A DNA stretch of 59,035 bases from a virus: IMG/VR virus record IMGVR_UViG_3300015245_000041, positions 1 to 59,035 of that record. One strand, given 5' to 3'. The notes beneath the pieces were generated by a model that ran no database searches, was not told the origin of the DNA, and was given only the letters and a program-made list of their open reading frames with translations. The translations under genes and the position numbers were made by a program. Below are positions 1-59,035 of the stretch, piece after piece (position 1 is the first letter of the stretch; the number at the start of each line of letters is the position of its first letter).

Positions 1-77
1 ACTCGAACTATTACTGGTTATCCAACCGCTCAAGCTACTATACTTCTTTCTGGTCATGTACTATTAGCGGGTGTTCC
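1..77. repeat. Left copy of 77-bp terminal direct repeat (circle junction)
   Basis: Bases 1-77 are identical to 58959-59035. A perfect end-to-end overlap of exactly 77 bases is what a de Bruijn assembler with k=77 leaves on a closed circular path. The coding frame is continuous across it. It therefore most likely marks a circularly permuted or circular-mapping complete genome, not a physical terminal repeat; the latter would normally be longer and lie outside a tail gene. Confidence 0.95.
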
Positions 78-2253
78 AGTTTCTATAGCAAGTTTGATGA
101 ACCCCTGGAATCAAAGCTCCCCTTATTACCTAACTGACTGGACCGAATTTTCAATTGTTGTTCAGTCGAGGGTATATGTCAATGGGGTACCTGATGTAAC
201 TATACAGTTTACTGGTCGTATTTTTGAACCCTCTCAGGACCATGTCACCGGTGGAATAAAACTAACCTGTATCGATTCATCTGATGATAAACTTAGAAAT
301 GGTTTAGTTCTTCCCCCCGTAGCTAATCCTATGGATCAGCCCATTGGTGGTGGATTTGTTTCTAAGTTTAATCCGGGGTTGACTGGGTTATATATCCTTG
401 ATACATTACTTCGTAACAACCATATCTATAGTTCACCGGGACCCAGAGCAAACTGTGTATTTTACGCTAGTCTCGCTGGATCAGCATTTCCCCAGATATA
501 CAGGAAATCGGGTTTGCCGCCACAAGCATCATACGGTGCTGCCGGGGGATTTTGGCTTACTTCTGAAACAGATATGGTATTCGTGGATGGTCAATTTAAT
601 TCCCAGGTATGTCGAGATTTCAGTACTATCTGCAGTACTTATGCAGGTCCTTGGGATACACAGGATCAAGCTATCTGGCTGGGTGGTCTTAACAAAGGGA
701 TCACCGCAGAATGGTGGATGCTGTTTGACATCACTAATGTTCCATTTACCGGCGCCCAAGCTGGATTCCAATTCGGACATAATACTCCTGGTAGTGGATC
801 TTACTTTGTTGACTACTTTATAAATGTTGCTATTGCCAATTCCTCGGGAACAACTTGGTTTGTTGCAGTGAATGATGGAACTAATTTTGCAACTTCTGGA
901 TCATTCACTGTTACAGCCGCATGGCATCAGATAACAATGCAGATCACGTATCCGGGTGGTAGTGCTGTCCAGATGGATGCCTTTATTGACGGGGTACAAG
1001 TTGTAACTGCGCTAGTACTTACGACAGCAGCGCCGTTGCCAAATGCGGTAGCTGACGTGATGTTGGCTGGTTCCAGTTTACCCTGCGAGGCGATGCAGGT
1101 GACTTATGAGTTCCTAAGTACACCAACAGTGGTTGGATCATTTATCCCAGGAGCAGTATTAGATGCCTCCTTGAATAACTTAGTTGGTGTGGTAGAAACT
1201 CTAGGTCAGAATCCTTGGCAAATTGTGCAGCAAGTTGTAGAAGCTGAACTGGGTTTTGCTGGGTTTGATGAAAATGATGTGTTTAGATTTTACAACAGAA
1301 ACACCCTTAATAACTCTACTTCAGTAAGAACTATTTCTTCTAGAAGTTCTCTAAAGGCTGTAGAAACTACTTCGCAAAAGTCTGCTGTTGCCAATTGGGT
1401 CCAAGTTCCATATCTTCCCCTTGGTTTATCCAGTTATCAAGCAATTTGGTCTTGTGGTGATACAGAGTACTTTATTCCGCCTAGAGGGATATTTTTCTTA
1501 TTTGTAACTTTCGAGAATCCTGTTATAGGTTTATCCACACAAACTGGGGTAATCCCTTCCGGGGGAATCATTAATACATCCTCAATACATCAAGCTCTCT
1601 CTGGATTCCGAGCAGCTAAGAAAGCTGATGGATCTGGGGGGCAGGTTACTACGGGGATTAACATTGTTATACGTCAGTTGTCTCCTACAACTGCTCGACT
1701 AGATATTAGTTCCAATTTGAATTATCCCGTTTATTTGGTTACTCCCCCAGGATTTCCCACTGCTCAAGGAGTTCCTTGTTTATCCCTGGGAGGGGAATTT
1801 TTGACTGCAATAGCAACAGCCCCTGATACGGGAACTACTACTAACTCAGAAGCAATAGCTGAAGCTCAGTGGCCACCCATAGATCAGGGGGGTGCTGCTA
1901 GTAATCCTTCAGGACCCATTCAGGTATTACTAAGCTCTAACCCATGGCGACAGAAACTAGTAGAAGCTACGGCGCTGGCTGATGATGTTTTAGCAGATTT
2001 GTATCAGTCTAGACCTGTTCTACAAAATGTAGTAATTACTATGGATGCTTCACTTCAACTAGCTGATCGAGTAACTTTAGTTGATCCAGATAAATCTAAA
2101 CTTAACGATGATGCTCAGGTATTCTCCATTACTACCAACATGTCCAAAACTGATGCTACCCAGGCACTTAATCTTAAAACTATAGGAGGTCCTGGAGCAT
2201 GGGTGATGGGTATTGTGGGTCATTCTGAGATGGGGGTGAATACTAGAGTATGA
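1..2253 (+). CDS. Large minor tail / tail-tip protein, C-terminal 750 residues (gene begins at 58080)
   Basis: The frame is open from base 1 and is the same frame that starts at 58080 and leaves the right end. After removing the 77-bp overlap, the joined product is 1,043 aa (293 + 750). It is Gly/Ser/Thr-rich and beta-rich. A LamG/concanavalin-like jelly roll is suggested around bases 650-1140 (motifs 'FQFGHN', 'WHQITM', 'AFIDGV'). The C-terminal part (about 1900-2250) has a hub-like 'VVITMDASLQLADRVTLVDP' stretch. Its place after the tape measure and distal-tail genes and before three small receptor-type proteins fits a central tail-tip or baseplate component that contacts cell-surface glycans. 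The stop overlaps the next start as ATGA. Role inferred from order and fold style, not from a recognised named family. Confidence 0.85.
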   Translation, partial: TRTITGYPTAQATILLSGHVLLAGVPVSIASLMNPWNQSSPYYLTDWTEFSIVVQSRVYVNGVPDVTIQFTGRIFEPSQDHVTGGIKLTCIDSSDDKLRNGLVLPPVANPMDQPIGGGFVSKFNPGLTGLYILDTLLRNNHIYSSPGPRANCVFYASLAGSAFPQIYRKSGLPPQASYGAAGGFWLTSETDMVFVDGQFNSQVCRDFSTICSTYAGPWDTQDQAIWLGGLNKGITAEWWMLFDITNVPFTGAQAGFQFGHNTPGSGSYFVDYFINVAIANSSGTTWFVAVNDGTNFATSGSFTVTAAWHQITMQITYPGGSAVQMDAFIDGVQVVTALVLTTAAPLPNAVADVMLAGSSLPCEAMQVTYEFLSTPTVVGSFIPGAVLDASLNNLVGVVETLGQNPWQIVQQVVEAELGFAGFDENDVFRFYNRNTLNNSTSVRTISSRSSLKAVETTSQKSAVANWVQVPYLPLGLSSYQAIWSCGDTEYFIPPRGIFFLFVTFENPVIGLSTQTGVIPSGGIINTSSIHQALSGFRAAKKADGSGGQVTTGINIVIRQLSPTTARLDISSNLNYPVYLVTPPGFPTAQGVPCLSLGGEFLTAIATAPDTGTTTNSEAIAEAQWPPIDQGGAASNPSGPIQVLLSSNPWRQKLVEATALADDVLADLYQSRPVLQNVVITMDASLQLADRVTLVDPDKSKLNDDAQVFSITTNMSKTDATQALNLKTIGGPGAWVMGIVGHSEMGVNTRV

Positions 2254-2816
2254 CTGGAACATTACCTCCAGACCTCCCCATAAGTACATTCGTTGACGGT
2301 GAAGTTGTCAATGAGGTTAAATGGTACAATCGATTTTTTAAACCGATAAATGCTCTACGTCAGGCGCTTAATCCATTAGAGATGGTTTGGGTAGCTTATG
2401 CGGGTGTTGCGACGAACATTCCAAACGCAGCTTGGACAATGGTTAATGTCAACACGGTCGTTGTTGATACTTTGAGTCTCGGAATCTTCTCCGGGGGGTT
2501 ATCGATACCTGAAGATGGTGTTTATGAATGTGTATCATATTGTACATTTGCAAGTAGCACTGGTGGTAATCGTCGAATGACAGAAGTTGCTGTCGATGGC
2601 GGTGTATCAGGTGACCCAAGCTTTCAAATTTCTACTCAGGGATCTCAAACTGGTAATGCTGGGGGAACAGCGGCTGTTCCGGGTGCGACACAACTATTGC
2701 CTTTGCAAAAGGGTCAGCGACTCCAGGTTGCTGCTTGGCAAGATAGTACGGCCACACTCGCGACTGGTACTACTTCAACAGCGAGACCAACACTAAGTGT
2801 TAGGCGGTGGGCGTAA
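2250..2816 (+). CDS. Minor tail / receptor-binding-type protein, tandem copy 1
   Basis: 188 aa, starting in an ATGA overlap with the large tail protein. It is the first of three tandem paralogues. All have an N-terminal anchor of about 40 aa (here 'PPDLPISTFVDGE', then 'WYNRFFKPINALRQALNPL') followed by a beta-rich domain of about 140 aa that ends in 'LSVRR(W/L)A'. The body ('AAWTMVNVNTVVVDT', 'GVYECVSYC', 'QRLQVAAWQD') looks like a C1q/TNF-type trimeric jelly roll, as found on many phage fibre tips. Likely function: a short fibre or receptor-binding tip. The shared N-terminus probably docks on one attachment point while the C-terminal domains have diverged. Confidence 0.75.
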   Translation: MTGTLPPDLPISTFVDGEVVNEVKWYNRFFKPINALRQALNPLEMVWVAYAGVATNIPNAAWTMVNVNTVVVDTLSLGIFSGGLSIPEDGVYECVSYCTFASSTGGNRRMTEVAVDGGVSGDPSFQISTQGSQTGNAGGTAAVPGATQLLPLQKGQRLQVAAWQDSTATLATGTTSTARPTLSVRRWA

Positions 2817-3373
2817 TGGCTTATCCGCCGGATCTTTCAACTTCTGTTTTTACTGATGGACCGACTGTTACTAGTAATGATTGGTATACACGCATCTTCT
2901 CATGGTTTAATTCGCTTCGAGATGCAATCAATCCATTGACATCCACCTGGCGAGCAGTTGGTGTTGCGACATCTTCTATACCTTCAGCCGCATGGACAAC
3001 GAACGTTTTAGACACCTTGTTAGTAGACACCGATGGTGTGGGAATTAGTGCAGGTGGAGGTTGGAAGTGTCCCGCTACTGGGACGTATTTGCTCAGTGGG
3101 GTGGCATCTGTACCGGGACCAAATGCTGCTACCGGATCGAGACGAATCGGTTCGTTAAACGTTAATGGCATTGTTGGGGGAGCTGAACCAGCAGGTCTTA
3201 GGCAAGGAATTTCTCATACTGCAGTAGCTACACAGTATTCTATTCCTCTTGGTCCTTCACTAGCGTTAATTACTGCGGGTTGGGAAGTGCTTGTTTCATC
3301 TTGGCAAGACGGGGGAACAACTCTTCCAACATTCGGTGGTTTATCATCACTCAGTGTTCGGAGACTCGCATGA
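2816..3373 (+). CDS. Minor tail / receptor-binding-type protein, tandem copy 2
   Basis: 185 aa from the ATG in the TAATG stop-start overlap; an in-frame GTG at 2807 is possible but less likely. It is the paralogue of the flanking genes: anchor 'PPDLSTSVFTDG' plus 'WYTRIFSWFNSLRDAINPL', then a jelly-roll-like domain ('GTYLLSGVAS', 'WEVLVSSWQDGG') ending in 'LSVRRLA'. Same inferred role as copy 1. Tight coupling suggests the copies are made in comparable amounts, for mixed fibres or alternative receptor recognition. Confidence 0.75.
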   Translation: MAYPPDLSTSVFTDGPTVTSNDWYTRIFSWFNSLRDAINPLTSTWRAVGVATSSIPSAAWTTNVLDTLLVDTDGVGISAGGGWKCPATGTYLLSGVASVPGPNAATGSRRIGSLNVNGIVGGAEPAGLRQGISHTAVATQYSIPLGPSLALITAGWEVLVSSWQDGGTTLPTFGGLSSLSVRRLA

Positions 3374-3936
3374 CTACTCCGCTACCGATAACGGATATCC
3401 CTTGGAATATTTTTGGTAACAAAGAACTTACAAATTCTCAGACTTGGTTCTCTAGAATCTTTGCTTTTCTAAACGGTTTACGAGATACTGGTCTACCTTA
3501 TCAGTCATACTGGAAGGCAACAGCTACTGTTGCAACTTCTATGCCAACAGCTACTTGGACACGTATGGCTTTAAATCAAATTGAGGTGGATAGCGATAGC
3601 GTTGGCATTAGTAATGGGGGATATCTTACACATTCTGCTGGAATTTATATGTGCATCGGATCAGTTGGATGTACTGTAACAACCGGTTCTCGAAAAGGTG
3701 CGCAAGTTATGGTGAATCCTCCAGCAACGGGTGGTACAGGTACTATTGAAGGATCTCAGAAACTTATCACACCTCCAGCAGTAGGTGAAGGAATACTTAG
3801 TGGAATGACGTTTGTGACTCTTGCTACTAGTGATCGTCTGAATATCTGTGGGTATCAGGAGACAGGGGGTACAGTCAACTCGGTTGAGTCCACCGTATCA
3901 CTACGATCGAGTCTAACTGTTGTGCGAGTAGCGTAG
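3370..3936 (+). CDS. Minor tail / receptor-binding-type protein, tandem copy 3
   Basis: 188 aa from the ATG at 3370, which overlaps the upstream stop (ATGA). An in-frame extension to 3280 lies inside copy 2 and is not needed. The anchor is more diverged ('ITDIPWNIFGNKELTNSQ', then 'WFSRIFAFLNGLRD'). The beta domain keeps 'ATWTRMALNQIEVDSDSVGI' and the terminal 'SLTVVRVA' positions. Same inferred receptor-binding or short-fibre role, with the least conserved sequence of the three. Confidence 0.75.
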   Translation: MTTPLPITDIPWNIFGNKELTNSQTWFSRIFAFLNGLRDTGLPYQSYWKATATVATSMPTATWTRMALNQIEVDSDSVGISNGGYLTHSAGIYMCIGSVGCTVTTGSRKGAQVMVNPPATGGTGTIEGSQKLITPPAVGEGILSGMTFVTLATSDRLNICGYQETGGTVNSVESTVSLRSSLTVVRVA

Positions 3937-3939
3937 GGG

Positions 3940-4374
3940 ATGTTGATGCCCATAGCTGAAGGTGCTGTAGCTACTGGTAGTATTTGGGGAGTAATCGGTC
4001 TTATTGTTACGGGATTGATCGGATTAGGAACAACCCTGGTCCAAGATCGTCGAAGACGACGAGAGGAACTCGAAGATAAGGGTTCCATACAGCCCAAGCA
4101 TGCGGAACGAAGTTCTGAAAGGATTGCTGCAACAACTGCTAGTAATGAAATCTTGGGATACTTAACTGAGCATATCATAACTCCTTTACGTAATGACTTA
4201 GAAGAAGCTCGGAAGAAAATTGAAGAACTTCAGACTCAAAATGCCCGTAAAGATGAACAGCTTAACGAAGCTCATGCTCTGGTGAGAGATTTGAATGTTA
4301 AGATTATCTCGTTTCAGGCTCAGGTTGCTATCTTGTTAGAGCAACTAGGAGGTGTTAGAGATGACCGAGGATGA
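3940..4374 (+). CDS. Small membrane protein with coiled coil, lysis cassette (DUF2746-like)
   Basis: 144 aa, with ATG at 3940 or 3946. One N-terminal membrane segment (about residues 12-32, 'IWGVIGLIVTGLIGLGTTLV') is followed by a strongly basic stretch (RRRRREEL) and then a long charged coiled coil (about 65-140). This layout resembles the DUF2746-type proteins of actinophage lysis regions. It precedes the collagen-like, hydrolase and holin-like genes and overlaps the next start by 14 bases. It may be a holin-associated or anti-holin protein; that is inference from position and topology. Confidence 0.6.
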   Translation: MLMPIAEGAVATGSIWGVIGLIVTGLIGLGTTLVQDRRRRREELEDKGSIQPKHAERSSERIAATTASNEILGYLTEHIITPLRNDLEEARKKIEELQTQNARKDEQLNEAHALVRDLNVKIISFQAQVAILLEQLGGVRDDRG

Positions 4375-5152
4375 AGGCTTGGATTTGATTCAGGAAGTCC
4401 AGAGCCATGTTGATAAAGAAATTATTCCCAATGCAACTAGAACTGCTAGATTAGCGGTTATTCAACAAAGAAGACGTCGAAGAATTATGTGGGGTATTCT
4501 CTTCGGCATAGCCACTATAGCTCTCATTGTAATCTTTGAAGCTCAAGTTCTTCACGCTAGTAGTCTTCAAACAGGTAAAAATAAAGCCGAAAGTTCAGCT
4601 ACTTCTAATGGTGCTATAGTTAGTGCACAAGCTCCTGTAATCCAAAATGGTCAGGCAGTTGCGAGCTCTGTTACTAAAGTTTGTCAATCAGCCTCTGGCC
4701 GTGTTATATTACGGAAGATAGGTATTTCTTGTTCTCAGGCTTCGGTAGTAGCTACTGCTACACCCAGTATTCCTTCAGCGGGGCTCCCAGGAGCGAATGG
4801 GGCACAAGGACCTCAGGGACTTCAGGGTATCCCAGGAGCACCCGGAGCTCAAGGTATCCCTGGAGGACCAGGTAAACCCGGACCATCTGGACCTACAGGT
4901 GCATCCGGACAGACTATCACTGGTCCAGCAGGGGAGAATGGAGAGCAGGGTAGTACTGGACCTATGGGACTTTCTGGTGTTAACGGTAAAGATGGGGTTA
5001 ACGGAGTTGATGGCAAAGATGGTGTTAATGGAACAAATGCCCCCACAATCGTGGGAGTAAAAGAAGATATGGGGACATGTATGATTACTCTTACTCTATC
5101 TGATAATAGTGAAATCAGTGGACCTATTACTGGCACTTTGACGTGTCCCTAG
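4361..5152 (+). CDS. Membrane-anchored collagen-like repeat protein
   Basis: 263 aa from the ATG at 4361, chosen because a perfect AGGAGG lies at 4347-4352. A cytosolic head (about 1-42, ending RRRR) leads into one membrane segment (about 44-64, 'GILFGIATIALIVIFEAQVL'). An outer linker follows, then about 28 Gly-X-Y triplets (about residues 138-225, e.g. 'GPQGLQGIPGAPG' and 'GKDGVNGVDGKDG'), and a short C-terminal cap with two cysteines. Collagen-like triplets occur in phage fibres, but a type II membrane anchor in a lysis operon is unusual. It could be a wall-spanning spanin-like rod, a surface-display protein or a virion fibre. Confidence 0.8.
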   Translation: MTEDEGLDLIQEVQSHVDKEIIPNATRTARLAVIQQRRRRRIMWGILFGIATIALIVIFEAQVLHASSLQTGKNKAESSATSNGAIVSAQAPVIQNGQAVASSVTKVCQSASGRVILRKIGISCSQASVVATATPSIPSAGLPGANGAQGPQGLQGIPGAPGAQGIPGGPGKPGPSGPTGASGQTITGPAGENGEQGSTGPMGLSGVNGKDGVNGVDGKDGVNGTNAPTIVGVKEDMGTCMITLTLSDNSEISGPITGTLTCP

Positions 5153-5156
5153 ATGA

Positions 5157-5164
5157 AAGGAGGG
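5157..5164 (+). promoter_or_regulatory. Strong Shine-Dalgarno for the hydrolase gene
   Basis: AAGGAGGG lies four bases before the ATG at 5168 and fixes that start. It suggests high translation of the endolysin-type enzyme. Confidence 0.7.
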
Positions 5165-5167
5165 TAG

Positions 5168-6424
5168 ATGACTAATACTCTTGAACCCGGAGCTAGAGAG
5201 CATTATCTCAGTCGACTTGATGCTGGCGAGATACTAGCTCATAGTCGAGAATGGTATGAAGCTGATGGTTCAGTGGAATTATCGGAAGAAGATAATAATC
5301 GACTTGCAAGTCGACTAGAACAAAAGGCAGTACCTGCTCTTGGGTATTGGTTGGATTGGTCAGGTGCTCGACCCAACCTTACTGTAGCTAAACAGACTGG
5401 GGCTAGAGGTGTATCTCGTTATATAGCACCTGACATTGCTTCGACTGCCTGGAAGCGACTGGGAACTGCTGAGCGTGATCAGATCTTGAAGGTACTCGGC
5501 GATCTTGAGCTTAACTGGGAATGGTATGCAGGTCGATGTCTAGAGGGTGCTGTCGCTGGTCATGCTGATGGTAAAATGATCCTTAAGGCCGCTCAAGCTC
5601 TTAGCTATCCCCATGGTCGAGTCATCCCAGTTAGTCATGATATCGGGACAAACAATGATGTAGCTGTAATTGCTTACTTTAAAGCAGTTAAAGCTGAGCA
5701 GAATGGTATCTATGGGATTACCCCTTATGGATCATTCCACACAGCAACCGTAATTACTCCTGCCGCAGGTCTAATCAATGTCCCCTGGCAAACAGCAGCT
5801 TGGTCTAGTCGTCAAAAAGCTACTAATGCTGCCAAGTATCAGAATACTAACCAGTGGTTTAATGGCACAGTGGATGAGAATGAGATCTGGAAGATGCCTT
5901 TCGGATCTTGGAATCACCCTCTCATTGTACCTAAGCCTCCTGCTCCTCCATCCTCAGGTCCAATTGATTTTGCGAAGGTGGTTGCTTTGTATAAAACCCA
6001 GGCTGAGTTCGAAGCCGCAGTAGAAAGTCAAGTTTTAAATGTTATTAGTTCTGCACTATGGGGTGATCCCCGAGGACTAACTCCTGCACAGATGTGGACA
6101 CTTACTCATGGTCGACCGTCATTAGGTGTTTATGATGGTATGAGCACCTTCTCGCGGGGTCGTTATGTTCGATTTCCTAAAGACCTTAAGTCGCCAACTG
6201 CTATCTATGAGAAGGTCGGAGATAAACTTCTCTGGCTATCAGCCACTGATTGGAAGGAACTCAACACTCCCTTCGCTCTGCTTCCCGTCGTGGATCATTC
6301 CATCACAGGAAATGTTTACAAGCTCTCGGTTGCAGATGGAACTACTGATCCTCGCCAAGCTGTTGTTGGTGTGGAACTACTCAATTATGATGAGGTGAAT
6401 GAAGATGAGGCTCCTACTACGTAG
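5168..6424 (+). CDS. Endolysin-type protein with DUF1906 (Rv2525c-like glycoside hydrolase-like) domain
   Basis: 418 aa. The central region (about 60-240) has the DUF1906 signature: 'GYWLDWSGARP', 'RGVSRYIAPD', a predicted barrel core ('ELNWEWYAGR', 'HADGKMILKAAQAL', 'VIPVSHDIGTNND', 'IYGITPYGSFH') and the terminal 'WQTAAWSSRQ'. Family members are TIM-barrel proteins thought to act on the actinobacterial envelope. No signal peptide is visible, so export would depend on the neighbouring holin. The C-terminal 150 aa are of unknown function. It sits between the collagen-like gene and the holin-like gene, whose start it overlaps. Likely one of two wall-degrading enzymes of the phage. Confidence 0.75.
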   Translation: MTNTLEPGAREHYLSRLDAGEILAHSREWYEADGSVELSEEDNNRLASRLEQKAVPALGYWLDWSGARPNLTVAKQTGARGVSRYIAPDIASTAWKRLGTAERDQILKVLGDLELNWEWYAGRCLEGAVAGHADGKMILKAAQALSYPHGRVIPVSHDIGTNNDVAVIAYFKAVKAEQNGIYGITPYGSFHTATVITPAAGLINVPWQTAAWSSRQKATNAAKYQNTNQWFNGTVDENEIWKMPFGSWNHPLIVPKPPAPPSSGPIDFAKVVALYKTQAEFEAAVESQVLNVISSALWGDPRGLTPAQMWTLTHGRPSLGVYDGMSTFSRGRYVRFPKDLKSPTAIYEKVGDKLLWLSATDWKELNTPFALLPVVDHSITGNVYKLSVADGTTDPRQAVVGVELLNYDEVNEDEAPTT

Positions 6425-6836
6425 TTTAACTTACATTCTATTCATCTACACCTGTTTCATCCTAGCCCCTATCAGTTCGTTTGCTGATACAGTAGATACT
6501 CGAACTGGTCCTTTAGTAGTTTTTGGTATCGTAGTAGATACAGCCTTTATGCTTGCTTTGATTACTGGTACTATCATTCCTCTAGTGTCTTCTTTGCTTA
6601 GTAAAACCCATTGGTCATCGGGAGTTACTGGAGTTATCACTATGGCTTTAGCGGCGATTAGTGGATTCTTTACAGAGTGGGCTCAGTCTTCAAATGCCAG
6701 TCACTATGACTGGAAACATGCTGTACTTATTGCTATCGGTACTCTTCTTATGGCATTCTTAGGTCGTAACGTAGCTTGGAAGGGTTCCAAGACTGATGCC
6801 AAATTGTTGGCGATTGGGTCGGGTAAAGTAGCATGA
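6399..6836 (+). CDS. Holin-like membrane protein
   Basis: 145 aa (ATG at 6399; ATG 6405 also possible, preceded by GAGGTGA). The N-terminus looks like a signal or anchor sequence ('LTYILFIYTCFILAPISSFA'). Two or three further membrane segments follow (about 42-66, 74-95 and 109-127), and the tail is basic. Size, topology and location between two putative wall hydrolases support a holin that opens the membrane for the lysins. It overlaps the upstream gene by 26 bases and the downstream peptidase by ATGA. It could also be a general phage membrane protein. Confidence 0.65.
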   Translation: MKMRLLLRSLTYILFIYTCFILAPISSFADTVDTRTGPLVVFGIVVDTAFMLALITGTIIPLVSSLLSKTHWSSGVTGVITMALAAISGFFTEWAQSSNASHYDWKHAVLIAIGTLLMAFLGRNVAWKGSKTDAKLLAIGSGKVA

Positions 6837-7828
6837 CAGAATCTGCCTATGGCATTCATGATCATTCTCAACTCAAGCTAGGTAAACAACCACCGGATCC
6901 AACTCGAATGGCTCGAGCTATCAAGATGGCATCGTTCATCGATGTCAAGGCAGTAACTCAGCAAATCGAATATCACCCCCCCACCGATGATAACTATCTG
7001 CAGTACCTAGATGCCAACAAGTCATTTGGCTTGTATGGCAATAATAACTTCGGGGTCTGCGGCCCAACAATGATAGCTAATGGTCGACGACTTAGTAGTT
7101 TTCTCTCAGGTTCATATGATGAGCCCACACAAGACGATGTCTTTGATCTCTATCGTCGTTCTGGGAACCCCAATTTTGACCCTATTACTGGTGCCGATGA
7201 CAAGGGTGTCAACAACCAGACGATGCTTGAGCAAGCACTCAAAACTGGGTTTGGGAAAGATATTGAGGGCAATGAGCGAGAGCTTGTAGCTTTTGCTCAG
7301 GTCGATCACGGTAACCTAAATGAACTTCGAGTCGCAATCTATAAGTTCGATTACGTTTGTGTGGGGGTTGTACTTGATACTGCTCAACAGGATCAGTCTG
7401 ATGGCAGTAATCCCACGTGGAGTTATGTTGATTCATCCACTTGGGGTGGTCACGATATTCTTGTAGCTAAGTATGATTCAGATAGTGCAGTTTGTGTATC
7501 ATGGGCTTTGTTTATTGATATGCTAGATAGCTTTATGTCTCGACAAATGGATGAGGCTTGGGTTGTTATCTGGCGAGATCAGTATGACAAACTGACTGAT
7601 GGGGAGAAAGTAGCATTAGCTCGTGAGTTTGAAGTCGCTACCGGCAAACCCTTTCCCCTCATTCAACCCGATCCCGAGCCCAGTCCAACTCCCTTTACTA
7701 ATCTGGATTTGGAATTGGTTAAAAAAATTGCTGCATCTGGATTCTTAGGGCAGAGTCATCATAAGCCAGCTAATGATGTGGCTCATGCTCTCATGCAATG
7801 GATGATTGCTAAGGGATATGTAAGTTGA
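6833..7828 (+). CDS. Putative cysteine peptidase-like endolysin component
   Basis: 331 aa. The N-terminal 240 aa suggest a papain/C39-like fold: a nucleophile segment 'NNFGVCGPTMIANG' (Cys near residue 64) and a downstream His segment 'STWGGHDILVAKYD' (about 203-216) followed by a core Trp. A C-terminal region (about 275-331) contains a proline-rich linker and a helical module. Position directly after the holin-like gene supports peptidoglycan peptidase activity complementing the DUF1906 enzyme. The catalytic assignment is from motif shape only. Confidence 0.6.
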   Translation: MTESAYGIHDHSQLKLGKQPPDPTRMARAIKMASFIDVKAVTQQIEYHPPTDDNYLQYLDANKSFGLYGNNNFGVCGPTMIANGRRLSSFLSGSYDEPTQDDVFDLYRRSGNPNFDPITGADDKGVNNQTMLEQALKTGFGKDIEGNERELVAFAQVDHGNLNELRVAIYKFDYVCVGVVLDTAQQDQSDGSNPTWSYVDSSTWGGHDILVAKYDSDSAVCVSWALFIDMLDSFMSRQMDEAWVVIWRDQYDKLTDGEKVALAREFEVATGKPFPLIQPDPEPSPTPFTNLDLELVKKIAASGFLGQSHHKPANDVAHALMQWMIAKGYVS

Positions 7829-7851
7829 CATAGGTTGAGAGATGCTATAGA

Positions 7852-8127
7852 ATGATGGGTATGACCAAGCTCAGAGAAAAATTCAAAGAAACAATGCAGG
7901 CAGAAGCTAAGAAGCTTGATGCCAAACATACTAAGAAGGCACTGAGACGAGTACTGCCCCACGTTGAGTGGATCTACACCAAGGCCCGCGGACCTTTTGA
8001 AACTCGACTTTTGCTCAGTGCTGGTTGGGAACCAGTTAGTCAATCTGGTGGCGACCTCATGGATAAGATCCTGGGTAGTCAAACCACCGTCACAACTTTG
8101 CTAAGGAAACGAAATCCCAATCTTTAG
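7852..8127 (+). CDS. Small basic protein, last gene of the late operon
   Basis: 91 aa, rich in Lys and Arg, largely helical; no named family recognised. It carries 'AGWEPVSQSGG' and ends 'TVTTLLRKRNPNL'. The protein at 31139-31510 has a matching 'GWEPLSESWD' segment followed by 'MKVTIRMRVPSVP', so the two look like distant paralogues in different operons. It is followed directly by a terminator. Confidence 0.6.
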   Translation: MMGMTKLREKFKETMQAEAKKLDAKHTKKALRRVLPHVEWIYTKARGPFETRLLLSAGWEPVSQSGGDLMDKILGSQTTVTTLLRKRNPNL

Positions 8128-8142
8128 CAAAAACAGCAAAGT

Positions 8143-8174
8143 CTCCTAGGCCACGAGCTTAGGAGGTTTTGTTG
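8143..8174 (+). terminator. Intrinsic terminator of the late operon
   Basis: CTCCTA (8143-8148) pairs with TAGGAG (8160-8165), with an extra GC/GC pairing inside the loop, followed by TTTTGTTGT. It lies 16 bases after the last late stop codon, between converging operons. Confidence 0.8.
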
Positions 8175-8318
8175 TGTGTGAGGGATTATCGATCGAGCGA
8201 TCGCGCCTTATGATGCAATCACGGGATGCCTCAAGAAGAGCTCTAATTTAATCCCTAAAAGGGTAAGATATCTGATTGCATGTGATTTTATGCAGGCGAT
8301 TAGCCATAACTTCAGAGA

Positions 8319-8615
8319 TTATTTGAGGAATTCTTCTATATACCAGAGAGCCTCAGCACTGGAGCAAATTACTACTGCTTTTCCCCCCGCGGCTCGAATC
8401 TGAGTATGCACCATTTGTTGCTTAGGAGTGACGTTATCCCGTTCGTCAGGCATCTTAGTTTCAAACCCTACAAAATAACCATCCACACAAGCTATGATGT
8501 CGGGGAGTCCAGCAGTCATAGTAGGACCACCATGAACTTTGAAACAAAAATAGCCCTGTGCTCTAAGGTCTTTCATGATTTTACGACTAAGTTTAGATTC
8601 AGGTTGATTACCCAT
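8319..8615 (-). CDS. VRR-NUC domain nuclease
   Basis: 98 aa, about the size of a minimal VRR-NUC domain. Motifs: Glu near residue 6 ('PESKLSRKI'), 'GLPDIIACVDG' with the catalytic Asp, and 'FVGFETK' with the E-x-K pair, then 'TPKQQMVHTQIRAAGGKAVVI'. The family is PD-(D/E)xK nucleases that can cleave DNA junctions. It is the terminal gene of the leftward replication block, so it probably trims recombination or replication intermediates. TAGGAGTT lies four bases before the ATG. Confidence 0.85.
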   Translation of the reverse strand: MGNQPESKLSRKIMKDLRAQGYFCFKVHGGPTMTAGLPDIIACVDGYFVGFETKMPDERDNVTPKQQMVHTQIRAAGGKAVVICSSAEALWYIEEFLK

Positions 8616-8750
8616 GATAACTCCTATACATGCCAGGGAGGCGATGCACCAAGCCGCCTTGACCGAGGAGAAGAATGATGCACCGCCTCAACCTGCATGG
8701 TAGATGATATATCGTAAGATGAATGATTGTCAATGAAACAAACCAAGAGA

Positions 8751-8768
8751 CCCCCAGAGTTATCTGGG
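8751..8768 (-). terminator. Hairpin between replication-block genes
   Basis: On the minus strand CCCAGA-TAAC-TCTGGG forms a 6-bp stem with a 4-base loop, 20-37 bases after the stop of the 8788-9093 gene. There is only a weak downstream U-rich tract, so it may act as a partial terminator or RNA-stability element before the VRR-NUC gene. Confidence 0.5.
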
Positions 8769-8787
8769 AGCCCTCGGCCGATATCAC

Positions 8788-9093
8788 TTAGAGATCGATG
8801 CGCGCCATCAAAGCCTGCATAGTGTGGATCAATCCCTGAGCTTGGTTCTTGAGCTCCTGAAGTCGACCTGCTAATGAAGACTCCATAGCTTCCTGAGGTT
8901 CTGTTGCTCTCTTGACCTCAGGCTGTACTCCTAGGATAGGAGCCAATCGACCCTCAAGCTCAAGGATAGTCTTATGTAGCCTCTCGTGGGTAAGGCCAAT
9001 CTCATCGAGACGACCATCGAGCTTGCGTGTGCCGGTACTAAGTCGGTCCGAGTCGTCATCATCGAAACGAACTGCTTGACCTTGAGCACTCAT
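8788..9093 (-). CDS. Small coiled-coil protein of the replication block
   Basis: 101 aa, mostly heptad-like ('LDEIGLTHERLHKTILELEGRL', 'GRLQELKNQAQGLIHTMQALM'). Family not recognised. Its start abuts the stop of the ssDNA-binding-like gene (shared base at 9093), so it is translationally coupled and may be an oligomerising partner of that protein. Confidence 0.6.
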   Translation of the reverse strand: MSAQGQAVRFDDDDSDRLSTGTRKLDGRLDEIGLTHERLHKTILELEGRLAPILGVQPEVKRATEPQEAMESSLAGRLQELKNQAQGLIHTMQALMARIDL

Positions 9094-9818
9094 TACAGAT
9101 CCTCTATGTCGAGTTCTTCGAGCTCTTCGTCGGTTACCTTGGCCTTGCGCTTCTTACGCTTCGGCGGAGCGGGCTCTTCGTCTTCTTCATCCTCATCTTC
9201 ATCAGGCTCGGGCTCAGGAGCCTTCTTCTTGCGTCGTTTCTTTGCTACCGGAGGCGGCTCCTCCTCGTCTTCGTCCTCATCATCTTCGTCTTCATCCTCC
9301 TCTGGCTCTGGGGCAGCTTTACGCTTTACTCGGCGAGCTGGTGGAGCCTCTTCTTCCTCGTCTTCATCCTCTTCGTCCTCATCGTCAGTTGACTCAGTAT
9401 CCTCCATATCGGAGGGGGGGAAGATGCTGGCGATGGTGGACTTCATCTTGCCTTCGTACTCATCATCTTGGAGACTGATGGCGACAAGCTTTCCTACTAC
9501 CTTCTCCGGGTCAAGCTTGATTCGTTTCTTCGGAACATTGATACCACAAGACTGAAGAAGGTTGCGGATCTTCCAGAGTTGATTGGCATCCAGCTTGCAG
9601 TAGTAAGGGTACTTGGCAAGAGGATGAAGTTCAGGAGAAAGAATGAAGAGCCATTGAAAATCGCCCTTATTATCTCCACCCTTAACTTCCGCATCCTGAA
9701 CCGAAACGATGCGGGCAAGGTAGTCACCCTCCGCAACTCGTTTGGGGTTGATGCCACTTCTGGTAGCATCTTTAACATTGGTCATGTCAAGAGTTTTGAC
9801 AGATGCCTTTGTTGCCAT
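9093..9818 (-). CDS. Putative ssDNA-binding-like replication protein with charged tail
   Basis: 241 aa. The N-terminal 130 aa look like an OB-type or phage DNA-binding domain ('EGDYLARIVSVQDAEVKGG', 'GDFQWLFIL', 'NQLWKIRNLLQSCGI', 'VGKLVAISLQDDEYEGK'). The C-terminal 100 aa alternate acidic runs with basic runs and end with an acidic tip ('ELEELDIEDL'). Acidic tips are typical of SSBs that recruit partners. It lies directly after the RecA-like ATPase and Cas4-like nuclease, a common phage recombination trio. SSB function is inferred. Confidence 0.6.
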   Translation of the reverse strand: MATKASVKTLDMTNVKDATRSGINPKRVAEGDYLARIVSVQDAEVKGGDNKGDFQWLFILSPELHPLAKYPYYCKLDANQLWKIRNLLQSCGINVPKKRIKLDPEKVVGKLVAISLQDDEYEGKMKSTIASIFPPSDMEDTESTDDEDEEDEDEEEEAPPARRVKRKAAPEPEEDEDEDDEDEDEEEPPPVAKKRRKKKAPEPEPDEDEDEEDEEPAPPKRKKRKAKVTDEELEELDIEDL

Positions 9819-9821
9819 GCG

Positions 9822-10637
9822 TTACTCCTTTGTTGATTTACCGGTTTCCATCAAACGAATCAATTTGGGAATAGTAGGATACTTCAGGAAATCTGGTAAT
9901 ACATACTCAGATCTATACCCAGTATCATACTTAATTGATTCTCCGAGCCATAGCCGTCGTTGGGGCTTCTCCTCCCCCCTTACCAGGGTTCTTACTACGT
10001 AGAGTCGACCAATAACATCGACTAGTGAGTTAGTCATTCCCCGAATGCCTTTAGGCAAATCGGGTACATACATCGACTCAGAATCTTCTGATTCGTCATC
10101 TTCTTCTGAATCAAGAGCAGCTACCTGTCGCTCCTGAGCAGTATAGATTACTCCCATGTTAAGGTTATGGAAGTTAGTAAGCATCTCCTTAACGAGTTCC
10201 CCGGCCTTACCATAATCTTTAAGTTGTACCATCCCGGGAATACGAGTAAGATCTCTCTCTTCCTGCTGTTTCATCACGTGGCGTAATGCCATGTGTGAAA
10301 TTCGACTCATACCATCAATACCTGCCCAGGTAAAGCCGTGTTCAGGCTTGCAACGGGGGCATGGCAATCCAGCTCGACAGAACTGATAATAATCCTCCAT
10401 GTCAACCCAGCGACTAATGGGCCACACATGCGGGTCTTTGGTCTTCATACGAGCTGTACCATGCTCAGGGTCAGCAATCAGGGTTGTCATTCGTCCAGCT
10501 GAGGTGCTGAATGTTGTCTTCCCTTGCTTATTACGAGCATAGACTAGAATCTTGGGTAACACTACTTTCTCCGAAGGGAAGAAGATCTTCCGACTGGCTA
10601 TGGCGGCATAATCCTTCTCCTTAGCTCGAACTGCCAT
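9822..10637 (-). CDS. RecA-superfamily / Sak4-like ATPase
   Basis: 271 aa. The Walker A-like segment is 'YARNKQGKTTFS' (about residues 30-41). It is followed by 'TLIADPEHGTARM', a possible Walker B region 'FTWAGIDGMSRIS', and 'NMGVIYTAQER'. This order matches Sak4-type single-strand annealing or RecA-like core ATPases of phages. It is encoded in an ATGA overlap with the Cas4-like gene and just before the SSB-like gene, so probably loads on or remodels ssDNA in recombination-dependent replication. Confidence 0.75.
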   Translation of the reverse strand: MAVRAKEKDYAAIASRKIFFPSEKVVLPKILVYARNKQGKTTFSTSAGRMTTLIADPEHGTARMKTKDPHVWPISRWVDMEDYYQFCRAGLPCPRCKPEHGFTWAGIDGMSRISHMALRHVMKQQEERDLTRIPGMVQLKDYGKAGELVKEMLTNFHNLNMGVIYTAQERQVAALDSEEDDESEDSESMYVPDLPKGIRGMTNSLVDVIGRLYVVRTLVRGEEKPQRRLWLGESIKYDTGYRSEYVLPDFLKYPTIPKLIRLMETGKSTKE

Positions 10638-11695
10638 TACTCATCTCCCTTCTGAGGGAACTCGCCTGCACGGTCTTCGTAATAATCCATCGGATCTCCG
10701 ATAGTATAGTTGTTTTTGCGGATGTATCGAGGATTACCACCCATCAACTCAACTGTGCAGAGATCAGTATAAGAACATGAGAATCCGCAACTTGTCTCAA
10801 CTACTCGCTCAACAGCATCTACATTCCCAAAATTATAGGTATGCATGCGTTTACTGGTGTGGTGATTCTCTAAAGCCACTCGCCTAAGCATTTGCCCCGA
10901 CTTCTCGAGTACATCTCTTCGGAAGAAGAGTGAAGTTTGGGGTTGACCCGGCTTGTATTGTTGAGACCGGAGACTTTCTGCTTTGGCAAGATGCTCACTT
11001 GTGATCTTGAGTTCTCCAGCTTTCTTGAGTCGCTGAAGTTCTCCAACGTAAGTTGGATAATCAGTATCAATTTTTGCTCTACTCAGTCTGCCTTGTAGAG
11101 TCATCTTCGGTACGGTCGGAGCTTTGGTACGTAGATAATTCCAGATAAACCCCTGTACTGGGATTTTATTACGAAGAGCAGCCCATAGATACAAAGCAGA
11201 CTGACCATCTCTCAACCTGAAGCCGTGATCGGGGAGTCTTCGGTTGTTCTTGTGATCTACCAACCACAGACCGGATTGGTTCTCTATGAGAGCATCTATC
11301 TTTCCTCGGTAGAGAGTACCATCGGGAAATTCAGTCTCGATAGTAAACTCAGTCTCTAATACTTTCCAGGGATCATTCTGATATTGCCATTCATAGGAAA
11401 CCATGAGGCGATAACATTCATTGGGAAGATCTCCGTAGAAATCTCTTTCTTCATCTAAAAGATCAGCAAACTTGATGCATAGCTTCTTATGAAGCTTGCG
11501 CCAATCGCCGCCTTTCATTTTCTCTTCTAGAAGGAGATGCATCCAGGAACCACGTTTGAGAGGAGTACCGATAAGTCGAGGTTTGAGCCGCTCGATGTAT
11601 TTATACTGAGCCTGCTTAGGGCAACGACGAAAGGTCTTCAACATGCTGTGTGTAGATACTGCTTGACCCTCGTCTGTTACGTATAGCGGCATCAA
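10637..11695 (-). CDS. Cas4 / RecB-like PD-(D/E)xK exonuclease
   Basis: 352 aa. It has an N-terminal 'FRRCPKQAQYKYIERL', the nuclease core 'LYRGKIDALIEN...WLVDHKNN' (Asp, Asp-x-K type), helical 'QSALYLWAALRN', and a C-terminal cysteine cluster 'CGFSCSYTDLC' consistent with the Fe-S cluster of Cas4/AddB-type nucleases. Partner of the Sak4-like ATPase in end resection. It has its own promoter (11716-11743) and leader with 'ACCGAGGAG' before the ATG. Confidence 0.85.
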   Translation of the reverse strand: MMPLYVTDEGQAVSTHSMLKTFRRCPKQAQYKYIERLKPRLIGTPLKRGSWMHLLLEEKMKGGDWRKLHKKLCIKFADLLDEERDFYGDLPNECYRLMVSYEWQYQNDPWKVLETEFTIETEFPDGTLYRGKIDALIENQSGLWLVDHKNNRRLPDHGFRLRDGQSALYLWAALRNKIPVQGFIWNYLRTKAPTVPKMTLQGRLSRAKIDTDYPTYVGELQRLKKAGELKITSEHLAKAESLRSQQYKPGQPQTSLFFRRDVLEKSGQMLRRVALENHHTSKRMHTYNFGNVDAVERVVETSCGFSCSYTDLCTVELMGGNPRYIRKNNYTIGDPMDYYEDRAGEFPQKGDE

Positions 11696-11715
11696 TTCTC
11701 CTCGGTCAAGATCAT

Positions 11716-11743
11716 CTTATATGCTAGGAAACTTTCTTGTCAA
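11716..11743 (-). promoter_or_regulatory. Promoter for the nuclease/recombination genes
   Basis: Minus strand TTGACA (11738-11743), 16-base spacer, TATAAG (11716-11721). The -10 region 'CTAGCATATAAGAT' is identical to that of the promoter at 37922-37949, and both leaders contain 'TGACCGAGGAG' upstream of the start codon. Confidence 0.75.
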
Positions 11744-11918
11744 TACCAAGTGGAGCATTGCGCTCAGTTTTTTGGTCCTGTGAAGTCATATGGAACCCAG
11801 AACAAAGAGTACAAGCATAGTATCGTTTCTCACCCCTGTCCTGATTGATCCTTCTGGCTAACGCGATCTTAGCTGATAACTCATCAGGAAATCTGCGTTT
11901 ACCTGTTCTACATTTCAT
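11724..11918 (-). CDS. Small zinc-ribbon-like protein
   Basis: 64 aa. It begins 'MKCRTGKRRFPDE' and contains 'RYYACTLCSGFHMTSQ', a C...C-x2-C-x3-H pattern typical of very common tiny actinophage proteins. Function unknown, probably metal binding. AAGGAGG precedes the start. The 3' end overlaps the -35 side of the promoter for the next gene. Confidence 0.75.
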   Translation of the reverse strand: MKCRTGKRRFPDELSAKIALARRINQDRGEKRYYACTLCSGFHMTSQDQKTERNAPLGIDKKVS

Positions 11919-11948
11919 GGCTTACCTCCTTTTATACTAAGCATTATA

Positions 11949-14450
11949 TCAGAACGGAGGTTCTGCTATGGCATCGAGTCCTTGCCAATCATAAACGAAG
12001 TTTGGGTGTAGCTCCTGAGCATCTCCCCAGTGATGACCCGCTTTAAGGTCAGCAATGATGGGTATAGTCAGGTTAACTCCGAACTTTTGCCTGAGGATAC
12101 TAACATCTTCCATAGTATCTTTGATTATGGGGAGGGCTGCTCGAACGTAATCTTTTCGGATTTCATAGTTGATTGCGTCATGCACGAGTCCCAGACAATG
12201 ACCTCTGATCCCTTCTTCACGGAAACGCCTATTAATCTCAACCATAGAGATGACAGCCATATCGGAAGCAAAACCCTGAACTGGGCTATTGATTGCTTGC
12301 CGTTCTGCTTCAGCACGAACTCCGGGGTCAGGGGAATAGATATCCGGTAGGTGACGTACTCTACCGAGGGGTGACTGTACTCTACCGTGCTCTGTAACGA
12401 GACGTCGTTGTCGAGCGTGCCAAGTGAGTAACCCAGGGTAGAGGTCAAAGAATACCTTTCTAGCATTTCTAGCACCATCCTCATCGTAGATTACTCCATA
12501 CTTCACAAAGGCTGTGTGGATGAATTTTCTCCATCCCATGCCATAGACAAATCCAAAGTTAATTGCCTTGGCTTTCTTTCTCATATCTTTAGTTACTTTG
12601 GATATGGGGACTTGTGCGTCTCGAGCTGCGGTGGTTAAGTGGATATCTGCACCTTGTTGGTAAAGCGAGATCATATGTCTTTCTCTAGCAATGAAAGCTG
12701 CTATTCGGAGCTCGATCTGACTATAGTCAGCTTCAATGAACACCCATCCGGGTGGCGCTCCAAATAAGCCTCTAATAAAGGGATCTCTAGGTACCTGTTG
12801 GAGGTTGACCCCTCTAGCTCGCCCTCTAGTCCCAGAAATTTTATCTTCATCTGCTTTCCCGGAGGAAAGTCGTCCAGTAACTGTTCCTGCGAGCTTGAAG
12901 TTAGTGTGAATACGATGATTCTCGTCGTAGAGTTCTTCGTAGGCATTGAAAAAACTCGAGATAGCTTTCTGCCACTCAACTCGGTCGAGCATGAATTGGA
13001 CTGCTGGGTGGATTTCCTTGAGTTCAAGGAGAATATCTTCTGCCATAGAAGGTGCTCCAGGCGACCCATCTGCTTTCTCCTTACCTCTCGCGAGAATAGG
13101 TAATTTTAAGTGTTCGAAGAGGAACCATCGCGCGAAGTTGCTTGCGTTGAAATTGATTGTCGAGATTCGGTTCTTAGCATCAGTCGGCCAACTAGGGTCA
13201 TCTTCTGCTGGAAGGAATTGTTTAATCTTGGCTTCAATTTCTTCAAGCTTACTGATAGCTTTTGGTTTCCTGTCTTTAAGTCTTTTAACATCTAACCAAA
13301 TCCCTCGAAGTTCAGAATGTACGAGCTCAGCATTAGCTGGCATAATTTCCAGCATAAAGAGTCTAAGGAGTCTAGGTTGTTTAGTTAGTTCTTCCTTAAG
13401 CTGTTGCTTGATCAAGTACATATACCAGGTATCAAGTACATTGTAATCTAAGACCTCTTTGATGGGCATGTTGAGAAGATCTTTGGTATCTACTCCCCAG
13501 GGTTCCACACCAAGCCTAGCTTGACCTTGAGGTTTCAGACCCTTCTGGATATTCTCGTTGAGCAAGTGAATTGCTAGCAAAGTATCGAACGTGACGGTGG
13601 TTGGGCAGTCGAAAGTTCTCATCCATTTTTCGTCGTACTTGCCGTTATGTGCAACAACTTTCTTGATTTTGCCGATGACCGGCGCCAAGAATTTAAGTAC
13701 AGACCGCCAAGTCTTTCTGAAGGGTGACTCCGGATGATATAGCGGGAGCGCGAACACGAATAGCTTAATTCCACCTGTTGTTCGAATTTCGCAAGTAGCA
13801 CTAAGAGAGATGATTCGTCCATCCGGTTTCCATTCCTCACTATGCGTTTCCACATCGAAGTCAAACTCAACACAATCTTTGAGAATGGTTCTTAGTTTTT
13901 TGAGCTTGTCCGGGGTATCTATGGTATGATACTTAGGCTTTCTAATCTTAGCTTCCCTACCCTGTACCTTATTTGAGAAGAGTAGCAGTTCGGCCATATA
14001 GCCGGGGCGTTGCCCGGGATTGCGATTCACGGCGCTTGGGGATATCGTAGGGATTACGGAAATGCCCGATCGATCAATTACCCGCCCTCGATATTTAGTA
14101 ATCCCAGAATGTCCGGTGGTTGCAAGCAATGCCTCATTACCAAAGGCGAGAATGTAGTCAGGTTCCACCTCCTCGATCTCTTGCTCCAGATAGGGACGAC
14201 AGGCTTTAACGTCAATGGGACTTGAGCTCTGATCGAAGTTTCGGCATTTTAATGCTTGCGTGTAATATACACTATCAAGAGGAAGACCAGCGTCAAGAAG
14301 ATCAGCTTCAAGATTAGCCTGGAACTTATCGCTATTAGGCATACGGCCCACAACCATAACTTTAGCTTTCTTAGGCCCAAAGCCAGGGACACATACATCG
14401 ACTGCCTCTCTGTGAAGCTTGCAATTGGTACAGTTAGGATTTGAGATCAT
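11949..14450 (-). CDS. DNA polymerase I family (polA-type) with N-terminal UDG-like domain
   Basis: 833 aa. Residues 1-165 resemble family 4 uracil-DNA glycosylases: four Fe-S-type cysteines at 7, 10, 69 and 84, 'KVMVVGRMPN' and 'ILAFGNEAL'. The usual motif 'GExPG' is changed to 'GRMPN' and the 'HPS' motif to 'SPS', so glycosylase activity is doubtful. Residues about 195-400 hold a 3'-5' exonuclease with D-x-E ('FDFDVETHS'), 'VVAHNGKYDEKW' and 'YNVLDTWYMYL'. The C-terminus holds Pol A motif A ('EADYSQIELR'), motif B ('KKAKAINFGFVYGMG') and motif C ('LVHDAINYE'). It is the replicative polymerase, with an intact proofreading site. Start overlaps the upstream gene by 17 bases. Confidence 0.95.
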   Translation of the reverse strand: MISNPNCTNCKLHREAVDVCVPGFGPKKAKVMVVGRMPNSDKFQANLEADLLDAGLPLDSVYYTQALKCRNFDQSSSPIDVKACRPYLEQEIEEVEPDYILAFGNEALLATTGHSGITKYRGRVIDRSGISVIPTISPSAVNRNPGQRPGYMAELLLFSNKVQGREAKIRKPKYHTIDTPDKLKKLRTILKDCVEFDFDVETHSEEWKPDGRIISLSATCEIRTTGGIKLFVFALPLYHPESPFRKTWRSVLKFLAPVIGKIKKVVAHNGKYDEKWMRTFDCPTTVTFDTLLAIHLLNENIQKGLKPQGQARLGVEPWGVDTKDLLNMPIKEVLDYNVLDTWYMYLIKQQLKEELTKQPRLLRLFMLEIMPANAELVHSELRGIWLDVKRLKDRKPKAISKLEEIEAKIKQFLPAEDDPSWPTDAKNRISTINFNASNFARWFLFEHLKLPILARGKEKADGSPGAPSMAEDILLELKEIHPAVQFMLDRVEWQKAISSFFNAYEELYDENHRIHTNFKLAGTVTGRLSSGKADEDKISGTRGRARGVNLQQVPRDPFIRGLFGAPPGWVFIEADYSQIELRIAAFIARERHMISLYQQGADIHLTTAARDAQVPISKVTKDMRKKAKAINFGFVYGMGWRKFIHTAFVKYGVIYDEDGARNARKVFFDLYPGLLTWHARQRRLVTEHGRVQSPLGRVRHLPDIYSPDPGVRAEAERQAINSPVQGFASDMAVISMVEINRRFREEGIRGHCLGLVHDAINYEIRKDYVRAALPIIKDTMEDVSILRQKFGVNLTIPIIADLKAGHHWGDAQELHPNFVYDWQGLDAIAEPPF

Positions 14451-14745
14451 CGTAGTCCTTGAAGGTCAAATTGATGAAATGCGGAAGTCGTTCGTCAAAA
14501 GAAGCTACTACGCAACCTTCACCCCCAATGAAGTTGGTGTGTAACATGTTAGCTAGTCGTCGCCATGTCATCATTTTGTCTTTGAGCTGTGAGCATTCAG
14601 GTCCAGGTGCTCCATGCTTAACTGCATCCTCCCATTGTACATGAGCATTGTTTTCCCAAGCACGGTATTGTTTAATATACTTTTCAATCTTAGCTCGAGC
14701 CCAAGCTAGAGCTTCGGGATCACTGTCGAACTTGGAATCAGTCAT
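14434..14745 (-). CDS. Small conserved-style protein between dCMP deaminase and polymerase
   Basis: 103 aa, helical, beginning with an acidic segment and 'ALAWARAKIEKYIKQYRAWE'. No family recognised. It overlaps the deaminase stop by four bases (ATGA) and the polymerase start by 17, so it is co-translated with replication genes. Confidence 0.65.
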   Translation of the reverse strand: MTDSKFDSDPEALAWARAKIEKYIKQYRAWENNAHVQWEDAVKHGAPGPECSQLKDKMMTWRRLANMLHTNFIGGEGCVVASFDERLPHFINLTFKDYDDLKS

Positions 14746-15212
14746 GGTGATACCTTATCATCCTTTGCTACTCTCATCAATACCTGTCGGAATAGGGTCA
14801 GACCACCCATGTCTCGATGATTCTCTCGATAGATTACCCGTCCAATACCCGCATTGATAATAAGCATGGCACAAGTTGTGCACGGTATGCGTGTTGTGTG
14901 GAGTTCAGTATCCTGGAGAGCTACACCATGTCGAGCGGCGAAAGCTATGGCGTTTGCTTCAGCATGTACTGATATGGTACAATACTGACCTGCTGGACAA
15001 TTAGTATCATGTTTAGGAGAACTTTGACCTATAGAACAATTGCAAGTATGGTCACAGTGATCAATGCCAGCAGGAGCTCCATTATAACCTTGTACCAGGA
15101 TTCTGCCGTCTCGGGATATGACACAACCTACATGAGCTCGTGAGCAGGTAGATCGTTCGGACCATATTCGAGCAGTCCTCATGAGAAGATCATCTCGTTG
15201 GGGTCTATCCAT
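14742..15212 (-). CDS. dCMP deaminase
   Basis: 156 aa from the ATG at 15212, which overlaps the TAA of the upstream gene; an in-frame GTG at 15221 is unlikely. The zinc site is intact: 'VHAEANAI' (His83, Glu85) and 'PCTTC' (Cys111, Cys114). An extra Cys/His-rich insertion ('DHCDHTCNC') is typical of phage and ComEB-type dCMP deaminases. Reaction: dCMP to dUMP plus ammonia, feeding dTMP synthesis and lowering dCTP. It lies in a nucleotide cassette with two ThyA-fold proteins, a kinase and a pyrophosphohydrolase. Confidence 0.95.
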   Translation of the reverse strand: MDRPQRDDLLMRTARIWSERSTCSRAHVGCVISRDGRILVQGYNGAPAGIDHCDHTCNCSIGQSSPKHDTNCPAGQYCTISVHAEANAIAFAARHGVALQDTELHTTRIPCTTCAMLIINAGIGRVIYRENHRDMGGLTLFRQVLMRVAKDDKVSP

Positions 15213-16075
15213 TAGTACCACGAATCCTTATAGAGATTAGGATGAGTTGCTCCAATAGCATCTTCTGCTGAATGCCTAGCTTCAATAAGAGGTACATCCC
15301 CAACAAAGAGGTGAAGAGATGAGATATGCATGAGTAAAGTACCGGGTTCAGCTCCAATCTTGCCAGCGACCCATTGCCCCAATCTCATGGTCATATAGAT
15401 ATCATCTGAGAAATGGCGAACGAAGTCACAACTACGAATGAAATATGTAACATCAAGTATTCCATCTCGTTGTAAGAAATGATATCCTAGACTACAGGGA
15501 ATTCGTTGTCCGTCTCTAGCACCCGTGTCTTCTGGGAAGAAGACTGGTAAGTAAGCTTGACGAGTAAGAGGATGTTGTTGGAGTTGAACCACAACATCGT
15601 TAAGATCACCATATTCATAACGAATTCCCATGTGTGGTACCCAGATTTGTCGTCCATTTGGGGCTTTGTTTCCTACATTGGCGTATCGTGGCCAGTATCG
15701 TTCGGGGTACGTGTGAGAAAACTTCTCACCTTCTTTATGACGGGCATTGCTTTTGACTGCGTAAGGCCACCATGCCTCACTGGGGGGAGGATTCATAGGT
15801 TCCCCCACAACCCGCTCTTGGAATTGATCTTCCGCCCAAGGTAAATTAGCACCAAGAGGACCAGCTAAGTCCTCTTCAAGTTGGTGGTCTGGGGGAATAG
15901 GAATCTCCAGAATTACATGTGCGAGTTCTTTAGAAACTAAAGTGGGATTATCCGAAACATCCTGAGCATGCCATTGATCTACTGGAACAGGCGGGGCTTT
16001 GAGTAAACTTAGCTCTAGCTTATGCTTTATGGCATCGAATTGATGAATAGTAGCAGCCTCGTAGTGAGTTATCAT
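15212..16075 (-). CDS. Thymidylate-synthase-fold protein, candidate dCMP hydroxymethylase/methylase
   Basis: 287 aa. ThyA landmarks are in order: 'RQAYLPVFFPED', catalytic Cys in 'RIPCSLGYHF' (Cys194), 'YFIRSCDFV' (R214-S-x-D217), 'FSDDIYM', and 'LHLF' (His255, with Phe257 in place of the usual Tyr). Ungapped alignment from the RSxD motif puts Asp225 at the position of E. coli TS Asn177, which selects dUMP. The T4 dCMP hydroxymethylase has Asp there, and the same Asn-to-Asp change turns TS toward dCMP. So dCMP is the likely substrate. Direct neighbours: dCMP deaminase downstream and a second ThyA-fold gene upstream (ATGA overlap). An ordinary ThyA cannot be excluded. Confidence 0.75.
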   Translation of the reverse strand: MITHYEAATIHQFDAIKHKLELSLLKAPPVPVDQWHAQDVSDNPTLVSKELAHVILEIPIPPDHQLEEDLAGPLGANLPWAEDQFQERVVGEPMNPPPSEAWWPYAVKSNARHKEGEKFSHTYPERYWPRYANVGNKAPNGRQIWVPHMGIRYEYGDLNDVVVQLQQHPLTRQAYLPVFFPEDTGARDGQRIPCSLGYHFLQRDGILDVTYFIRSCDFVRHFSDDIYMTMRLGQWVAGKIGAEPGTLLMHISSLHLFVGDVPLIEARHSAEDAIGATHPNLYKDSWY

Positions 16076-17043
16076 TCAGTAATCTCCAAAGGGAGCCCAA
16101 GGCATCGGAAGTCTAGGGTATTGATCGGTATTGAAGGTAAAGGGTCATAGTGTTTGAAGAACTCCTTAGGTTCCCCCTCATTGTCATAACTCCAGCCAGC
16201 AAAACTTTTAGCTTTCTCCACACCAAGAACTTCAGCATGCCACCGTCGACGAATGCGGCGATAGGTGTTATAGGTCATGTCACCATAGGTGAGACCGTCT
16301 GCATCCTCCTGCATAACTTTGCGAAGCCATTTACGACTAAGTCTAAGTGCAGGAGAGTTACGGATGTGATCTTGCTCTGTATCACCAAGCTTGGACAAGG
16401 GCTTGATCAAAAGTCGTCGGTAGAAGGTACGCATTTCGACATTGGGATTACTGAGCAAGAATGCCAGTGATTTGAAGTTGTGCCACTGAATCGACTCGTT
16501 GTACCAGACAAACTTGAAAGTAGATACATCCACATCCATCTCGTTGGCAAGGTAACGAGCTACCATCCAGGCGACTGATAAATCCAGTGCACCGATGTAC
16601 CCTAAGTAAGAAGTGCGACTGTGCAAACTGATTGTCGGTGTGGGAAGTGCTTTGTAGCTGATCGTCAGCATGCACGAACCCCAGCGGCGCGATTCCCGAT
16701 TCGTATGGCCTGTAGCTGCACCACCACGGGGCTTCACTATCTTGGTTCTTATGACGGCTGTACCCCGGCCATCTAATCCAATCTTCGATGGTACTGCTTC
16801 GATCCATGCCTCCAACTCTCCTGGGTCCAGATACTGACGGCACATCATTGTCCATCGAGACTTAGTCAACCACATAGACTTTAAATCAAAATCCCAATCC
16901 ATGCTATTAGTTGAGGCTATGATGCCATGTCTCTGAACATCAACAGTAGTTACCATATCTACTTGATCTAGACTAGCAGTAACTAAAGACTCGCACATCT
17001 CTTCATGTAGTTTGGTTAGCGTAGGTGCTTGATAAGTATACAT
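16072..17043 (-). CDS. Second, divergent thymidylate-synthase-fold protein
   Basis: 323 aa. It is more diverged but retains the core order: 'RRWGSCMLTISYK' (Cys124 at the catalytic position), 'PTISLHSRTSYLG' (Arg143 at the RS position), 'GALDLSVAWMVARYLA' with Asp154 exactly 11 residues after Arg143, again at the Asn177 position, and 'WYNESIQWHNF' where TS has its H-x-Y segment. The Asp of RSxD is Tyr here. This suggests a pyrimidine-nucleotide-modifying enzyme or a non-catalytic partner of the neighbouring ThyA-like protein, with which it overlaps by four bases. No close named family recognised. Confidence 0.6.
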   Translation of the reverse strand: MYTYQAPTLTKLHEEMCESLVTASLDQVDMVTTVDVQRHGIIASTNSMDWDFDLKSMWLTKSRWTMMCRQYLDPGELEAWIEAVPSKIGLDGRGTAVIRTKIVKPRGGAATGHTNRESRRWGSCMLTISYKALPTPTISLHSRTSYLGYIGALDLSVAWMVARYLANEMDVDVSTFKFVWYNESIQWHNFKSLAFLLSNPNVEMRTFYRRLLIKPLSKLGDTEQDHIRNSPALRLSRKWLRKVMQEDADGLTYGDMTYNTYRRIRRRWHAEVLGVEKAKSFAGWSYDNEGEPKEFFKHYDPLPSIPINTLDFRCLGLPLEITE

Positions 17044-17315
17044 TAGTCTGGGTAGTGTACCCTTTCTATGTTATCATCTCTCCAAGACTTCATAGCCTCA
17101 CGGATACTATGCAGTTCTTGAAGGAAGTCAGGACTACTAGGTCCATAGTTTTTAACTTGAGCAATGTAGTAATTCAGAGTCGGAAGGGCGAAGATATCTT
17201 TAGCTCGAATAACGAAGACGGGCTCATCCCGTTCATCAGCTTTGTTAAGGATATCTTGAGCAGACTTAGAAGTCTTGGCCTTACTATACGGAATTCTATA
17301 CGGTCGATTTGTCAT
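17043..17315 (-). CDS. Small protein inside the nucleotide cassette, unknown
   Basis: 90 aa from the ATG at 17315, preferred over 17327 because AGGAGCGAG lies just before it. Mixed alpha/beta composition ('DEPVFVIRAKDIFALPTLNYYIAQV', shown in part by 'VFVIRAKDIFAL'). No family recognised. Stop and next start overlap as TAATG. Its place between the pyrophosphohydrolase and the ThyA-like genes suggests a role in nucleotide handling; inference only. Confidence 0.65.
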   Translation of the reverse strand: MTNRPYRIPYSKAKTSKSAQDILNKADERDEPVFVIRAKDIFALPTLNYYIAQVKNYGPSSPDFLQELHSIREAMKSWRDDNIERVHYPD

Positions 17316-17880
17316 CTCGCTCCTCATCTACCTCATCCATAATATAGTCTTCCAAACAATCCATAGTACAGAAAGTTTTGTCAGGGTAATTAGTGTTCTT
17401 GCACCATCGCCACATGTCTGTCTGCTTTAGTTCCTTATGACATTGAGGACATTGTCTAACAATTTCCTCTTGGAACCATCCATAGATTCTAAGTAATCCC
17501 TCAATGTTAGGAGCTACCCAATCTGGGGGTTTAATAACATCATAGCTTGATCCTCGCTTAGAATTCCCGCCATTAGCGTTAGCTCTCTTTTTCTCCATGT
17601 TAGCTGTTTGTACAAGATTCCATCCCTGGACCCAAGGGTAACCCTTTAGGTGGGCAGTTCCATAAGCGACATAAGATAAATCTAGCAGTGCATCAAACAT
17701 ACCTGCTTCATCACCGATGGCGTAAGCATCTTCAAACTCTTGTATCTCTTCCTTAAGAAATTTGATTCTAAACGCCATTAGTGCTGGATCAACATCTCGA
17801 GGTCCAGGAGCAGAGTCTATGGTAGTATTATCTAAACCAAACTTATGGTGAAATAAACCCACATCGTGAAAGTCAGACAT
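17296..17880 (-). CDS. MazG/all-alpha NTP pyrophosphohydrolase with C-terminal zinc ribbon
   Basis: 194 aa. The all-alpha NTP-PPase signature is present: 'LKEEIQEFEDAY' (E-E-x2-E, about 43-54) and 'EAGMFDALLDLSYVAYGTA' (about 58-76) with metal-binding acidic residues, then 'VQTANMEKKR'. The C-terminal 50 aa hold a C-x2-C...C...C-x4-C ribbon ('CPQCHKEL', 'WCKN', 'FCTMDCLEDY'). The family hydrolyses (d)NTPs to (d)NMP plus PPi. Beside dCMP-acting enzymes it is a good dCTPase candidate, keeping dCTP out of DNA and supplying dCMP. Start overlaps the kinase stop by one base. Confidence 0.8.
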   Translation of the reverse strand: MSDFHDVGLFHHKFGLDNTTIDSAPGPRDVDPALMAFRIKFLKEEIQEFEDAYAIGDEAGMFDALLDLSYVAYGTAHLKGYPWVQGWNLVQTANMEKKRANANGGNSKRGSSYDVIKPPDWVAPNIEGLLRIYGWFQEEIVRQCPQCHKELKQTDMWRWCKNTNYPDKTFCTMDCLEDYIMDEVDEERDDKSTV

Positions 17881-18416
17881 TAGGTCCCCGTCTTTAAGAA
17901 GTAAATGATACTACTCAATATGTCATCACGAGTCTCAGGCTTAGTATAATCCCACACCGAGGTGGGTGTGTGGTAATGGTCGATGGCTGCTCGGACTCGG
18001 TAGTGGGCGTAGATTTGATCTATATCAGCTCTTACGGTCATATTAGTCTCATCTTGCCAGACATTTTTCTGTACTGTTTCAAGAGGAGGTAAGCAATAGA
18101 CGATATATGGCTGTCGACTGTAGAATATTCCTAGTTCCATAGCTAACCAGTCATAGCTATCAAATCCGGGAGAGGGAGTATTGGGTCTAAAAACTGCTCC
18201 ATAGATACATTCTGAAATTAATCTGTGCCGGTCATAAAGGACTCTCCCGTCATTACCTCGGTTATTATCATCTTCGACCCATTGTTTTAAGTCAACAGTA
18301 GTAGTCATATCTTCATTAACTACCTTAGGTTCTACTGTAAGACCTAGTTTCTGCTCAAAGACTCTGATAAGGCTGGTTTTGCCCGCACCATCCGGCCCTT
18401 CTACGATGATACTCAT
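17880..18416 (-). CDS. Deoxynucleoside monophosphate kinase
   Basis: 178 aa, thymidylate-kinase-like P-loop protein. Walker A is 'VEGPDGAGKTSLI' (residues 5-17), followed by 'VLYDRHRLISECIYG' (DR-type motif, about 80-94) and 'YIVYCLPP'. The LID region is short. It should phosphorylate dNMPs, possibly modified dCMP or dTMP, to diphosphates for the polymerase. Coupled to genes on both sides (ATGA and one-base overlaps). Confidence 0.85.
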   Translation of the reverse strand: MSIIVEGPDGAGKTSLIRVFEQKLGLTVEPKVVNEDMTTTVDLKQWVEDDNNRGNDGRVLYDRHRLISECIYGAVFRPNTPSPGFDSYDWLAMELGIFYSRQPYIVYCLPPLETVQKNVWQDETNMTVRADIDQIYAHYRVRAAIDHYHTPTSVWDYTKPETRDDILSSIIYFLKTGT

Positions 18417-18607
18417 ATTTTCTTCATCGCTTCCTTAACGGGATCAGGTTCAGTTGCAGTAATCTTCTGAATCTTACCTCCCCAGGTGTTTTGGATTCGG
18501 ATTTGGGCATGAGGACTAACACCCATATGTTCAAGAGTATCTATCAGTTCTTGCTTGGTATTGATCTGCTTCTTAATCACAACTTCCCGAGCGCCATACG
18601 TCATCAT
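18413..18607 (-). CDS. Small protein upstream of the dNMP kinase, unknown
   Basis: 64 aa ('KQELIDTLEHMGVSPHAQIRI'). Not recognised. Its ribosome site GAGGAGGACG lies inside the acidic Glu/Asp codons of the overlapping upstream gene, so the acidic tail-coding region doubles as the Shine-Dalgarno. Confidence 0.65.
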   Translation of the reverse strand: MMTYGAREVVIKKQINTKQELIDTLEHMGVSPHAQIRIQNTWGGKIQKITATEPDPVKEAMKKI

Positions 18608-18836
18608 CGTCCTCCTCTTCCTCGTCGTCGTCCGGGATTAGAGCTGGATTATCAAGAGAAGTTACTGACTCAACCTTGAGTTTCCTAATCTCCTCTAGTT
18701 CCTCCTTCATGATGTCTAGAATTACCTGTGTCACGAGAACATTCTTATGTAGATCCATGGTATTTAATAGGCGTTGACGGATAGCTAGCCTAGCCTTGTC
18801 AGATACTGCATCAGTTAACTTAGTAACATCACTCAT
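18573..18836 (-). CDS. Small helical protein with acidic tail, unknown
   Basis: 87 aa. The helical N-terminus ('DKARLAIRQRLLNTMDLHKN', 'IMKEELEEIRKLKVES') is followed by an acidic run 'DDDEEEEDDDD'. 'CCGAGGAGGACAAT' precedes the ATG, a good Shine-Dalgarno of the type repeated in this genome. Function unknown. Confidence 0.65.
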   Translation of the reverse strand: MSDVTKLTDAVSDKARLAIRQRLLNTMDLHKNVLVTQVILDIMKEELEEIRKLKVESVTSLDNPALIPDDDEEEEDDDDVWRSGSCD

Positions 18837-18913
18837 ATTGTCCTCCTCGGTCAGGGTAATACATGGATTTTATCATCAATTGCATCCAACGGTAAATTTC
18901 CTATTCCTAAACC

Positions 18914-20518
18914 CTATAAACCCCGCAATCTAAGTAGTCGTTCAGGACTAGTAATCATGGCTTTACCCACGTTACCATCCTCTAAGAGAGTTTCGTAGAG
19001 AAGCTCATCTGCAGTGCCTCGCGCTAGGAAAAACTCATGGAAGGTGGGTTTATCGCTCAGGGCGATGCGATCACTAAATTGCCGAAAATTGACCCAGGAA
19101 GGCGTGAGGCTATACCATTGCATGATAGACGCACATGATAGGTCGATTGCCTCACCTGCTGCAGCGGGTTGTCCAATGAAGACCGCCCCACCCGAAGTCT
19201 TGGGGAATTGTTTCCAGGCATACTCTCTAGCTTCGTGTCTCATACCCCCCTGAATAGTAAAGGTAGGTATCTTCATACTCTTAAGCATTTTCTGTAGCCT
19301 ATAGATATCACCCTTCCAGAGTGCTCCGATGACTACCTTTTCATCTAGTTCCATAAGATCTTCTAGACGGGATCTAATAGCTCTTAGTTTCTCCGATCCA
19401 ATAACCACCAAACGACCGTGCGGGTACTGGGGAGATGGAGTTGTTTTACTGAGCCCAGATGTGATCTGACGAAGCCTGAGTCCTTGTACGAGCTGAATGG
19501 AAGCCTCGGTGATCTCTCCAGTACGGATCTTAGCAACCATCTCCGCAGCCATCTGATCGTAGATAGTACCACTTTCATTGTCTTCTAGGTCTACATGAAT
19601 AACCTGGTTAGTTTGCTTGGGGAGATCATAGCATTCATCTCTGGTGATACTGAAGGAATCCAGATGTATCAACCTATGAAGTTCTTGTTCGTTAATATTA
19701 CGAAGCCACTTTTGATACCCTCCCATGTTCAACCAGCGACCGTACTGCTGCTTAAACTCAGTAAATGTAATACCCTCGAAGCGTTCGGGGTTGAGAAATT
19801 TCCACTGAGAATAGATATCAAACAAGCGTTTTTTCTTAGTGACTACTGTGCCCGTGAGAATGGTTCTATAGTCTGCGATCGGGCCCAGGGAATGCATCAT
19901 GGTTGATTTACGTGCACTGGGGCTCTTGATACGATGAGACTCATCTAGGGTGATAAGCTGGGGTTGCCAAGCAATGAGCTTCTTCTTGATTGTGAATCGA
20001 CCACCACGAGACCGAGATCGCTTGATAGCCTGGGTGAATGGATGTTTGTTAAACTGACGGACTTCTCCGGGTTTATAAGTATGTTTGACCTTAGCTGTGT
20101 GGAAATGCTGAATCTTACCGCACTTCTTGCATACTTCTAACTTCCAAGGTATGATAGCTCCGGCCGTAGATAGGGCATCATAGTTGACAATGAGAAAATC
20201 AACTAAGTCATCACCATATCTGGGGAGTTCATGATCAGTTTTCTTACGTGTTTTACGATCCCATATCGTAAGTCTGTAGGGGTAGGGGCAGTTTGCCTCG
20301 ATCTCATCTTTCCACACAGCCAAGCCTGAGACTGGGGTAAAGACTAAAACTCTATTCACTTTACCAGCAGCATGAAGAATACTGGCATAGTCAATATTAA
20401 CTTTAGTCTTCCCAGTCCTGGGCTCCATCAGCAAAGCGCCGCCAAAACCAGTCTCCAGTAATTTTTTCACTGCTAATACTTGGTGACGATATGGTCGTTT
20501 TTTCCATCGATACTTCAC
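18914..20518 (-). CDS. SNF2-type superfamily 2 DNA helicase
   Basis: 534 aa from a GTG at 20518. Motif I 'MEPRTGKTKVN' (about 37-47), Ia 'VLVFTPVSGLAVWKDEI', II 'LITLDESHRIKS' (DESH), III 'ILTGTVVTKK', and C-terminal motifs 'GGAVFIGQPAAAGEAIDLS' (V) and 'FSDRIALSDKP' (VI-like). A zinc-knuckle insertion ('CKKCGKIQHFH') lies in the first half. The family translocates on duplex DNA. In this block it most likely unwinds or remodels DNA during replication or recombination. It is upstream of the nucleotide cassette in the same leftward transcript. Confidence 0.9.
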   Translation of the reverse strand: MKYRWKKRPYRHQVLAVKKLLETGFGGALLMEPRTGKTKVNIDYASILHAAGKVNRVLVFTPVSGLAVWKDEIEANCPYPYRLTIWDRKTRKKTDHELPRYGDDLVDFLIVNYDALSTAGAIIPWKLEVCKKCGKIQHFHTAKVKHTYKPGEVRQFNKHPFTQAIKRSRSRGGRFTIKKKLIAWQPQLITLDESHRIKSPSARKSTMMHSLGPIADYRTILTGTVVTKKKRLFDIYSQWKFLNPERFEGITFTEFKQQYGRWLNMGGYQKWLRNINEQELHRLIHLDSFSITRDECYDLPKQTNQVIHVDLEDNESGTIYDQMAAEMVAKIRTGEITEASIQLVQGLRLRQITSGLSKTTPSPQYPHGRLVVIGSEKLRAIRSRLEDLMELDEKVVIGALWKGDIYRLQKMLKSMKIPTFTIQGGMRHEAREYAWKQFPKTSGGAVFIGQPAAAGEAIDLSCASIMQWYSLTPSWVNFRQFSDRIALSDKPTFHEFFLARGTADELLYETLLEDGNVGKAMITSPERLLRLRGL

Positions 20519-20606
20519 CTGGTAACCGTCCTAGGATGCATTGAGTTGTATGTAGAAATTCAATATCCCCATAGTCATAACATCCACATTCTCTATAGCC
20601 CGGCAT
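20403..20606 (-). CDS. Possible small Cys-containing protein overlapping the helicase start
   Basis: 67 aa frame starting 'MPGYRECGCYDYG' with 'HTTQCILGRL', a plausible metal-binding N-terminus. It overlaps the helicase by 116 bases in another frame, and its C-terminal half is just the shifted helicase N-terminus. It may be real, or the interval 20519-20632 may be a leader. Weak ribosome site. Confidence 0.3.
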   Translation of the reverse strand: MPGYRECGCYDYGDIEFLHTTQCILGRLPGEVSMEKTTISSPSISSEKITGDWFWRRFADGAQDWED

Positions 20607-20632
20607 GACTCAACATGACCTCTCGTGTCTCG

Positions 20633-20863
20633 TTACGTGTAGCTTCGGGGGGGGTTAAGTAGTTCCTTGAGGTCTGGGAAAGCATCAACGGCGTGAGCGA
20701 GAAGATGAAGTCGACCTATCTGAGCTCTAGTTCGAGCGTCCTTGGATGATACTCCATGGTCTAGAGTGAGATGTATTCTCAGTATGATGATGTCAATATC
20801 CCTAGCGGGCTTCATCTCATGCATGTGGGATAGGTTATTGTAGTGATATTGACTAAGAGACAT
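20633..20863 (-). CDS. Small helical protein, unknown
   Basis: 76 aa from the ATG at 20863, which overlaps the upstream stop by 11 bases. The frame is open further upstream but there overlies the neighbouring gene. It contains 'RDIDIIILRIHLTLDHGVSSK' (partial: 'IIILRIHLTLDHG') and 'RLHLLAHAVDAFPDLKELL'. Not recognised. Confidence 0.55.
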   Translation of the reverse strand: MSLSQYHYNNLSHMHEMKPARDIDIIILRIHLTLDHGVSSKDARTRAQIGRLHLLAHAVDAFPDLKELLNPPRSYT

Positions 20864-21179
20864 TGTGCACCATAATCGGGTAAGTTGAGAGATGCAGGAA
20901 TATATCATGACTGCTTTGAGGGCCCGCCTCAAGTAGATTTTTAGGAGCCTGAGGAGCTTTCCTGGCGCGTCGGCAAGCGCGATGCACCCTCCAACCAAAT
21001 AGATCACCCCTCGTGACCTCACGAGATTGCTGAAGATCGCTCATAGGGGGGCATTCGCAGAACTTGGTAGGCTTCTTAAACAATCCGACAGCTTTCATAC
21101 CAAGCTTACCTTCGAGGCGGGTGATGAGGGATCGAGCTTGGACATCATTATCAAACTCAATCAGAAGATACATCGACAT
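20853..21179 (-). CDS. Conserved-style small protein with 'GLFKKPTKFCECPP' motif
   Basis: 108 aa (ATG 21179 or 21173). 'MYLLIEFDNDVQARSLI' followed by 'GLFKKPTKFCECPP' and a Trp/Cys-containing 'FGWRVHRACRRARK' segment is an arrangement I associate with small metal-binding actinophage proteins. Function unknown. Overlaps its neighbours on both sides. Confidence 0.65.
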   Translation of the reverse strand: MSMYLLIEFDNDVQARSLITRLEGKLGMKAVGLFKKPTKFCECPPMSDLQQSREVTRGDLFGWRVHRACRRARKAPQAPKNLLEAGPQSSHDIFLHLSTYPIMVHNVS

Positions 21180-21468
21180 GATAACCCCCTTTGGGTATCT
21201 CTATAGTGGGTAAATCTCGTTGATCCGATTGAGCTCGACTAAGAAGTTCTTTGTTGACTAGCTCTAGTCGATCCCTGAGTCTTGCGTATAACTTAAACAA
21301 CTTACTTTCTGGGTCCTTTGGATCCTGCTTAACTATACTCAGTCTTTGATCCAAGCTTTGCTTGGCTAGAGTCAACCACCAAGTAGACTTTAGTATGACC
21401 ACATGGTCAGGGGGCTTGAACAAATCTTCGATGGACATTGGAGGAATGTTGTTGTATTCGGTTGCCAT
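21157..21468 (-). CDS. Small helical protein, unknown
   Basis: 103 aa from the ATG at 21468 (TAATG overlap with the upstream stop). Helical centre ('LTLAKQSLDQRLSIV', 'RLRDRLELVNKELLSR'), C-terminus 'IPKGGYHVDV'. Not recognised. Confidence 0.65.
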   Translation of the reverse strand: MATEYNNIPPMSIEDLFKPPDHVVILKSTWWLTLAKQSLDQRLSIVKQDPKDPESKLFKLYARLRDRLELVNKELLSRAQSDQRDLPTIEIPKGGYHVDVSSD

Positions 21469-21677
21469 TAGCAAGCCCCGCATTCTGGATGACCGCAATG
21501 GCAGGAGTCATGCCCTTCGTAGTCATCTTCGGTATCACCGGGACAACCCCCCTCATGGTTGAGTCCGCATATGTCGCAGTAGAAAGACTGGGCATCATCC
21601 ATCGGGTAATCCCAACTAGTTGGTTCTCCTGCCTCATTGTAGTCGATGGATGCACCCGCACCGGGAAACATGGTCAT
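21468..21677 (-). CDS. Small acidic zinc-binding protein of a common actinophage type
   Basis: 69 aa from the ATG at 21677, with AAGGAG upstream. It begins 'MTMFPGAGASIDYNEAGEP' and has 'YCDICGLNHEGGCPG' plus a Cys/His-rich tail ('HCGHPECGAC'). The N-terminal pattern is characteristic of tiny actinophage proteins. Function unknown. Confidence 0.75.
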   Translation of the reverse strand: MTMFPGAGASIDYNEAGEPTSWDYPMDDAQSFYCDICGLNHEGGCPGDTEDDYEGHDSCHCGHPECGAC

Positions 21678-21829
21678 GACTTCAACTCCTTCTTGCGAAG
21701 TGGACGGTGGGCCCCACACCAAGGGCAATGACCGCACTCTCGAAGAAAAACATTGTGAGCGATGCGGTTAGCTCCCGGGATTATCTCATTGCCATCTAGT
21801 TCTGGGCATTTCTCCGTGTCGATGAGCAT
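21674..21829 (-). CDS. Small Cys-containing protein, first gene of the leftward helicase operon
   Basis: 51 aa from the ATG at 21829, with AAGGAGAG six bases upstream. The longer frame to 21862 would start inside the -10 box, so is excluded. It contains 'RECGHCPWCGAHRPL' (C-x2-C-x2-C). Overlaps the next start (ATGA). Probably a metal-binding regulator or accessory protein. Confidence 0.7.
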   Translation of the reverse strand: MLIDTEKCPELDGNEIIPGANRIAHNVFLRECGHCPWCGAHRPLRKKELKS

Positions 21830-21861
21830 GAAACTCTCCTTGGTGTGGAATTGATATACCA

Positions 21862-21890
21862 AGTATATCAGACCCTGTGAGAATTGTCAA
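21862..21890 (-). promoter_or_regulatory. Strong promoter of the leftward helicase/nucleotide/polymerase operon
   Basis: Minus strand TTGACA (21885-21890), exactly 17 bases, TATACT (21862-21867). The leader then carries AAGGAGAG before the ATG at 21829. This is the best sigma70-type match in the leftward block and should drive genes from 21.8 kb to at least 11.9 kb. Confidence 0.85.
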
Positions 21891-21901
21891 CCATGCAAAG
21901 A

Positions 21902-21958
21902 CCCCTGGCGGGTGTAGTCGTCGATGAAATCGGGTTCACCTGTGGGTCCCGCCAGGGG
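21902..21958 (-). terminator. Long-stem hairpin after the 21975-22577 gene
   Basis: An 11-bp perfect inverted repeat (21902-21912 with 21948-21958) encloses a 35-base loop, right after the stop and before the 21.86 kb promoter. On the minus strand it is followed by TCTTTGC. Probably a terminator or processing site insulating the two units; the long loop is unusual for an intrinsic terminator. Confidence 0.6.
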
Positions 21959-21974
21959 CCTGGTCTGCAAAGGG

Positions 21975-22577
21975 TTACTCGTCGTCGTCCAGCTCGAGCT
22001 CATCTTCGTCATCGTCATCTTCGACGACCGGAGCAGGCTTTGCCTTCTTCTTTTTGGTGGCCTTGACTCCCTGCTTGGCCTTCTCGGCTCGAATCTTCTC
22101 GTTGCGCTCCTTCAGCGCGTCGAGCTTCTCCTTCTTATCCTGGTCCAACTCCCCAGCGTTGAAAGCCTTGATGATGGCCTTGACCTCAGGATCCTTCGGT
22201 CCGCTCCAGTCATACCGAGCGCGGTTCCCGGCAACAATCTCCCGGTCGACTCGGCCCTTACCATCCCGGGCCATGCGACGAATCAGGTTGCGCAGTCCGC
22301 GGGCGTCAACCTTCTTGCCCGTGGTCTTGATCAGGTACTGCACCAGATCGCTGACTCCGAAGGTGACCTCCTGTTGAGCCCCGGTCTTCTTCTTGGTCTT
22401 CGACTTGGGAGCGACCTCTTCGACCTCGTCCTCTTCGAGCTCCTCGAGATCCTCGTCCTCGTCGTCCTCAACTTCGTCCTCTTCGACCTCGTCATCTACT
22501 TCGAGCTCTTCGACCTCAGCTTCGACCTTCTTGGCTGGAGCCTTCTTGGCTGGCCGGCGTTTCGTAGCAGTCGCCAC
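21975..22577 (-). CDS. DNA-binding-like protein with Lys/Ala-rich head, acidic middle and G-x-RY domain
   Basis: 200 aa from a GTG at 22577, with AAGGAG at the right spacing. Basic head 'KRRPAKKAPAKK', a 50-aa acidic run, then a domain at about 70-130: 'FGVSDLVQYLIKTTGKKVD', 'LRNLIRRMARDGKG', 'AGNRARYDW'. The same helix-turn-helix-like plan (helix, LR-x3-R, then G-x-G/N-x-RY) is seen at 24307-24531 and 31906-32238. The tail is basic, then acidic. Probably nucleoid-associated or regulatory. Higher GC than its neighbours. Confidence 0.6.
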   Translation of the reverse strand: MATATKRRPAKKAPAKKVEAEVEELEVDDEVEEDEVEDDEDEDLEELEEDEVEEVAPKSKTKKKTGAQQEVTFGVSDLVQYLIKTTGKKVDARGLRNLIRRMARDGKGRVDREIVAGNRARYDWSGPKDPEVKAIIKAFNAGELDQDKKEKLDALKERNEKIRAEKAKQGVKATKKKKAKPAPVVEDDDDEDELELDDDE

Positions 22578-22659
22578 GATATCTCCTTCACTTCGAACCG
22601 GTCACTTAGTTCTTTTACTAAGATCCTCGGTCATGCCCCTTATTGGGCGGTGTACTACT

Positions 22660-22688
22660 AATCTATCAAATGCAGTGGGGGATGTCAA
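22660..22688 (-). promoter_or_regulatory. Promoter for the 21975-22577 gene
   Basis: Minus strand TTGACA (22683-22688), 17 bases, TAGATT (22660-22665). The leader contains a CTTAGT/ACTAAG hairpin with an A-rich loop ahead of the ribosome site, which could modulate expression. Confidence 0.7.
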
Positions 22689-22715
22689 CTCCACGCGGAA
22701 TATTAGATTCCAGCG

Positions 22716-23564
22716 CTAGTGGCGATGACCCACCTTACGTCCCGCAAAAAGCAATCCACACCCCAGGACCAAAGCCAGCAAAGCTGATGCTAGAAAGCCT
22801 CCAACATTGCGAGGTCCAGTAGAAGCTAGAACAGGCTGGGCAGCAGGGGTTTCAGAGTTGGCTTGCACAACTACTGCATGATGTGTAGTCTTGGCATGAG
22901 TAGTTACGGGTGCACTATGAGTAGATGCGGAGGTACTGGGGTTAGATACTGGAGTACTGCTACTCGGAGTGGGGGTGGGAGTCTCAACGGGGCATTTCTT
23001 ACCCGTAATGTCTCCAGCACTGCCATCTTGACCGTCATTGTTATTAGAAGCATCTATCCATTTCTCAGAACAGGTTGTATATGTCCAAATATACTCATGG
23101 CCTTCACCATTACACCACTCGCCACCGGAGGCCTTAACCAATTCCTGAAGCCAGGTGCTAGTAGTAGTATCTGCCGAGGGTGAGACTAAAGCATCTAGAT
23201 TCAGATTTTTAGCAATGAAAGTCCAGTCATAAGTACCGTGAACTTCCCCAGTTGTTCCCGCGGTGAGAGAAACACCATCTCGAGGTGATAGGCTAGCAAG
23301 AGTAGTTAAAGTTCCGTCATCGGAGATGGTGGCAGTATAAGTATCTTCTGCTGTGCGGCAAACATGTGTCTTTCGAGTCAAGATCAATGTAGCCCAATCA
23401 CCATGATGACCACTATCAGGCCTAGTAGTCGGTGTGGAAGTATCACCGCACTGACCGACAGTCTGAGTAAGGGGGGGTGTAGCACTTGCAGAAGAGGCAA
23501 AAGTTACCCATCCCAATGCCAGCAAAGTTGCAGTCAATACCGCAGTAATGAACTTATTTCTCAT
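22716..23564 (-). CDS. Secreted surface protein with LAxTG sortase signal
   Basis: 282 aa. Signal peptide: basic start (MRNK), hydrophobic core to about 25, cleavage near 'SASA-TP'. An ectodomain (about 30-195) has paired cysteines ('GQCGDT', 'HVCRT', 'EWCNG', 'TTCSEK', 'KKCPVE'). A Ser/Thr/Pro-rich stalk follows (about 196-240), then 'LASTGP' (LAxTG), a hydrophobic helix and a basic tail (GRKVGHRH). This is a complete cell-wall sorting signal, and LAxTG is the preferred motif of actinobacterial class E sortases. A phage-encoded wall-anchored protein suggests surface alteration of the infected cell, e.g. superinfection exclusion. Start overlaps the upstream stop (ATGA). Confidence 0.9.
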   Translation of the reverse strand: MRNKFITAVLTATLLALGWVTFASSASATPPLTQTVGQCGDTSTPTTRPDSGHHGDWATLILTRKTHVCRTAEDTYTATISDDGTLTTLASLSPRDGVSLTAGTTGEVHGTYDWTFIAKNLNLDALVSPSADTTTSTWLQELVKASGGEWCNGEGHEYIWTYTTCSEKWIDASNNNDGQDGSAGDITGKKCPVETPTPTPSSSTPVSNPSTSASTHSAPVTTHAKTTHHAVVVQANSETPAAQPVLASTGPRNVGGFLASALLALVLGCGLLFAGRKVGHRH

Positions 23565-23749
23565 TTCTCCTCATTCATATCTATGGGGTTACCAAAACCA
23601 ATAGCCTTATCCATATACTTATATTCTTCTGGTACATCACCCCCTCTCAGGTATGCTCTAACTTCATTACGTTCTTTAGGACCAAAATCTCTACGGTATC
23701 GCCACCCTCTTACTACTCGCTTACGACGTTGAAGTTCTTCAGAAGTCAT
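23561..23749 (-). CDS. Small charged protein, unknown
   Basis: 62 aa, highly charged ('ELQRRKRVVRGWRYRRDFGP'; partial). Overlaps the surface protein start by four bases and the upstream gene by 11. Not recognised. Confidence 0.6.
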   Translation of the reverse strand: MTSEELQRRKRVVRGWRYRRDFGPKERNEVRAYLRGGDVPEEYKYMDKAIGFGNPIDMNEEK

Positions 23750-23927
23750 TGTTTTCCCTCCTCATTCTCTTGTAGTGCTCTATCCAACGGATTAAAGCCC
23801 TCGCCTCTTTAGGTTCCAAGGTTATCTTACCGAACTGAGAACCAAACTTTACTGCGAAGGGTTCATGTTTGTTGAGTAAAGCTGTTAACTCCTCGGTAGT
23901 TAGCTCAGTCAAGAATACCTTAGCCAT
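23739..23927 (-). CDS. Small protein, unknown
   Basis: 62 aa from the ATG at 23927, preferred over 23942 because GGGGAGATCTG precedes it. Contains 'LTELTTEELTALLNKHEPF' and 'KEARALIRWIEHYKRMR'. Not recognised; part of a coupled string of tiny genes. Confidence 0.6.
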   Translation of the reverse strand: MAKVFLTELTTEELTALLNKHEPFAVKFGSQFGKITLEPKEARALIRWIEHYKRMRRENNDF

Positions 23928-24141
23928 CAGATCTCCCCTCAATCACGCAGTCAAAAACGGATGGGTAATATTCACTTCTATTGTACGGGCTCCCGGGAAC
24001 TTGAACTTCGATCCTTCCACCTGAGGGTGGTTCAGGATTTTTACTGATCTGAATAAATACATAGTCATTACCTCTGAAATCTATGATCTTCTCTCCAGAC
24101 TTGACTACAGTTCCATCAGCACGAATCAGAGCATAAATCAT
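23920..24141 (-). CDS. Small beta-rich protein, unknown
   Basis: 73 aa ('MIYALIRADGTVVKSGE', 'PPSGGRIEVQVPG'). No family recognised. Four-base overlap with the upstream gene. Confidence 0.6.
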   Translation of the reverse strand: MIYALIRADGTVVKSGEKIIDFRGNDYVFIQISKNPEPPSGGRIEVQVPGSPYNRSEYYPSVFDCVIEGRSDG

Positions 24142-24314
24142 GTTAGATACCTCACTGTAGTTGAACTTACTCTGAGATAAAGGCCGGATTTAGTTTGATT
24201 TCCACACATGCAGCAAATTTCTTGAGTGGGGTTATCCATCTTAGTATCTACTGTGGGCTCTCCTCTTATGAGCTCTACCCAGCAGGGTCGACAGAAAGGC
24301 TGAGGCTTAATCAT
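24138..24314 (-). CDS. Small zinc-ribbon protein
   Basis: 58 aa from the ATG at 24314. 'MIKPQPFCRPCWVELIRGEP' and 'ICCMCGNQTKSGLYLRV' give two C-x2-C knuckles, and the end is 'TTVRYLT'. This type of two-knuckle protein is common in actinophages. The start sits inside the last codons of the upstream HTH gene. Confidence 0.7.
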   Translation of the reverse strand: MIKPQPFCRPCWVELIRGEPTVDTKMDNPTQEICCMCGNQTKSGLYLRVSSTTVRYLT

Positions 24315-24531
24315 GGTGTTTACCATTCCCATTTTGGTTTCGTGCTGCTTGCCACTCGAGGAAGGCTCCACGAATCTCAGCGAGCTCTGAAACTGGAAAT
24401 TCATACCGTGCACCTTGACCTACTGCCTCATAGGGGCTACCTTCGGAGCGAAGCCACTTCCTAAACACTTTAGGATCAGTGCCTATACGATGTGCTACCT
24501 GTTTGGCTCCGTAGGTTTTTTCATGGGTCAT
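24307..24531 (-). CDS. Small helix-turn-helix DNA-binding-like protein
   Basis: 74 aa. 'YGAKQVAHRIGTDPKVFRKWLRSEG', then 'VGQGARYEFPVSELAEI' and 'FLEWQAARN' (longer parts not quoted in full). A helix-turn-helix with the LR/G-x-G-x-RY plan shared with the proteins at 21975-22577 and 31906-32238. Candidate transcription regulator or DNA-bridging protein. AAGGAGG precedes the start; promoter at 24552-24580. Confidence 0.65.
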   Translation of the reverse strand: MTHEKTYGAKQVAHRIGTDPKVFRKWLRSEGSPYEAVGQGARYEFPVSELAEIRGAFLEWQAARNQNGNGKHHD

Positions 24532-24551
24532 GATATCGCCTCCTTACTACA

Positions 24552-24580
24552 ATGCTATAAGATTTTTGAGAGGTTGTCAA
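24552..24580 (-). promoter_or_regulatory. Promoter for the small HTH gene
   Basis: Minus strand TTGACA (24575-24580), 17 bases, TAGCAT (24552-24557). It lies within the 3' end of the small membrane-protein gene upstream. The -10 form TAGCAT recurs in the rightward block (32426 and 32791). Confidence 0.65.
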
Positions 24581-24728
24581 TTTTATACTTCTGTATGACC
24601 GAGTTTATTTCATGAGGTTTACGAAAATGTTTTGGAGTGTAAGGAAGAGAAGGTTCAAAAAGAGACAACTGAGTTAATCCCGAGATAATCAAGATAATAA
24701 ATACTAGAAGTATACCAAGGGCAAGCAT
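24555..24728 (-). CDS. Small single-span membrane protein
   Basis: 57 aa. N-terminal membrane helix 'LGILLVFIILIISGL' (residues 4-18) followed by a short outer or cytosolic tail with several Lys/His. It starts two bases after the stop of the upstream gene. Short frame, but the membrane helix and tight packing support it. Function unknown. Confidence 0.55.
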   Translation of the reverse strand: MLALGILLVFIILIISGLTQLSLFEPSLPYTPKHFRKPHEINSVIQKYKIDNLSKIL

Positions 24729-24914
24729 TTATGCCTCACAGGGGGTGTTGAAGTGAGTTTCCAGAGGTTCGTTACATGCGAAGCACCCATAAGTGGCCTT
24801 ATCTTCGCATGCTAATTGCGTATCGGGGTCAACAATTACGATGGGCTGCCCCTGCGCGTCTCCCAGCACTTCCACGGGCGTAAAAGTTATCATGCACCAT
24901 TGATGCACCCTCAT
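24729..24914 (-). CDS. Small Cys-containing protein
   Basis: 61 aa (ATG 24914; internal ATG at 24893 also possible). 'VEVLGDAQGQPIVIVDPDTQ' followed by 'GCFACNEPL' (C-x2-C). Resembles small actinophage proteins of unknown function. ATGA overlap with the upstream gene. Confidence 0.65.
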   Translation of the reverse strand: MRVHQWCMITFTPVEVLGDAQGQPIVIVDPDTQLACEDKATYGCFACNEPLETHFNTPCEA

Positions 24915-25426
24915 CGTAATCCCGCCATTAACATCTCACTAGCCCCGCAGATGGGACACCGTCGTGAGGTGGGATCAAATGGAGCTTTGCTGAATGTATG
25001 ATGTTTGCTAAACCACCCAATAACTACTGGCCGCCTACAATACGGGCACCAATGATGAATAGTCTCATCAGCTGGTAAATGAGGAGTCCAGAATACTATC
25101 TTTGTTCTCTGAGTTAATTTGCCATTTGACCCCCTGATCATAATGGGCTTACCGCTCTTAGTTACCCTCACCAGTTTGTGTGGGGGTTTAAAGGCTGTAC
25201 CTCGAGACTGGATGGTAGCATCGTAAACATCGGGAAGGTATTTCTTCAACAACTTGAAGGCATCAACATATGTCCACATATCTCGACATGCCCAGCCCAG
25301 GTCTATGCGTTTTTGGACATATACCCGCCATGGCGGAGAAGTTCGAGGGATAACTGCAAGTTCCGGTTTACTAAGGAAGAACTTCTTATAAGTTGAATCT
25401 TCTAGAAGTTCTTTCAGGGTTATCAT
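24911..25426 (-). CDS. Zinc-ribbon protein of the leftward accessory operon
   Basis: 171 aa from the ATG at 25426. The N-terminal domain 'MITLKELLEDSTYKKFF' and 'WRVYVQKRIDLGWACRD' is followed by two zinc knuckles, 'WCPYCRRPVVI' and 'RCPICGASEML'. The ribbons suggest nucleic-acid or protein binding. Function unknown. Confidence 0.7.
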   Translation of the reverse strand: MITLKELLEDSTYKKFFLSKPELAVIPRTSPPWRVYVQKRIDLGWACRDMWTYVDAFKLLKKYLPDVYDATIQSRGTAFKPPHKLVRVTKSGKPIMIRGSNGKLTQRTKIVFWTPHLPADETIHHWCPYCRRPVVIGWFSKHHTFSKAPFDPTSRRCPICGASEMLMAGLR

Positions 25427-25614
25427 GCGTATTTCTGAGTAAGAAGCTGTACCAGCCACTCGCTGGGCTGTGTACCATGCCAGTCAAGTTCCTTCTTGAC
25501 CTTTTCCTCCGGCGTCAAGGTATTCCACACAAACTGTCGTGCCTTGGCTTCTTTTCGCTTGGTTTCTTTAGTGTTTCGGGCGCTGAACGGGCCCGGACCA
25601 CTGTACCTGCTCAT
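25423..25614 (-). CDS. Small basic protein, first confident gene downstream of the 25.6-26.3 kb leader
   Basis: 63 aa with 'ACCGAGGAGATGGT' before the ATG. Basic helical sequence ('TKETKRKEAKARQFVWNTL', 'EEKVKKELDWHG', 'EWLVQLLTQKY'). Function unknown. Overlaps the next start by four bases. Confidence 0.65.
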   Translation of the reverse strand: MSRYSGPGPFSARNTKETKRKEAKARQFVWNTLTPEEKVKKELDWHGTQPSEWLVQLLTQKYA

Positions 25615-25643
25615 ACCATCTCCTCGGTAGGATGGATAGTAAG

Positions 25644-25697
25644 GACCCCAGGGCCCATCAGCAGTATCGGGGGGACCTGCGTCAAGACCCTGGGGTC
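25644..25697 (-). other. 10-bp inverted repeat in the leader
   Basis: GACCCCAGGG (25644-25653) pairs perfectly with CCCTGGGGTC (25688-25697), loop 34 bases. It lies just upstream of the ribosome site of the 25423-25614 gene and overlaps the end of the possible 38-aa gene. No U-tract on either strand, so more likely an RNA-structure or protein-binding element than a terminator. Confidence 0.5.
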
Positions 25698-25798
25698 GTC
25701 ATGAAACCCTCTAACCTTCGAGTGTAAACCTCTCGCGGAAGAGATTTTACCGGTGCCCCAAGGTTGAGGGGATTAAATTGTATACCCTGAGTAGTCAT
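25682..25798 (-). CDS. Possible 38-aa gene
   Basis: Frame begins 'MTTQGIQFNPLNLGAPVKS' and contains 'REVYTRRLEGFMTTPGS'. Composition is protein-like and the codons are in the style of the neighbours, but there is no clear Shine-Dalgarno. Listed because the interval otherwise has no confident gene. Confidence 0.35.
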   Translation of the reverse strand: MTTQGIQFNPLNLGAPVKSLPREVYTRRLEGFMTTPGS

Positions 25799-25845
25799 TC
25801 GGGATCCGGGACCAGAACCCCCATCTATCATCAGCAAAGAAGTCA

Positions 25846-26046
25846 CTACCCAATCTTCTTAGCTTGTGTGGGATAGGCGCGGGGTCTTAGTTCTTTATAA
25901 ACCGCCCTAGCCCTGCAATTGAGGAAGTGGGTTATCGGCAAGCCGCGTGACCCCCCTATATCCTCGTGTGCAGTCGGGGATTCGATCCCCTTCGGCGCTA
26001 ACCGAAATCCCTGGTTGAGTTGATCAGTCTCTACCCTGAACTGCAC
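25846..26046 (-). CDS. Possible GTG-initiated 66-aa gene in a gene-poor stretch
   Basis: Frame reads 'VQFRVETDQLNQGFRLAPKG' to 'RAVYKELRPRAYPTQAKKIG'. Directly after its stop a neighbouring frame continues with protein-like 'GSDFFADDRWGFWSRIPND' before stopping, as if the gene had been longer and acquired a frameshift. Parts of it also mimic a tRNA T-arm and a 7-bp acceptor stem. Either a small gene, a decayed gene, or chance. No named family. Confidence 0.3.
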   Translation of the reverse strand: MQFRVETDQLNQGFRLAPKGIESPTAHEDIGGSRGLPITHFLNCRARAVYKELRPRAYPTQAKKIG

Positions 26047-26218
26047 CCGTGCGCTGGCCCGACTCGAACGGGACTGTCATGCCTACTCCCTATGGACAGG
26101 ACCAAGAAGCGTGACTAAGCAGCGCGTCTGCCGGGGTTTCACCTTTAGCCCTAACTCTTCAACATTACTGGCTATCAAGGGAATTATTCCCCGCAGAAGT
26201 TCCTCTGTGTAGTTAAAG
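26047..26218. other. Gene-poor interval, no confident gene
   Basis: Contains several short protein-like frames on the minus strand without start codons (e.g. 'EELLRGIIPLIASNVEELG') and an 18-codon frame with GGGAG upstream (26079 to about 26023). A T-arm-like GTTCGAGTC element is present but no valid tRNA folds. Best described as a possibly decayed coding region or long leader. Confidence 0.4.
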
Positions 26219-26269
26219 CCCTCCCAGCTAGATATCTAGCGGCTAAATCTAGTGAGCATGCTGGGAGGG
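26219..26269 (-). terminator. Terminator-type hairpin after the 48-aa gene
   Basis: CCCTCCCAGC (26219-26228) pairs with GCTGGGAGGG (26260-26269), with an inner TAGATATCTA palindrome. A second small hairpin GGGGT-GCCG-ACCCC lies at 26271-26284. Located 46 bases past the stop codon at 26315. Followed on the minus strand by a short CTTTAA. Confidence 0.65.
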
Positions 26270-26314
26270 TGGGGTGCCGACCCCTAAAATGTCTCTTTGT
26301 CCCCGGGGGGCGGG

Positions 26315-26461
26315 TCAGTAGGTCAGGGTCTTGTCCTGGATGCCCTGCTTCAGCTCGGCCTTGTCCTTATCGGACAACTTCTTCCACTGGGCCATGAACT
26401 CACCCGTCTTCATTTCGAAGAAATCGCGGATATCTTTGACTCCGGTGCTGGCCTCAGCCAT
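26315..26461 (-). CDS. Small conserved actinophage-type protein (48 aa)
   Basis: Too short for most ORF callers but well supported: promoter at 26500-26528, GAGGAGG five bases before the ATG, terminator hairpin downstream, and sequence 'TGVKDIRDFFEMKTGEFMAQ' followed by 'WKKLSDKDKAELKQGIQD', a pattern I recognise from tiny actinophage proteins. Helical, charged, higher GC than surroundings. Function unknown; the monocistronic strong-expression layout suggests an abundant early protein. Confidence 0.8.
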   Translation of the reverse strand: MAEASTGVKDIRDFFEMKTGEFMAQWKKLSDKDKAELKQGIQDKTLTY

Positions 26462-26499
26462 AATTGCCTCCTCGGTAGCGGCGATTGATCGATGCAGTT

Positions 26500-26528
26500 A
26501 CTCTATCAAACCAAAAATTGAGAGTCAA
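26500..26528 (-). promoter_or_regulatory. Promoter of the 48-aa gene
   Basis: Minus strand TTGACT (26523-26528), 17 bases, TAGAGT (26500-26505). The leader carries 'ACCGAGGAGG'. Lies in the divergent gap facing the rightward primase-helicase unit. Confidence 0.75.
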
Positions 26529-26621
26529 TAGGTGGTTCTAACGACTTTATTCCACTCCGCTATGTCCCAAAGGGCAAATGTCTGATATGATCATTACTCC
26601 AACGACCGAGGAGGTAGTCTG

Positions 26622-26813
26622 ATGGCATCCGAATTCGAACGAGGCTTAGTTCAGGGTAGAAAGGAGGGCCGTACTCAAGAACGTAAGGAAATACTAGATT
26701 GGCTGGAAGAGCAATACCTGAAGAAGACTGTCTTACGGGGGTCAGAGAAAGGGAAAGCTATTCTGAAGCTTGCTGGCGAACTCTCGAAGGTGATGAAGTC
26801 TAGTGGACTATGA
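26622..26813 (+). CDS. Small charged protein upstream of primase-helicase
   Basis: 63 aa with 'ACCGAGGAGGTAGTCTG' before the ATG. Charged helical sequence ('GRKEGRTQERKEILDWLEEQ', 'KGKAILKLAGELSKVMK'). Unknown. Its stop overlaps the GTG start of the primase-helicase. Confidence 0.65.
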   Translation: MASEFERGLVQGRKEGRTQERKEILDWLEEQYLKKTVLRGSEKGKAILKLAGELSKVMKSSGL

Positions 26814-28818
26814 GAAGCAGCTCAGTATAATTAAGCGCGCATGGGGGCGTACACAGAAAGGTTATTGCTTCTTCCCCTGGATTGATCGAGAAGAGCAGGC
26901 AGCAGCAGGAATTCGACGCGCAGGATTCTACGAAGGACCAGCCTTTAAGTGGCCTCAGGACAAAGATAAGATCTTGTCTCACATGGCTCAGCACGAGGAG
27001 CATGATCTATATTGGTGCCCCTCTCTTTTTGAGTATGAACAACGACGTACTGATGTTGCGATGGATGAGTGCGCTCTTTGGGCAGATTTAGATGAGATTA
27101 ACCCCAAGGAAATACCCGAGGAATATCCTCCGACTGTTGCCTGGCAGACATCCCCAGGACGCTATCAGGCTCTCTGGATTCTATCGATGGGTGATATCCA
27201 GGGTGCGAGTTGGCCCGGTAACGAGAATCAAAGACTGACATACTTTCTCGGCGCTGACCTCGGCGGGTGGGATACCACACAGCTGTTGAGGATACCGGGT
27301 TGGACCAATCATAAGCTGGAGTATCGTGATAAAGTATCTGGTGCATCGCCTCAAGGTAAGGTTCTATGGACTAATGGGCGCACATACCTGTCTGATGACT
27401 TCGAGGACTTGCCGGAGGTGCGCGGTGCCGGTGCAGCCAACGATCTCACCGACGCAGTTATCCAAGAGATCGAGGCAATCGAGCATAACACGGTATTGGC
27501 CCGAGTAAAGCTTAAGCTTACTCAACGTATTCGAGATTACATCAGGGCTCGACAGACTTCTGGTGATCGCAGCAATGTACTCTGGGAGATTGAACGATCC
27601 TTGGCTGATGCTGGTTGTAGTCTCGCAGAGATCGTTTCAATCGTGAAGAGCACGGTATGGAATAAGTATGCTGGCCGTTCGGATGAAGATAAACGACTTA
27701 TCATAGAGGCTAATAAAGCTATCGCACAACGATCCACACAGAAAGTAGAAGAAGATGAAGTTCTTAGAGAACATGCTCAACAGTCAGTTCCTCAACAAGC
27801 TGATCTTATGTTGAAATTAGTTAAACCTCCTCGATGGTTGGTTAAAAATATCCTTACTCAAGGTGGAGTTGGGTTTATAGCTGGAGAACCTAAGTCTTAT
27901 AAATCATGGTTCGGTCTTGATTTAGCCATCAGTGTTGCTACGGGTACCCGCTTTCTTAACCACTTTGACATTGAGAAGCCCGGACCAGTACTATATCTAC
28001 AAGAAGAAGATAGCCCAGTAACTATCAAGTCTCGATGGGGAACCATCAAGCGGGGTAAGAAACAAATGCCCCTCTCGGTACAGGATGGCTATCTTTACCT
28101 GGAACCTACACAACCTCTGGATGATGAAACACTTATTAAGGTCGACATGAATCTTCAGGGCGGTCTTGTTTTATCCGAAGATGTCTGGCAAGAATGGCTT
28201 GATGAACAATTACGGCGGGGTTTTACCATGGCTTCCGACGAACCCTATAGACTGATTATTGTAGACACTCTTATGATGACCGCGGGTCTTGTACAGGAGA
28301 ATCAGTCTCAGGAGATGACTACTAAGTATTTTAAACCTCTCAAAGAACTTGCTCGTAAGCATGAGGTAGCACTTATCTTAGTACATCATATGAATAAAAA
28401 TGGCGAAGCTAAACGCGCTGGTCAACGTATGTTAGGCAGTGTTGCTAATCATGCCTGGGCTGAGGATTCTATGTATCTTACACCTCGATCTGACGGGGTA
28501 GATATGGAGACAGAAAGTAAGACATGGAAAAAAGCTAAGTATACTGTCAATATTCATGAGAAGGGCTGGTATCCGGTAGTTAGTCCGGAGAATAGTACCA
28601 GGACCAGTAAATCTAGCCTCGGTAGTGACGGGATCCTCGAGGCTTTACAGGTGCTAGGTGATCGCGCGCACACCCGCGCGCTCGCTGAACAACTAGGTAT
28701 GCAGTGGCCCAAGATGCGCCGTTCTCTCACTAATAAGCTCGAGCACCGAGTCGCCCAGGGTCAGCTTGTGAAACAGCAAAACACCCCACAAAGCCAGATA
28801 CTATGGGTTCTCGCATGA
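26803..28818 (+). CDS. Primase-polymerase / RepA-type helicase fusion
   Basis: 671 aa from a GTG at 26803 (next in-frame Met is far inside conserved sequence). The N-terminal half resembles RepB/AEP-type primases: 'GYCFFPWIDRE', 'CALWADLDEINP' (acidic pair), 'AWQTSPGRYQALWIL', 'TTQLLRIPGWTNHK'. The C-terminal half is an AAA_25/RepA-like hexameric ATPase: Walker A-type 'IAGEPKSYKSWFGLDLAI', 'GPVLYLQEEDS', Walker B 'RLIIVDTLMMTAG', sensor 'ALILVHHMNKNGEA'. A C-terminal winged-helix-like end follows. It should lay primers and unwind the fork for the Pol A-type polymerase. No separate replicative helicase or primase was seen elsewhere. Confidence 0.9.
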   Translation: MDYEKQLSIIKRAWGRTQKGYCFFPWIDREEQAAAGIRRAGFYEGPAFKWPQDKDKILSHMAQHEEHDLYWCPSLFEYEQRRTDVAMDECALWADLDEINPKEIPEEYPPTVAWQTSPGRYQALWILSMGDIQGASWPGNENQRLTYFLGADLGGWDTTQLLRIPGWTNHKLEYRDKVSGASPQGKVLWTNGRTYLSDDFEDLPEVRGAGAANDLTDAVIQEIEAIEHNTVLARVKLKLTQRIRDYIRARQTSGDRSNVLWEIERSLADAGCSLAEIVSIVKSTVWNKYAGRSDEDKRLIIEANKAIAQRSTQKVEEDEVLREHAQQSVPQQADLMLKLVKPPRWLVKNILTQGGVGFIAGEPKSYKSWFGLDLAISVATGTRFLNHFDIEKPGPVLYLQEEDSPVTIKSRWGTIKRGKKQMPLSVQDGYLYLEPTQPLDDETLIKVDMNLQGGLVLSEDVWQEWLDEQLRRGFTMASDEPYRLIIVDTLMMTAGLVQENQSQEMTTKYFKPLKELARKHEVALILVHHMNKNGEAKRAGQRMLGSVANHAWAEDSMYLTPRSDGVDMETESKTWKKAKYTVNIHEKGWYPVVSPENSTRTSKSSLGSDGILEALQVLGDRAHTRALAEQLGMQWPKMRRSLTNKLEHRVAQGQLVKQQNTPQSQILWVLA

Positions 28819-29039
28819 CGGGAGATGCGCTCGGGCGCATACGACCGGGGCTTCCAACAGGGTCGCGCGCGTGCTTAGATATCAATAATCAATCATCATT
28901 ATTCATTCTCTCAAACGCAATGCCCTACGGTGGGCACAGGTCGTCGAATACGTACACTCGCCGGGGGCTAGTATCCGCCGCCATGAGCTCCTTGGGCTTG
29001 CTACCGAAAGGAATCCAATGCAACACAAAAATTGCTTAG
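28815..29039 (+). CDS. Doubtful 74-aa frame after the primase-helicase
   Basis: Begins in an ATGA overlap with the primase-helicase stop, which favours translation, but the sequence is not protein-like after about residue 35. In the next frame the stretch 28900-29017 reads 'LKRNALRWAQVVEYVHSPGA' and 'RHELLGLATERNP', running straight into the 29018 gene. A frameshifted longer gene is possible. Confidence 0.3.
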   Translation: MTGDALGRIRPGLPTGSRACLDINNQSSLFILSNAMPYGGHRSSNTYTRRGLVSAAMSSLGLLPKGIQCNTKIA

Positions 29040-29200
29040 AATACCCCTGTCCGGAATGTGAACATGACATGAACCTCGCTTCTGCTCAAACAGAACATAC
29101 ACCTACTTCTAAGTATAACCCCACAATTCGGGTTAGTTGGTTTGAAGCAGCTCGTCAGGAAGCTATCGCAAATGGAGAAATCCCTGATGGCCACCTGTAG
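29018..29200 (+). CDS. Small Cys-containing protein
   Basis: 60 aa from the ATG at 29018 with AAAGGA upstream. 'CLEYPCPECEHDM' gives a zinc-knuckle-like cluster, and the C-terminus is 'WFEAARQEAIANGEIPDGHL' (20 residues). The frame may extend upstream (open to about 28885, no usual start codon). Overlaps the next gene by 14 bases. Function unknown. Confidence 0.6.
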   Translation: MQHKNCLEYPCPECEHDMNLASAQTEHTPTSKYNPTIRVSWFEAARQEAIANGEIPDGHL

Positions 29201-29402
29201 TTACTGCACCCTCGAATCCGCCAAAACTAGGTTCAACACTCTCAAGCAACCTGACGGCTCACGGGTATACTTAAGGGTTGAATCTGCCCACGAAGGCTGG
29301 CTGTCAGTCTACAAAATAACGGAGGATCAATATGGGACCCCGACCCACGAAACCGCTATCGGGATGAGCTTCAAAGCTTACCCAACAACATGTGTTTGTT
29401 AA
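29187..29402 (+). CDS. Small protein with C-x2-C start
   Basis: 71 aa from the ATG at 29187, preferred over 29142 because GGAGAAATC sits before it. 'MATCSYCTLESAKTRF', then 'GWLSVYKITEDQYG', ending in two cysteines. Unknown. Confidence 0.6.
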   Translation: MATCSYCTLESAKTRFNTLKQPDGSRVYLRVESAHEGWLSVYKITEDQYGTPTHETAIGMSFKAYPTTCVC

Positions 29403-29437
29403 CTGAAGTTACCCTCTAACTAAGGATACTATTACAC

Positions 29438-30058
29438 ATGACAGAGGACCCTCGACACAGGCTCGCTGAAATACTCTCATCGGGTGGTGTGGGATATGGT
29501 CAAGTCTCGCAGGAAGTGTTGTACATGCTGCCTAGGGAATTCTTAGATAAATACGTGCAGTTATGGTATATGGCTTTAGGTCCACTGATTCAGGGACAAG
29601 GTCAGCAGATGACGCGGGATGGGGAATTGGGTAGAGCTAAGACAAGAACAACTGAGAAAGGGAGAAAGATAGGGGCTGGTGCGGGAGGAGAGGCTAAACG
29701 GTATAGAAAAAGCGGATACAGCATACGAAATGAGCTCGCTTTCCAACTCAAGGACCGCATCGACAAAAGGCTTAGAGGCATAGCGCGAGAGCTTAGACTG
29801 ACACTGTCGGACCTTGAGGCTCGGCAGAATACGGCATATGGGTCTGTTAAGGCTGGAGGGGGGGCTGAGAGGAGAATGGGGGAAGAGACTGGGGCTAATG
29901 GTAACACTACTGAGAGTACAGGCAACGCTTTAAAGAGCACTAGAGGGATGAGAAGATGTATCAAATGTGGCAGATATGGTGTGGATGGATGGGCTTTCTG
30001 TCCCTATGATGGGAAGGCTTTGATCAGAGAAAAGGAAAAAGAAAATCCTGAGGATTAA
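29438..30058 (+). CDS. Basic protein with C-terminal zinc ribbon
   Basis: 206 aa. The N-terminal 50 aa are helical ('REFLDKYVQLWYMALGPL'). The centre is highly basic with possible DNA contacts ('RAKTRTTEKGRKIGAGAGGE', 'RIDKRLRGIARELRLTL'). The C-terminus is a ribbon 'CIKCGRYGVDGWAFCPYDGK'. Probably nucleic-acid binding. No named family recognised. Confidence 0.65.
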   Translation: MTEDPRHRLAEILSSGGVGYGQVSQEVLYMLPREFLDKYVQLWYMALGPLIQGQGQQMTRDGELGRAKTRTTEKGRKIGAGAGGEAKRYRKSGYSIRNELAFQLKDRIDKRLRGIARELRLTLSDLEARQNTAYGSVKAGGGAERRMGEETGANGNTTESTGNALKSTRGMRRCIKCGRYGVDGWAFCPYDGKALIREKEKENPED

Positions 30059-30226
30059 TTTAGGAATCAAGAGAATGCTGATCATAATGATAGAAATAAG
30101 CGATCATCTTTGGGTATGAGGGATTATTTTAGGTATCGGGAAGGTATATGCTTGATGCGACGATTGATTGATGATTACGCGATGATGACTCACACTTGAG
30201 GGAATGCGAAGGAGGTGGATAAATTG

Positions 30227-30388
30227 ATGGGTGAGGTAGTAAACGTTGGATCGCAAAATTGTTATGGGACGAAATGGAGAGGTGGAGAGCGTGGCGTTTA
30301 TTTTCGTGGTGGGATAAGATCTATAGTGCACAGTGGAGCTAGATTGATGCTCTGTCAATCCCACGTAAATTCTGCAGGCGGTACATGA
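30227..30388 (+). CDS. Possible 53-aa gene with strong ribosome site
   Basis: AAGGAGG at 30209-30215 and an ATGA overlap with the following frame support translation. Gly-rich sequence ('GTKWRGGERGVYFRGG'). Not recognised. The 168 bases before it (30059-30226) hold nothing else I can support. Confidence 0.4.
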   Translation: MGEVVNVGSQNCYGTKWRGGERGVYFRGGIRSIVHSGARLMLCQSHVNSAGGT

Positions 30389-30663
30389 GGCTCACATGCC
30401 GCGTAAAGTTGCGTGCTACATGTTGTAAACAGCTGCTAACGATTGCAAAGTTGGCTTTTGGTCCGTCAAAAAGCTCGGAGATCCCAAAACAACGATACTT
30501 CCTAAACATAGTAGAAACAGAAATCTCTCCTTTAAAGGATACTACGTCTCAACACCACGAAAAGGGACAATGGGGAAGGCTTGAGACTCATCCTAAGGGC
30601 GGCATTAGTTCAGGGGATAGCCAGCATAAAGGTACAGGGGGTGATGGCTCACGACGTCGTTGA
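30385..30663 (+). CDS. Possible 92-aa gene
   Basis: Starts in the ATGA overlap at 30385. The N-terminal half has cysteines ('LTCRVKLRATCCKQLL'); the C-terminal half is low in hydrophobics. Weakly protein-like; kept because of coupling and position. Confidence 0.35.
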   Translation: MRLTCRVKLRATCCKQLLTIAKLAFGPSKSSEIPKQRYFLNIVETEISPLKDTTSQHHEKGQWGRLETHPKGGISSGDSQHKGTGGDGSRRR

Positions 30664-30727
30664 GGACGGTGGAAGGACTGGCACTTAGGTGCCATCCAAC
30701 GTACGGGGGGCATGGTAGGATAGGGGC

Positions 30728-30886
30728 ATGACAACGACCGATCCCATCCGTGAGGCAATGGATCGACGCATGCAGGATGAGAAATCACCTGATGAAATCC
30801 GTGAACTCATGCGCGGGATTCCGATCCGTCGGATTCCTCCGAAGAGTCATAACCATTCTGTGCGGCATAAGTCATCCCAACGATAG
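30728..30886 (+). CDS. Small leaderless-type gene (52 aa)
   Basis: 'MTTTDPIREAMDRRMQDEKS' then 'PDEIRELMRGIPIRRIPP'. A -10 type box TAGGAT (30716-30721) lies exactly six bases before the ATG, with no Shine-Dalgarno, so the transcript probably starts at or next to the start codon. Charged helical protein, unknown. Confidence 0.6.
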   Translation: MTTTDPIREAMDRRMQDEKSPDEIRELMRGIPIRRIPPKSHNHSVRHKSSQR

Positions 30887-30896
30887 GAGATCGGAC

Positions 30897-31139
30897 ATGA
30901 CATCGACACCTTCCCACGAGGAAATCATCCAACGGGCGAAAAATATCCTGACTGAGCACTTGGGAGATATGCAGGACGCAATGGATGAACTTGCTGATTT
31001 GCTAGAATCCGCCAATTACATCGTAACAGACAATGATGAGGATTGGGCTCAATTGGATGAGTTCTTCGGGTTTATTGCCAAAAAGGTTGTTGAGGGATGG
31101 GGTCCTGCAAAGGATCCATTCGTTGGGGAAGGGGAGTAA
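30897..31139 (+). CDS. Small acidic helical protein
   Basis: 80 aa from the ATG at 30897 with AGGAGATCG upstream; an in-frame extension lies over the previous gene and is discounted. 'EEIIQRAKNILTEHLGDMQD', 'ELADLLESANYIV', 'QLDEFFGFIAKKVVEG'. Unknown. TAATG overlap with the next gene. Confidence 0.65.
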   Translation: MTSTPSHEEIIQRAKNILTEHLGDMQDAMDELADLLESANYIVTDNDEDWAQLDEFFGFIAKKVVEGWGPAKDPFVGEGE

Positions 31140-31510
31140 TGAGACATAAGATCTTGATAGGGAGGATCGTTCTTCGCATCCTGAAGGATCCAATGGGAGC
31201 GGATCAGGGGGTAAAGGGACCGAAAAGGACAACGCCACCGCCTCTAGTTAAGAAGGTAGAAAGGGACAATCGGATGACTCGAGCATTTATTCAGGGAAGA
31301 GTTAAAAAGGCGAAAAAACGGACCAAAAAGATGATTGCTGAGGCAATCCGCAATGGGCACACATACATCCAACACGAGGTATATGGTGACATAGCCGCTA
31401 AGGCATGGATGGAGATAGGATGGGAGCCATTGTCCGAATCATGGGATAGGGATATCGGTGGGATGAAAGTCACGATCAGGATGCGCGTCCCTTCCGTTCC
31501 TTGGGAGTAA
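31139..31510 (+). CDS. Basic protein with GWEPLSES motif
   Basis: 123 aa from the ATG overlapping the upstream TAA. Basic N-terminus ('VKKAKKRTKKMIAEAIRNG'), then 'GDIAAKAWMEIGWEPLSESW' and 'MKVTIRMRVPSVPWE'. It shares the G-W-E-P-x-S-x-S plus terminal beta-strand plan with the last late gene at 7852-8127. Function unknown. Confidence 0.6.
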   Translation: MRHKILIGRIVLRILKDPMGADQGVKGPKRTTPPPLVKKVERDNRMTRAFIQGRVKKAKKRTKKMIAEAIRNGHTYIQHEVYGDIAAKAWMEIGWEPLSESWDRDIGGMKVTIRMRVPSVPWE

Positions 31511-31905
31511 AGGGTCCGGTTTGGAGATAAGGGCCTGAGAGCGATTTTAAGGGGGTAAGGGTGACGCTCAATGCCAGCATAATCAAAGGGGATCGCTTGC
31601 CGTGGCGTCGATGCTAGACGCTTTAAAGGGGCGATTGACCGTAGCATGATCCTTTGGATGGGGTGGGGTGATCGCATGCGCGTAATCCGATCTTGCTCCT
31701 ACGGGCATCTCAGAGCCGCCAAGGAGCATCCCCTCGCGCGGGCGCGTGCTTGATGCAGGGGTGATGATGGCATTGTAATAGCAGTTTAGGAGGTGGCGCT
31801 AGGGTGCCGGTATTTGCCTTGACGGGATGGGCAGGGGGGGATAAGGTTATGGCATTGATCGATCGCACACCGCGACCGACGATCACATCCAAAGGGGATG
31901 ACGAC
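31511..31905 (+). other. 395-base interval: promoter and at most tiny frames
   Basis: No confident gene. A 35-codon frame (31646-31753, 'MILWMGWGDRMRVIRSCSYG') follows a 12-codon frame with ATGA coupling but lacks a ribosome site. A GTG with AGGAGG upstream (31804) is in frame with the next gene and could give it a longer N-terminus. Clear promoter at 31819-31847. G-rich on the plus strand. Confidence 0.5.
31819..31847 (+). promoter_or_regulatory. Promoter of the 31906-32238 gene
   Basis: TTGACG (31819-31824), 17 bases, TAAGGT (31842-31847), followed by AAAGGGGATG before the ATG at 31906. Confidence 0.65.
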
Positions 31906-32238
31906 ATGACCGCAACGATGACGACCGCCCAGCTCGCCGAGGCGCTCGACACCACCCCACGCGAACTGCGCAAGTTCCTCCGCGCCGACGCGAAGACGAA
32001 GGGGACGACCGACACCCTTCCGGGCAAGGGTTCGCGATACGCCCTTCCGGGTACGAAGTCCGCGATCGCCTCCGCGAAGAAGCGATTCATCGCATGGTCC
32101 GCACAGCAGGACGAGGCCCGCAAGGCTCGCAACGAGGCCAAGGTGCTCGAGGACACCGTTCCCGACGTCGAGGACGAGACCGACACCGAGCCCACCGATG
32201 CCGAACTCGACGAGGTCGACGAAGAGGTCGAGGACTGA
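31906..32238 (+). CDS. Helix-turn-helix DNA-binding-like protein with acidic tail
   Basis: 110 aa from the ATG at 31906; homologous-style N-terminus favours this over the GTG at 31804. 'TTAQLAEALDTTPRELRKFL', then 'LPGKGSRYALPGTKSAI' and 'KRFIAWSAQQDEARK', then an acidic tail of about 35 aa. Same plan as 24307-24531 and the core of 21975-22577. Very GC-rich with strong third-position G/C compared with the rest of the genome, suggesting later acquisition. Monocistronic: own promoter and terminator. Possible nucleoid or regulatory protein. Confidence 0.7.
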   Translation: MTATMTTAQLAEALDTTPRELRKFLRADAKTKGTTDTLPGKGSRYALPGTKSAIASAKKRFIAWSAQQDEARKARNEAKVLEDTVPDVEDETDTEPTDAELDEVDEEVED

Positions 32239-32252
32239 CATACCCATCCAGG

Positions 32253-32275
32253 ATCCCCCTTCGGGGGGATTTCTG
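32253..32275 (+). terminator. Intrinsic terminator of the HTH gene
   Basis: ATCCCCC-TTCG-GGGGGAT (32253-32270) followed by TTCT, a UUCG-capped stem 15 bases after the stop. Confidence 0.85.
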
Positions 32276-32401
32276 GTGTGTCTGTGACATATTGGTGTAA
32301 ACGGACATGCGCCTGAGAAGTGTTGTGTGGAAGATCATTTATGAGGGCGAATGCTAGCATAAGGAGAGGGCACGATCGGTCGCAAACTCGTGCTCAGCGC
32401 C

Positions 32402-32431
32402 TTGACTCTGAGGGGGTTGGTCTGATAGCAT
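32402..32431 (+). promoter_or_regulatory. Promoter for a leaderless gene
   Basis: TTGACT (32402-32407), 18 bases, TAGCAT (32426-32431), six bases, ATG (32438). Confidence 0.7.
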
Positions 32432-32437
32432 AGATGC

Positions 32438-32677
32438 ATGACAACGACGATGATTGATGCTGACGCCCTACTCGCGACTCTGCTTGACTGCGACGACGAA
32501 CTTGACATCGATCAACTTGATCTTACCATCTTGATCTCGCACCATCTTGCTGAAACGATCAATGACGATGCCGCCAAAAACTTCTTGCTCTCATATGACT
32601 GCTGCCCAATCCATCACTGCGACATCGAAATCTGCCGCGACGACAACGATCTCGAATGCATCCAATTTCGCAACTAA
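32438..32677 (+). CDS. Small acidic Cys/His protein, leaderless-type start
   Basis: 79 aa, rich in Asp and Leu ('DADALLATLLDCDDELDIDQ'), with a Cys/His cluster ('CCPIHHCDIEICRDD'). No Shine-Dalgarno; the ATG lies six bases after the -10 box. Unknown function. Confidence 0.65.
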   Translation: MTTTMIDADALLATLLDCDDELDIDQLDLTILISHHLAETINDDAAKNFLLSYDCCPIHHCDIEICRDDNDLECIQFRN

Positions 32678-32697
32678 TCCCGAAAGGGGGGGGAATC

Positions 32698-32793
32698 ATG
32701 ACAACCATCCGCAACTACATGCTGCATCGCAAGATGAGATTGATCATCCGTCGCCATGCATGGATCCTTGACACGGAGTTGCAGACGCGGTAG
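32698..32793 (+). CDS. Tiny basic protein (31 aa)
   Basis: 'MTTIRNYMLHRKMRLIIRRH' followed by 11 residues. A very strong ribosome site (GAAAGGGGGGGGAATC) precedes the ATG. Its stop codon TAG is also the first three bases of the next gene's -10 box. Basic amphipathic; could bind nucleic acid or membrane. Confidence 0.5.
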   Translation: MTTIRNYMLHRKMRLIIRRHAWILDTELQTR

Positions 32794-32796
32794 CAT
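32768..32796 (+). promoter_or_regulatory. Promoter for the secreted/membrane protein gene
   Basis: TTGACA (32768-32773), 17 bases, TAGCAT (32791-32796), six bases, ATG (32803): the same leaderless geometry as at 32402-32438. Confidence 0.75.
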
Positions 32797-32802
32797 TAAT
32801 GC

Positions 32803-33126
32803 ATGCTCAATCACTCGACACCCCAAGGAGGGGACATCATGACCCGCTTTCTGCTCATCATCACCGCATTGATTCTCGCGGGGGTCACTGCGATCACTCT
32901 GACTGCTGACTCGCCGCATCACCACACCATCACTCCCATGCCTGCACCCTCACCATCGACCTCGACAATCACTCACGGGGATTATACTCCGGGCAAGGCG
33001 GGGGACCCTGGGGTGGACTTGCCGGGGATTGCGACTGCTACTCCTGGTCAGGTCTGGATATCTGCTGGCCCCGGGGATAATGTATGCCGCGCTCCTGGGG
33101 ACTGCGGATATGGGGATAACAACTGA
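32803..33126 (+). CDS. Small secreted or membrane-anchored protein with dual start
   Basis: 107 aa from the leaderless ATG at 32803, or 95 aa from the ATG at 32839, which has AAGGAGGGGACATC upstream. From 32839 the sequence is a classic signal peptide ('MTRFLLIITALILAGVTAIT'), then a His/Pro/Thr-rich linker and a Gly/Pro-rich end ('PGKAGDPGVDLPG', 'GDNVCRAPGDCGYGDNN'). Probably exported. Both starts may be used. Last gene before the convergent gap. Confidence 0.65.
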   Translation: MLNHSTPQGGDIMTRFLLIITALILAGVTAITLTADSPHHHTITPMPAPSPSTSTITHGDYTPGKAGDPGVDLPGIATATPGQVWISAGPGDNVCRAPGDCGYGDNN

Positions 33127-33131
33127 CTGAC

Positions 33132-33164
33132 CTTCTATCCCCATCTTATGGTGGGGATAAGAAG
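33132..33164 (+). terminator. Hairpin after the rightward early block
   Basis: CTTCTATCCCCA (33132-33143) pairs with TGGGGATAAGAAG (33152-33164) with one bulge and an 8-base loop. Strong stem, no U-tract on the plus strand. Starts six bases after the last rightward stop. Confidence 0.6.
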
Positions 33165-33598
33165 TGTGTATATGCCGGGGGTATATAGGCGGGGGGTATA
33201 TACCTATGCCTATGCAGGCAGGATGCATCCTAATGATGGATGGATATGCGCGGGGCAATGATGCATTGATCATATCCTAATCGATGAGGGAATGATCTGG
33301 ATATGATAGGTGCATATCCCCGCGTCAATCAAGAGGCGCATATGCATGGGGATATAACAATAAGACAATGCATAGGGGGAGGGGATAGTGGAGGATAGAT
33401 CTGTAGATGTTCTATCTTAAATTTAAATCGGTTACTATCTTGTTCTTTCTTTGTTAATTCTTGGTTACTTTGTGTGATGAAGGAAGGAAGTAATGTGTCC
33501 GATATGAACCCCCCCGGGTGGTTTAAGGAGGGGAGAAAGTCACCGTGCGTAACAGACCATTCCACGCGCTTACTGTAGCAACTTTTTGAAAACATTAA
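33165..33598. other. Repeat-rich convergent interval, candidate replication origin
   Basis: 434 bases with no supported gene, between converging operons. Contains two GGGGGTATATA copies (about 33176 and 33192), the palindrome AGGATGCATCCT (about 33220-33231), four alternating-orientation heptamers GGATATG/CATATCC (33242, 33271, 33299, 33313), CGCGGGG and CCCCGCG flanks, and then an AT-rich tract around 33412-33470. A GC-rich hairpin-like element near 33508-33523 may terminate the leftward genes. Iterons beside an easily melted tract are typical of initiator-dependent origins; not proven. Confidence 0.45.
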
Positions 33599-33880
33599 CT
33601 ACGATACTACCTCAAACGCATGAAATACTAGATCATGCTCCGGATTGAAGAAAGTATTAATAAACTTAAGTTCATCTATTCCATAATTCCACTCATACCC
33701 AGTACCTGTTACAAGGAACTGCCTAGATTCTGCTTTCCCGCCATTCATTCCTTTCACCATTACCCACAATTTAAGACCTCTTCCCTGAGTATCTACGCGT
33801 AATGCTTGAGAACCCATGGGCAACTTAACTATATTGAGTGTGAATGAAGCTGGCTGCAGGTCATACTTGAGAACTATCAT
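33599..33880 (-). CDS. Small conserved-style phage protein
   Basis: 93 aa. 'VKLPMGSQALRVDTQGRGLK', 'LWVMVKG', 'FLVTGTGYEWNYG' and 'LVFHAFEVV' match the layout of a small beta-rich phage protein I have seen in many actinophages (P-x-G-x2-x-L-x-V, GTG, H-x-FE). Function unknown. Last gene of the leftward block. Confidence 0.65.
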   Translation of the reverse strand: MIVLKYDLQPASFTLNIVKLPMGSQALRVDTQGRGLKLWVMVKGMNGGKAESRQFLVTGTGYEWNYGIDELKFINTFFNPEHDLVFHAFEVVS

Positions 33881-33881
33881 G

Positions 33882-34109
33882 TTACTTTAACAACCTCTTT
33901 CGTTTCTTGGGGCTTTTGATTTCTACTCGCTCTGCCACCGTTACCCAGTACTTTAACTTATTGCGCAGGATAGGGGCACATAGTATTACGACCCCGTCTT
34001 CTACTACAAAACCCGCACATAAGTAGTTGGTCTTTACTTGGTACAGACCGTCCGTCAACTTCATAGTTGACTTTGCGGTATCGGGCTTTGTTCTTATATT
34101 CCGACTCAT
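33882..34109 (-). CDS. Small conserved-style protein overlapping the winged-helix gene
   Basis: 75 aa (ATG 34109, GTGAGG upstream; internal ATG at 34064 is the conserved-looking start 'MKLTDGLYQVKTNYLCAGFV'). The core 'VVEDGVVILCAPILRNKLKY' is typical of a small actinophage protein family of unknown role. Overlaps the neighbouring gene by about 150 bases in another frame. Confidence 0.65.
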   Translation of the reverse strand: MSRNIRTKPDTAKSTMKLTDGLYQVKTNYLCAGFVVEDGVVILCAPILRNKLKYWVTVAERVEIKSPKKRKRLLK

Positions 34110-34335
34110 TGATCCTCACCAGGAGACCATGATACACTAACTCGGAGATTATCGACGATACGAAACCGGGTGATGTCCACCATTGTTCTCTAGTAAATCT
34201 TCCCCATACTTCACCGGGGCTGAATTCCTCTCCCTCTCCGATGCTTTCTATAATTTCGATGACGCCCTCGAGAGTATCCCAGTGTCTTTTAGATGTGTGT
34301 GGGCAGATAGTGATTACGTTCTTGGTCTTAACCAT
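33958..34335 (-). CDS. Winged-helix-like protein
   Basis: 125 aa. Residues about 12-90 look like a winged helix ('TLEGVIEIIESIGEGEEFSP', 'WTSPGFVSSIISELVYHGLL', 'VRINESEYKNKARYRKV'). The last 35 aa ('LLMCGFCSRRRGRNTMCPYP') are the out-of-frame translation of the next gene and may be dispensable or the result of a lost stop. Possible transcription regulator. Confidence 0.55.
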   Translation of the reverse strand: MVKTKNVITICPHTSKRHWDTLEGVIEIIESIGEGEEFSPGEVWGRFTREQWWTSPGFVSSIISELVYHGLLVRINESEYKNKARYRKVNYEVDGRSVPSKDQLLMCGFCSRRRGRNTMCPYPAQ

Positions 34336-34504
34336 CTGTTGTCTCTATATTAATCCATCGAGCAAAAACTTTGGCGTCTCTGATAATCTTGTCTGAGGCT
34401 ATTACATTAGCTCCTACTGGCCGTTGGCTGTTGTTAAATGCTATACTCTGAGCTAATGCCTCGAGGCGTATGCGTTCACTGCGATCGAGCTTGTCTTCTA
34501 TCAT
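34328..34504 (-). CDS. Small helical protein (58 aa)
   Basis: 'DRSERIRLEALAQSIAFNNS', 'DKIIRDAKVFARWI'. Overlaps the winged-helix start by eight bases and the upstream gene by 29. Similar short helical proteins ending in an A-x2-x-A-x2-W-I segment are common in actinophages. Function unknown. Confidence 0.65.
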   Translation of the reverse strand: MIEDKLDRSERIRLEALAQSIAFNNSQRPVGANVIASDKIIRDAKVFARWINIETTDG

Positions 34505-34706
34505 CTACTTGCTCCTCTGTGAATGTTGCTTTTGTCGTGTACAGATGCTTGGCTTTGCTGATATCGTTCAGGGGTGTCATTATTACGTGTGAGTATCCTT
34601 CCTGCTTGGCTTTACGGCACGCATCGCAGAGAAAGTCTTCTTGGGTGGGTTCACGATCACAGGGTATATTTCCATCGAAGGCTTGAACATCGCACTGGCA
34701 CTTCAT
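34476..34706 (-). CDS. Small zinc-binding protein
   Basis: 76 aa from the ATG at 34706. 'MKCQCDVQAFDGNIPCDREP' and 'DFLCDACRKAKQEG' provide a four-Cys ribbon. Unknown. Confidence 0.65.
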   Translation of the reverse strand: MKCQCDVQAFDGNIPCDREPTQEDFLCDACRKAKQEGYSHVIMTPLNDISKAKHLYTTKATFTEEQVDDRRQARSQ

Positions 34707-35062
34707 ACTGATATCCACCTTCCGTGGGTAATAAAGCCATGATCACCGCAGTCGCAGAGTATTGATGGCTGTAGTGTCAGAGGGTCTCTGCTGAGTAATT
34801 GCCAGACGGCTGTGAGTGAACCATCGGCTTTGGTGTGGCGGTGTTTTTGGGCGGCTTCGATGTCGTATAAAACACTGCCGGCATGCCACAGGTCTGTGTG
34901 TGGGGCCTTGTGAAATATGTTAAGACCGATCTCTGTGCCTTTGCGACTAATGCCGTTAGTATATTTTCTGATAAAGTGATCGAGGCCTATATCTGTCCCT
35001 CCGTGGGCTAGGCGTGATAGCCATTGCTGGTATGATGGCGAGGTGTCTAGGACATTAGCCAC
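34703..35062 (-). CDS. Protein of unknown function with C-terminal Cys/His site
   Basis: 119 aa. Contains two related segments 'AHGGTDIGLDHFIRKY' and 'RKGTEIGLNIFHKAP' (internal duplication of a G-T-(D/E)-I-G-L unit) and ends 'CDCGDHGFITHGRW'. Not recognised. ATGA overlap with the next gene. Confidence 0.6.
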   Translation of the reverse strand: MANVLDTSPSYQQWLSRLAHGGTDIGLDHFIRKYTNGISRKGTEIGLNIFHKAPHTDLWHAGSVLYDIEAAQKHRHTKADGSLTAVWQLLSRDPLTLQPSILCDCGDHGFITHGRWISV

Positions 35063-35336
35063 TAGTATTCCTGAACTTTAGCTGATACGGGAGCTGTAGC
35101 CAGTAGTCAATCTTATGCAAAACTGCTTCCAGATCTTCTAGATCTGGATCTTCTAGAACTAGACTAATTGCCATACTCTCATATTCTGCTGTGAGTCTGA
35201 GCTCTGGCTTGAGTTCTCCTACCTGATGATTCTGCTGATCTCTAAGTCGGAGCTCTGAGATTAACTGATCCTTCATCCAGTCATCGTAGCTTTTCATGGT
35301 ACCATCTGGGTTGAGAGTTCCGTCATTCTCTTGCAT
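35055..35336 (-). CDS. Small acidic protein, unknown
   Basis: 93 aa. N-terminus 'NPDGTMKSYDDWMKDQLISE', C-terminal helix-rich 'LVLEDPDLEDLEAVLHKIDY'. Unknown; eight-base overlap with its downstream neighbour. Confidence 0.55.
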   Translation of the reverse strand: MQENDGTLNPDGTMKSYDDWMKDQLISELRLRDQQNHQVGELKPELRLTAEYESMAISLVLEDPDLEDLEAVLHKIDYWLQLPYQLKFRNTSG

Positions 35337-35337
35337 G

Positions 35338-35568
35338 CTACTTATCCAATCTATGGTTTTCCATCCAGGCTTTTACCTGGGGGTCTTCGGTCCAGTCGGT
35401 ACTCCAGCGGGGGGTGTCAAAGCCTCGCTCGAGGGCATGATCTACTTCTATGGGGTGTCCTCGACGTAGTTCACATCGGCCCCAGATATTGCTGTCTTGT
35501 CTCGGTTCACGGACAGCCCGGCATTGTTGCCAGGGCCATCTAGCCCACCCCAGTTCTTGCTCTTTCAT
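35338..35568 (-). CDS. Small protein with paired cysteines and Trp
   Basis: 76 aa from the ATG at 35568 (ATGA overlap with the upstream stop). 'QQCRAVREPRQDSNIWGRCE', 'GHPIEVDHALERG'. The C...C...H spacing resembles small phage proteins that bind a metal. Unknown. Confidence 0.55.
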   Translation of the reverse strand: MKEQELGWARWPWQQCRAVREPRQDSNIWGRCELRRGHPIEVDHALERGFDTPRWSTDWTEDPQVKAWMENHRLDK

Positions 35569-35855
35569 CGAGCCATCCATTCCATGAGGTTACGGGCCCT
35601 ATCTTGCCACAGGTAAAACTCTGCTCGGCTTTCTTGAGCATGACGACCCGGCTCGTTGGTGAAGAGACTATCCAGCGTTAATCCTCGGCGGGGGTCACAC
35701 AGGGCGAACAGCTTACGGGCTAGATCAATCTCTGTGATGGGTCTATCCCACGAGATCTTTAGGTTAGAGGCTCCTCTGTCAGAGGTTGATCGAGACTGGT
35801 CTCTGAGGGGCTCGGTCCTCTCGAACTCCGCGCCAACATCCGCTCGTTCTCCCAT
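35565..35855 (-). CDS. Small protein with long out-of-frame overlap
   Basis: 96 aa from the ATG at 35855. The first 32 codons overlap the upstream gene by 97 bases; the convincing part is 'TEIDLARKLFALCDPRRG' to 'FYLWQDRARNLMEWM'. No better start codon downstream, so the overlap may be real. Unknown function. Confidence 0.5.
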   Translation of the reverse strand: MGERADVGAEFERTEPLRDQSRSTSDRGASNLKISWDRPITEIDLARKLFALCDPRRGLTLDSLFTNEPGRHAQESRAEFYLWQDRARNLMEWMAR

Positions 35856-36031
35856 TTCTCTTGCAGCTCCTTAGCTTCTGCTAGATGAACATATAATCTA
35901 TAGACATTCATGGTAGCGACGTAAAGTTGGGCATCTAAGTGATTCTCAAAACTAGCTACTCTAATGTCTGAGTGCTTGGGTAGGCGGTCTGGCTGTAAGA
36001 AGACTGTGCGGCCTATGGCTCTGAGCTTCAT
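35759..36031 (-). CDS. Small protein, unknown
   Basis: 90 aa. 'MKLRAIGRTVFLQPDRLP', 'SFENHLDAQLYVATMNVYRL', then a charged helix and a Ser/Pro/Thr-rich end. Starts in ATGA with the upstream stop. Confidence 0.55.
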   Translation of the reverse strand: MKLRAIGRTVFLQPDRLPKHSDIRVASFENHLDAQLYVATMNVYRLYVHLAEAKELQEKWENERMLARSSRGPSPSETSLDQPLTEEPLT

Positions 36032-36354
36032 GACCAGCTTCTTGTCAAGTTGCGGATGCGGTTGGCAGAATCTTCATAACCAGCCATACGTCCTCGAGCA
36101 TTGCTGTTATTGCTACCGTAGGTTGTTTCTCTGATCCTATCTCTGACCGCTAGGAGATGATCCGGTAGCTCCACTATCACTGACTCTCTATCCTTGATGA
36201 ATGCTAGCAAAGCCTGGGCAACATCGCGGGCTTTACCCTCTTGGAAAACTCCGGTGTTTTCCATGGATTCCCAGCAAACTGAGGCCGCTCCGACAGCCTG
36301 ATACACAGCAGACTCTAGACTAAGGCTGCCATCATCTTCTTTATGAAACTCCAC
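36028..36354 (-). CDS. Small helical protein, unknown
   Basis: 108 aa. 'LESAVYQAVGAASVCWESME', 'ARDVAQALLAFIKDR', 'DHLLAVRDRIRETTYGSNNS'. No family recognised. 14-base overlap with the HTH gene upstream. Confidence 0.6.
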   Translation of the reverse strand: MEFHKEDDGSLSLESAVYQAVGAASVCWESMENTGVFQEGKARDVAQALLAFIKDRESVIVELPDHLLAVRDRIRETTYGSNNSNARGRMAGYEDSANRIRNLTRSWS

Positions 36355-36619
36355 CTTGGACCTCCTGTTGGACTAGCGTCGGGTTCGATTCGTTGGTGTG
36401 GGCGGTGATTTCCCACGTGATGCCGAGCTCTTGAGAGAGCTTTTGGATAGCCCAGAATGTGAGGATAGTGTGCCCGCGCAGCAATAATTGTGCGCCCCTG
36501 CCTGACAATCCTAGGGTCTTCCCCAGGTCTTCCGTTGACTTGCCTTGCAGTGATGCGTGACGCCTAATGGCTTCTAGGAAAACTGCCTTGACGTCGTCGG
36601 CTACAAACTGACTATTCAT
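36341..36619 (-). CDS. XRE/Cro-like helix-turn-helix protein
   Basis: 92 aa from the ATG at 36619, with AAGGAGAGCA upstream (an in-frame extension lies over the previous gene). 'AIRRHASLQGKSTEDLGKTL' and 'LSGRGAQLLLRGH' form a helix-turn-helix like that of Cro/C1 proteins. Candidate transcriptional regulator of the leftward small-gene operon. Too small and isolated to call an immunity repressor. Confidence 0.6.
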   Translation of the reverse strand: MNSQFVADDVKAVFLEAIRRHASLQGKSTEDLGKTLGLSGRGAQLLLRGHTILTFWAIQKLSQELGITWEITAHTNESNPTLVQQEVQGGVS

Positions 36620-36770
36620 TGCTCTCCTTAAGGGAGAAAATAAGGGTTTGGATGAAGATAGGTACTTCCTTGACGAGAAACTCGCGGTCATCCACACCGA
36701 GGTGGGCTAGCTTGGAGGTCACGTCCTTGGGGGTTACGTGAGATTTCTTGGCGATTTGGCTGCAGTTCAT
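36612..36770 (-). CDS. Small HTH-like protein (52 aa)
   Basis: From the ATG at 36770, coupled by ATGA. 'NCSQIAKKSHVTPKDVTSKL' resembles a minimal helix-turn-helix, followed by 'FLVKEVPIFIQTLIFSL'. Overlaps the XRE-like gene by eight bases; the two may regulate together. Confidence 0.5.
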   Translation of the reverse strand: MNCSQIAKKSHVTPKDVTSKLAHLGVDDREFLVKEVPIFIQTLIFSLKESNE

Positions 36771-36928
36771 TTTTTGTCTCCCCAGCCCATCATCCACCAT
36801 AGGATGTTAATCCCCAGTAGGAGGAATAGGACTATTAGACCGTAGGTTAGGTCGATGAAAAGTAATAGGAGTTCTCCTAGCAATACTAAGAGACCTCCAC
36901 TGGCTTTGGCCGGCGGTTTTTTACTCAT
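36767..36928 (-). CDS. Small membrane protein (53 aa)
   Basis: Basic start 'MSKKPPAKASGG' then 'LLVLLGELLLLFIDLTYGLI' and 'VLFLLLGINILWWMMGW', giving two closely spaced membrane helices. ATGA overlap with the downstream gene and overlap with the SLOG stop. Could alter the host membrane or act as a toxin/anti-holin type peptide; function unknown. Confidence 0.65.
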   Translation of the reverse strand: MSKKPPAKASGGLLVLLGELLLLFIDLTYGLIVLFLLLGINILWWMMGWGDKK

Positions 36929-37296
36929 AACTCTACTCTGTAGATCGGGATGTGCATACGGGTGGCTTTTTCGATGCAGTCTTTGGTTCCTTTGCCTCCG
37001 GGGAAAGCAATCACTAGGTCAGGATGAAAAAGTCTTAGCATGACTCGGTTGCGGATGGGGCCGGCGGGGTCTCCATATTTATACCAGAGAGCTGGGTAGG
37101 GGGTAACAGGAATATTGTTGGCGTCTGCCCAGTAGCCGGCGAGACGGTCGGCTCCACCGTCCTCACAGTCGCCGTGAGCGAGTTGGGTTATGCTTGGTTC
37201 TAGATGTTTATAGCCTTCGGTGTGGATCTTGTCGAGCTCCTTTGAGAGGGTGGCATAGTCTTCGTAGAATCTACCGCCCGTCACCACTACCCTCAC
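36925..37296 (-). CDS. SLOG-family (DUF2493/YpsA-like) nucleotide-binding protein
   Basis: 123 aa from a GTG at 37296 (CGGAGGG upstream). Rossmann-like signature: 'MRVVVTGGRFYEDYATLSKE' with the N-terminal TGGR loop, 'QLAHGDCEDGGADRLAGYWA', 'PYPALWYKYGDPAGPIRN' and 'LVIAFPGGKGTKDCIEKA' with the G-G-x-G-T loop. The SLOG superfamily binds nucleotides or nucleotide-derived ligands, and some members act in defence or NAD/nucleotide signalling. Single domain, no effector fused. Ligand unknown. Confidence 0.85.
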   Translation of the reverse strand: MRVVVTGGRFYEDYATLSKELDKIHTEGYKHLEPSITQLAHGDCEDGGADRLAGYWADANNIPVTPYPALWYKYGDPAGPIRNRVMLRLFHPDLVIAFPGGKGTKDCIEKATRMHIPIYRVEL

Positions 37297-37447
37297 GGAT
37301 AGCCCTCCGATCTATAGATACAGTTGTTTGGATGATGTCCAGGGGCATGAGGGGCTTGTCGCATCGGTTGATGGGGCAATAATTCACTAGGCGACCGCTG
37401 TCGGGCTGGACCCCATGTACGAGGCAATAAAGCTTGGTAACTATCAT
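37271..37447 (-). CDS. Small Cys-containing protein (58 aa)
   Basis: 'LYCLVHGVQPDSGRLVNYCP' and 'INRCDKPL' give four potential metal ligands. Overlaps the SLOG start by 26 bases and the upstream tiny gene by four. A -10 like TAAAAT with a six-base gap to the ATG suggests an extra internal leaderless start. Confidence 0.6.
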   Translation of the reverse strand: MIVTKLYCLVHGVQPDSGRLVNYCPINRCDKPLMPLDIIQTTVSIDRRAIREGSGDGR

Positions 37448-37557
37448 ACTCTTATTTTACCACAACGGCGGCACAGCGTAAAGGCATGTTCATGATGAGG
37501 AGCAACTAGTACATACTTATGATGATGAGTGATTACACACCATACCCAGCCCCACAT
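37444..37557 (-). CDS. Tiny gene (37 aa) coupled on both sides
   Basis: Starts in a TAATG overlap with the upstream stop and ends in an ATGA overlap with the downstream start, so the whole frame is fixed by its neighbours. 'MWGWVWCVITHHHKYVLVAP' then 'HEHAFTLCRRCGKIRV'; the C-x2-C end plus His cluster suggests metal binding. Too short for standard callers. Confidence 0.6.
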   Translation of the reverse strand: MWGWVWCVITHHHKYVLVAPHHEHAFTLCRRCGKIRV

Positions 37558-37889
37558 TATGAGTCTTCATAGGATCGGTTACGAGCTCGGCGTAGGGCTT
37601 GCTCACGACGAACTGTCTGAACACTGTCGATATTTTCGGGGCTACCGGGCATGTCATGTAACTCGCAGGGTCTAGCACCATCCCAGCCGTGATTGCGACA
37701 GTATACATCCATGTTACCTACGTATCCATTTTCATTCTCGTAACAAGAACAGCAATAACAATTATCTCGATGCTCGATGGTAACTACGGGTATGTAAATA
37801 GTTGTAGTAGTTACTCCCGGGATCTCGTGAGTATGTACTAGATTACCATTCTTATCTTTACGGTAGTTTTCATTGGCATAAATACCCAT
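37557..37889 (-). CDS. Cys/His-rich small protein, first gene of the leftward 38-33 kb operon
   Basis: 110 aa. 'MGIYANENYRKDKNGNLVHT', 'NCYCCSCYENENGYVGNM', 'YCRNHGWDGARPCELH'. Seven cysteines and several His suggest one or two zinc sites. Promoter at 37922-37949 and 'GACCGAGGAGGAGTTAC' before the ATG give it a strong early expression signal. Not recognised. Confidence 0.7.
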   Translation of the reverse strand: MGIYANENYRKDKNGNLVHTHEIPGVTTTTIYIPVVTIEHRDNCYCCSCYENENGYVGNMDVYCRNHGWDGARPCELHDMPGSPENIDSVQTVRREQALRRARNRSYEDS

Positions 37890-37921
37890 GTAACTCCTCC
37901 TCGGTCAGTGATTGGGTTAAT

Positions 37922-37949
37922 CTTATATGCTAGATGAGTGCGGTGTCAA
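37922..37949 (-). promoter_or_regulatory. Promoter of the leftward small-gene operon
   Basis: Minus strand TTGACA (37944-37949), 16 bases, TATAAG (37922-37927). Shares 'CTAGCATATAAGAT' and the downstream 'TGACCGAGGAG' with the promoter at 11716-11743. Confidence 0.8.
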
Positions 37950-38390
37950 TTACTGATATTCCGCAGCTAACTGTAAATGATCTTCTAAGTATTGAACTGC
38001 AAACTTTAAAAGTTCAAGATTATCCGAAAAATTTCCCAATCCAGCGTTACATTTGTAACAGAGCATCCCCCTGACTAGGTGTGTTAGGTGATCATGGTCT
38101 ACAACCAAACGTACTTGTCTGCTACAGATCATGCATTTGCCATCAGACATTTGTTTAAGTGTTAGATAGGTATCTAGTGTTAATCCATATTTTTTACTTC
38201 TTAGTTGATCTTTTCTGCGTTCTGCCCATACCTTATCCTCTTTGTAGCGTCTATTTCGAGAGATATTAGTAAGCTTATTAGCACATAGTTTACAACGTCT
38301 TTGATATCCATCTAGGTTTTTCTTTTGCTTATAGAACTCATCGAGAGGTTTGGTTTTTTCGCAGATATTACATTGTTTTGTTGTTTTCAT
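37950..38390 (-). CDS. Recombination endonuclease VII-like HNH nuclease
   Basis: 146 aa. N-terminal zinc knuckle 'CNICEKTKPLDEFYKQKKNL' (C-x2-C) with 'RCKLCANK', then the His-Me core 'GKCMICSRQVRLVVDHDHLT', 'VRGMLCYKCNAGLGNF' and 'LLKFAVQYLEDH'. T4 gp49-type enzymes resolve branched DNA before packaging. Its leaderless-type promoter at 38397 suggests separate control. Confidence 0.9.
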   Translation of the reverse strand: MKTTKQCNICEKTKPLDEFYKQKKNLDGYQRRCKLCANKLTNISRNRRYKEDKVWAERRKDQLRSKKYGLTLDTYLTLKQMSDGKCMICSRQVRLVVDHDHLTHLVRGMLCYKCNAGLGNFSDNLELLKFAVQYLEDHLQLAAEYQ

Positions 38391-38396
38391 ATGTTA

Positions 38397-38425
38397 ATTA
38401 TCTCATTAGTCAACACTTTAGTCAA
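38397..38425 (-). promoter_or_regulatory. Promoter of the endonuclease VII gene, leaderless geometry
   Basis: Minus strand TTGACT (38420-38425), 17 bases, GATAAT (38397-38402), six bases, ATG (38390). No Shine-Dalgarno. Confidence 0.75.
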
Positions 38426-38481
38426 GGCAAACTCCATAGATTTATTCCAGACCCTGTTGGATCCCTCCGGTACGGTGTAAG

Positions 38482-38510
38482 TTGCGGGATTTTTTCGAGT
38501 ATGAGAATAT
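38482..38510 (+). promoter_or_regulatory. Possible late promoter
   Basis: TTGCGG (38482-38487), 17 bases, GAATAT (38505-38510), upstream of the structured leader and the first late gene. Weak match, but it is the only candidate in the gap and the whole late operon must start here. Confidence 0.35.
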
Positions 38511-38526
38511 GTGATCATGCGTTAAG

Positions 38527-38582
38527 AGCCCGTTGACGGGCTAGCCCCTAACCGGGGCCCGTTCTCCTCTCTTCGGAGAGGA
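38527..38582 (+). promoter_or_regulatory. Late-operon leader with three tandem hairpins
   Basis: Hairpin 1 AGCCCG-TTGA-CGGGCT (38527-38542), hairpin 2 GCCCC-TAACC-GGGGC (38544-38558), hairpin 3 TCCTCTC-TTCG-GAGAGGA (38565-38582). The 3' arm of hairpin 3 is the only Shine-Dalgarno-like sequence for the ATG at 38590, so translation of the first gene may depend on melting. Could also be an attenuator or antiterminator site. Confidence 0.6.
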
Positions 38583-38589
38583 TACTCTC

Positions 38590-38835
38590 ATGTTAGGGGC
38601 ACTTATGCGGTATCAGACTACATGTGACCACTGCGGTCAGCATGACGATCATCCGAAACTCCATTATGGGGAGAAAACGTATCACCATGATTGTACACCT
38701 GCACCAGTGAAGGAAGAGATTTTGAGTGGTGTTCACAGTGAGAGTGCTGAGATCACTGCGGCGATTTTTCAGGCAGCGGAGGATGGGGTTCATGGAGATA
38801 TGCTTCTGGCGAAGATTGAGGAGCTGCACTCATGA
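38590..38835 (+). CDS. Small zinc-binding protein, first late gene
   Basis: 81 aa (ATG 38590; ATG 38605 with AGGGGC upstream is an alternative). 'TTCDHCGQHDDHPKLHYG' with a following 'YHHDCTP' gives a C-x2-C...H...H-x3-C type site, then an acidic helix 'ITAAIFQAAEDGVHGDMLLA'. Unknown. ATGA overlap with the next gene. Confidence 0.6.
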   Translation: MLGALMRYQTTCDHCGQHDDHPKLHYGEKTYHHDCTPAPVKEEILSGVHSESAEITAAIFQAAEDGVHGDMLLAKIEELHS

Positions 38836-39281
38836 CCAAATTCACGACCTTTGCTAATGATGTCCTTGATATGGAGTACGGTGGTTGGGCTGCTGCCGGG
38901 TATACGGCAGGTACAACTTCGATTGTTCAGCTAGGTGGAACTCCGTATACGTATCCTGTTAAGATGGAGTTTACTACCACGGTCTCTGTTGCTGCTACAC
39001 CGGGTACTGTATTTTCGGGTGGCTCTTATCCCGCTGGTGGTATTACACTTGTCGGTGCGGTTCCAACGACTGGTGCCGCATCTGGATCTAAGACAAACTC
39101 TTCGGGTGCCATTACCGCGACAAACATGCCTGCGGGTACATGGGCAGACGCGTATACGCATGATAGTACGGGGACGCCTAAACCAATGAACTTCCGGGGT
39201 GGCGCTTCTCTCGCTAAGACAGTCAACTCGGGTGATACTTGCTCTGTACCGATCAGCTCGTTTACCGGGACCGAGACGTGA
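38832..39281 (+). CDS. Probable virion structural protein
   Basis: 149 aa, beta-rich, Gly/Thr/Ala-rich ('MTKFTTFANDVLDMEYGG', 'YTYPVKMEFTTTVSVAATPG', 'SCS'-type end). It looks like a small phage decoration or tail-associated protein. Overlaps the following GTG as GTGA. Not recognised at family level. Confidence 0.6.
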   Translation: MTKFTTFANDVLDMEYGGWAAAGYTAGTTSIVQLGGTPYTYPVKMEFTTTVSVAATPGTVFSGGSYPAGGITLVGAVPTTGAASGSKTNSSGAITATNMPAGTWADAYTHDSTGTPKPMNFRGGASLAKTVNSGDTCSVPISSFTGTET

Positions 39282-39817
39282 GCACGCTTGGGTTCGTTGA
39301 CGTTCTCGCGAAGTCTGAGAGCGACGGCACCGCGCTCAACACCAGCACCACCCGAACATCGCTCACGCCTGCGAGCGCCCGCTACCTCACCCCGCCGACC
39401 GAGTTCTGGCGGGTCGGCAAGCTGTTACGGCTCAAGGCTATCGGCCGGATCTCGACGTTCACGTCGGGCACGTTGACGCTCTCGTTCGGTGTCGGTGCGG
39501 TGGACGCCTGGGCGTCGCAAGCGTTGACGATGGTCGCGTCACAGACGAACCAAACATGGTGGCTGGATCTGATGATGACGGTTCGCGCGGTCGGTGCCGG
39601 CGGCTCAGCAACCGCGAACCTGCTCGGTGTGGGCTCTATCCAGGCCGGGGCGGCGATCACGGCATCCGCCACGCAGCTGCCAGCTACAGCGCCAGCAGTT
39701 GGAACCAGCTTCGATCCCGGCGCGGCCTCGATACTTGATCTGTTCGCTACGTGGTCAGTGTCGAACGCGGCCAACTCGATTCAGACGCACCAGTACATCC
39801 TCGAGGCCCTGAACTAG
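39278..39817 (+). CDS. GC-rich virion-type beta protein
   Basis: 179 aa from the GTG at 39278. 'STLGFVDVLAKSESDGTALN', 'FWRVGKLLRLKAIGRISTF', 'TWWLDLMMTVRAVGAGGSAT', 'QTHQYILEALN': a jelly-roll-like structural protein as found in phage capsid fibres or tail proteins. The whole gene has much higher GC and G/C-ending codons than the genes around it, indicating acquisition from a high-GC phage or host. Confidence 0.65.
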   Translation: MSTLGFVDVLAKSESDGTALNTSTTRTSLTPASARYLTPPTEFWRVGKLLRLKAIGRISTFTSGTLTLSFGVGAVDAWASQALTMVASQTNQTWWLDLMMTVRAVGAGGSATANLLGVGSIQAGAAITASATQLPATAPAVGTSFDPGAASILDLFATWSVSNAANSIQTHQYILEALN

Positions 39818-39847
39818 CCCCTCTTATCTAAAGGAGGGTTCAGTCGC

Positions 39848-42364
39848 GTGGCGATTAGCTTCATTCGAGGTAACTTTCAGGACGATGGGGCTACTAGCGA
39901 GTCTTCTATCGTTTCTACGTTCGCCTCGAACAACGCCGGCAACCTGCTGATCGTCACTGTGGGGTTCCTAGACGCGGCTGGCACCGGGTTGGCCACGTCG
40001 ATCGTCGATACCGCAGGTAATACCTGGTTCCAGGCTGGGACGAAGGTTCGCAACGCAACTCAGCAATACGCACTTCAGACGTTCTATGCGTGGGGCTGTC
40101 GAGCTTCCGCTAGCACGAACACTGTCACAGCGACGTTGAGTACAGCGGAGACGTTCGTTCACCTACACCTGCAAGAATACCATTCTACAATTAGTTCATG
40201 GTTAACCGACCCGTTAGATAAGATATCATCGGGTACAGGTAGCGGTACTGCGATGACTGCTACTTCCGTAACCCCATTGAATAGTAACGAGCTAATATAT
40301 TCAGTAGGAGCATCGGGGTCAGGTAACGTCTCCGCTAGTGCGGGTATGACAATTCGTGAACCAGCTGCTGCAAATGCGTCGACTGGTTCAGCCGATTCAA
40401 TTCAGACAACTCCTACCGCTACATCTGGTCCTTTAACTGCGTCCGCATCTGGACAATGGGCACTTCAGCTGTCGACGTTTAGAGATGCTTCCCTTGCGCC
40501 GGTAGTCGTTAGTAGCGGGGCAATCGTTGATACCACTAGCCTCACGTACTCAGTCCCGGTGCCGACTGGCGTCGTAGCCGGATCGTTAATCGTCGCTTAC
40601 ATCTACGGAGCGTGGTTCAGCTCCACCACCCCGACAACGGCTGCGTTTACCCCCCCGGCTGGGCAAGGCTGGGTGATAAAAGACATCGTTAGCCATCTGC
40701 TCAACGGCCCTAACCAGCACGCGATGATCGTGGCCTACAAGTACGCCACAGGCGCAGATAGCGGTAGCTATTCATGGACTACCAACGCTCTTGGTGCCGT
40801 CGATCCGTCATTCTCCTCGGGTGTTGCGCTTCGGGTGACGGGCGGTGCGACTTCGGGTGACCCGTTCGCCGATGCAATCCAGAAAGGGTCCTCGGCTGAC
40901 GGGTCAAGCTCGGTTGTGGTGGCTTCGTTCACGCCCGGCGGCGACAGCACTTTGCTCGTAGGGTTCGCGGAAGACGCGAACGGCGCGACGGTTAGCCTGC
41001 CCGGTGGCTGGACATCACTGGCGACCAGCACGGGCGGCGGTGCGTCGGGCGGTTCGGTCCTGGGTGATCTCACCCAGAGCACTGCCGCAGCTACAGGCAC
41101 GTTGACCTTCACCAGTACCGACAGCACGTTCAGCAAGCTTGCCCTGGTCGGCACCTTCCGGGCGCCGGGCATCCCAAGCGGGCTACGTCCACCTCCATTC
41201 TTCCCGCCGCTACGTGCGCCCAAGTTCTACTTCCGCCGATCAGTTCAAGGTATTATCACAGTTGCTACTCAAACTGTTTCTTTTGCTATGACTGGAGCAG
41301 GTACTTTAGCTATTACTCCGGTAGATACGATATTACCAGTAATTTCTATGAGTGGTTCTAGTAGTTTAAGTATTTCGACAGTTGATACTATCACCTCGAC
41401 TGTTACTATGTCTAGTAGCGGATCTCTCGCTATAGTTGCTTTGGATATAGTCACTGGGGTAATTAGTTTTACCGGTAGTGGATCATTAAGTATTACTCCA
41501 TTGGTAACTAAGATTACTACTTTAACTATGAGTGGTATTGGAACCTTTAGTATTACTTCATTAGTAACTGAGATTACTGCTATAACTTTTAATGGCTCAA
41601 GTACATTAGCTATTGCTGGCATAGATACAGTTCTTAGTTTAGTTACTTTTACGAGTAGTGGAACCCTATCAATAACTCCATTGATTACTCACCTGACTAC
41701 AGTCGCGATGACTGGGTTGGGTAGTATGAGTATCACGGCGACAGATACCATCTTCTCAACAGTAACTATGTCTGGAATTGGATCTCTAGCAATAGCTATA
41801 TCTGGGATTCAAACTGCAGCAATAGCAATGAGCAGTTCAGGGTCACTAAGCATTACTACACTTATAACTGATATTGCTACAATTGCTATGACCGGTGGTG
41901 GCATCTTAACCATAGCTACGGTGGATGTGATATTCGCTATAGTTAGTATGGTCGGTAATGGTAGTCTAGTGATTACTCCCCTGGTTACTAAAATTGCTGT
42001 GATAGCAATGACTGGGTCTAGTAGTCTCTCGGTAACGGGCATTGTCCTCAAAACAACGACGATCGCGATGGTTGGTTCGGGTTCACTAGCGGTGATTGCG
42101 GTGGTTACTCGGATAGCTCTCATATCAATGACGGGTTCAACTAGCCTATCACTTGTTGGTGTGGATATTGTTATTGGGCTGATTACGATGTCTGGGTTTG
42201 GTGTCTTAGCTGTTGTTTTAACTCCAGGTTCTACAACTCCTATAGTTATTGTAGTAACGTTGGGGGCATTTGGATGGTTGGGTTCACTTGTATCACAACC
42301 AGTAAGAGACCTAGTTATGGGAGATAATCTATGGTCTGGACAGTTAGGGGCTCAGAATGGCTGA
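39848..42364 (+). CDS. Adhesin-like virion protein with sixteen 20-aa repeats
   Basis: 838 aa from a GTG at 39848. Two related beta-sandwich domains (about 1-215 and 216-445; e.g. 'NLLIVTVGFLDAAGTG', 'GNTWFQAG'; 'GSLIVAYIYGAWFSS') are followed by a Pro-rich hinge ('LRPPPFFPPLRAPK'). From residue 477 to 796 come sixteen uninterrupted repeats of exactly 20 residues with consensus x2-(I/V)-x-M-(T/S)-G-x-G-(S/T)-L-(S/A)-I-x4-(V/T)-x-I, probably a beta-solenoid or beta-roll. A 42-aa C-terminal cap ends the protein. The first part is built of GC-rich blocks (to about 40160, and 40530-41240); the repeat region is AT-rich. Probably a fibre or whisker attached to the head or tail. Confidence 0.75.
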   Translation: MAISFIRGNFQDDGATSESSIVSTFASNNAGNLLIVTVGFLDAAGTGLATSIVDTAGNTWFQAGTKVRNATQQYALQTFYAWGCRASASTNTVTATLSTAETFVHLHLQEYHSTISSWLTDPLDKISSGTGSGTAMTATSVTPLNSNELIYSVGASGSGNVSASAGMTIREPAAANASTGSADSIQTTPTATSGPLTASASGQWALQLSTFRDASLAPVVVSSGAIVDTTSLTYSVPVPTGVVAGSLIVAYIYGAWFSSTTPTTAAFTPPAGQGWVIKDIVSHLLNGPNQHAMIVAYKYATGADSGSYSWTTNALGAVDPSFSSGVALRVTGGATSGDPFADAIQKGSSADGSSSVVVASFTPGGDSTLLVGFAEDANGATVSLPGGWTSLATSTGGGASGGSVLGDLTQSTAAATGTLTFTSTDSTFSKLALVGTFRAPGIPSGLRPPPFFPPLRAPKFYFRRSVQGIITVATQTVSFAMTGAGTLAITPVDTILPVISMSGSSSLSISTVDTITSTVTMSSSGSLAIVALDIVTGVISFTGSGSLSITPLVTKITTLTMSGIGTFSITSLVTEITAITFNGSSTLAIAGIDTVLSLVTFTSSGTLSITPLITHLTTVAMTGLGSMSITATDTIFSTVTMSGIGSLAIAISGIQTAAIAMSSSGSLSITTLITDIATIAMTGGGILTIATVDVIFAIVSMVGNGSLVITPLVTKIAVIAMTGSSSLSVTGIVLKTTTIAMVGSGSLAVIAVVTRIALISMTGSTSLSLVGVDIVIGLITMSGFGVLAVVLTPGSTTPIVIVVTLGAFGWLGSLVSQPVRDLVMGDNLWSGQLGAQNG
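41275..42234 (+). repeat. 16 tandem 60-bp (20-codon) repeats
   Basis: In-frame repeats with no length variation. DNA identity between units is low while the protein pattern is kept, so these are old, selected repeats and not recent slippage products. Confidence 0.85.
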
Positions 42365-42668
42365 ACAAATATGGCGAGTAGCTGTTGAAGCTAAACTCTG
42401 GATGGGTCCCGTTTCTGTAACTTTTAATGGTATAGAAACTACATATCCCTGGAAATTACAACTTGTTCTACAGGGTGAGTACCCTGATGACGGTCTTTGG
42501 CAAGACCCCATTACAGATCCTCTTAATCTTGTTGTAGGTAAGGGTATGCAGTTGAATAAGGTAACCCCGGAAGATGCGGGAACCTATAAAGTCTGTGTAC
42601 AAATTAATCCCCCCGCTTCTTCTCAGCAACCAGTACTGAAAGAAGTCGCTACCCTAGTGAGATACTAA
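42357..42668 (+). CDS. Small Ig-like/beta protein
   Basis: 103 aa. 'AVEAKLWMGPVSVTFNGIET', 'WKLQLVLQGEYPDDGLW', 'VTPEDAGTYKVCVQI': the D-A-G-x-Y-x-C signature of an Ig-like strand F. Overlaps the repeat-protein stop by eight bases. Probably a capsid- or fibre-associated accessory protein. Confidence 0.6.
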   Translation: MAEQIWRVAVEAKLWMGPVSVTFNGIETTYPWKLQLVLQGEYPDDGLWQDPITDPLNLVVGKGMQLNKVTPEDAGTYKVCVQINPPASSQQPVLKEVATLVRY

Positions 42669-42676
42669 GGAGTGAT

Positions 42677-43528
42677 ATGACCAGACCAATAATTTCCCCG
42701 GTTAGACCTCTACTTAGACCGCCTAAAGGTTTCATCTTTGTTGAACCAGCTACTCCGAGGTTAATTGATTTCTTTCATGATGAGATGTTCCTTCGTCCAG
42801 CCACACCTCGAGTGGTGAACTTTACGGAAGCAAAGGATGTCTATCATGAGCGGGATGAGAACGGGGTGATGGGTGAGTTCATCATAGATGATCGTCCTGC
42901 TAGTCAGGCGGACTTCAGTGGTAGGGGTAATCCCAATCTCCTCATGACGCATGCTCAGGTAAATCGACGGGCGAACCGACGAGCTGCTAAAGGTAAACGA
43001 ATTACTAAGGAAGCTTGGAATGCCACCATGAAGCCCATTGAAGAATGGGATGAAGAAGAGTTGGCTAGAGGTCGACCTCGGAATGCCGGGGGTACTTTTA
43101 CTGGACCTAAGCCCAAGTTCTTGCCTCGTGAAGTACATGAGCGAGCAGTAGAACGATTCAAAGGCATTGTTCGCTCGGAAATGAACTATCAAACCCTCTC
43201 GGCTCTAAAGACTGTTGAGACAGTACTTAAGAGTGAGGAAGTAGATCACAGAGGCAAGCCTATTGTCTCAGCTGGAGTAAAAATTCAAGCAGCTACGTTT
43301 CTGATCGAACATGTTATTGGTAAGCCCACACAACCTATCAATACCGATGTTTCAGTGAAGTTGCAGGGGATCTTGGGTACAGTAATGGTCAATCCCGTGG
43401 AAATGCAGGGAAATGATCAATATACGGCGGCGCATATGGGCGCACGTGCAATAGCTGGAGCTCCCCAGGTTGATTCTGGAATCATTGAGGCAGAAGTCAT
43501 CGATGATGAGGATAACGATGACGACTAA
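42677..43528 (+). CDS. Probable terminase small subunit
   Basis: 283 aa. Located just upstream of the packaging module. Contains a duplicated 'EPATPRLIDF'/'RPATPRVVNF' segment, a basic DNA-binding-like centre ('QVNRRANRRAAKGKRITKEA'), and a helical domain 'ERFKGIVRSEMNYQTLSALK', then 'KIQAATFLIEHVIGKPTQ', which resembles the C-terminal half of actinophage small terminase proteins. Acidic tail. Assigned from position and the helical segment. Confidence 0.6.
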   Translation: MTRPIISPVRPLLRPPKGFIFVEPATPRLIDFFHDEMFLRPATPRVVNFTEAKDVYHERDENGVMGEFIIDDRPASQADFSGRGNPNLLMTHAQVNRRANRRAAKGKRITKEAWNATMKPIEEWDEEELARGRPRNAGGTFTGPKPKFLPREVHERAVERFKGIVRSEMNYQTLSALKTVETVLKSEEVDHRGKPIVSAGVKIQAATFLIEHVIGKPTQPINTDVSVKLQGILGTVMVNPVEMQGNDQYTAAHMGARAIAGAPQVDSGIIEAEVIDDEDNDDD

Positions 43529-43793
43529 CGATGGTGAACGGTGTGGTCTATGTGGTAAATATCGAAGGGAACATAGTTCACTTAATCATGAGTTTTCAGT
43601 TACAGGGCAACTAATAACCAAACCACCACCAGAACCTACTAAAATAGTGGTTAGTTCCCCTGATCACGTTCTTAGAGCTTTACTCATAGATCTTGGGGTA
43701 ATCTCAGGTCATCAACTAGTAGAAAAGGAGGCTGAATTTCGTGACAAGTTCTCTCGGAATTCATCTAACTCCAACCCTGCTAGCGGAAATTGA
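43518..43793 (+). CDS. Small zinc-knuckle protein
   Basis: 91 aa from the ATG at 43518 (11-base overlap with the upstream gene). 'ERCGLCGKYRREHSSLNHEF' is a C-x2-C...H...H knuckle. Unknown. The C-terminus overlaps the JAMM gene by 53 bases in another frame. Confidence 0.55.
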   Translation: MTTNDGERCGLCGKYRREHSSLNHEFSVTGQLITKPPPEPTKIVVSSPDHVLRALLIDLGVISGHQLVEKEAEFRDKFSRNSSNSNPASGN

Positions 43794-44127
43794 TCGGATA
43801 GGTAAAGAGAGAGCACCTTCAGAAGCATGTGGGGTCTTATTAATGAGGCCTCGGTACCATACACCGGAATCTCAGGTGGTTGAATTGCCCAATCGTAGTA
43901 TGAGGGCTCATGATACCTACGAGATTTATACTGGGGATATGAGAATAGAACTGGGTAGTTGGATTCATGATACTTCCGAAGAAGAAATATCTCATATGGC
44001 TATCTGGCATACTCATCCTCAGGGTAATATTGGACCATCTGGACGAGACATGAAAACTCGTAATAAAGAACTCAATTACTTGGTAGTAGCTCTTACTGAT
44101 ACTGGACCAATTCCCACTTGGTTCTAG
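43741..44127 (+). CDS. JAMM/MPN+ metallopeptidase
   Basis: 128 aa from a GTG at 43741 (AAAAGGAGG upstream). Complete JAMM motif: Glu28 ('APSEACGVLLM') and H90-T-H92-P...S100-x2-D103 ('WHTHPQGNIGPSGRDM'), so an active zinc isopeptidase-like enzyme is likely. Single domain. In lambda-type phages a similar domain is in tail-tip protein K, but here it sits between the small and large terminase genes. Substrate unknown: capsid or portal maturation, or removal of a host modifier. Confidence 0.85.
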   Translation: MTSSLGIHLTPTLLAEIDRIGKERAPSEACGVLLMRPRYHTPESQVVELPNRSMRAHDTYEIYTGDMRIELGSWIHDTSEEEISHMAIWHTHPQGNIGPSGRDMKTRNKELNYLVVALTDTGPIPTWF

Positions 44128-44135
44128 GAGGTTAT

Positions 44136-44315
44136 ATGCCCACTCCTCGAGGCACAGAAGATCCTATTTTCTTCGTGATTACTCGCGGGGATAGTGCTGC
44201 GCCAACAAGCTTCGATGTGATGGATACACGGACTCAGGCTATTGTTGCAACATGGCCTGATAGGCAATCTGCGGTGAATGATCAGGTAGCAAGAAACGTA
44301 GTTGTTAGGGGTTAG
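44136..44315 (+). CDS. Small protein, unknown
   Basis: 59 aa from the ATG at 44136 with AGGAGG six bases upstream. 'DPIFFVITRGDSAAPTSFDV' and 'QAIVATWPDRQSAVNDQVAR' suggest a small beta-alpha protein. Unknown. Confidence 0.6.
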   Translation: MPTPRGTEDPIFFVITRGDSAAPTSFDVMDTRTQAIVATWPDRQSAVNDQVARNVVVRG

Positions 44316-44317
44316 TT

Positions 44318-44497
44318 ATGGCGACTCGAAGACGTCGACAAACTAGTTTCAGCAAACTTTCTAACAAGCTAAAACGACAGGGTGTTAAAAACCCCAAGGC
44401 TTTGGCTGCCTCGATAGGTCGTAAGAAAATGGGTAAAGTTAAGTTTCAAGCTAAGGCTGCTGCGGGACGCAGGGCTGCTGCGAGACGGAGAAAATGA
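44318..44497 (+). CDS. Small highly basic protein (59 aa)
   Basis: 'MATRRRRQTSFSKLSNKLKR', 'LAASIGRKKMGKVKFQ', ending 'AAAGRRAAARRRK'. About one third Lys/Arg. Starts two bases after the previous stop and overlaps the next start as ATGA. DNA- or RNA-binding, possibly packaged; unrecognised at family level. Confidence 0.65.
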   Translation: MATRRRRQTSFSKLSNKLKRQGVKNPKALAASIGRKKMGKVKFQAKAAAGRRAAARRRK

Positions 44498-44805
44498 TGA
44501 CTGGATATCAGGATCAGCCCTTTGAGGCTTTGCTCGGTACAGAATTCGGTGGTGTGGGAGCAGAAAACAAGTATAACACCATTCAGCCCAAGCCTGCTGA
44601 AGCTTTGACTACGGCAGAAAAACTTCGTCTGGGTTATACCACCGGAGACGAAACTGATTTTCGATCACTGGAAGATCGACGTCAAATGTTGGGGCTTAGA
44701 CCGGCAAATGGTAGGCATCCAGAATGGCTTATTCACGTTAGTCCCCAAAATCGTCCAGAGCTTCTTAGTGAGTCTCAGATTCAGGGGTATGGTGGGGATG
44801 AATGA
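44494..44805 (+). CDS. Small protein upstream of the large terminase
   Basis: 103 aa. 'FEALLGTEFGGVGAENKYNT', 'LEDRRQMLGLRPANGRHP', 'QNRPELLSESQIQG'. Unknown. ATGA overlaps on both sides. Confidence 0.6.
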   Translation: MMTGYQDQPFEALLGTEFGGVGAENKYNTIQPKPAEALTTAEKLRLGYTTGDETDFRSLEDRRQMLGLRPANGRHPEWLIHVSPQNRPELLSESQIQGYGGDE

Positions 44806-46184
44806 CTTCTGCGCTGGCTGAAGGGAAAGTACTCCGTAAGGATGTTTACTTTGCCGAGACGGGGTATTATCCACACCCAGGGCAGCAGCTTGTTCATTAC
44901 AATAACTCTCGTCACAGAGTTCTTTGCTGTGGTCGACGGTGGGGTAAAACTCTCGTTGGTGGTAAAGAATCTGAGACTATGGCCTTTCTCAAGAATTTTC
45001 TAGGGTTACCTATGCAAGGTTGGATTGTTGGGCCTGAGTATAGTGATGCTGAGAAAGAGTTCAGAGTTATTTATGATACTTTCATGAAACTGGGTATCGA
45101 TAAAATCTCTGAGAAGTTTCTCAACAACACCGAGAATGGCAATATGAGAATTAAGACTCGATGGGGTTTTGATATCCAGTGTCGTTCTGCTCGACATCCA
45201 GAAAGTCTTGTTGGTGAAGGTCTTGATTTTGTACTTCTAGCTGAGGGTGGAAGGCATAAAAGAAGGGTTTGGGGTGATTATATTCGCCCTGCTCTCTCAG
45301 ATAAACGAGGTTGGTCTTTTACCTCTGGGGTACCTGAGGGGGCATCTGAGAATTCCTTGCTTTATTCTCTATATCAACGAGGACAGAACCCAGAGAAGAA
45401 ACCATGGTGGTCTATCAAAGCACCAAGCTGGACTAATCCCATTGTATTTCCGGGAGGCAGGAAGGATCCTGAAATCCTGGATGCTGAGGATGATCTCACT
45501 GAGGATGAGTTTAGACGGCAATATGGTGCTGAATTTGTAGAGCGCGTCGGTCGTGTTATGGCTGAGTGGGATGATGATATCCACCTAGTTGATTTAGAGT
45601 ATAATCGACGTTGGCCTCTATATGCCGCGGTTGACTTTGGATACACCAATGACTGGGTTTGGCTTTGGATTCAGGTGGATGTTTTCAATACTGTCTATGT
45701 AATTGGGGAAGAACGGTATACTCTGCGTGATACAGAGGATATTGCTAGGAGAGAATTTCTAACACACCCACTTCTCCCTAAGTTGCTAGATATCTATATT
45801 GATCCGGCATCTCCAGATGATGCTAATGTTCTTCGTCGTATTCTCAAGGTTAATACTAAGGGTAATACTGGTGGAGAACTTAAGACTCGGCTTGCTTTGA
45901 TCCGATCCGCTCTTAAGCAAAGACCAGAACACCTGCCGGATGGTCATGTCGATAAGAAGCCTCAGATCTTCGTAGACAGGTCTTGCCAGAAACTCGCTTG
46001 GGAAATGCGAGAGGGTTACCGCTGGCCAGAAAACAGGACTGAACTTCGTAATGACAGTGAAATGCCGCTAGACAAAAACAATCATGGGCCAGAAGCACTG
46101 GGACGGTTCTTCAAGGGTCACATGGAAAGATTCTCTGAAACGAGGCGAGCTCGACAGAGTCAGGTAAAGATGGGTCGGCGATGA
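44802..46184 (+). CDS. terL: Terminase large subunit
   Basis: 460 aa. ATPase: Walker A-type 'CCGRRWGKTLVG' (about 42-53), 'QGWIVGPEYSDAEKEF', Walker B region 'LDFVLLAEGG'. RNase H-like nuclease: 'YAAVDFGYTNDWVWLW' (first Asp), 'LDIYIDPASPDD', and 'NNHGPEALGRFF' near the C-terminus. Drives DNA into proheads and cuts the concatemer. Coupled to the portal gene by ATGA. Confidence 0.95.
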   Translation: MTSALAEGKVLRKDVYFAETGYYPHPGQQLVHYNNSRHRVLCCGRRWGKTLVGGKESETMAFLKNFLGLPMQGWIVGPEYSDAEKEFRVIYDTFMKLGIDKISEKFLNNTENGNMRIKTRWGFDIQCRSARHPESLVGEGLDFVLLAEGGRHKRRVWGDYIRPALSDKRGWSFTSGVPEGASENSLLYSLYQRGQNPEKKPWWSIKAPSWTNPIVFPGGRKDPEILDAEDDLTEDEFRRQYGAEFVERVGRVMAEWDDDIHLVDLEYNRRWPLYAAVDFGYTNDWVWLWIQVDVFNTVYVIGEERYTLRDTEDIARREFLTHPLLPKLLDIYIDPASPDDANVLRRILKVNTKGNTGGELKTRLALIRSALKQRPEHLPDGHVDKKPQIFVDRSCQKLAWEMREGYRWPENRTELRNDSEMPLDKNNHGPEALGRFFKGHMERFSETRRARQSQVKMGRR

Positions 46185-47800
46185 CAACTCCTGCTACGGC
46201 ATTCGGTCCTTATTCTTCAGTAAAACCCTATATGAATGAGATGCCTCAATGGTATCCCGAAGAGGATCGAGAGCGTGTTGGGTCTTATCTGAAGTATGAT
46301 GAGTTATATTGGAATGATGATCTACAGTTCCGTTTGAGGATTCTGGTTGGTGAGCAACCGCTATATATCCCAAATGCTAGGACTATTGTAGATACTACTT
46401 CTCACTATTTACTCAAAGGACTTCAGATTACGGTAGAAGATCCGGAGAAACATGCAAACCTTAAAAATGCTTTAGATAAATTACTGAAGCGGGAGATGTT
46501 CTATAGCAGATTCCACATCGCCAAACACTCTGGTGTGGCTAGAGGTGATTTTGTCTTCCATATGACAGCTGATCCGAGTAAGCCTGCGGGTAAACGAATT
46601 TCTCTCAACTCCATTGATCCCTGTCTAGTTATTCCTGTTTACGATGATGATGACTTAGATAAATTGCTCAAGGTTCATTTAGTAGATATCTACTTAGATG
46701 CCAATGACCCAAATACTCAGAAGATCAAGAAACTCACCTATGAGTATACTATGGTTGGTAAAGAAAAACGGGTTCAGCGATCTGAGGGTATTTACAGGTT
46801 AGATGAGAAGTGGTGGGGACAGAAACCTACATTGGATAAGATAACTATTCCAGTAGGTCTTCTACCTGCAGCTATCACCACCATTCCCATTTACTGGTTT
46901 AAGAACCTCGAGTGGCAGGGACAACAGTATGGATCATCGGAGCTACGAGGGATTGAAAAGCTTCTCCAAGGAGTATCGCAGGCAGCTACTGACCAGGAGA
47001 TCTCTTTAGCGCTCGAGGGTCTAGGAGTATATGCCACAGATGGTGGTGCTCCGATCAATAACTCAGGTGAGGAAGTTGAGTGGGAGATTGCACCCGGCAA
47101 GGTAATGATGGTACCTTCCGGATCATACTTCAGACGTGTAGAGGGTGTAGGTAGTGTTAAACCTTCTATGGATCATATCAACTATGTAGAGAGTAAACTT
47201 CGTGAAGCCACGGGTCTTAGCGATGTTGCTCTTGGTCGAGTTGATGTACAGACTGCTCAGAGTGGAATTGCTCTAGCTATCAAGTTTATGCCCACACTAG
47301 CTAAGATCGAGGAAAGGGATCAAGCTGGTGTGGAGAAGACTCGTCAGTTATTTTTTGACTGGCAAATTTGGCATACTGTCTATGAGGGTGATTCTTTGGA
47401 TGGTAATGTTGAACCCGTCATCGGTCAAAAACTCCCTGATGATCGTGTTGCTGCGGTCAACGAGCTGAATAACATGCTCGACCGAGGAGTCATCTCTAAA
47501 AAGTATTATAGGGATGAGATGCAGAAGTTGGGGTATTCTTTCCCGGATGACATCGAGGCTGAAATTGATGCTGAGAATAAAAAGGAAGCTGAGATCAAAG
47601 CTTCGGCAGCTCCTTCTGGTCTTCAGCAAAATGCCGTAGATGCTGCTAATGGTAACATACCTCCCCCTCCCGGTCAGGGTGGTAACGGGACATTGCCCCC
47701 TAATGGAAACCGTAGTAACAATAAAAATAAGACCAACGAGAGCAAGGGTACTGAGACAGGTCAGTCTCTCTCTCGTCAATCGCGGGGCGGGAAGCCCTAG
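46181..47800 (+). CDS. Portal protein
   Basis: 539 aa, the usual size. 'LVGEQPLYIPNARTIVDTTS' in the N-terminal wing, 'GDFVFHMTADPSKPAGKRIS' in the clip region, 'WKNLEWQGQ'-type and 'ATGLSDVALGRVDVQTAQSG' in the crown-stem region, and a low-complexity Pro/Gly/Asn C-terminus. SPP1 gp6/DUF-type portal by order and shape. Forms the dodecameric DNA channel. Confidence 0.85.
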   Translation: MTTPATAFGPYSSVKPYMNEMPQWYPEEDRERVGSYLKYDELYWNDDLQFRLRILVGEQPLYIPNARTIVDTTSHYLLKGLQITVEDPEKHANLKNALDKLLKREMFYSRFHIAKHSGVARGDFVFHMTADPSKPAGKRISLNSIDPCLVIPVYDDDDLDKLLKVHLVDIYLDANDPNTQKIKKLTYEYTMVGKEKRVQRSEGIYRLDEKWWGQKPTLDKITIPVGLLPAAITTIPIYWFKNLEWQGQQYGSSELRGIEKLLQGVSQAATDQEISLALEGLGVYATDGGAPINNSGEEVEWEIAPGKVMMVPSGSYFRRVEGVGSVKPSMDHINYVESKLREATGLSDVALGRVDVQTAQSGIALAIKFMPTLAKIEERDQAGVEKTRQLFFDWQIWHTVYEGDSLDGNVEPVIGQKLPDDRVAAVNELNNMLDRGVISKKYYRDEMQKLGYSFPDDIEAEIDAENKKEAEIKASAAPSGLQQNAVDAANGNIPPPPGQGGNGTLPPNGNRSNNKNKTNESKGTETGQSLSRQSRGGKP

Positions 47801-47814
47801 AAAGAGAGCGCGAG

Positions 47815-48474
47815 ATGCGTCACGTTCCATGGTGGCTCCACGATATGATCCTTCGCGGATATGAGGGCGAGGGGGATGATGGTGAAGGTTCCACTGAGTC
47901 TCAAGAGGGTTCAGAATCCCAGGAGGAGACTGGGGAGACCGGGGAAACTGAGGAAAAGCCCCCTGAGGATTTGAGTGGCTTGAAAGGAGCTTTGGACAAA
48001 GAGCGAAAGCTCAACAAGAATAACACAAAGCTTCTTAAGCAACTCCAAAAGGAAAAGGCAGATCGAGAAACTGCTGAACTGGGTGAAACTGCCGCGGCGA
48101 AGAAGCAAGCTGAGGATGCAGCTGGACGAGTTACTGCTCTTGCTGCCAAGCTCAAGACTTCCGCAGTAGATTCTGCTATTGTTAAATTAGCTACTAAGTA
48201 TAAGTTTCGGGACGTGGATGATGCTCTCTCTCAGGTTAATCGTACAGGCATTGAAATTGAACAGGACGAGGATAGTCCTGAGGATGTCGAGGTTGATCTA
48301 ACTACGGTTGAGGCTGCGGTTAAGGCTTTGGCTGAAAAGAAGAAGTATCTGATTCAGTCTGAGGGCGAAACTGATCCTAGTGGCTCCCAGTTCGCTGGTG
48401 AAAGAAAGGACAAGAAGACCTTGGATAAGGAAGCCCTCATGAAGAAGTATCCAGCCCTGAGAGGAGTTAACTAA
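47815..48474 (+). CDS. Scaffolding protein
   Basis: 219 aa. Acidic N-terminus (Glu/Gly-rich), long coiled coil ('LDKERKLNKNNTKLLKQLQK', 'AAGRVTALAAKLKTSAVDSA') and a C-terminal basic helix 'DKEALMKKYPALRG'. Position between portal and capsid is diagnostic. Stop overlaps the next start (TAATG). Confidence 0.85.
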   Translation: MRHVPWWLHDMILRGYEGEGDDGEGSTESQEGSESQEETGETGETEEKPPEDLSGLKGALDKERKLNKNNTKLLKQLQKEKADRETAELGETAAAKKQAEDAAGRVTALAAKLKTSAVDSAIVKLATKYKFRDVDDALSQVNRTGIEIEQDEDSPEDVEVDLTTVEAAVKALAEKKKYLIQSEGETDPSGSQFAGERKDKKTLDKEALMKKYPALRGVN

Positions 48475-48923
48475 TGGGTGCAAGGTATGATAAGTATGAT
48501 GGGGTTACTGGAGGATTCCGAGGAGTCCTTGCAGCTGACCTCACATTCAGTGCTGCAGGTGAGTTCGGTCCAAAGGCTGTCTCACTTGATGCTACTGGTA
48601 AGGTTGTAGTTGGTACGGCAGCTGCCTCTGGTTTTGTTGGACTTCTGGTCAAGAACGTTCCTCTATACCCAAACCTTGGTAGTGTTCTTGGTGCAGTAGC
48701 TACTGGCATCCCCGTCGGAGGTCGTGCTGGTGAGGTTGTAGATATTATGACCGACGGGGAGATTGTCGATGTCCCCGGCCTTGCAGCTGGTACTAAATAC
48801 TATGCCAACGCTGATGGAACCCTTGGCACAACTAACACCCTGGGATTCATTGGTTGGACTGCTGAAGTTCAGGGCAATGGGTTGTTCCGCCTAGTCGTCC
48901 GCTGCGGCGGCCGGTATCTTTAA
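48474..48923 (+). CDS. Head decoration-type protein
   Basis: 149 aa, beta-rich, Gly/Ala/Val-rich ('DLTFSAAGEFGPKAVSLDAT', 'GKVVVGTAAASGFVGLLVK', 'GEVVDIMTDGEIVDV', 'GLAAGTKYYANADGTLG'). This pattern is that of small capsid-stabilising proteins encoded just before the major capsid protein. Confidence 0.75.
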   Translation: MGARYDKYDGVTGGFRGVLAADLTFSAAGEFGPKAVSLDATGKVVVGTAAASGFVGLLVKNVPLYPNLGSVLGAVATGIPVGGRAGEVVDIMTDGEIVDVPGLAAGTKYYANADGTLGTTNTLGFIGWTAEVQGNGLFRLVVRCGGRYL

Positions 48924-48955
48924 CAATTAGTATAGAATAAGGAGGAAGACCCAAT

Positions 48956-50125
48956 ATGGGAAACCAGAGCATTTATGAACTGCTTGCTGACCCCGGTGCT
49001 GTAGATCAGCTTTACGATGACATCTTGTTCAGTGGTTATGAGCAGGGTTTCAATGAGCGCGCCGATGTTATGGTGCAAGCTGCTGATGGTACAGATCTCA
49101 ATGAGATCTTTCGGGAGATTCAGCAGATTCTGGCTTTGCGGCAGTCTCTTCGTAATCAGCTTGTTGACCAGTTCACCTACCAGGTAACTGATGTTATTGA
49201 GCAGGTTGCAGTTCCGAGCGATGTTGACTTTGAGGTTGCTACGGAATATGGTCAGCCTAAGGGTATTCGCGGTGGCAAGCGATTTAACCGCGGTTACGAT
49301 TTTCAGTTCTATGACCTAGCGGTTCGTTACACCTGGATGTTCTTGGCTGAAGCTGATCGTGCTCAGATTGAGAACTTGAATAACCAGGCTCTTGATGCAG
49401 ATAACCGTCTTATTTTCAACAAGGTCTTGAAGACTATCTACAACCCGACTAACCAGTTGGGTACTGCGGATAACAATATCCCAGTGACTGTCAATAAGTT
49501 CTTCAACGGAGATGGTGAAATTCCTCCGATCTGGAAGACTAATACCTTCCTCGGTTCTCATACTCACTATGTGGGTAGCAATGGGGCCTCGCTTGTTCCT
49601 GCTAACATCCAGCTTATTGAGGATGATCTTTATTCTCATGGTTATGGTGTGCAGAATGGTACCAAACTGGTGCTATATGTTAGTCGACAAGAGGGTAAGA
49701 TCATTCGTGGCTTTAAGGTTGCAACTGGTGCTACGTATGACTTCATCCCAACTGAGGGTTATGGTGGTGGGGTTATTCTTCCCGCTAGCATGGGCATTGT
49801 TGCTCAGCCCGGTCAGGCGGTTGCAGGCCAGATTGGTACTTATGGTCCGTGGCATATTGTGGAAGATATCTATTTTCAGCCGGGATACATCATTGGTCTC
49901 GCTTCGGGTGGACCTGATGACTTGATGAATCCCATTGGTATCCGACAGCACAAGAACCCGGCCTACCAGGGTTTGAAGCACATTCCGGGTGGAAATGCAG
50001 CTTACCCCCTTATTGACTCATTTTATCGACATGGGTTTGGTACGGGTGTTAGGCAGCGTGGTGGTGGTTTCGTCATGCAGATTGTGGCGAGTACAACTTA
50101 CACTACTCCGGCTGCATACGTTTAA
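48956..50125 (+). CDS. Major capsid protein (HK97-type fold)
   Basis: 389 aa with AAGGAGG nine bases upstream. 'ALRQSLRNQLVDQFTYQVTD' in the N-arm, 'GQPKGIRGGKRFNRGYDFQF' near the E-loop, 'LNNQALDADNRLIFNKVLKT' spine helix, and a Gly-rich A-domain end ('RHGFGTGVRQRGGGFVMQIV'). No Lys/Asn cross-linking pair is obvious, so covalent chain-mail is not implied. Position and length support the call. Confidence 0.9.
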   Translation: MGNQSIYELLADPGAVDQLYDDILFSGYEQGFNERADVMVQAADGTDLNEIFREIQQILALRQSLRNQLVDQFTYQVTDVIEQVAVPSDVDFEVATEYGQPKGIRGGKRFNRGYDFQFYDLAVRYTWMFLAEADRAQIENLNNQALDADNRLIFNKVLKTIYNPTNQLGTADNNIPVTVNKFFNGDGEIPPIWKTNTFLGSHTHYVGSNGASLVPANIQLIEDDLYSHGYGVQNGTKLVLYVSRQEGKIIRGFKVATGATYDFIPTEGYGGGVILPASMGIVAQPGQAVAGQIGTYGPWHIVEDIYFQPGYIIGLASGGPDDLMNPIGIRQHKNPAYQGLKHIPGGNAAYPLIDSFYRHGFGTGVRQRGGGFVMQIVASTTYTTPAAYV

Positions 50126-50142
50126 TAGGGAAGGAGTAGATA

Positions 50143-50499
50143 ATGCCAGTGGTTGATGACCCTCGGGTCGAAGGTTCTGTGTACTATCATGGGGGTCGTT
50201 GGGTGGATGCTAACGGCAACGAAGTCGACAATGAGACTGCTCGACGAGTTCGTCTTCAGGTCAAGAAGGCTAAGACTAATGCCCCAGTGACCCATGAGGC
50301 TCCACCAGATGAGCCTGAAGAAGATGAAGAGTATGATGATGACGAGGATGTCGTTGATTACTCGGGTATGAGTAAAGATCGCCTGATCCAGGAGATTAAT
50401 GCTCGTAACGTCGATCGAGCAGAAGAAGACCTGATCCCCGTTACAGGTAACAAGGGAGATCTGGTTGCAGCTCTTGAAGAGGATGACGAAGCGGAGTAA
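50143..50499 (+). CDS. Acidic head-associated protein with SAP/LEM-like end
   Basis: 118 aa. The N-terminal half is basic-mixed ('GSVYYHGGRWVDANGNEVDN'), followed by an Asp/Glu run and a helix-extended-helix 'YSGMSKDRLIQEINARNVD' and 'VTGNKGDLVAALEEDD', similar to the SAP-like ends of phage head proteins. Role in head completion inferred from position. Confidence 0.65.
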   Translation: MPVVDDPRVEGSVYYHGGRWVDANGNEVDNETARRVRLQVKKAKTNAPVTHEAPPDEPEEDEEYDDDEDVVDYSGMSKDRLIQEINARNVDRAEEDLIPVTGNKGDLVAALEEDDEAE

Positions 50500-50502
50500 G
50501 CC

Positions 50503-50838
50503 ATGGCAGTTTCCGATGTGGATCGTCTCAGAGCTTTGATTGGTGAGAAGATCCCAGATGGTGGCGAAGAAACAGATACCCAGTTCAGTAATGTGGAGAT
50601 GGAAAATCTACTTCTAGATTCCGGATACCATCTAGAGCGAGCGGCATTTGAGGGATGGAGACTCAAGGCGGCTATCTATGCTGACTTGGTCAACGTCACC
50701 GAAGGAAATGCCTCTCGACAGATGTCAGACTTGCATAAGCATGCTCTGGATATGGTCAAGGCTTACTCAGTAACTAGTTCTGTTCTAACTCAGGGTAGAA
50801 CTAGGATAGGTAGGATTCGGAGGCGCTACAGTGGATAG
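50503..50838 (+). CDS. Head-tail connector (adaptor)
   Basis: 111 aa, all-helical ('DVDRLRALIGEKIPDGGEE', 'NVEMENLLLDSGYHLERAAF', 'WRLKAAIYADLVNV'). Matches the gp6/gp15-type adaptor that sits under the portal. Overlaps the next gene by eight bases. Confidence 0.8.
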   Translation: MAVSDVDRLRALIGEKIPDGGEETDTQFSNVEMENLLLDSGYHLERAAFEGWRLKAAIYADLVNVTEGNASRQMSDLHKHALDMVKAYSVTSSVLTQGRTRIGRIRRRYSG

Positions 50839-51214
50839 AAAAGGCCTCATGGTAATGCGTCGCAACCTAGACGCATTTATCAGATCGGATCCTACTATGA
50901 TCACCTTAGTACGAACAGCAAAGGTACAAACTAGTGCGGGGGGATGGGTCAAGGGGACTTCCACACCCATTCCCGCACAGCAGATGAGATTTGTGCCTTT
51001 TAAGCGTCGTATGAGTGATGCTGTTAATAATACTCAGGATGGTCCTCTATCACTAGCAGAATATATTCTAGTAGGCAGATATAATGTTGATGTCCAAAAG
51101 GGTGATGAGTTCGATTATAATGGGCTTCACCACTCTGTGACCCAGATTGAACCCAAAACCCAAGATCGAGCTCAGACCGATAGAGTAACTATTGCTCTAG
51201 AGATACGAGATTAG
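50831..51214 (+). CDS. Head closure / stopper protein
   Basis: 127 aa from a GTG at 50831 (later ATGs possible). 'TMITLVRTAKVQTSAGGWVK' and 'LVGRYNVDVQKGDEFDYNGL' are typical of SPP1 gp16-like head-closure beta barrels. Second protein of the neck. Confidence 0.75.
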   Translation: MDRKGLMVMRRNLDAFIRSDPTMITLVRTAKVQTSAGGWVKGTSTPIPAQQMRFVPFKRRMSDAVNNTQDGPLSLAEYILVGRYNVDVQKGDEFDYNGLHHSVTQIEPKTQDRAQTDRVTIALEIRD

Positions 51215-51215
51215 C

Positions 51216-51575
51216 ATGGCTGGCGGATTCTTTCTTCTCGAGAATACTCTTGGTGCTGTCTTTCAGAGTGAACGAGCTCTGGAGCAAGCCAAGAAAGAAC
51301 TTGAGGATATGGCTCCGAAGATACTACAGTATGCTAAGACTAATGCCCCTTGGTCAGATCGAACGGGTTCAGCTCGCGCAGGACTTGGTGTGGAAGTCGA
51401 TATCGAGGGTTCAGAGGTAATCCTTACTTTATCTCATGGGGTCAACTACGGTCTTTTTCTTGAGACTATCCAAAGTGGTGAGTTTGCCATCATCATGCCT
51501 ACACTCGAGGCTTACGCAGCTGAAGTAATGAATGCTACAAATGCTATACAAACTGGAGAGGACTTGAATGGATGA
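51216..51575 (+). CDS. HK97 gp10-like neck/tail component
   Basis: 119 aa. 'AKKELEDMAPKILQYAKTNA', 'PWSDRTGSARAGLGVEVDI' and 'ILTLSHGVNYGLFLETI' are the hallmark segments of the HK97-gp10 family. Helps join head and tail. Confidence 0.85.
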   Translation: MAGGFFLLENTLGAVFQSERALEQAKKELEDMAPKILQYAKTNAPWSDRTGSARAGLGVEVDIEGSEVILTLSHGVNYGLFLETIQSGEFAIIMPTLEAYAAEVMNATNAIQTGEDLNG

Positions 51576-51967
51576 GTACTCGACGGTTTGTCTATGAGAC
51601 CCTGGGGAATTATGTTCCCTTACAGGCTTTGGTGGCAGATAGAATCTACCAGGGTGAGTCCCTCGATAAATCAACACAAGTTAAACCGTTCATAGTATAT
51701 CGCATGGGCAATGATACGGATATGAATTTTGCTGAGGCAGATAAGTTTCCCCATCAGCAGTTCTTTTTAATCTATGCCCATGATGAGCCCGCGGATTACA
51801 GTAAAGTTGACGATATTTTGAATGCCTGTATACAGGCTTTTAGGTTAGCTAACTCTGTACCTTATGGGATCACGGCAACAAGATATCTTGAGACTAGTCG
51901 GGATTTAGATGATGCAATCTTAGCTACAATCATGAGATATTCTCGATTTCAGTTCATCATGAGTTAG
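51572..51967 (+). CDS. Tail terminator protein
   Basis: 131 aa in an ATGA overlap. 'QALVADRIYQGESLDKST', 'PFIVYRMGND', 'QFFLIYAHDEPADYSKVDDI', 'LETSRDLDDAILATIMRYSR' fit the gpU/gp17-like terminator that caps the tail tube. Position before the tail tube supports it. Confidence 0.8.
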   Translation: MSTRRFVYETLGNYVPLQALVADRIYQGESLDKSTQVKPFIVYRMGNDTDMNFAEADKFPHQQFFLIYAHDEPADYSKVDDILNACIQAFRLANSVPYGITATRYLETSRDLDDAILATIMRYSRFQFIMS

Positions 51968-51975
51968 GAGACCTC

Positions 51976-52245
51976 ATGAAGTCGATTGTATATGTCGGAC
52001 TTGCAGATACTCGGGTTCTGGAGTCCTCTGACATTGAACGAATGGGGCTTGAACAGAAGAAGTCCTTCAGTTTTAACAAGAATGAACCTCAGGAGGTAAG
52101 TAAGCAAGTTTTTGATGTGCTTTTGAATAGTGGGGAATTCACAGAACATACAACTTCGGAAGAAGTTGAAGATTCATTGCTCGATGATTCATCGGGTAAT
52201 GCAGGATCTATCGATAAGATACCTGAGGATAAGGCTGACGCTTAA
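51976..52245 (+). CDS. Small tail-region protein, unknown
   Basis: 89 aa. 'MKSIVYVGLADTRVLESSDI' then 'VSKQVFDVLLNSGEF' and an acidic tail. Similar small proteins often sit between terminator and tail tube genes. Function unknown. Confidence 0.6.
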   Translation: MKSIVYVGLADTRVLESSDIERMGLEQKKSFSFNKNEPQEVSKQVFDVLLNSGEFTEHTTSEEVEDSLLDDSSGNAGSIDKIPEDKADA

Positions 52246-52314
52246 AGATATGGCCTAATGACGCATTATATCAAGCGTGATTGCCATTGCCCTAGGGATT
52301 ATTTGGGAGTGATC

Positions 52315-52545
52315 ATGCATGAATTAAGATGCGGTAATACAATGCACGGTCGTATGCTTGATGAAACAAGGCTTGAGGTCAAGTGTCATCGTCGTGCATG
52401 TGGTCATGTTTCGGGTGTTGTTGTATTACATGTGTTTGATACTATGACTGGTAAACTTCTTGAGACAAAGAAGTATGCCGATCCACAGAAGGGACAGGTA
52501 AGCTATGGTTCAAGCGAATCCGGCCTTGCCGTTCGGTCTGCGTGA
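52315..52545 (+). CDS. Com-like zinc-ribbon protein
   Basis: 76 aa from the ATG at 52315 (GGGAG five bases upstream); the in-frame ATG at 52258 lacks a ribosome site but would add 19 residues with two more cysteines. 'MHELRCGNTMHGRMLDETRL' followed by 'EVKCHRRACGHVSGVVVL' matches the C...C-x(n)-C...C layout of Com-like translational regulators (Mu Com). Overlaps the tail tube start by 41 bases. Possibly regulates late translation. Confidence 0.55.
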   Translation: MHELRCGNTMHGRMLDETRLEVKCHRRACGHVSGVVVLHVFDTMTGKLLETKKYADPQKGQVSYGSSESGLAVRSA

Positions 52546-53053
52546 TGTTCGACTTTATCCACTGAACCCCGATTGGTCTGTGGGGACAGGAGTCGATCTT
52601 CCCGCTGCTCGTACTTTTACTTTCAGTGATACGGAAACTTTTGTAGATCTTGAAGGTGATGATACGACTATCGCATCTCACGGTGCAGGGCCGACCGTCG
52701 ATTGGGACTTGGAAGCGGGGGGTATTTCCCTAGCAGCTTATGTTGTTTTAGCTGGAGGTGCCATCGTTCGTACAGGTACTACGCCAAACATCAAAGACAC
52801 ATTTACTAAACTTACTACAAATGCTCGACCTTATTTTCAGGTAGAGGGGCAGGCTATCTCGGACAGTGGGGGGGATCTCCACTGCGTAGTTTATCGTTGT
52901 AAGGCTACTGATACTCTTGATGGCAATTTTGAGAACGGTGCCTTCTACCTTACTAAGGGTAAAGGTAAGGGGTACGGAGATACTCAGGGTCTAGCTCCTA
53001 CGATGAAACTTTACCAGTATATCCAAAACGAGACGGCGGTCTCGATCCCATGA
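52505..53053 (+). CDS. Major tail (tube) protein
   Basis: 182 aa, beta-rich. 'LRDVRLYPLNPDWSVGTGV', 'DLPAARTFTFSDTETFVDLE', 'PTVDWDLEAGGISLAAYVVL', 'GNFENGAFYLTKGKGKGYGD'. Order (after terminator, before chaperones) and size fit the tail tube subunit. Confidence 0.85.
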   Translation: MVQANPALPFGLRDVRLYPLNPDWSVGTGVDLPAARTFTFSDTETFVDLEGDDTTIASHGAGPTVDWDLEAGGISLAAYVVLAGGAIVRTGTTPNIKDTFTKLTTNARPYFQVEGQAISDSGGDLHCVVYRCKATDTLDGNFENGAFYLTKGKGKGYGDTQGLAPTMKLYQYIQNETAVSIP

Positions 53054-53448
53054 CCGACATGACTGCGTTCATCCAGGATCCAACTGCAAGTAACGTAGTA
53101 ACACCTACATATACAGCTTGTACTGCTACGGATAAGTTCTTGGCAGGTCAGGGTAGTAGATATATGCTTCACTACAAAAATGGAGCTACACCTACTGCTG
53201 GTGCTATCTATGTAAGTGAAAAGCAAGCTCAAGCTCCAGCTGGGGCTCTTCCCCTAGTCAATGGGGTTCCATCTACTAAGTGGTCTGATCTTCAGGTTAT
53301 CCCGATCGGAGGTATTGCAGCAACTACCGAGAAAGTTGTGGTAATTGACAATATTACACCCTATATCGATTCTTTGGGGTTTGTCAATTTGCTACATGGT
53401 GGTACTCTCACTACTTTGACAGTGGCTATTCTCGGTCCATTGTCATAG
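53050..53448 (+). CDS. Tail-associated structural protein
   Basis: 132 aa in an ATGA overlap with the tube protein. 'TACTATDKFLAGQGSRYMLH', 'YKNGATPTAGAIYVSEKQAQ', 'VVVIDNITPYIDSLGFVNLL'. Beta-rich, perhaps a tube-associated decoration or second tail subunit. Not named. Confidence 0.65.
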   Translation: MTDMTAFIQDPTASNVVTPTYTACTATDKFLAGQGSRYMLHYKNGATPTAGAIYVSEKQAQAPAGALPLVNGVPSTKWSDLQVIPIGGIAATTEKVVVIDNITPYIDSLGFVNLLHGGTLTTLTVAILGPLS

Positions 53449-53482
53449 TATTATCTAACAGGATCCCCAGGAGGACCTAGTC

Positions 53483-53959
53483 ATGGTAACAGCTAAGAAA
53501 AGTGTAGATAGTAAAAAAACTACTACGGTTGCAGCTTGGAAGTCTGGATTTGATCCCTTCTTAGAGCTCCCCAGTGGTAAAGTTCTTAAGGTTAGAGCGG
53601 CAGTTGGTTTTCAGTCTTTGCTGAAAGCCGGGGTTATCCCCAATTCCCTTATGGGTATTGTCCAGTCAGCTATGGATAATGGCAAAGAACCTGATCTTTC
53701 CAGCTTTACTGGTGATACTAGTAAGATTAATCAGATGCTCGTCATGATCGATAGCATTGTTATGTTCATGGCTGTTGAGCCTGAAATCCATGAAATCCCC
53801 CCTGATGATGAAGAACGAAACTCGGACTTGTTGTATGTGGATGAGGTCGAGGATACTGATAAGATGTTCATCATGCAATGGGCCACGGGGGGTACCCGCG
53901 ACTTGGAGCAGTTTCGTCTCGAGGCTGGATCAGTGTTGGATATTGTACACCGAAGCTAA
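53483..53959 (+). CDS. Tail assembly chaperone, G-type frame
   Basis: 158 aa with CAGGAGG upstream. 'FDPFLELPSGKVLKVRAAVG', 'SLLKAGVIPNSLMGIVQSAM', 'TRDLEQFRLEAGSVLDIVHR' at the end. It is the first of the two overlapping chaperone frames upstream of the tape measure. Contains GGGGGG at 53887-53892. Confidence 0.85.
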   Translation: MVTAKKSVDSKKTTTVAAWKSGFDPFLELPSGKVLKVRAAVGFQSLLKAGVIPNSLMGIVQSAMDNGKEPDLSSFTGDTSKINQMLVMIDSIVMFMAVEPEIHEIPPDDEERNSDLLYVDEVEDTDKMFIMQWATGGTRDLEQFRLEAGSVLDIVHRS

Positions 53960-54194
53960 AACATGGTCAGTAAGGCCATCAAGCCTAGTCGGTTTAGCGG
54001 GCGATGAGTATGTAGCTTACTGTTTTGATCAGGCAGTAGGTTATGTTGGTCGTCGAATTGAGAATGAGCTCGAATCTGTAGAGGGTAAAAATGATGCTGA
54101 GATAAAACATAAACGAGAGATAGTTTTATCGCGGTATTTTAGTGATAATAAAGTATCTGGATTTGCTGATCCCGCAGCTATGTTCAGTAAATAA
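53952..54194 (+). CDS. Tail assembly chaperone, T-type extension made by frameshifting
   Basis: Extension frame, +1 (equivalently -2) relative to the G frame, with no ribosome site or convincing start. It reads 'AKTWSVRPSSLVGLAGDEYV' and 'AYCFDQAVGYVGRRIENELE', the W-x2-RPS and AYCFD-type segments of T-type chaperones. Continuity of 'LDIVH(R)' from the G frame with 'AKTW' here favours a +1 slip within the last codons (around CAC-CGA-AGC-TAA, 53948-53959). A -2 slip at the six-G run (53887-53892) is the alternative. Start coordinate is that of the first +1-frame codon after the likely slip. Confidence 0.75.
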   Translation, partial: EAKTWSVRPSSLVGLAGDEYVAYCFDQAVGYVGRRIENELESVEGKNDAEIKHKREIVLSRYFSDNKVSGFADPAAMFSK

Positions 54195-54211
54195 TCGATG
54201 AGGGGGTACGA

Positions 54212-57187
54212 ATGACGGCATTCGGTCAGATTCGTGGCCAAATTCGTATCGACGCAGCACAGGCGTTGGCTCAATATGCTGCACTCCGTACTGCGAATGC
54301 AGCAACTGTATCTAACCTGCGTGCAGCTAGTTCTACTCTTATCGGTGTGGGAATAGCATCTGTTGCTGCAGGTGCTGGATTACTTGCCATGTTTGGCAAG
54401 GCCGTGACAGCCGCTGCTAACTTTCAAAAGAAGATTGATTTCTTCGGGGCTGTTACTGATGCCACACAAGCTGATATGCAGGCTGTGGCAGATAAAGCTC
54501 TGGAGATGGGTAAGACTACTATCTTCTCTGCTGGACAGATGGCGGATGCCTTTGTAGAATTCGGTAAAGCGGGTGTCTCTACTAAAGACATTCTTGGTGG
54601 TGTGGCTGATGCGGTTGTTGCGCTAGCTTCTGCAGCGGATATTAATTTGACCCAAGCATCTGACATCATCATCTCGACGATGCAGACATTTAAACTGGGT
54701 GCTGCTGCAACCGGTCATATTGCGGACTTACTTGCTGGTGCAGCTAACTCGTCCATTGTTGATGTTACTGATCTGGGAGTTTCACTTAAATACGTTGGTG
54801 GTATTGCTGCTGCAACTGGAGTTCCACTCGAGTCAGTGGTTACCGCCTTATCGCTCCTGGGACAAGCAGGGATCAAGGGATCAACGGCGGGCACATCATT
54901 ACGTCAGATTTTAGTCTCCTTAAATGCCACTTCAGGTAAAGCTCAGAAAACCCTAAAAGATCTTGGTATTATTACCAAAGATAATACTAACCTATTCATT
55001 GATGCTCAAGGACACCTTAAGCCATTAGATCAAATCTTCCAAATCCTCAAAACTCATACTGAGAATCTTACTGATGCACAACGTCTATCTGCTCTAAAGA
55101 TCATCTTCAATAACCGAGCTCTTGCCGCAGCTAACATCCTGTTAAAGGATGGTGCTCAGGGCTTCGATCAGATGGCCGGGGCCATCAACAAGGTCACAGC
55201 TACTGATGTTGCTCATAAGCGATTGGATAATCTTGCTGGTGATTGGCTTCGTCTGAAAAATACTATCCAGACTATGCTGATCCAAGCAGGTACTCCATTT
55301 CAAAACTTTATGAGAAACCTAATACAGTTTCTTACAAGTGCGGTCAAATGGTTTGGTAACCTTAATCCACACATACAGACTGCGATATTTGCTTTTATTG
55401 GTATTGTTGGGGTCTTGTTGGTCTTACTTGGAAGCTTGCTCTTAATCATTGGTGTAGTTACAAGAGTAATCTTTGTCTTCAAGACCTTGAGAGCAGCTTT
55501 AATTCTGGTTAGATCCGCGGCTTTGATTACTTCAGAAACCTTTGTTGCTATGTGGGTTGCTCTATTTGGACCTTTTGCCCTTATTGCTGCTATAGTTCTT
55601 GCTGTTGTTGCTATCCTTGTTATCTTGTACTTAAAGGTCAAGGTTGTTAGGGACATCATCAATGCTGCTGGTCGAGCAATTGTTACCGCCTTTAAGGCCG
55701 TAGTTGATTTCTTTAGAGGTCTTCCTTCATTCTTCTCGAATATATGGAGTAGTATCGTAGGAGGAGTAACCACGGCATGGAATGCAATAACTGGCGCAAT
55801 CAAAACTGCAGTTAATGCTGTTAGAGATGCTATTCAGTCTGTTTGGGAAGGTATTCAAACAATCATTGTTCGGCCTATTGAGGCTGCGGCTAATGGCATT
55901 GTTTCTGCTTGGGATACTATAGTCAATGCTTTTGCCGGACCTATTAAAGCTATTATTAACTTTGTTGGACGAAACTGGCGAGCTTTGGTTTTGATCTTTG
56001 GTATCTTCGGGGCTGTCGTCGATATCATTACTGCACACTGGAAAGTTATTGTTGGTATCTTCCAGTCTGCAGTGAATCTGATCTTACTCCCAGTTAGATT
56101 CTTGTTTAACACTCTAGTAACATTCATAACAGTGCAAGTTAATGCAATTGTCTCCGTAGTTAGAGCTGTCTGGGGTGTCCTAGTAACTGTTGCTACTGCT
56201 ATTTGGACTGCGGTAAGTACGGCAGTTATGGCAGTCGTTAATGCTTTAGTTACTGTATTTAGAGTACAGTTTAATGTTATGAAAACAATAGTAACTACAG
56301 TCTGGAATGCCCAACTTGCAGTAACTCGAGCTGTATGGGCTATTATTATGGCAGTAGTTAGGGCTGCAGTGAATACCGTTCTTACGATTGTTCGAGGTAT
56401 TGTAGTAATAGCTACGGTAGTGGGTAATGCTTTTAGAGCTGCGTATAATGCTATAGCTTCGGTAGTATCAACTATACTTGGATTTATGCGGGGATTCATC
56501 GGGAGAATTCTTGGAGCTATTGGTAATGTAACTGGACCAATGGCTCGGGTAGGTACTAATATTATCAGAGCTATTTATAATGCCATAGTTGATGCTGCCT
56601 TTATTATCTACAACTTCTTCCGAGGGTTTTTAGGTAATATTCTTCGTAATATCGGTGACGCCGGATCTTGGTTGTTTGATGTTGGTAGAGCGATTATTCA
56701 AGGTATGATTAACGGTATCCAATCCTTGGCGGGTGCGGCTGTAGATGCAGTCAAAAATGTGGGTAAAAGTGTTATTAATGGAGCTAAGAGTTTATTTGGT
56801 ATTCATTCTCCATCCACCATATTCCACACGATGGGTCAGCAAGTTGTTCAAGGGTTAGCTAATGGTATTAACCAGAATAAGCACCTAGCTCAGAGTGCCT
56901 TTGATAGTCTAGATAGTTTAGTCAATTCTCATAACTCAGCATTTAATGCTACGTTTGGAGCTAGAGCTACTATTGGTAATGGCATCAATAGTGGTAGTAG
57001 TAATGCTAGTAACAGTGTAGCTATTGACAATCTTACTAAAGCTGTAGGGGTTTTGGCTGCGGCAGCTATGCAGCAAAATGAAACTCCAACCAAAGCGAAT
57101 CTTTACTTGGATCCTTTGGGGACTCAATTACTTGCTACCGTTCTTCAGGATTCTAACACTAAAACCCAAGCGAGGAGGGGAGTATGA
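54212..57187 (+). CDS. Tape measure protein
   Basis: 991 aa, the longest gene, directly after the chaperones. The N-terminal third has the phage tape-measure core ('GKAVTAAANFQKKIDFFGAV', 'ADMQAVADKALEMGKTTIFS', 'ALSLLGQAGIKGSTAGTSLR'). The middle has several hydrophobic helices (about 390-480) and a long array of V/A/I/W-rich heptad-like repeats (about 480-780). The C-terminus has 'GINQNKHLAQSAFDSLDSLV'. Sets tail length (about 150 nm by the usual rule of roughly 0.15 nm per residue) and may cross the membrane at DNA entry. No peptidase motif seen. Confidence 0.95.
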   Translation: MTAFGQIRGQIRIDAAQALAQYAALRTANAATVSNLRAASSTLIGVGIASVAAGAGLLAMFGKAVTAAANFQKKIDFFGAVTDATQADMQAVADKALEMGKTTIFSAGQMADAFVEFGKAGVSTKDILGGVADAVVALASAADINLTQASDIIISTMQTFKLGAAATGHIADLLAGAANSSIVDVTDLGVSLKYVGGIAAATGVPLESVVTALSLLGQAGIKGSTAGTSLRQILVSLNATSGKAQKTLKDLGIITKDNTNLFIDAQGHLKPLDQIFQILKTHTENLTDAQRLSALKIIFNNRALAAANILLKDGAQGFDQMAGAINKVTATDVAHKRLDNLAGDWLRLKNTIQTMLIQAGTPFQNFMRNLIQFLTSAVKWFGNLNPHIQTAIFAFIGIVGVLLVLLGSLLLIIGVVTRVIFVFKTLRAALILVRSAALITSETFVAMWVALFGPFALIAAIVLAVVAILVILYLKVKVVRDIINAAGRAIVTAFKAVVDFFRGLPSFFSNIWSSIVGGVTTAWNAITGAIKTAVNAVRDAIQSVWEGIQTIIVRPIEAAANGIVSAWDTIVNAFAGPIKAIINFVGRNWRALVLIFGIFGAVVDIITAHWKVIVGIFQSAVNLILLPVRFLFNTLVTFITVQVNAIVSVVRAVWGVLVTVATAIWTAVSTAVMAVVNALVTVFRVQFNVMKTIVTTVWNAQLAVTRAVWAIIMAVVRAAVNTVLTIVRGIVVIATVVGNAFRAAYNAIASVVSTILGFMRGFIGRILGAIGNVTGPMARVGTNIIRAIYNAIVDAAFIIYNFFRGFLGNILRNIGDAGSWLFDVGRAIIQGMINGIQSLAGAAVDAVKNVGKSVINGAKSLFGIHSPSTIFHTMGQQVVQGLANGINQNKHLAQSAFDSLDSLVNSHNSAFNATFGARATIGNGINSGSSNASNSVAIDNLTKAVGVLAAAAMQQNETPTKANLYLDPLGTQLLATVLQDSNTKTQARRGV

Positions 57188-58080
57188 CAAACTTCGCTTC
57201 ATATTACTGGTTAGGTAAACCCGGGGGTCGGGTGGGAATGGTACAGGGTCCTTTAGTTAACGTAGGTACAACAATTCCTATGAATCGTGGCGAACAAAGT
57301 CATGATCTTATTAGTGGAGGCATTACTACATTTAAAGCCCCATTGACCAAAAGAGCATGGCAATTCCAGAGGGATTGGCTTTCTTCAGATGAGCAAGAAG
57401 TACTTAGAGGATTTTACTCAGGTCTATTCGATGTGGGTCCATTTCGGTTCTATGACCCAAGTGAAGTAAATCTACTAGATGAAGATGCTTCAACCTTTGG
57501 GCGAGCAACCAGTGACTTATCCTTTTGGAAACCCACAACTGCTACTTATGTAGCTGATACTGATACGTCCACACGAGACGTCGCTAATCTCTCAACTCGA
57601 GCTAGCGCGATGGTTCAACTATCAGCTATTACTGCGGCTGGAGGACTTGGTAGTAATAGTGCTTTGTTGCCTTTTAATGCTGTACCAGTTCTTACTGGCG
57701 CGGGCATGCCGTTCTCCTTTAGCATTTATGCTATTAAGACAGCAGGTACCGGTTCTCCAACTATTCAACTCTATGTTAAGGGTGCTAACACGGTTAGTGC
57801 GACGGCTGTTGCAGTAAGTACTTCTCTAACTCGATATACTTTAACTGCAACTGCTGCAGCACTGGGAGTATCTAATTACATCGATTGTGGTGTAGTTTTT
57901 CCCGTAGTTGGTACCGGATTAATAGTTAAACTATGTGCTCCCCAGCTTGAGATGGGAAGTATAGCTTCTCCCTATCGAATCGGGTATGGTGTGGCTTCAG
58001 TTTCATTTAATTCCGGAATAACTCAAACTGTACCAAGAACTAGATCTCATTCTGCTAGTTGGACATTGGCGGAAATCTGA
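57184..58080 (+). CDS. Distal tail protein (Dit-like) with carbohydrate-binding-type C-domain
   Basis: 298 aa, ATGA overlap with the tape measure. N-terminal half: 'ISGGITTFKAPLTKRAWQFQ', 'DVGPFRFYDPSEVNLL' (tail-ring type). C-terminal half: jelly-roll-like ('MPFSFSIYAIKTAGTGSPTI', 'LIVKLCAPQLEMGSIASPYR') with the 'PQLEMGSIASPY' segment found at the end of phage carbohydrate-binding modules. Stop and next start overlap (TGATG). Confidence 0.8.
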   Translation: MTNFASYYWLGKPGGRVGMVQGPLVNVGTTIPMNRGEQSHDLISGGITTFKAPLTKRAWQFQRDWLSSDEQEVLRGFYSGLFDVGPFRFYDPSEVNLLDEDASTFGRATSDLSFWKPTTATYVADTDTSTRDVANLSTRASAMVQLSAITAAGGLGSNSALLPFNAVPVLTGAGMPFSFSIYAIKTAGTGSPTIQLYVKGANTVSATAVAVSTSLTRYTLTATAAALGVSNYIDCGVVFPVVGTGLIVKLCAPQLEMGSIASPYRIGYGVASVSFNSGITQTVPRTRSHSASWTLAEI

Positions 58081-59035
58081 TGCAGATCAAATCTAGTAAC
58101 TGGCATAAGGTAGTAGAAGGTAATGAAATTCCCTATGATTGCTTAGTGGAAATTACGGCATTAGGTCGTAATGCGGCTATAGCTGGTTTAGGGGGATATG
58201 TTAGTACTCCCGATAGCTCAAGTATTAGTATAGTTGGGGATATTGATATTCGGGTGGAATTTGCTTTGGATCAGAGTGCTGTTGGTCAAACAGTTATGCT
58301 AGCATCTAAAGGTACATTTGGTGGTTCTGCTACAGATACAGAGTGGGTTTTATACTTAGTATGTACACAGGGTACTGGAGCATTTGCTAACCTGATTCTT
58401 GCTCAGGTATGGTTTCAGTGGTATGCCAATGGTACAACAGTTGTGGAGGTTGTAAATCCCGTAGGGTTGTACGTTGCCCCCGGTCAATCTACCGCAGTAA
58501 GAGTTACTCTTGATGTGGATAATGGTTCTGCACAACATGTGACTCAGATGTATATAGCTAATCACCTTGGGAACTTTATTACTGGGGGATATTCTGGTCC
58601 ATTTACTGTTACCACTGCCGGAGTTACTTCTATATTTAATGGGGCTGGAGATCTTCTTCTATGTAATACTAAATATGGTACTGGAGCTGCAATACCTACT
58701 TTAGGATCACCTCTATTCGGGGGGATTTTTAAGGTAGAACTAAGAAACGGAATAGCGGGAACTCTAGTTGCTAATCCCGATTTTACTGCTCAAACTAGAG
58801 ACTTACCTTTTACCGATTCAACTGGTACTGTGTGGACATTCGTCGGAGCTTACCTAGGTAGACGAGGTATTGATGAGGCTCTTGTAATAGATTTCTCAAG
58901 TATGGCTTTAGAGGCTGTGCAGATTCAACGTGATATGACAACGGATGTACCTGCCAACACTCGAACTATTACTGGTTATCCAACCGCTCAAGCTACTATA
59001 CTTCTTTCTGGTCATGTACTATTAGCGGGTGTTCC
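58080..59035 (+). CDS. Large minor tail / tail-tip protein, N-terminal part (continues at base 1)
   Basis: Frame open from the ATG at 58080 to the right end with no stop; it enters the first 77 bases in phase and continues to 2253. N-terminus 'MQIKSSNWHKVVEGNEIPYD', then a LamG-like stretch ('YVSTPDSSSISIVGDIDIRV', 'VRVTLDVDNGSAQHVTQMYI', 'GIFKVELRNGIAGTLV') with the hallmark of a concanavalin-like glycan-binding domain. Part of a 1,043-aa tail-tip protein with a second LamG-like region downstream. Confidence 0.85.
   Translation, partial: MQIKSSNWHKVVEGNEIPYDCLVEITALGRNAAIAGLGGYVSTPDSSSISIVGDIDIRVEFALDQSAVGQTVMLASKGTFGGSATDTEWVLYLVCTQGTGAFANLILAQVWFQWYANGTTVVEVVNPVGLYVAPGQSTAVRVTLDVDNGSAQHVTQMYIANHLGNFITGGYSGPFTVTTAGVTSIFNGAGDLLLCNTKYGTGAAIPTLGSPLFGGIFKVELRNGIAGTLVANPDFTAQTRDLPFTDSTGTVWTFVGAYLGRRGIDEALVIDFSSMALEAVQIQRDMTTDVPANTRTITGYPTAQATILLSGHVLLAGV
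58959..59035. repeat. Right copy of 77-bp terminal direct repeat
   Basis: Identical to bases 1-77; duplicates coding sequence of the large tail protein in the same phase. Should be trimmed once when closing the circle. Confidence 0.95.

Follow-up and report, generated by a model that had tools for sequence, protein, structure and literature searches.

Which nucleotide is produced by a set of nucleotide-metabolism genes that lies next to a DNA polymerase gene in this viral genome, and is it meant for the phage's own DNA? The original prediction placed a dNMP kinase, an all-alpha NTP pyrophosphohydrolase, two ThyA-fold proteins and a dCMP deaminase in a row on the minus strand at 14742-18416. 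All of these ORFs were found at those positions and in that order, with their gene classes, except that of one of the two ThyA-fold proteins, matched by profile searches. The window referred to below is the whole stretch of 59,035 nucleotides that was analysed. The operon and the genes next to it are as follows.

17880..18416, minus strand: P-loop dNMP-kinase-like protein, 178 aa (phrog_761 'thymidylate kinase', E=9e-17; Pfam and NCBIfam P-loop matches sub-threshold)
17296..17880, minus strand: all-alpha NTP pyrophosphohydrolase (PRA-PH/MazG-like) with a Cys-rich C-terminal stretch (PF01503, E=6e-10)
17043..17327, minus strand: small ORF, 94 aa, within the operon (ORF call; no family at a convincing score)
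16072..17043, minus strand: P0003, TS-fold protein (AlphaFold2 and Foldseek; PHROG of unknown function, 5.6e-106)
15212..16075, minus strand: P0004, TS-superfamily protein, predicted dCMP 5-hydroxymethylase (PF00303, E=8e-7)
14742..15221, minus strand: dCMP deaminase with HAE...PCxxC zinc site (PF00383, E=8e-21; PF14437, E=3e-13; phrog_174 dCMP deaminase, E=2e-46)
14434..14745, minus strand: small ORF between deaminase and polymerase, no family match (ORF call)
11949..14450, minus strand: PolA, family A DNA polymerase with an N-terminal UDG-superfamily domain and a 3'-5' exonuclease (PF00476, E=4e-76; PF03167, E=2.5e-15; PF01612, E=5e-9)

Neighbouring ORFs of the operon overlap by 1-32 nt, and the stop of P0003 and the start of P0004 share the motif ATGA. 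Modification of cytosine by this module is strongly supported as an inference, and we put the probability at about two in three that the phage uses the operon to provide its own DNA with a modified deoxycytidine triphosphate, by way of 5-hydroxymethyl-dCMP made by P0004. On this route the pyrophosphohydrolase, proposed to be a dCTPase, would convert host-made dCTP into dCMP. The Cys of P0004 would attack C6 of dCMP, and a one-carbon unit from methylene-tetrahydrofolate would be transferred to C5, with release of 5-hydroxymethyl-dCMP. The P-loop kinase is proposed to phosphorylate this modified dCMP, starting it back toward the triphosphate, which the adjoining PolA is proposed to put into DNA. 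P0003 would act in a follow-on or accessory step dependent on P0004, and the dCMP deaminase would turn surplus dCMP into dUMP, for dTMP made elsewhere. That the modified nucleotide enters virion DNA and helps to evade nucleases, as inferred originally, is plausible; the module may instead balance the nucleotide pool without incorporation into DNA.

The TS fold of P0004 was detected with the Thymidylat_synt profile (28.8 bits, cut-off 24.3), and its AlphaFold2 model (pLDDT 87.9) gave Foldseek matches to AfhB, MilA, TS and T4 dCH, with a probability of 1.00 for many TS structures. The closest solved structures are the RB69-type dCMP hydroxylase, MilA and T4 gp42, and the sequence matches in the PDB were L. 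casei TS N229D, MilA and T4 gp42. The equivalents of Cys146, Arg126, Arg166, Asp177 and His207 are present in all 160 relatives of P0004. In the same 160 proteins position 147 is Thr or Ser and the Arg127 site is Gln, as it is in the TS-family protein of Salmonella phage SFP10. That dCMP and not dUMP is the substrate, as predicted before, is supported by Asp177 and by the closest solved structures being cytosine-nucleotide enzymes. Ser is retained at the site equivalent to Ser167 in 148/160 relatives and, by the MilA rule in which Ser or Ala at this site goes with deoxyribose or ribose (PMC5175136), deoxyribose would be favoured over ribose. P0004 differs from a canonical ThyA in that it has neither Asn177 nor the C-terminal tail closing over the folate; the His207 equivalent is followed by 32 residues, where T4 gp42 has 30 and a ThyA has 56. 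At the folate-binding Asp169 slot 155 relatives have Asp and the other 5 have Glu, and Asp 177, Asp 169 and the short C-terminus are together the sequence features of a dCMP 5-hydroxymethylase. In TS the formation of the methyl group requires that the tail seal the site, and T4 gp42 also lacks this tail (PMC6400193). With Asp169 kept and the tail missing, as in T4 gp42, the most likely product of P0004 would be 5-hydroxymethyl-dCMP. Judged from a few residues and the missing tail at about 20% identity, 5hmC is favoured over 5mC and 5-hydroxycytosine.

P0003 had no Pfam match and no TS match at the sequence level, neither by hhalign of the P0003 and P0004 family alignments nor in PDB searches. 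Its predicted TS fold, visible through structure prediction only, was confirmed with an AlphaFold2 model (pLDDT 94.3) for which the AfhB dCMP hydroxylase 9iqu was the best Foldseek match (E=4e-6); 38 PDB matches had E<=1e-3, and all those listed were TS-fold proteins. The two ThyA folds of the original prediction were thus recovered, P0004 by profile and P0003 by structure and not by profile-profile comparison. Cys124, Arg143 and Asp154 of P0003 correspond to E. coli Cys146, Arg166 and Asp177, and are invariant in 94 relatives. Asp at the site equivalent to Asn177, predicted for both proteins, is therefore found in 160/160 relatives of P0004 and 94/94 relatives of P0003. Because the Cys, the phosphate-binding Arg and the base-reading Asp are invariant, binding of a cytosine nucleotide has very probably been retained in P0003. 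The two proteins had been treated as equivalent, which does not hold, as P0004 keeps Asp169 whereas P0003 lacks the residues of folate chemistry (Glu58 and Asp169). The Glu58 slot, the third residue of the helix bearing Glu in P0004, is Arg or Lys in the P0003 relatives (82 and 12 of 94), and the Asp169 slot is Tyr in P0003 and Tyr, Ser, Glu, His and others among its relatives, both correspondences following from the secondary-structure register. P0003 also carries an extra helical C-terminal part. Since the folate-chemistry residues are lost, P0003 probably performs a follow-on or accessory step dependent on P0004; P0003-type genes were accompanied by P0004-type genes in 120 of the 121 assessable loci and stood alone in one. 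Tentatively, P0003 could be the founding member of a TS-superfamily branch that works without folate and acts on cytosine nucleotides downstream of P0004. It might, for example, activate 5-hydroxymethyl-dCMP covalently and attach another group, so that these phages would modify the cytosine further while it is still a mononucleotide, ahead of DNA synthesis.

The original prediction called the pathway T4-like. This applies to the underlying logic, in which dCTP is removed, C5 is modified, the product is re-phosphorylated and dCMP is deaminated, but as an analogy only: P0004 and T4 gp42 are about 19% identical, and the pyrophosphohydrolase belongs to PF01503 and not to PF08761, the family of T4 gp56. 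The PF08761 family occupies this slot in Muddy, GTE2, Zuko, Shrew and Tlacuache, and PF01503 in other relatives. Taken together, the observation was confirmed and its interpretation is partly supported. T4 gp42 resembles P0004 in the TS fold, the Cys nucleophile, the equivalents of Asp177, Asp169 and His207, and the absence of the C-terminal tail. In the T4 hm-dCTP supply (gp56, gp42, gp1, gpCd), as in the window, an all-alpha dCTPase-type hydrolase, a dCMP deaminase and a nucleotide kinase accompany the modifying enzyme. The window differs from T4 in that a single operon holds all the genes, that it encodes a further TS-fold protein (P0003), absent from T4, and that no glucosyltransferase was detected. 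The kinase slot is filled likewise in relatives, and the kinase has only the P-loop in common with the RB69 kinase. MilA, a CMP 5-hydroxymethylase to which the P0004 profile gave its best sequence match, shares the TS fold and the Asp177 equivalent with P0004, but prefers CMP via Ala at the Ser167 site. In Shewanella phage Thanatos a dCTPase, a dCMP deaminase and a predicted dCMP hydroxymethyltransferase/TS occur together with modified cytosine proven by LC-MS (PMC12838424).

According to a phenotype-selected metagenome study (MetaGPA, PMC8670742), positions 177 and 147 best separate the TS of cytosine-modified contigs, in which TS, PF01503, PF00383 and PF14437 co-occur. Exactly these domains were found in the window operon by profile search, and the MetaGPA contig clusters also resemble the window in Asp177 and a non-His residue at 147. 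The clusters described there often add a carbamoyltransferase, whereas searches of the window found neither this enzyme nor a glycosyltransferase (GT2). No mention of the P0003 family was found in the passages of that study that were consulted. Bare 5hmC would be open to type IV enzymes, and unknown genes remain in the window.

Other readings of the module assign P0004 a different product. The related operon of Gordonia phage Azira (CT cluster), with four gene functions and an operon-like arrangement in common with the window, was published in 2023 as 'thymine synthesis' (PMC10353413), and a module making only dTMP, from dCMP through dUMP, would also agree with the dCMP deaminase gene adjoining a TS-family gene. 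This is very improbable given that position 177 is never Asn in the 160 relatives of P0004, that the fold and sequence matches of P0004 are cytosine enzymes, and that an additional ThyA or ThyX is encoded in relatives. Huwbert encodes a canonical ThyA (Asn177) besides P0004, and ThyX is present in two Manatee Spring phages; therefore P0004 is not the dTMP synthase of those phages. Neither ThyA nor ThyX was found in the window, so the host would have to supply dTMP. The Gordonia phages sampled, GTE2 and Elinal, have the P0003-P0004 pair with Asp177, pointing to cytosine modification, unlike the Azira reading. A dCMP methylase would lead to 5-methylcytosine in phage DNA, for which Xp12 is a precedent (PMC5175136), and Asn-to-Asp TS mutants turn into dCMP methylases, as cited in PMC8670742. 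However, P0004 lacks the tail by which TS seals its active site for hydride transfer (PMC6400193), and we regard this reading as improbable. The original prediction had named 5-hydroxymethyl- or 5-methyl-dCMP, of which the former is now favoured, and had left out flavin-dependent 5-hydroxylation. In that case P0004 (or P0003) would be a dCMP 5-hydroxylase like AfhB or the RB69 5-hodCMP synthase, and the DNA would contain 5-hydroxycytosine, possibly sugar-linked. The 5-hodCMP synthases belong to the TS superfamily (PMC13390438), AfhB of phage HY126 (9iqu/9iqc) is the PDB fold that P0003 and P0004 both match best and shares Asp177 and Cys with them, and P0003 has lost the folate-binding Asp169, as has RB69. 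The RB69 sequence, however, has Asn at this slot, where P0004 has Asp or Glu in 160/160 and P0003 has Tyr, and MilA and T4 gp42 match P0004 almost equally well. The RB69/HY126 synthases (234-238 aa) are linked to arabinosyl pathway genes, and the window yielded no genes for arabinose or any other sugar pathway. On this evidence as a whole, 5-hydroxylation is quite unlikely.

The remaining alternative concerns P0003, which might be the partner subunit of P0004 in an obligate heterodimer that forms a single dCMP-modifying enzyme. The two genes are adjacent and overlapping, P0003-type genes hardly ever occur without P0004-type genes, and TS dimers share active sites (in T4, Arg123/124 come from the opposite protomer, PMC6400193). 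On the other hand, the mirror-tree partial correlation between P0003 and P0004 was negative (-0.28) while P0003 follows PolA (0.63), an Arg of the Arg126/127 type is not conserved throughout the divergent P0003 branch, and a few records, all possibly fragments, have P0004 and no detectable P0003. We consider the heterodimer unlikely. Gln in place of Arg127 was rejected as a mark of it, being found also in P0004 relatives without detected P0003 and in the SFP10 protein.

The module is conserved in phages that infect Mycobacterium, Gordonia, Streptomyces, Microbacterium, Brevundimonas, Pseudomonas and Serratia. The gene order is not due to chance, because it recurs in many unrelated phages. In Muddy the homologues of P0003 and P0004 are genes 47 and 46. 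A nucleotide search found no near relatives among phages and plasmids, and a genome scan for host clues yielded no more than two MAG contigs, which carry the labels Polynucleobacter and Acidobacteria. A literature search found no report of modified DNA in Muddy, other mycobacteriophages or cultured relatives with the module. If the 5-hydroxymethyl-dCMP route is true, a cytosine-modification module would be shared by a large set of phages from soil and from actinobacteria, among them Mycobacterium phage Muddy, which has been used in phage therapy. At least one published account (PMC10353413) reads such genes as thymine synthesis. Modified DNA would be predicted in phages already cultured, which bears on restriction resistance and on how such phages are studied. 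Very probably, this compact and widely shared gene set produces an altered C for the phage's genome, with P0004 as a regular enzyme of known type and P0003 as a relative without the parts for the usual chemistry. As a near-obligate companion that kept the nucleotide-handling residues and lost the folate residues, P0003 points to chemistry not known so far for the well-studied TS fold. The small ORF 17043-17327 inside the operon was not mentioned in the original prediction; in L002 an ORF of similar size (6545-6853) lies at the same place.

The original prediction of a kinase, a pyrophosphohydrolase, two thymidylate synthase (TS)-fold proteins and a deaminase encoded in a row beside the DNA polymerase was confirmed by the open reading frames, the Pfam and PHROG matches and the predicted folds.

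Genes of the operon (14742–18416, minus strand) and the adjoining polymerase gene, in leftward order
Minus strand, first: P-loop protein, 178 aa, phrog_761 'thymidylate kinase'
Minus strand, second: all-alpha pyrophosphohydrolase, 194 aa, PF01503
Minus strand, between pyrophosphohydrolase and P0003: small ORF, 94 aa
16072–17043, minus strand, between the 94-aa ORF and P0004: P0003, second TS-fold protein, 323 aa
15212–16075, minus strand, between P0003 and deaminase: P0004, TS-superfamily protein, 287 aa, PF00303
Minus strand, after P0004: dCMP deaminase, 159 aa, PF00383/PF14437
Minus strand, between deaminase and polymerase: small ORF, 103 aa
11949–14450, minus strand, last: family A DNA polymerase (PolA), 833 aa, PF00476

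Operon neighbours overlap by 1–32 nt, with an ATGA common to P0003 and P0004; the window is a single virus record of 59,035 bases and possibly an incomplete genome. P0003 matched no Pfam family, and its PHROG match is a family of unknown function. The N-terminal domain of the polymerase (11949–14450, minus strand) belongs to the UDG superfamily (PF03167, E=2.5e-15) and is perhaps inactive as a glycosylase, since its motif is VVGRMPNSD in place of the usual GEAPG type; the N-terminus is similar in the polymerases of two other phage loci (L001 and L002).

Among the relatives of P0004 (160 sequences read at E. coli TS positions, with the best 80 of 447 IMG/VR matches retained), the equivalents of Cys146, Arg166, Arg126 and His207 were each found in 160/160. 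Asp occupies the dUMP-selecting Asn position 177 in all 160, as had been claimed for the window protein, and Gln instead of Arg127 and Thr or Ser instead of His147 were likewise seen in 160/160; position 167 is Ser in 148 and Ala in 12, and position 169 is Asp in 155 and Glu in five. Among solved structures, the best sequence matches were the N229D form of L. casei TS and MilA, a CMP hydroxymethylase, and the P0004 profile matched the T4 dCMP hydroxymethylase gp42 (E=1.4e-5). Structure prediction, suggested earlier as a check, gave a model (AlphaFold2, pLDDT 87.9) matching AfhB (dCMP hydroxylase of phage HY126), MilA, TS and T4 gp42.

We infer from the sequences that P0004 would act on a cytosine, not a uracil, nucleotide. 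A relative from Salmonella phage SFP10, whose genus has bases derived from 5-hydroxymethyluracil, has the stretch TRQAYL in common with P0004, but Asn at the 177 site. Asp at 177 is described as the switch to cytosine in previous studies (PMC8670742, PMC5175136, PMC6400193), and in the MetaGPA study this position and position 147 are the best discriminators between TS from cytosine-modified contigs and TS from unmodified ones (PMC8670742). In that study, TS in cytosine-modified contigs co-occurs with PF01503, PF00383 and PF14437 (PMC8670742), which is the domain set of the window operon. A canonical ThyA with Asn177 adjoins the P0004 orthologue in Microbacterium phage Huwbert and ThyX is present in two Manatee Spring phages, so P0004 is not needed for dTMP in those phages.

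Enzymes of the TS type are known to modify dCMP in three ways, adding a hydroxymethyl group (T4), a methyl group (Xp12) or, in a flavin-dependent reaction, a hydroxyl group (RB69/HY126). The folate-contacting Asp169 is kept in P0004 and T4 gp42 but not in RB69, and both P0004 and gp42 have a short end after the His207 equivalent (32 and 30 residues), unlike ThyA (56 residues). The C-terminal tail absent from P0004 is the part that seals TS for methyl formation (PMC6400193). Because Asp169 is kept and this tail is missing, hydroxymethyl is the favoured product, with moderate confidence as residues are compared at about 20% identity.

P0003 showed no homology to P0004 by profile–profile comparison and no matches in PDB sequence searches. 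Its proposed ThyA fold was supported instead by an AlphaFold2 model built from 94 relatives (pLDDT 94.3), whose PDB fold matches are TS-superfamily proteins, the top five (AfhB, MilA, AfhB, MilA and T4 dCMP hydroxymethylase D179N) all being cytosine-directed. Residue correspondence to TS was taken from the predicted structure and the secondary-structure register: in both models a Cys immediately precedes a strand, the strand that follows has an Arg close to its end, the helix after it has an Asp as residue four, and the long strand that comes next has His255 (P0004) or Gln186 (P0003) two positions from its end. Cys124, Arg143 and Asp154 are among five invariant residues in the 94-row alignment, Asp154 being the Asp anticipated at the Asn177 equivalent. 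The probability of three prenamed sites all falling among 5 invariant residues of 323 is 1.8e-6, a guide only because the sites were picked by eye before alignment, by looking at the sequence in the window and at a pair of divergent homologues. The slot of catalytic Glu58 is Arg or Lys in 94/94 relatives and that of Asp169 is mostly Tyr (n=94). Judged from the model, these invariant and replaced residues suggest that P0003 retains nucleotide binding and perhaps covalent catalysis, and has probably lost folate chemistry. The same three residues are kept in branch A5, which is more divergent and comes from phages of Brevundimonas, Pseudomonas and Serratia as well as environmental phages.

In the proposed pathway, dCTP would be converted to dCMP by the removal step and P0004 would form 5-hydroxymethyl-dCMP; the kinase would begin re-phosphorylation toward the triphosphate used by PolA, while the deaminase would turn leftover dCMP into dUMP. 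P0003 could form a complex with P0004 or perform the next step on its product. Mirror-tree partial correlations (82 loci) were −0.28 for P0003–P0004 and 0.63 for P0003–PolA; as this speaks against tight P0003–P0004 co-evolution, we lean weakly towards a separate, P0004-dependent step. P0004 distances track neither P0003 nor PolA well in these loci, as if phages swapped the hydroxymethylase gene more often than the gene that accompanies it.

Locus counts, in which loci are phylogenetically non-independent and some contigs belong to more than one set, showed a P0003-type gene by profile in 70 of the 80 loci chosen by P0004, with a divergent one upstream in four more and elsewhere on the contig in one; of the remaining five, one is truncated where the contig begins and four belong to possibly fragmentary records. 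Conversely, when P0003 or the divergent branch was used to choose loci, P0004 was nearby in 120/124; three of the others run off the contig, and a single very divergent locus lacks P0004. Thus P0003 depends on P0004, and the reverse dependence is less strict. Kinase, P0003, P0004, deaminase and polymerase were all present in 132/164 loci. The pyrophosphohydrolase slot holds PF01503 in some phages and PF08761 (the T4 gp56 family) in others, which suggests that the function is retained while genes change. Huwbert (L008) has three consecutive TS-fold genes (P0003 type, P0004 type and canonical ThyA with Asn177), and locus L048 (5962–7892) has a tandem pair of P0003-type genes upstream of a P0004-type gene. 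A further case of paired TS-family genes is Bacteroides phage BF503P4 (L168), with two annotated dCMP hydroxymethyltransferase genes and a dUTPase between them in one short region.

Cytosine-modifying TS homologues beside dCTPase and dCMP deaminase are already known from T4, Thanatos and MetaGPA, and the window operon is of this kind. As far as we found, two things are new: many phages of actinobacteria, alphaproteobacteria and gammaproteobacteria share the module, and it includes an obligate second TS-fold protein that lacks the folate residues. At least one phage with the same module was published as an example of thymine synthesis (PMC10353413). We found no report of modified cytosine in cultured phages with the module in open-licence papers, and no glycosyl- or carbamoyltransferases among the families searched.

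Elsewhere in the window, a 282-aa protein (22716–23564, minus strand) has a signal-peptide-like N-terminus, a Pro/Thr/Ser-rich middle and a C-terminal LASTG with hydrophobic and basic tail, similar to an LPxTG-type sortase signal, and is possibly anchored to the host wall. The gene at 4352–5152 (plus strand) encodes a tail-fibre-like protein whose collagen repeats match PF01391 (E=1.9e-12).

What the first reader, a model, noticed from the sequence alone, without database searches (positions are those of the whole stretch)
22716..23564. Phage-encoded cell-wall-anchored protein with LAxTG sorting signal
Signal peptide, Cys-paired ectodomain, Ser/Thr/Pro stalk, LASTG, membrane helix and basic tail form a full sortase substrate matched to actinobacterial class E sortases. 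In a phage without lysogeny genes, expression from the early block suggests remodelling of the infected cell's surface, for instance blocking receptor access or retaining progeny.
Basis: partly seen in the sequence, partly recalled or inferred. Interest (0 to 1): 0.7.

Follow-up and report, generated by a model that had tools for sequence, protein, structure and literature searches.

The report
Phage protein for host wall anchoring
A soil phage with no sign of a dormant life style carries a gene for a protein built to be exported and bolted onto its actinobacterial host's cell wall by the host's own enzyme; many other lytic phages of such bacteria carry look-alikes with different outer parts, which suggests a common but apparently undescribed way for phages to recoat the cell they are infecting.

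Summary
ORF 22716-23564 (minus, 282 aa) has a signal peptide, a 165-residue ectodomain, a Ser/Thr/Pro stalk, LASTG, a membrane helix and RKVGHRH. It is not chance: the only detected relative, in an 80.9-kb viral contig, keeps 71% of the ectodomain (dN 0.21, dS saturated), replaces what follows, and again ends LANTG-helix-basic tail. The window is a complete circular genome (77-bp end repeat) without tyrosine or serine integrase. The gene lies in the replication half, in a short operon.

The wider result is that such proteins recur. Eight of 11 larger genomes in the window's terminase group carry one LAxTG protein, as do Curtobacterium phages Yappy, Kithara, Sunfish and Microbacterium phages Kozie, MO526, A3Wally, FuzzBuster, Magritte, Pumpernickel. 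They are filed as 'hypothetical' or 'membrane protein'; ectodomains differ. LA.TG exceeds every permuted motif. None of 11 phages tested encodes a sortase; mycobacteriophage and T4 controls have no such protein.

Best reading: an early-made protein linked to the infected cell's wall by the host's class E sortase, acting most likely as an anti-adsorption or superinfection-exclusion coat. Export and anchoring are well supported by sequence; the function is inferred and untested. No earlier report was found in the library searched.

The parts
22716..23564 (-). Gene for the wall-anchor-type surface protein (282 aa)
   Evidence: ectodomain relative in IMGVR_UViG_3300020034_000007
23481..23564 (-). 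Signal peptide, residues 1-28 (MRNKFITAVLTATLLALGWVTFASSASA)
   Evidence: charge and hydrophobicity pattern, A-S-A/T cleavage site; no dedicated predictor was available
22986..23480 (-). Ectodomain, residues 29-193, five conserved Cys, net charge -11
   Evidence: dN 0.21 with dS saturated; no Pfam, PHROG or PDB relative
22830..22985 (-). Ser/Thr/Pro-rich stalk, residues 194-245
   Evidence: composition
22815..22829 (-). LASTG sortase motif, residues 246-250
22740..22805 (-). Hydrophobic helix of the sorting signal, residues 254-275
22719..22739 (-). Basic cytoplasmic tail RKVGHRH, residues 276-282
23561..23749 (-). Upstream small gene (62 aa) whose stop overlaps the start of the surface-protein gene (ATGA): likely translational coupling, same operon
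   Evidence: sequence
23739..24531 (-). Further small genes of the same leftward operon (23739-23942, 23920-24141, 24138-24413, 24307-24531; the last is HTH-like)
24552..24580 (-). Sigma-70-like promoter TTGACA-17-TAGCAT ahead of that operon
   Evidence: consensus match only

Best explanation
It is a phage-encoded substrate of the host's class E sortase. Step 1 (inferred from position and promoter-like sites): it is made early or mid infection, as last gene of a short leftward operon in the replication half. Step 2 (strongly indicated by sequence): the signal peptide exports it and is removed. Step 3 (strongly indicated, not shown): the C-terminal helix and basic tail hold it in the membrane, the host's class E sortase cuts between Thr and Gly of LASTG and links it to peptidoglycan, and the stalk carries the ectodomain through the wall. 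Step 4 (inferred): the ectodomain covers or alters what phages bind at the cell surface, so that further phages do not adsorb or inject and progeny are not lost on already infected cells and wall debris. This is the job that Llp of T5 and Ltp of TP-J34 do from a lipid anchor, done here from a wall anchor with a borrowed host enzyme.
For: Complete sorting-signal anatomy. The anchor is kept in the one relative although the stretch before it has been replaced. Purifying selection on the ectodomain. The relative's phage shares with the window, among the few genes in common, lysis-region genes including the endolysin (56%) and this surface protein (70%), while the primase is not found there; it is also the only viral contig found by the endolysin pattern scan, so the protein seems to travel with the host's wall. 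LAxTG proteins with signal peptides recur in actinophages with unrelated ectodomains, one per genome in those scanned whole; permuted motifs do not. In the terminase relatives the gene lies 7-11 kb upstream of the terminase gene on its strand, outside the structural genes. Kithara's lies between SSB and helicase genes. None of 11 phages encodes a sortase. LAXTG is the class E signal of soil and freshwater actinobacteria (PMC5148588). Exclusion proteins made early by lytic phages against adsorption to infected cells and debris are established (PMC9586334), and surface lipoproteins for exclusion are known in Gram-positive phages (PMC3952083).
Against: No experiment shows export, anchoring or exclusion. 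The host is unknown, so its sortase could not be checked; the window's G+C (47%) is lower than that of its cultured relatives (58%). The window's own sorting signal is below both NCBIfam cut-offs. The ectodomain has no known relative or fold, so nothing in it points to receptor or glycan binding. Three larger terminase relatives (G005, G006, G007) lack such a protein, so it is dispensable. In a short lytic cycle little protein may be wall-linked before lysis.
Confidence: 0.5

Rival explanations
1. It is wall-anchored as described, but its job is not exclusion: the ectodomain acts outward, for instance clumping or attaching infected cells, holding released virions or debris nearby, or neutralising an external threat.
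For: Some sister proteins are long and repetitive with high-confidence elongated beta modules (pLDDT 93.5) and Excalibur or Pro/Thr-rich parts, the build of bacterial adhesins; weak structural likeness to SasG and TSR modules (Z 3-3.5).
Against: The window's protein has a short ectodomain and none of those modules; the Z values are at background level; the benefit to a lytic phage is less plain.
Confidence: 0.25
2. It is a secreted type I membrane protein that stays in the membrane; LASTG is not processed. It acts at the membrane-wall boundary, for instance on lysis timing or against injection of DNA.
For: A signal peptide plus C-terminal helix alone give this topology; the score of the window's anchor is under the NCBIfam cut-offs.
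Against: LA.TG is kept in nearly every related protein while ectodomains and stalks change; permuted motifs are rare; basic tails as in sorting signals.
Confidence: 0.15
3. It is a moron picked up from a host surface protein, with no role in the lytic cycle.
For: Patchy distribution; one per genome; ectodomains change between phages.
Against: No bacterial or plasmid relative was found; strong purifying selection; recurrence in many lytic-type phages.
Confidence: 0.07
4. It is a virion or tail component with a membrane segment.
For: Several actinophage tail proteins are hard to recognise by sequence (own knowledge; no tool result speaks for it here).
Against: It lies on the other strand and about 20 kb from the head and tail genes; virion proteins are not known to need signal peptides; sister genes lie among replication or small early-type genes.
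Confidence: 0.03

Closest known systems
Class E sortase substrates of actinobacteria (LAXTG proteins such as the chaplins ChpA-C of Streptomyces coelicolor; NCBIfam NF041528, NF058582, TIGR01167)
   Same: Signal peptide, LAxTG, C-terminal hydrophobic helix and basic tail
   Different: Encoded by a lytic-type phage; unrelated ectodomain; the window's signal scores below the curated cut-offs although its relative's passes one
Llp of coliphage T5 (and Cor proteins): early lipoproteins of lytic phages that block the receptor FhuA
   Same: Proposed job: early surface protein of a lytic phage against superinfection and loss of progeny on debris
   Different: Llp is a small outer-membrane lipoprotein of a Gram-negative host; no lipobox here and no shown sequence likeness; exclusion untested
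Ltp of Streptococcus thermophilus phage TP-J34: surface-exposed exclusion lipoprotein of a Gram-positive host
   Same: Phage-encoded, exported, host surface exposed
   Different: Temperate phage and lipid anchor there; wall anchor and no integrase here; target unknown here, tape measure protein there
LAxTG proteins of cultured actinophages (Shrew gp28, Yappy gp103, Kithara gp65, Sunfish gp106, Kozie gp78, A3Wally gp278, FuzzBuster gp74, Magritte gp249, Pumpernickel gp243, Triscuit gp17)
   Same: The same architecture at the C-terminus, usually with signal peptide and stalk
   Different: Unrelated or modular ectodomains; filed as hypothetical or membrane protein, with no role proposed

Membership tests
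LAxTG sortase substrate (class E type) | N-terminal signal peptide | tested here: met
   Residues 1-28: basic start, hydrophobic core, ASA|TP; rule-based, no dedicated predictor
LAxTG sortase substrate (class E type) | LAxTG followed by hydrophobic helix and basic tail at the extreme C-terminus | tested here: met
   LASTG 246-250, helix 254-275, RKVGHRH 276-282; kept in the relative as LANTG; permutation control
LAxTG sortase substrate (class E type) | Profile score above the curated cut-off of an NCBIfam sorting-signal model | tested here: inconclusive
   Window protein below (NF058582 15.1-19.5 v. 27; TIGR01167 8.7 v. 15.9); relative L002 above TIGR01167 (16.4; 21 at genome scale)
LAxTG sortase substrate (class E type) | Host encodes a class E sortase | not tested
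   Host unknown and no bacterial relative to name it; the phages themselves have no sortase
LAxTG sortase substrate (class E type) | Covalent link to peptidoglycan | not testable with these tools
   Needs cell-wall fractionation
Superinfection-exclusion lipoproteins (Llp, Cor, Ltp) | Lipobox with lipidated Cys at the signal-peptide cleavage site | tested here: not met
   No Cys before residue 39; cleavage site ASA|TP
Superinfection-exclusion lipoproteins (Llp, Cor, Ltp) | Blocks adsorption or DNA entry | not testable with these tools
   Needs adsorption and superinfection assays
Virion structural protein | Gene in the head and tail module | tested here: not met
   Head and tail genes lie at about 42-59 kb and 0-4 kb on the plus strand; this gene is at 22.7-23.6 kb on the minus strand among replication-half genes
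Temperate phage moron | Carried by a phage with an integrase | tested here: not met
   No PF00589 or PF00239 match in the circular genome; a small excisionase/HTH-like protein exists (24307-24531)

The most novel reading that the evidence does not exclude
Lytic actinophages of many clusters share a general strategy: each carries one fast-changing, modular surface protein that borrows the host's class E sortase to re-coat the wall of the infected cell and shut out other phages. It would be a wall-anchored counterpart of lipoprotein superinfection exclusion, unnoticed because the ectodomains share no sequence.
Probability: 0.4. Interest if true: 0.8.

Novelty: new variant of a known kind. Interest (0 to 1): 0.62.

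Why it matters
If true, phages of soil actinobacteria do not only enter and burst the cell but redecorate its wall with the host's own sortase while they grow. That would give a testable function to a set of genes now filed as 'membrane protein' or 'hypothetical' in many Microbacterium and Curtobacterium phages, offer a simple sequence signature (signal peptide, stalk, LAxTG anchor) to find more, and bear on how phages compete for the same hosts.

Tried and rejected
Fold of the ectodomain: AlphaFold2 on the two-sequence alignment failed (pLDDT 32), so no fold search was made for it. Relatives of the ectodomain in Pfam, PHROGs, PDB, cultured phages, plasmids and 84,980 bacterial and archaeal species: none; the genome scans use short exact patterns and would miss distant relatives. 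Common ancestry of this ectodomain with the Shrew/Yappy/Kithara/Sunfish domain: not supported (hhalign probability 0.4%). Phage-encoded sortase: none. Bacterial source of the Shrew-type domain or of A3Wally's protein: none found. Using an NCBIfam anchor model alone as classifier: rejected, since TIGR01167 rings in all 14 control genomes, 9 over the cut-off, in six-frame search. The repeat module shared by A3Wally, L038/L144, L018, Magritte and others folds confidently but has no Foldseek match in the PDB with E below 0.14 and only background Z scores (TSR domains 3.5, SasG 3.2), so nothing was built on it. Literature: searches found no report of LAxTG or LPXTG proteins in lytic actinophages; most subscription journals are not held.

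Full report
What is there. The window is a virus record of 59,035 bases. Its first and last 77 bases are identical, and a tail gene that starts at 58,080 runs through the junction in frame into the ORF that ends at 2253, so it is best read as a complete circular map of about 58,958 bp. Nearest cultured phages by terminase and DNA polymerase are Curtobacterium phage Shrew (66%, 55%) and Microbacterium phages Triscuit and Huwbert (60%, 53%). No tyrosine or serine recombinase was found.

The protein. ORF 22716-23564 (minus) encodes 282 aa. It reads as signal peptide 1-28, ectodomain 29-193 with five Cys, stalk 194-245, LASTG, helix 254-275 and RKVGHRH. Its start overlaps the stop of the gene before it (ATGA) and has a GAGGAG ribosome site. 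The operon is headed by a TTGACA-17-TAGCAT site, and a similar site (TTGACA-17-TAGATT) stands after the gene, ahead of the next leftward gene. These are consensus matches only: nine promoter-like sites against 5.1 expected, standard deviation 1.9. Position and promoters suggest early or middle expression; this is inference.

Is it real. One relative was found in 2.9 million viral contigs, in IMGVR_UViG_3300020034_000007, 80.9 kb. It has 71% amino-acid and 65% nucleotide identity over the ectodomain, dN 0.21 with dS saturated, so the protein sequence is under purifying selection. After the ectodomain the two differ: the relative has about 85 extra residues and another stalk, yet ends LANTG, helix, RGRHHH. 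Retention of the anchor across a swap of the middle is the best evidence that the anchor works. The relative's phage has no detectable copy of the window's primase and was not among the terminase relatives, but shares lysis-region genes: an endolysin at 56%, and proteins like 3940-4374, 4352-5152 and 6399-6836 at 30-48%. It was also the only viral contig found by the endolysin scan. Two wall-directed genes thus travel together, which suggests a shared type of host wall. Pattern scans find close relatives only.

The wider class. Among genomes picked only by terminase likeness, a scan of all six frames found LA.TG proteins of the same build in G008 (LAYTG), G009 and G010 (LATTG, same protein), G011 (LAATG), G012 (LACTG), Shrew gp28 (LAYTG) and Triscuit gp17 (LATTG; 97 aa, no clear signal peptide). 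With the window that is 8 of 11 genomes of 39 kb or more that were read whole or nearly so; G005, G006 and G007 have none. In the seven relatives the gene lies 7-11 kb upstream of the terminase gene on its strand; in the window it lies elsewhere. Homology from these proteins then led to Yappy gp103, Kithara gp65 (LAYTG), Sunfish gp106 (LAFTG), Kozie gp78, MO526 and the 195-kb phage A3Wally (LAQTG), FuzzBuster gp74 and Pumpernickel gp243 (LATTG), Magritte gp249 (LAATG), and further IMG/VR contigs (LATTG, LAHTG, LAYTG; one LPVTG). In SM23 the reading frame leaves the pattern right after LATTG. These proteins are annotated as hypothetical, membrane or, for Sunfish, 'glycosyl hydrolase membrane' protein. 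None of those scanned has a PHROG, and apart from an Excalibur domain in A3Wally none reaches a Pfam cut-off.

Chance control. In the first data set, which holds the terminase relatives, the window and its relative, LA.TG stood before a C-terminal helix in 6 ORFs (5 with signal peptide), while the other 71 permutations of the motif together gave 8 (4). In the larger set the figures are 13 (12) against 29 (14) for 71 permutations, the highest single one being 3; this second set contains phages recruited through homology, so its count is not independent. Wollypog, Sparcetus, Zuko, Cleo, the mycobacteriophages FF47, TM4, Bxb1, and T4 gave none. TIGR01167 was over its cut-off in 6 of 22 phage records, all of them carriers, but the model also rings in control genomes.

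Mechanism. None of the 11 phages tested encodes a sortase, so anchoring must use the host's. LAXTG is the signal of class E sortases of soil and freshwater actinobacteria, which anchor for instance the chaplins (PMC5148588). I therefore think it likely (about 0.85) that the protein is exported and sortase-anchored in the infected cell. What it does there is inferred. Lytic phages are known to make surface proteins early to stop adsorption to infected cells and debris (T5 Llp, PMC9586334), and Gram-positive phages use surface lipoproteins for exclusion (TP-J34 Ltp, PMC3952083). Location outside the structural genes, one copy per genome in those scanned, and turnover of ectodomains among phages of the same host genera fit exclusion or anti-adsorption (about 0.5). 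They also fit outward adhesion (about 0.25).

Limits. No host, no fold of the ectodomain, no dedicated signal-peptide predictor, no expression data. The window's own anchor scores below the curated cut-offs. The ectodomain is unrelated to the Shrew-type domain as far as can be seen, so the class is defined by architecture, not by descent. That the cultured carriers are lytic was not checked genome by genome.

Novelty. The parts are known: LAxTG anchors and phage exclusion proteins. I found no report that lytic actinophages carry sortase substrates; the searched library holds only openly licensed papers. I file it as a new variant of a known kind.

Noticed in passing
window 1-77 and 58959-59035: Exact 77-bp end repeat; a tail ORF (58080 to 2253) is continuous across it, so the window is a complete circular map although it could be taken for a fragment.
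   Followed up: yes
window 5168-6424 and L149 10001-11350: The endolysin has a single close relative in the viral collection, in the same contig that holds the only relative of the surface protein; the two phages share few other genes.
   Followed up: partly
window 4352-5152: Membrane protein with collagen-like Gly-X-Y repeats next to the endolysin; also shared (45%) with IMGVR_UViG_3300020034_000007.
   Followed up: no
window 39848-42364: 838-aa protein made largely of degenerate repeats like 'TMSGSGSLSIT', upstream of the terminase; no PHROG match.
   Followed up: no
window 9093-9818 and 21975-22577: Two proteins with long acidic Asp/Glu-rich stretches alternating with Lys/Arg; the second (next to the surface-protein gene) matches a PHROG of unknown function (1.5e-11).
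   Followed up: no
L070 2782-3204, L139 2448-3299, L144 2998-3204, L141 2785-3213: A repeat module of about 70 aa (W-x-x-G-E-Y-x-C ... TR ... LT-x-x-E ... C) recurs in LAxTG proteins of several actinophages; it folds with pLDDT 93.5 as an elongated hairpin plus short helix without a clear PDB match.
   Followed up: partly
L146 2089-3771: A module-bearing phage protein that ends in LPVTG instead of LAxTG, perhaps for another sortase class.
   Followed up: no
L138 136-2073 (Microbacterium phage SM23): The protein runs into a different frame right after LATTG, so the membrane helix is lost; a sequencing error or a broken anchor.
   Followed up: no
whole window: G+C is 47%, against about 58% in the nearest cultured phages; two terminase relatives (G006, G012) are also at 46-48%, hinting at a lower-G+C actinobacterial host.
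   Followed up: no
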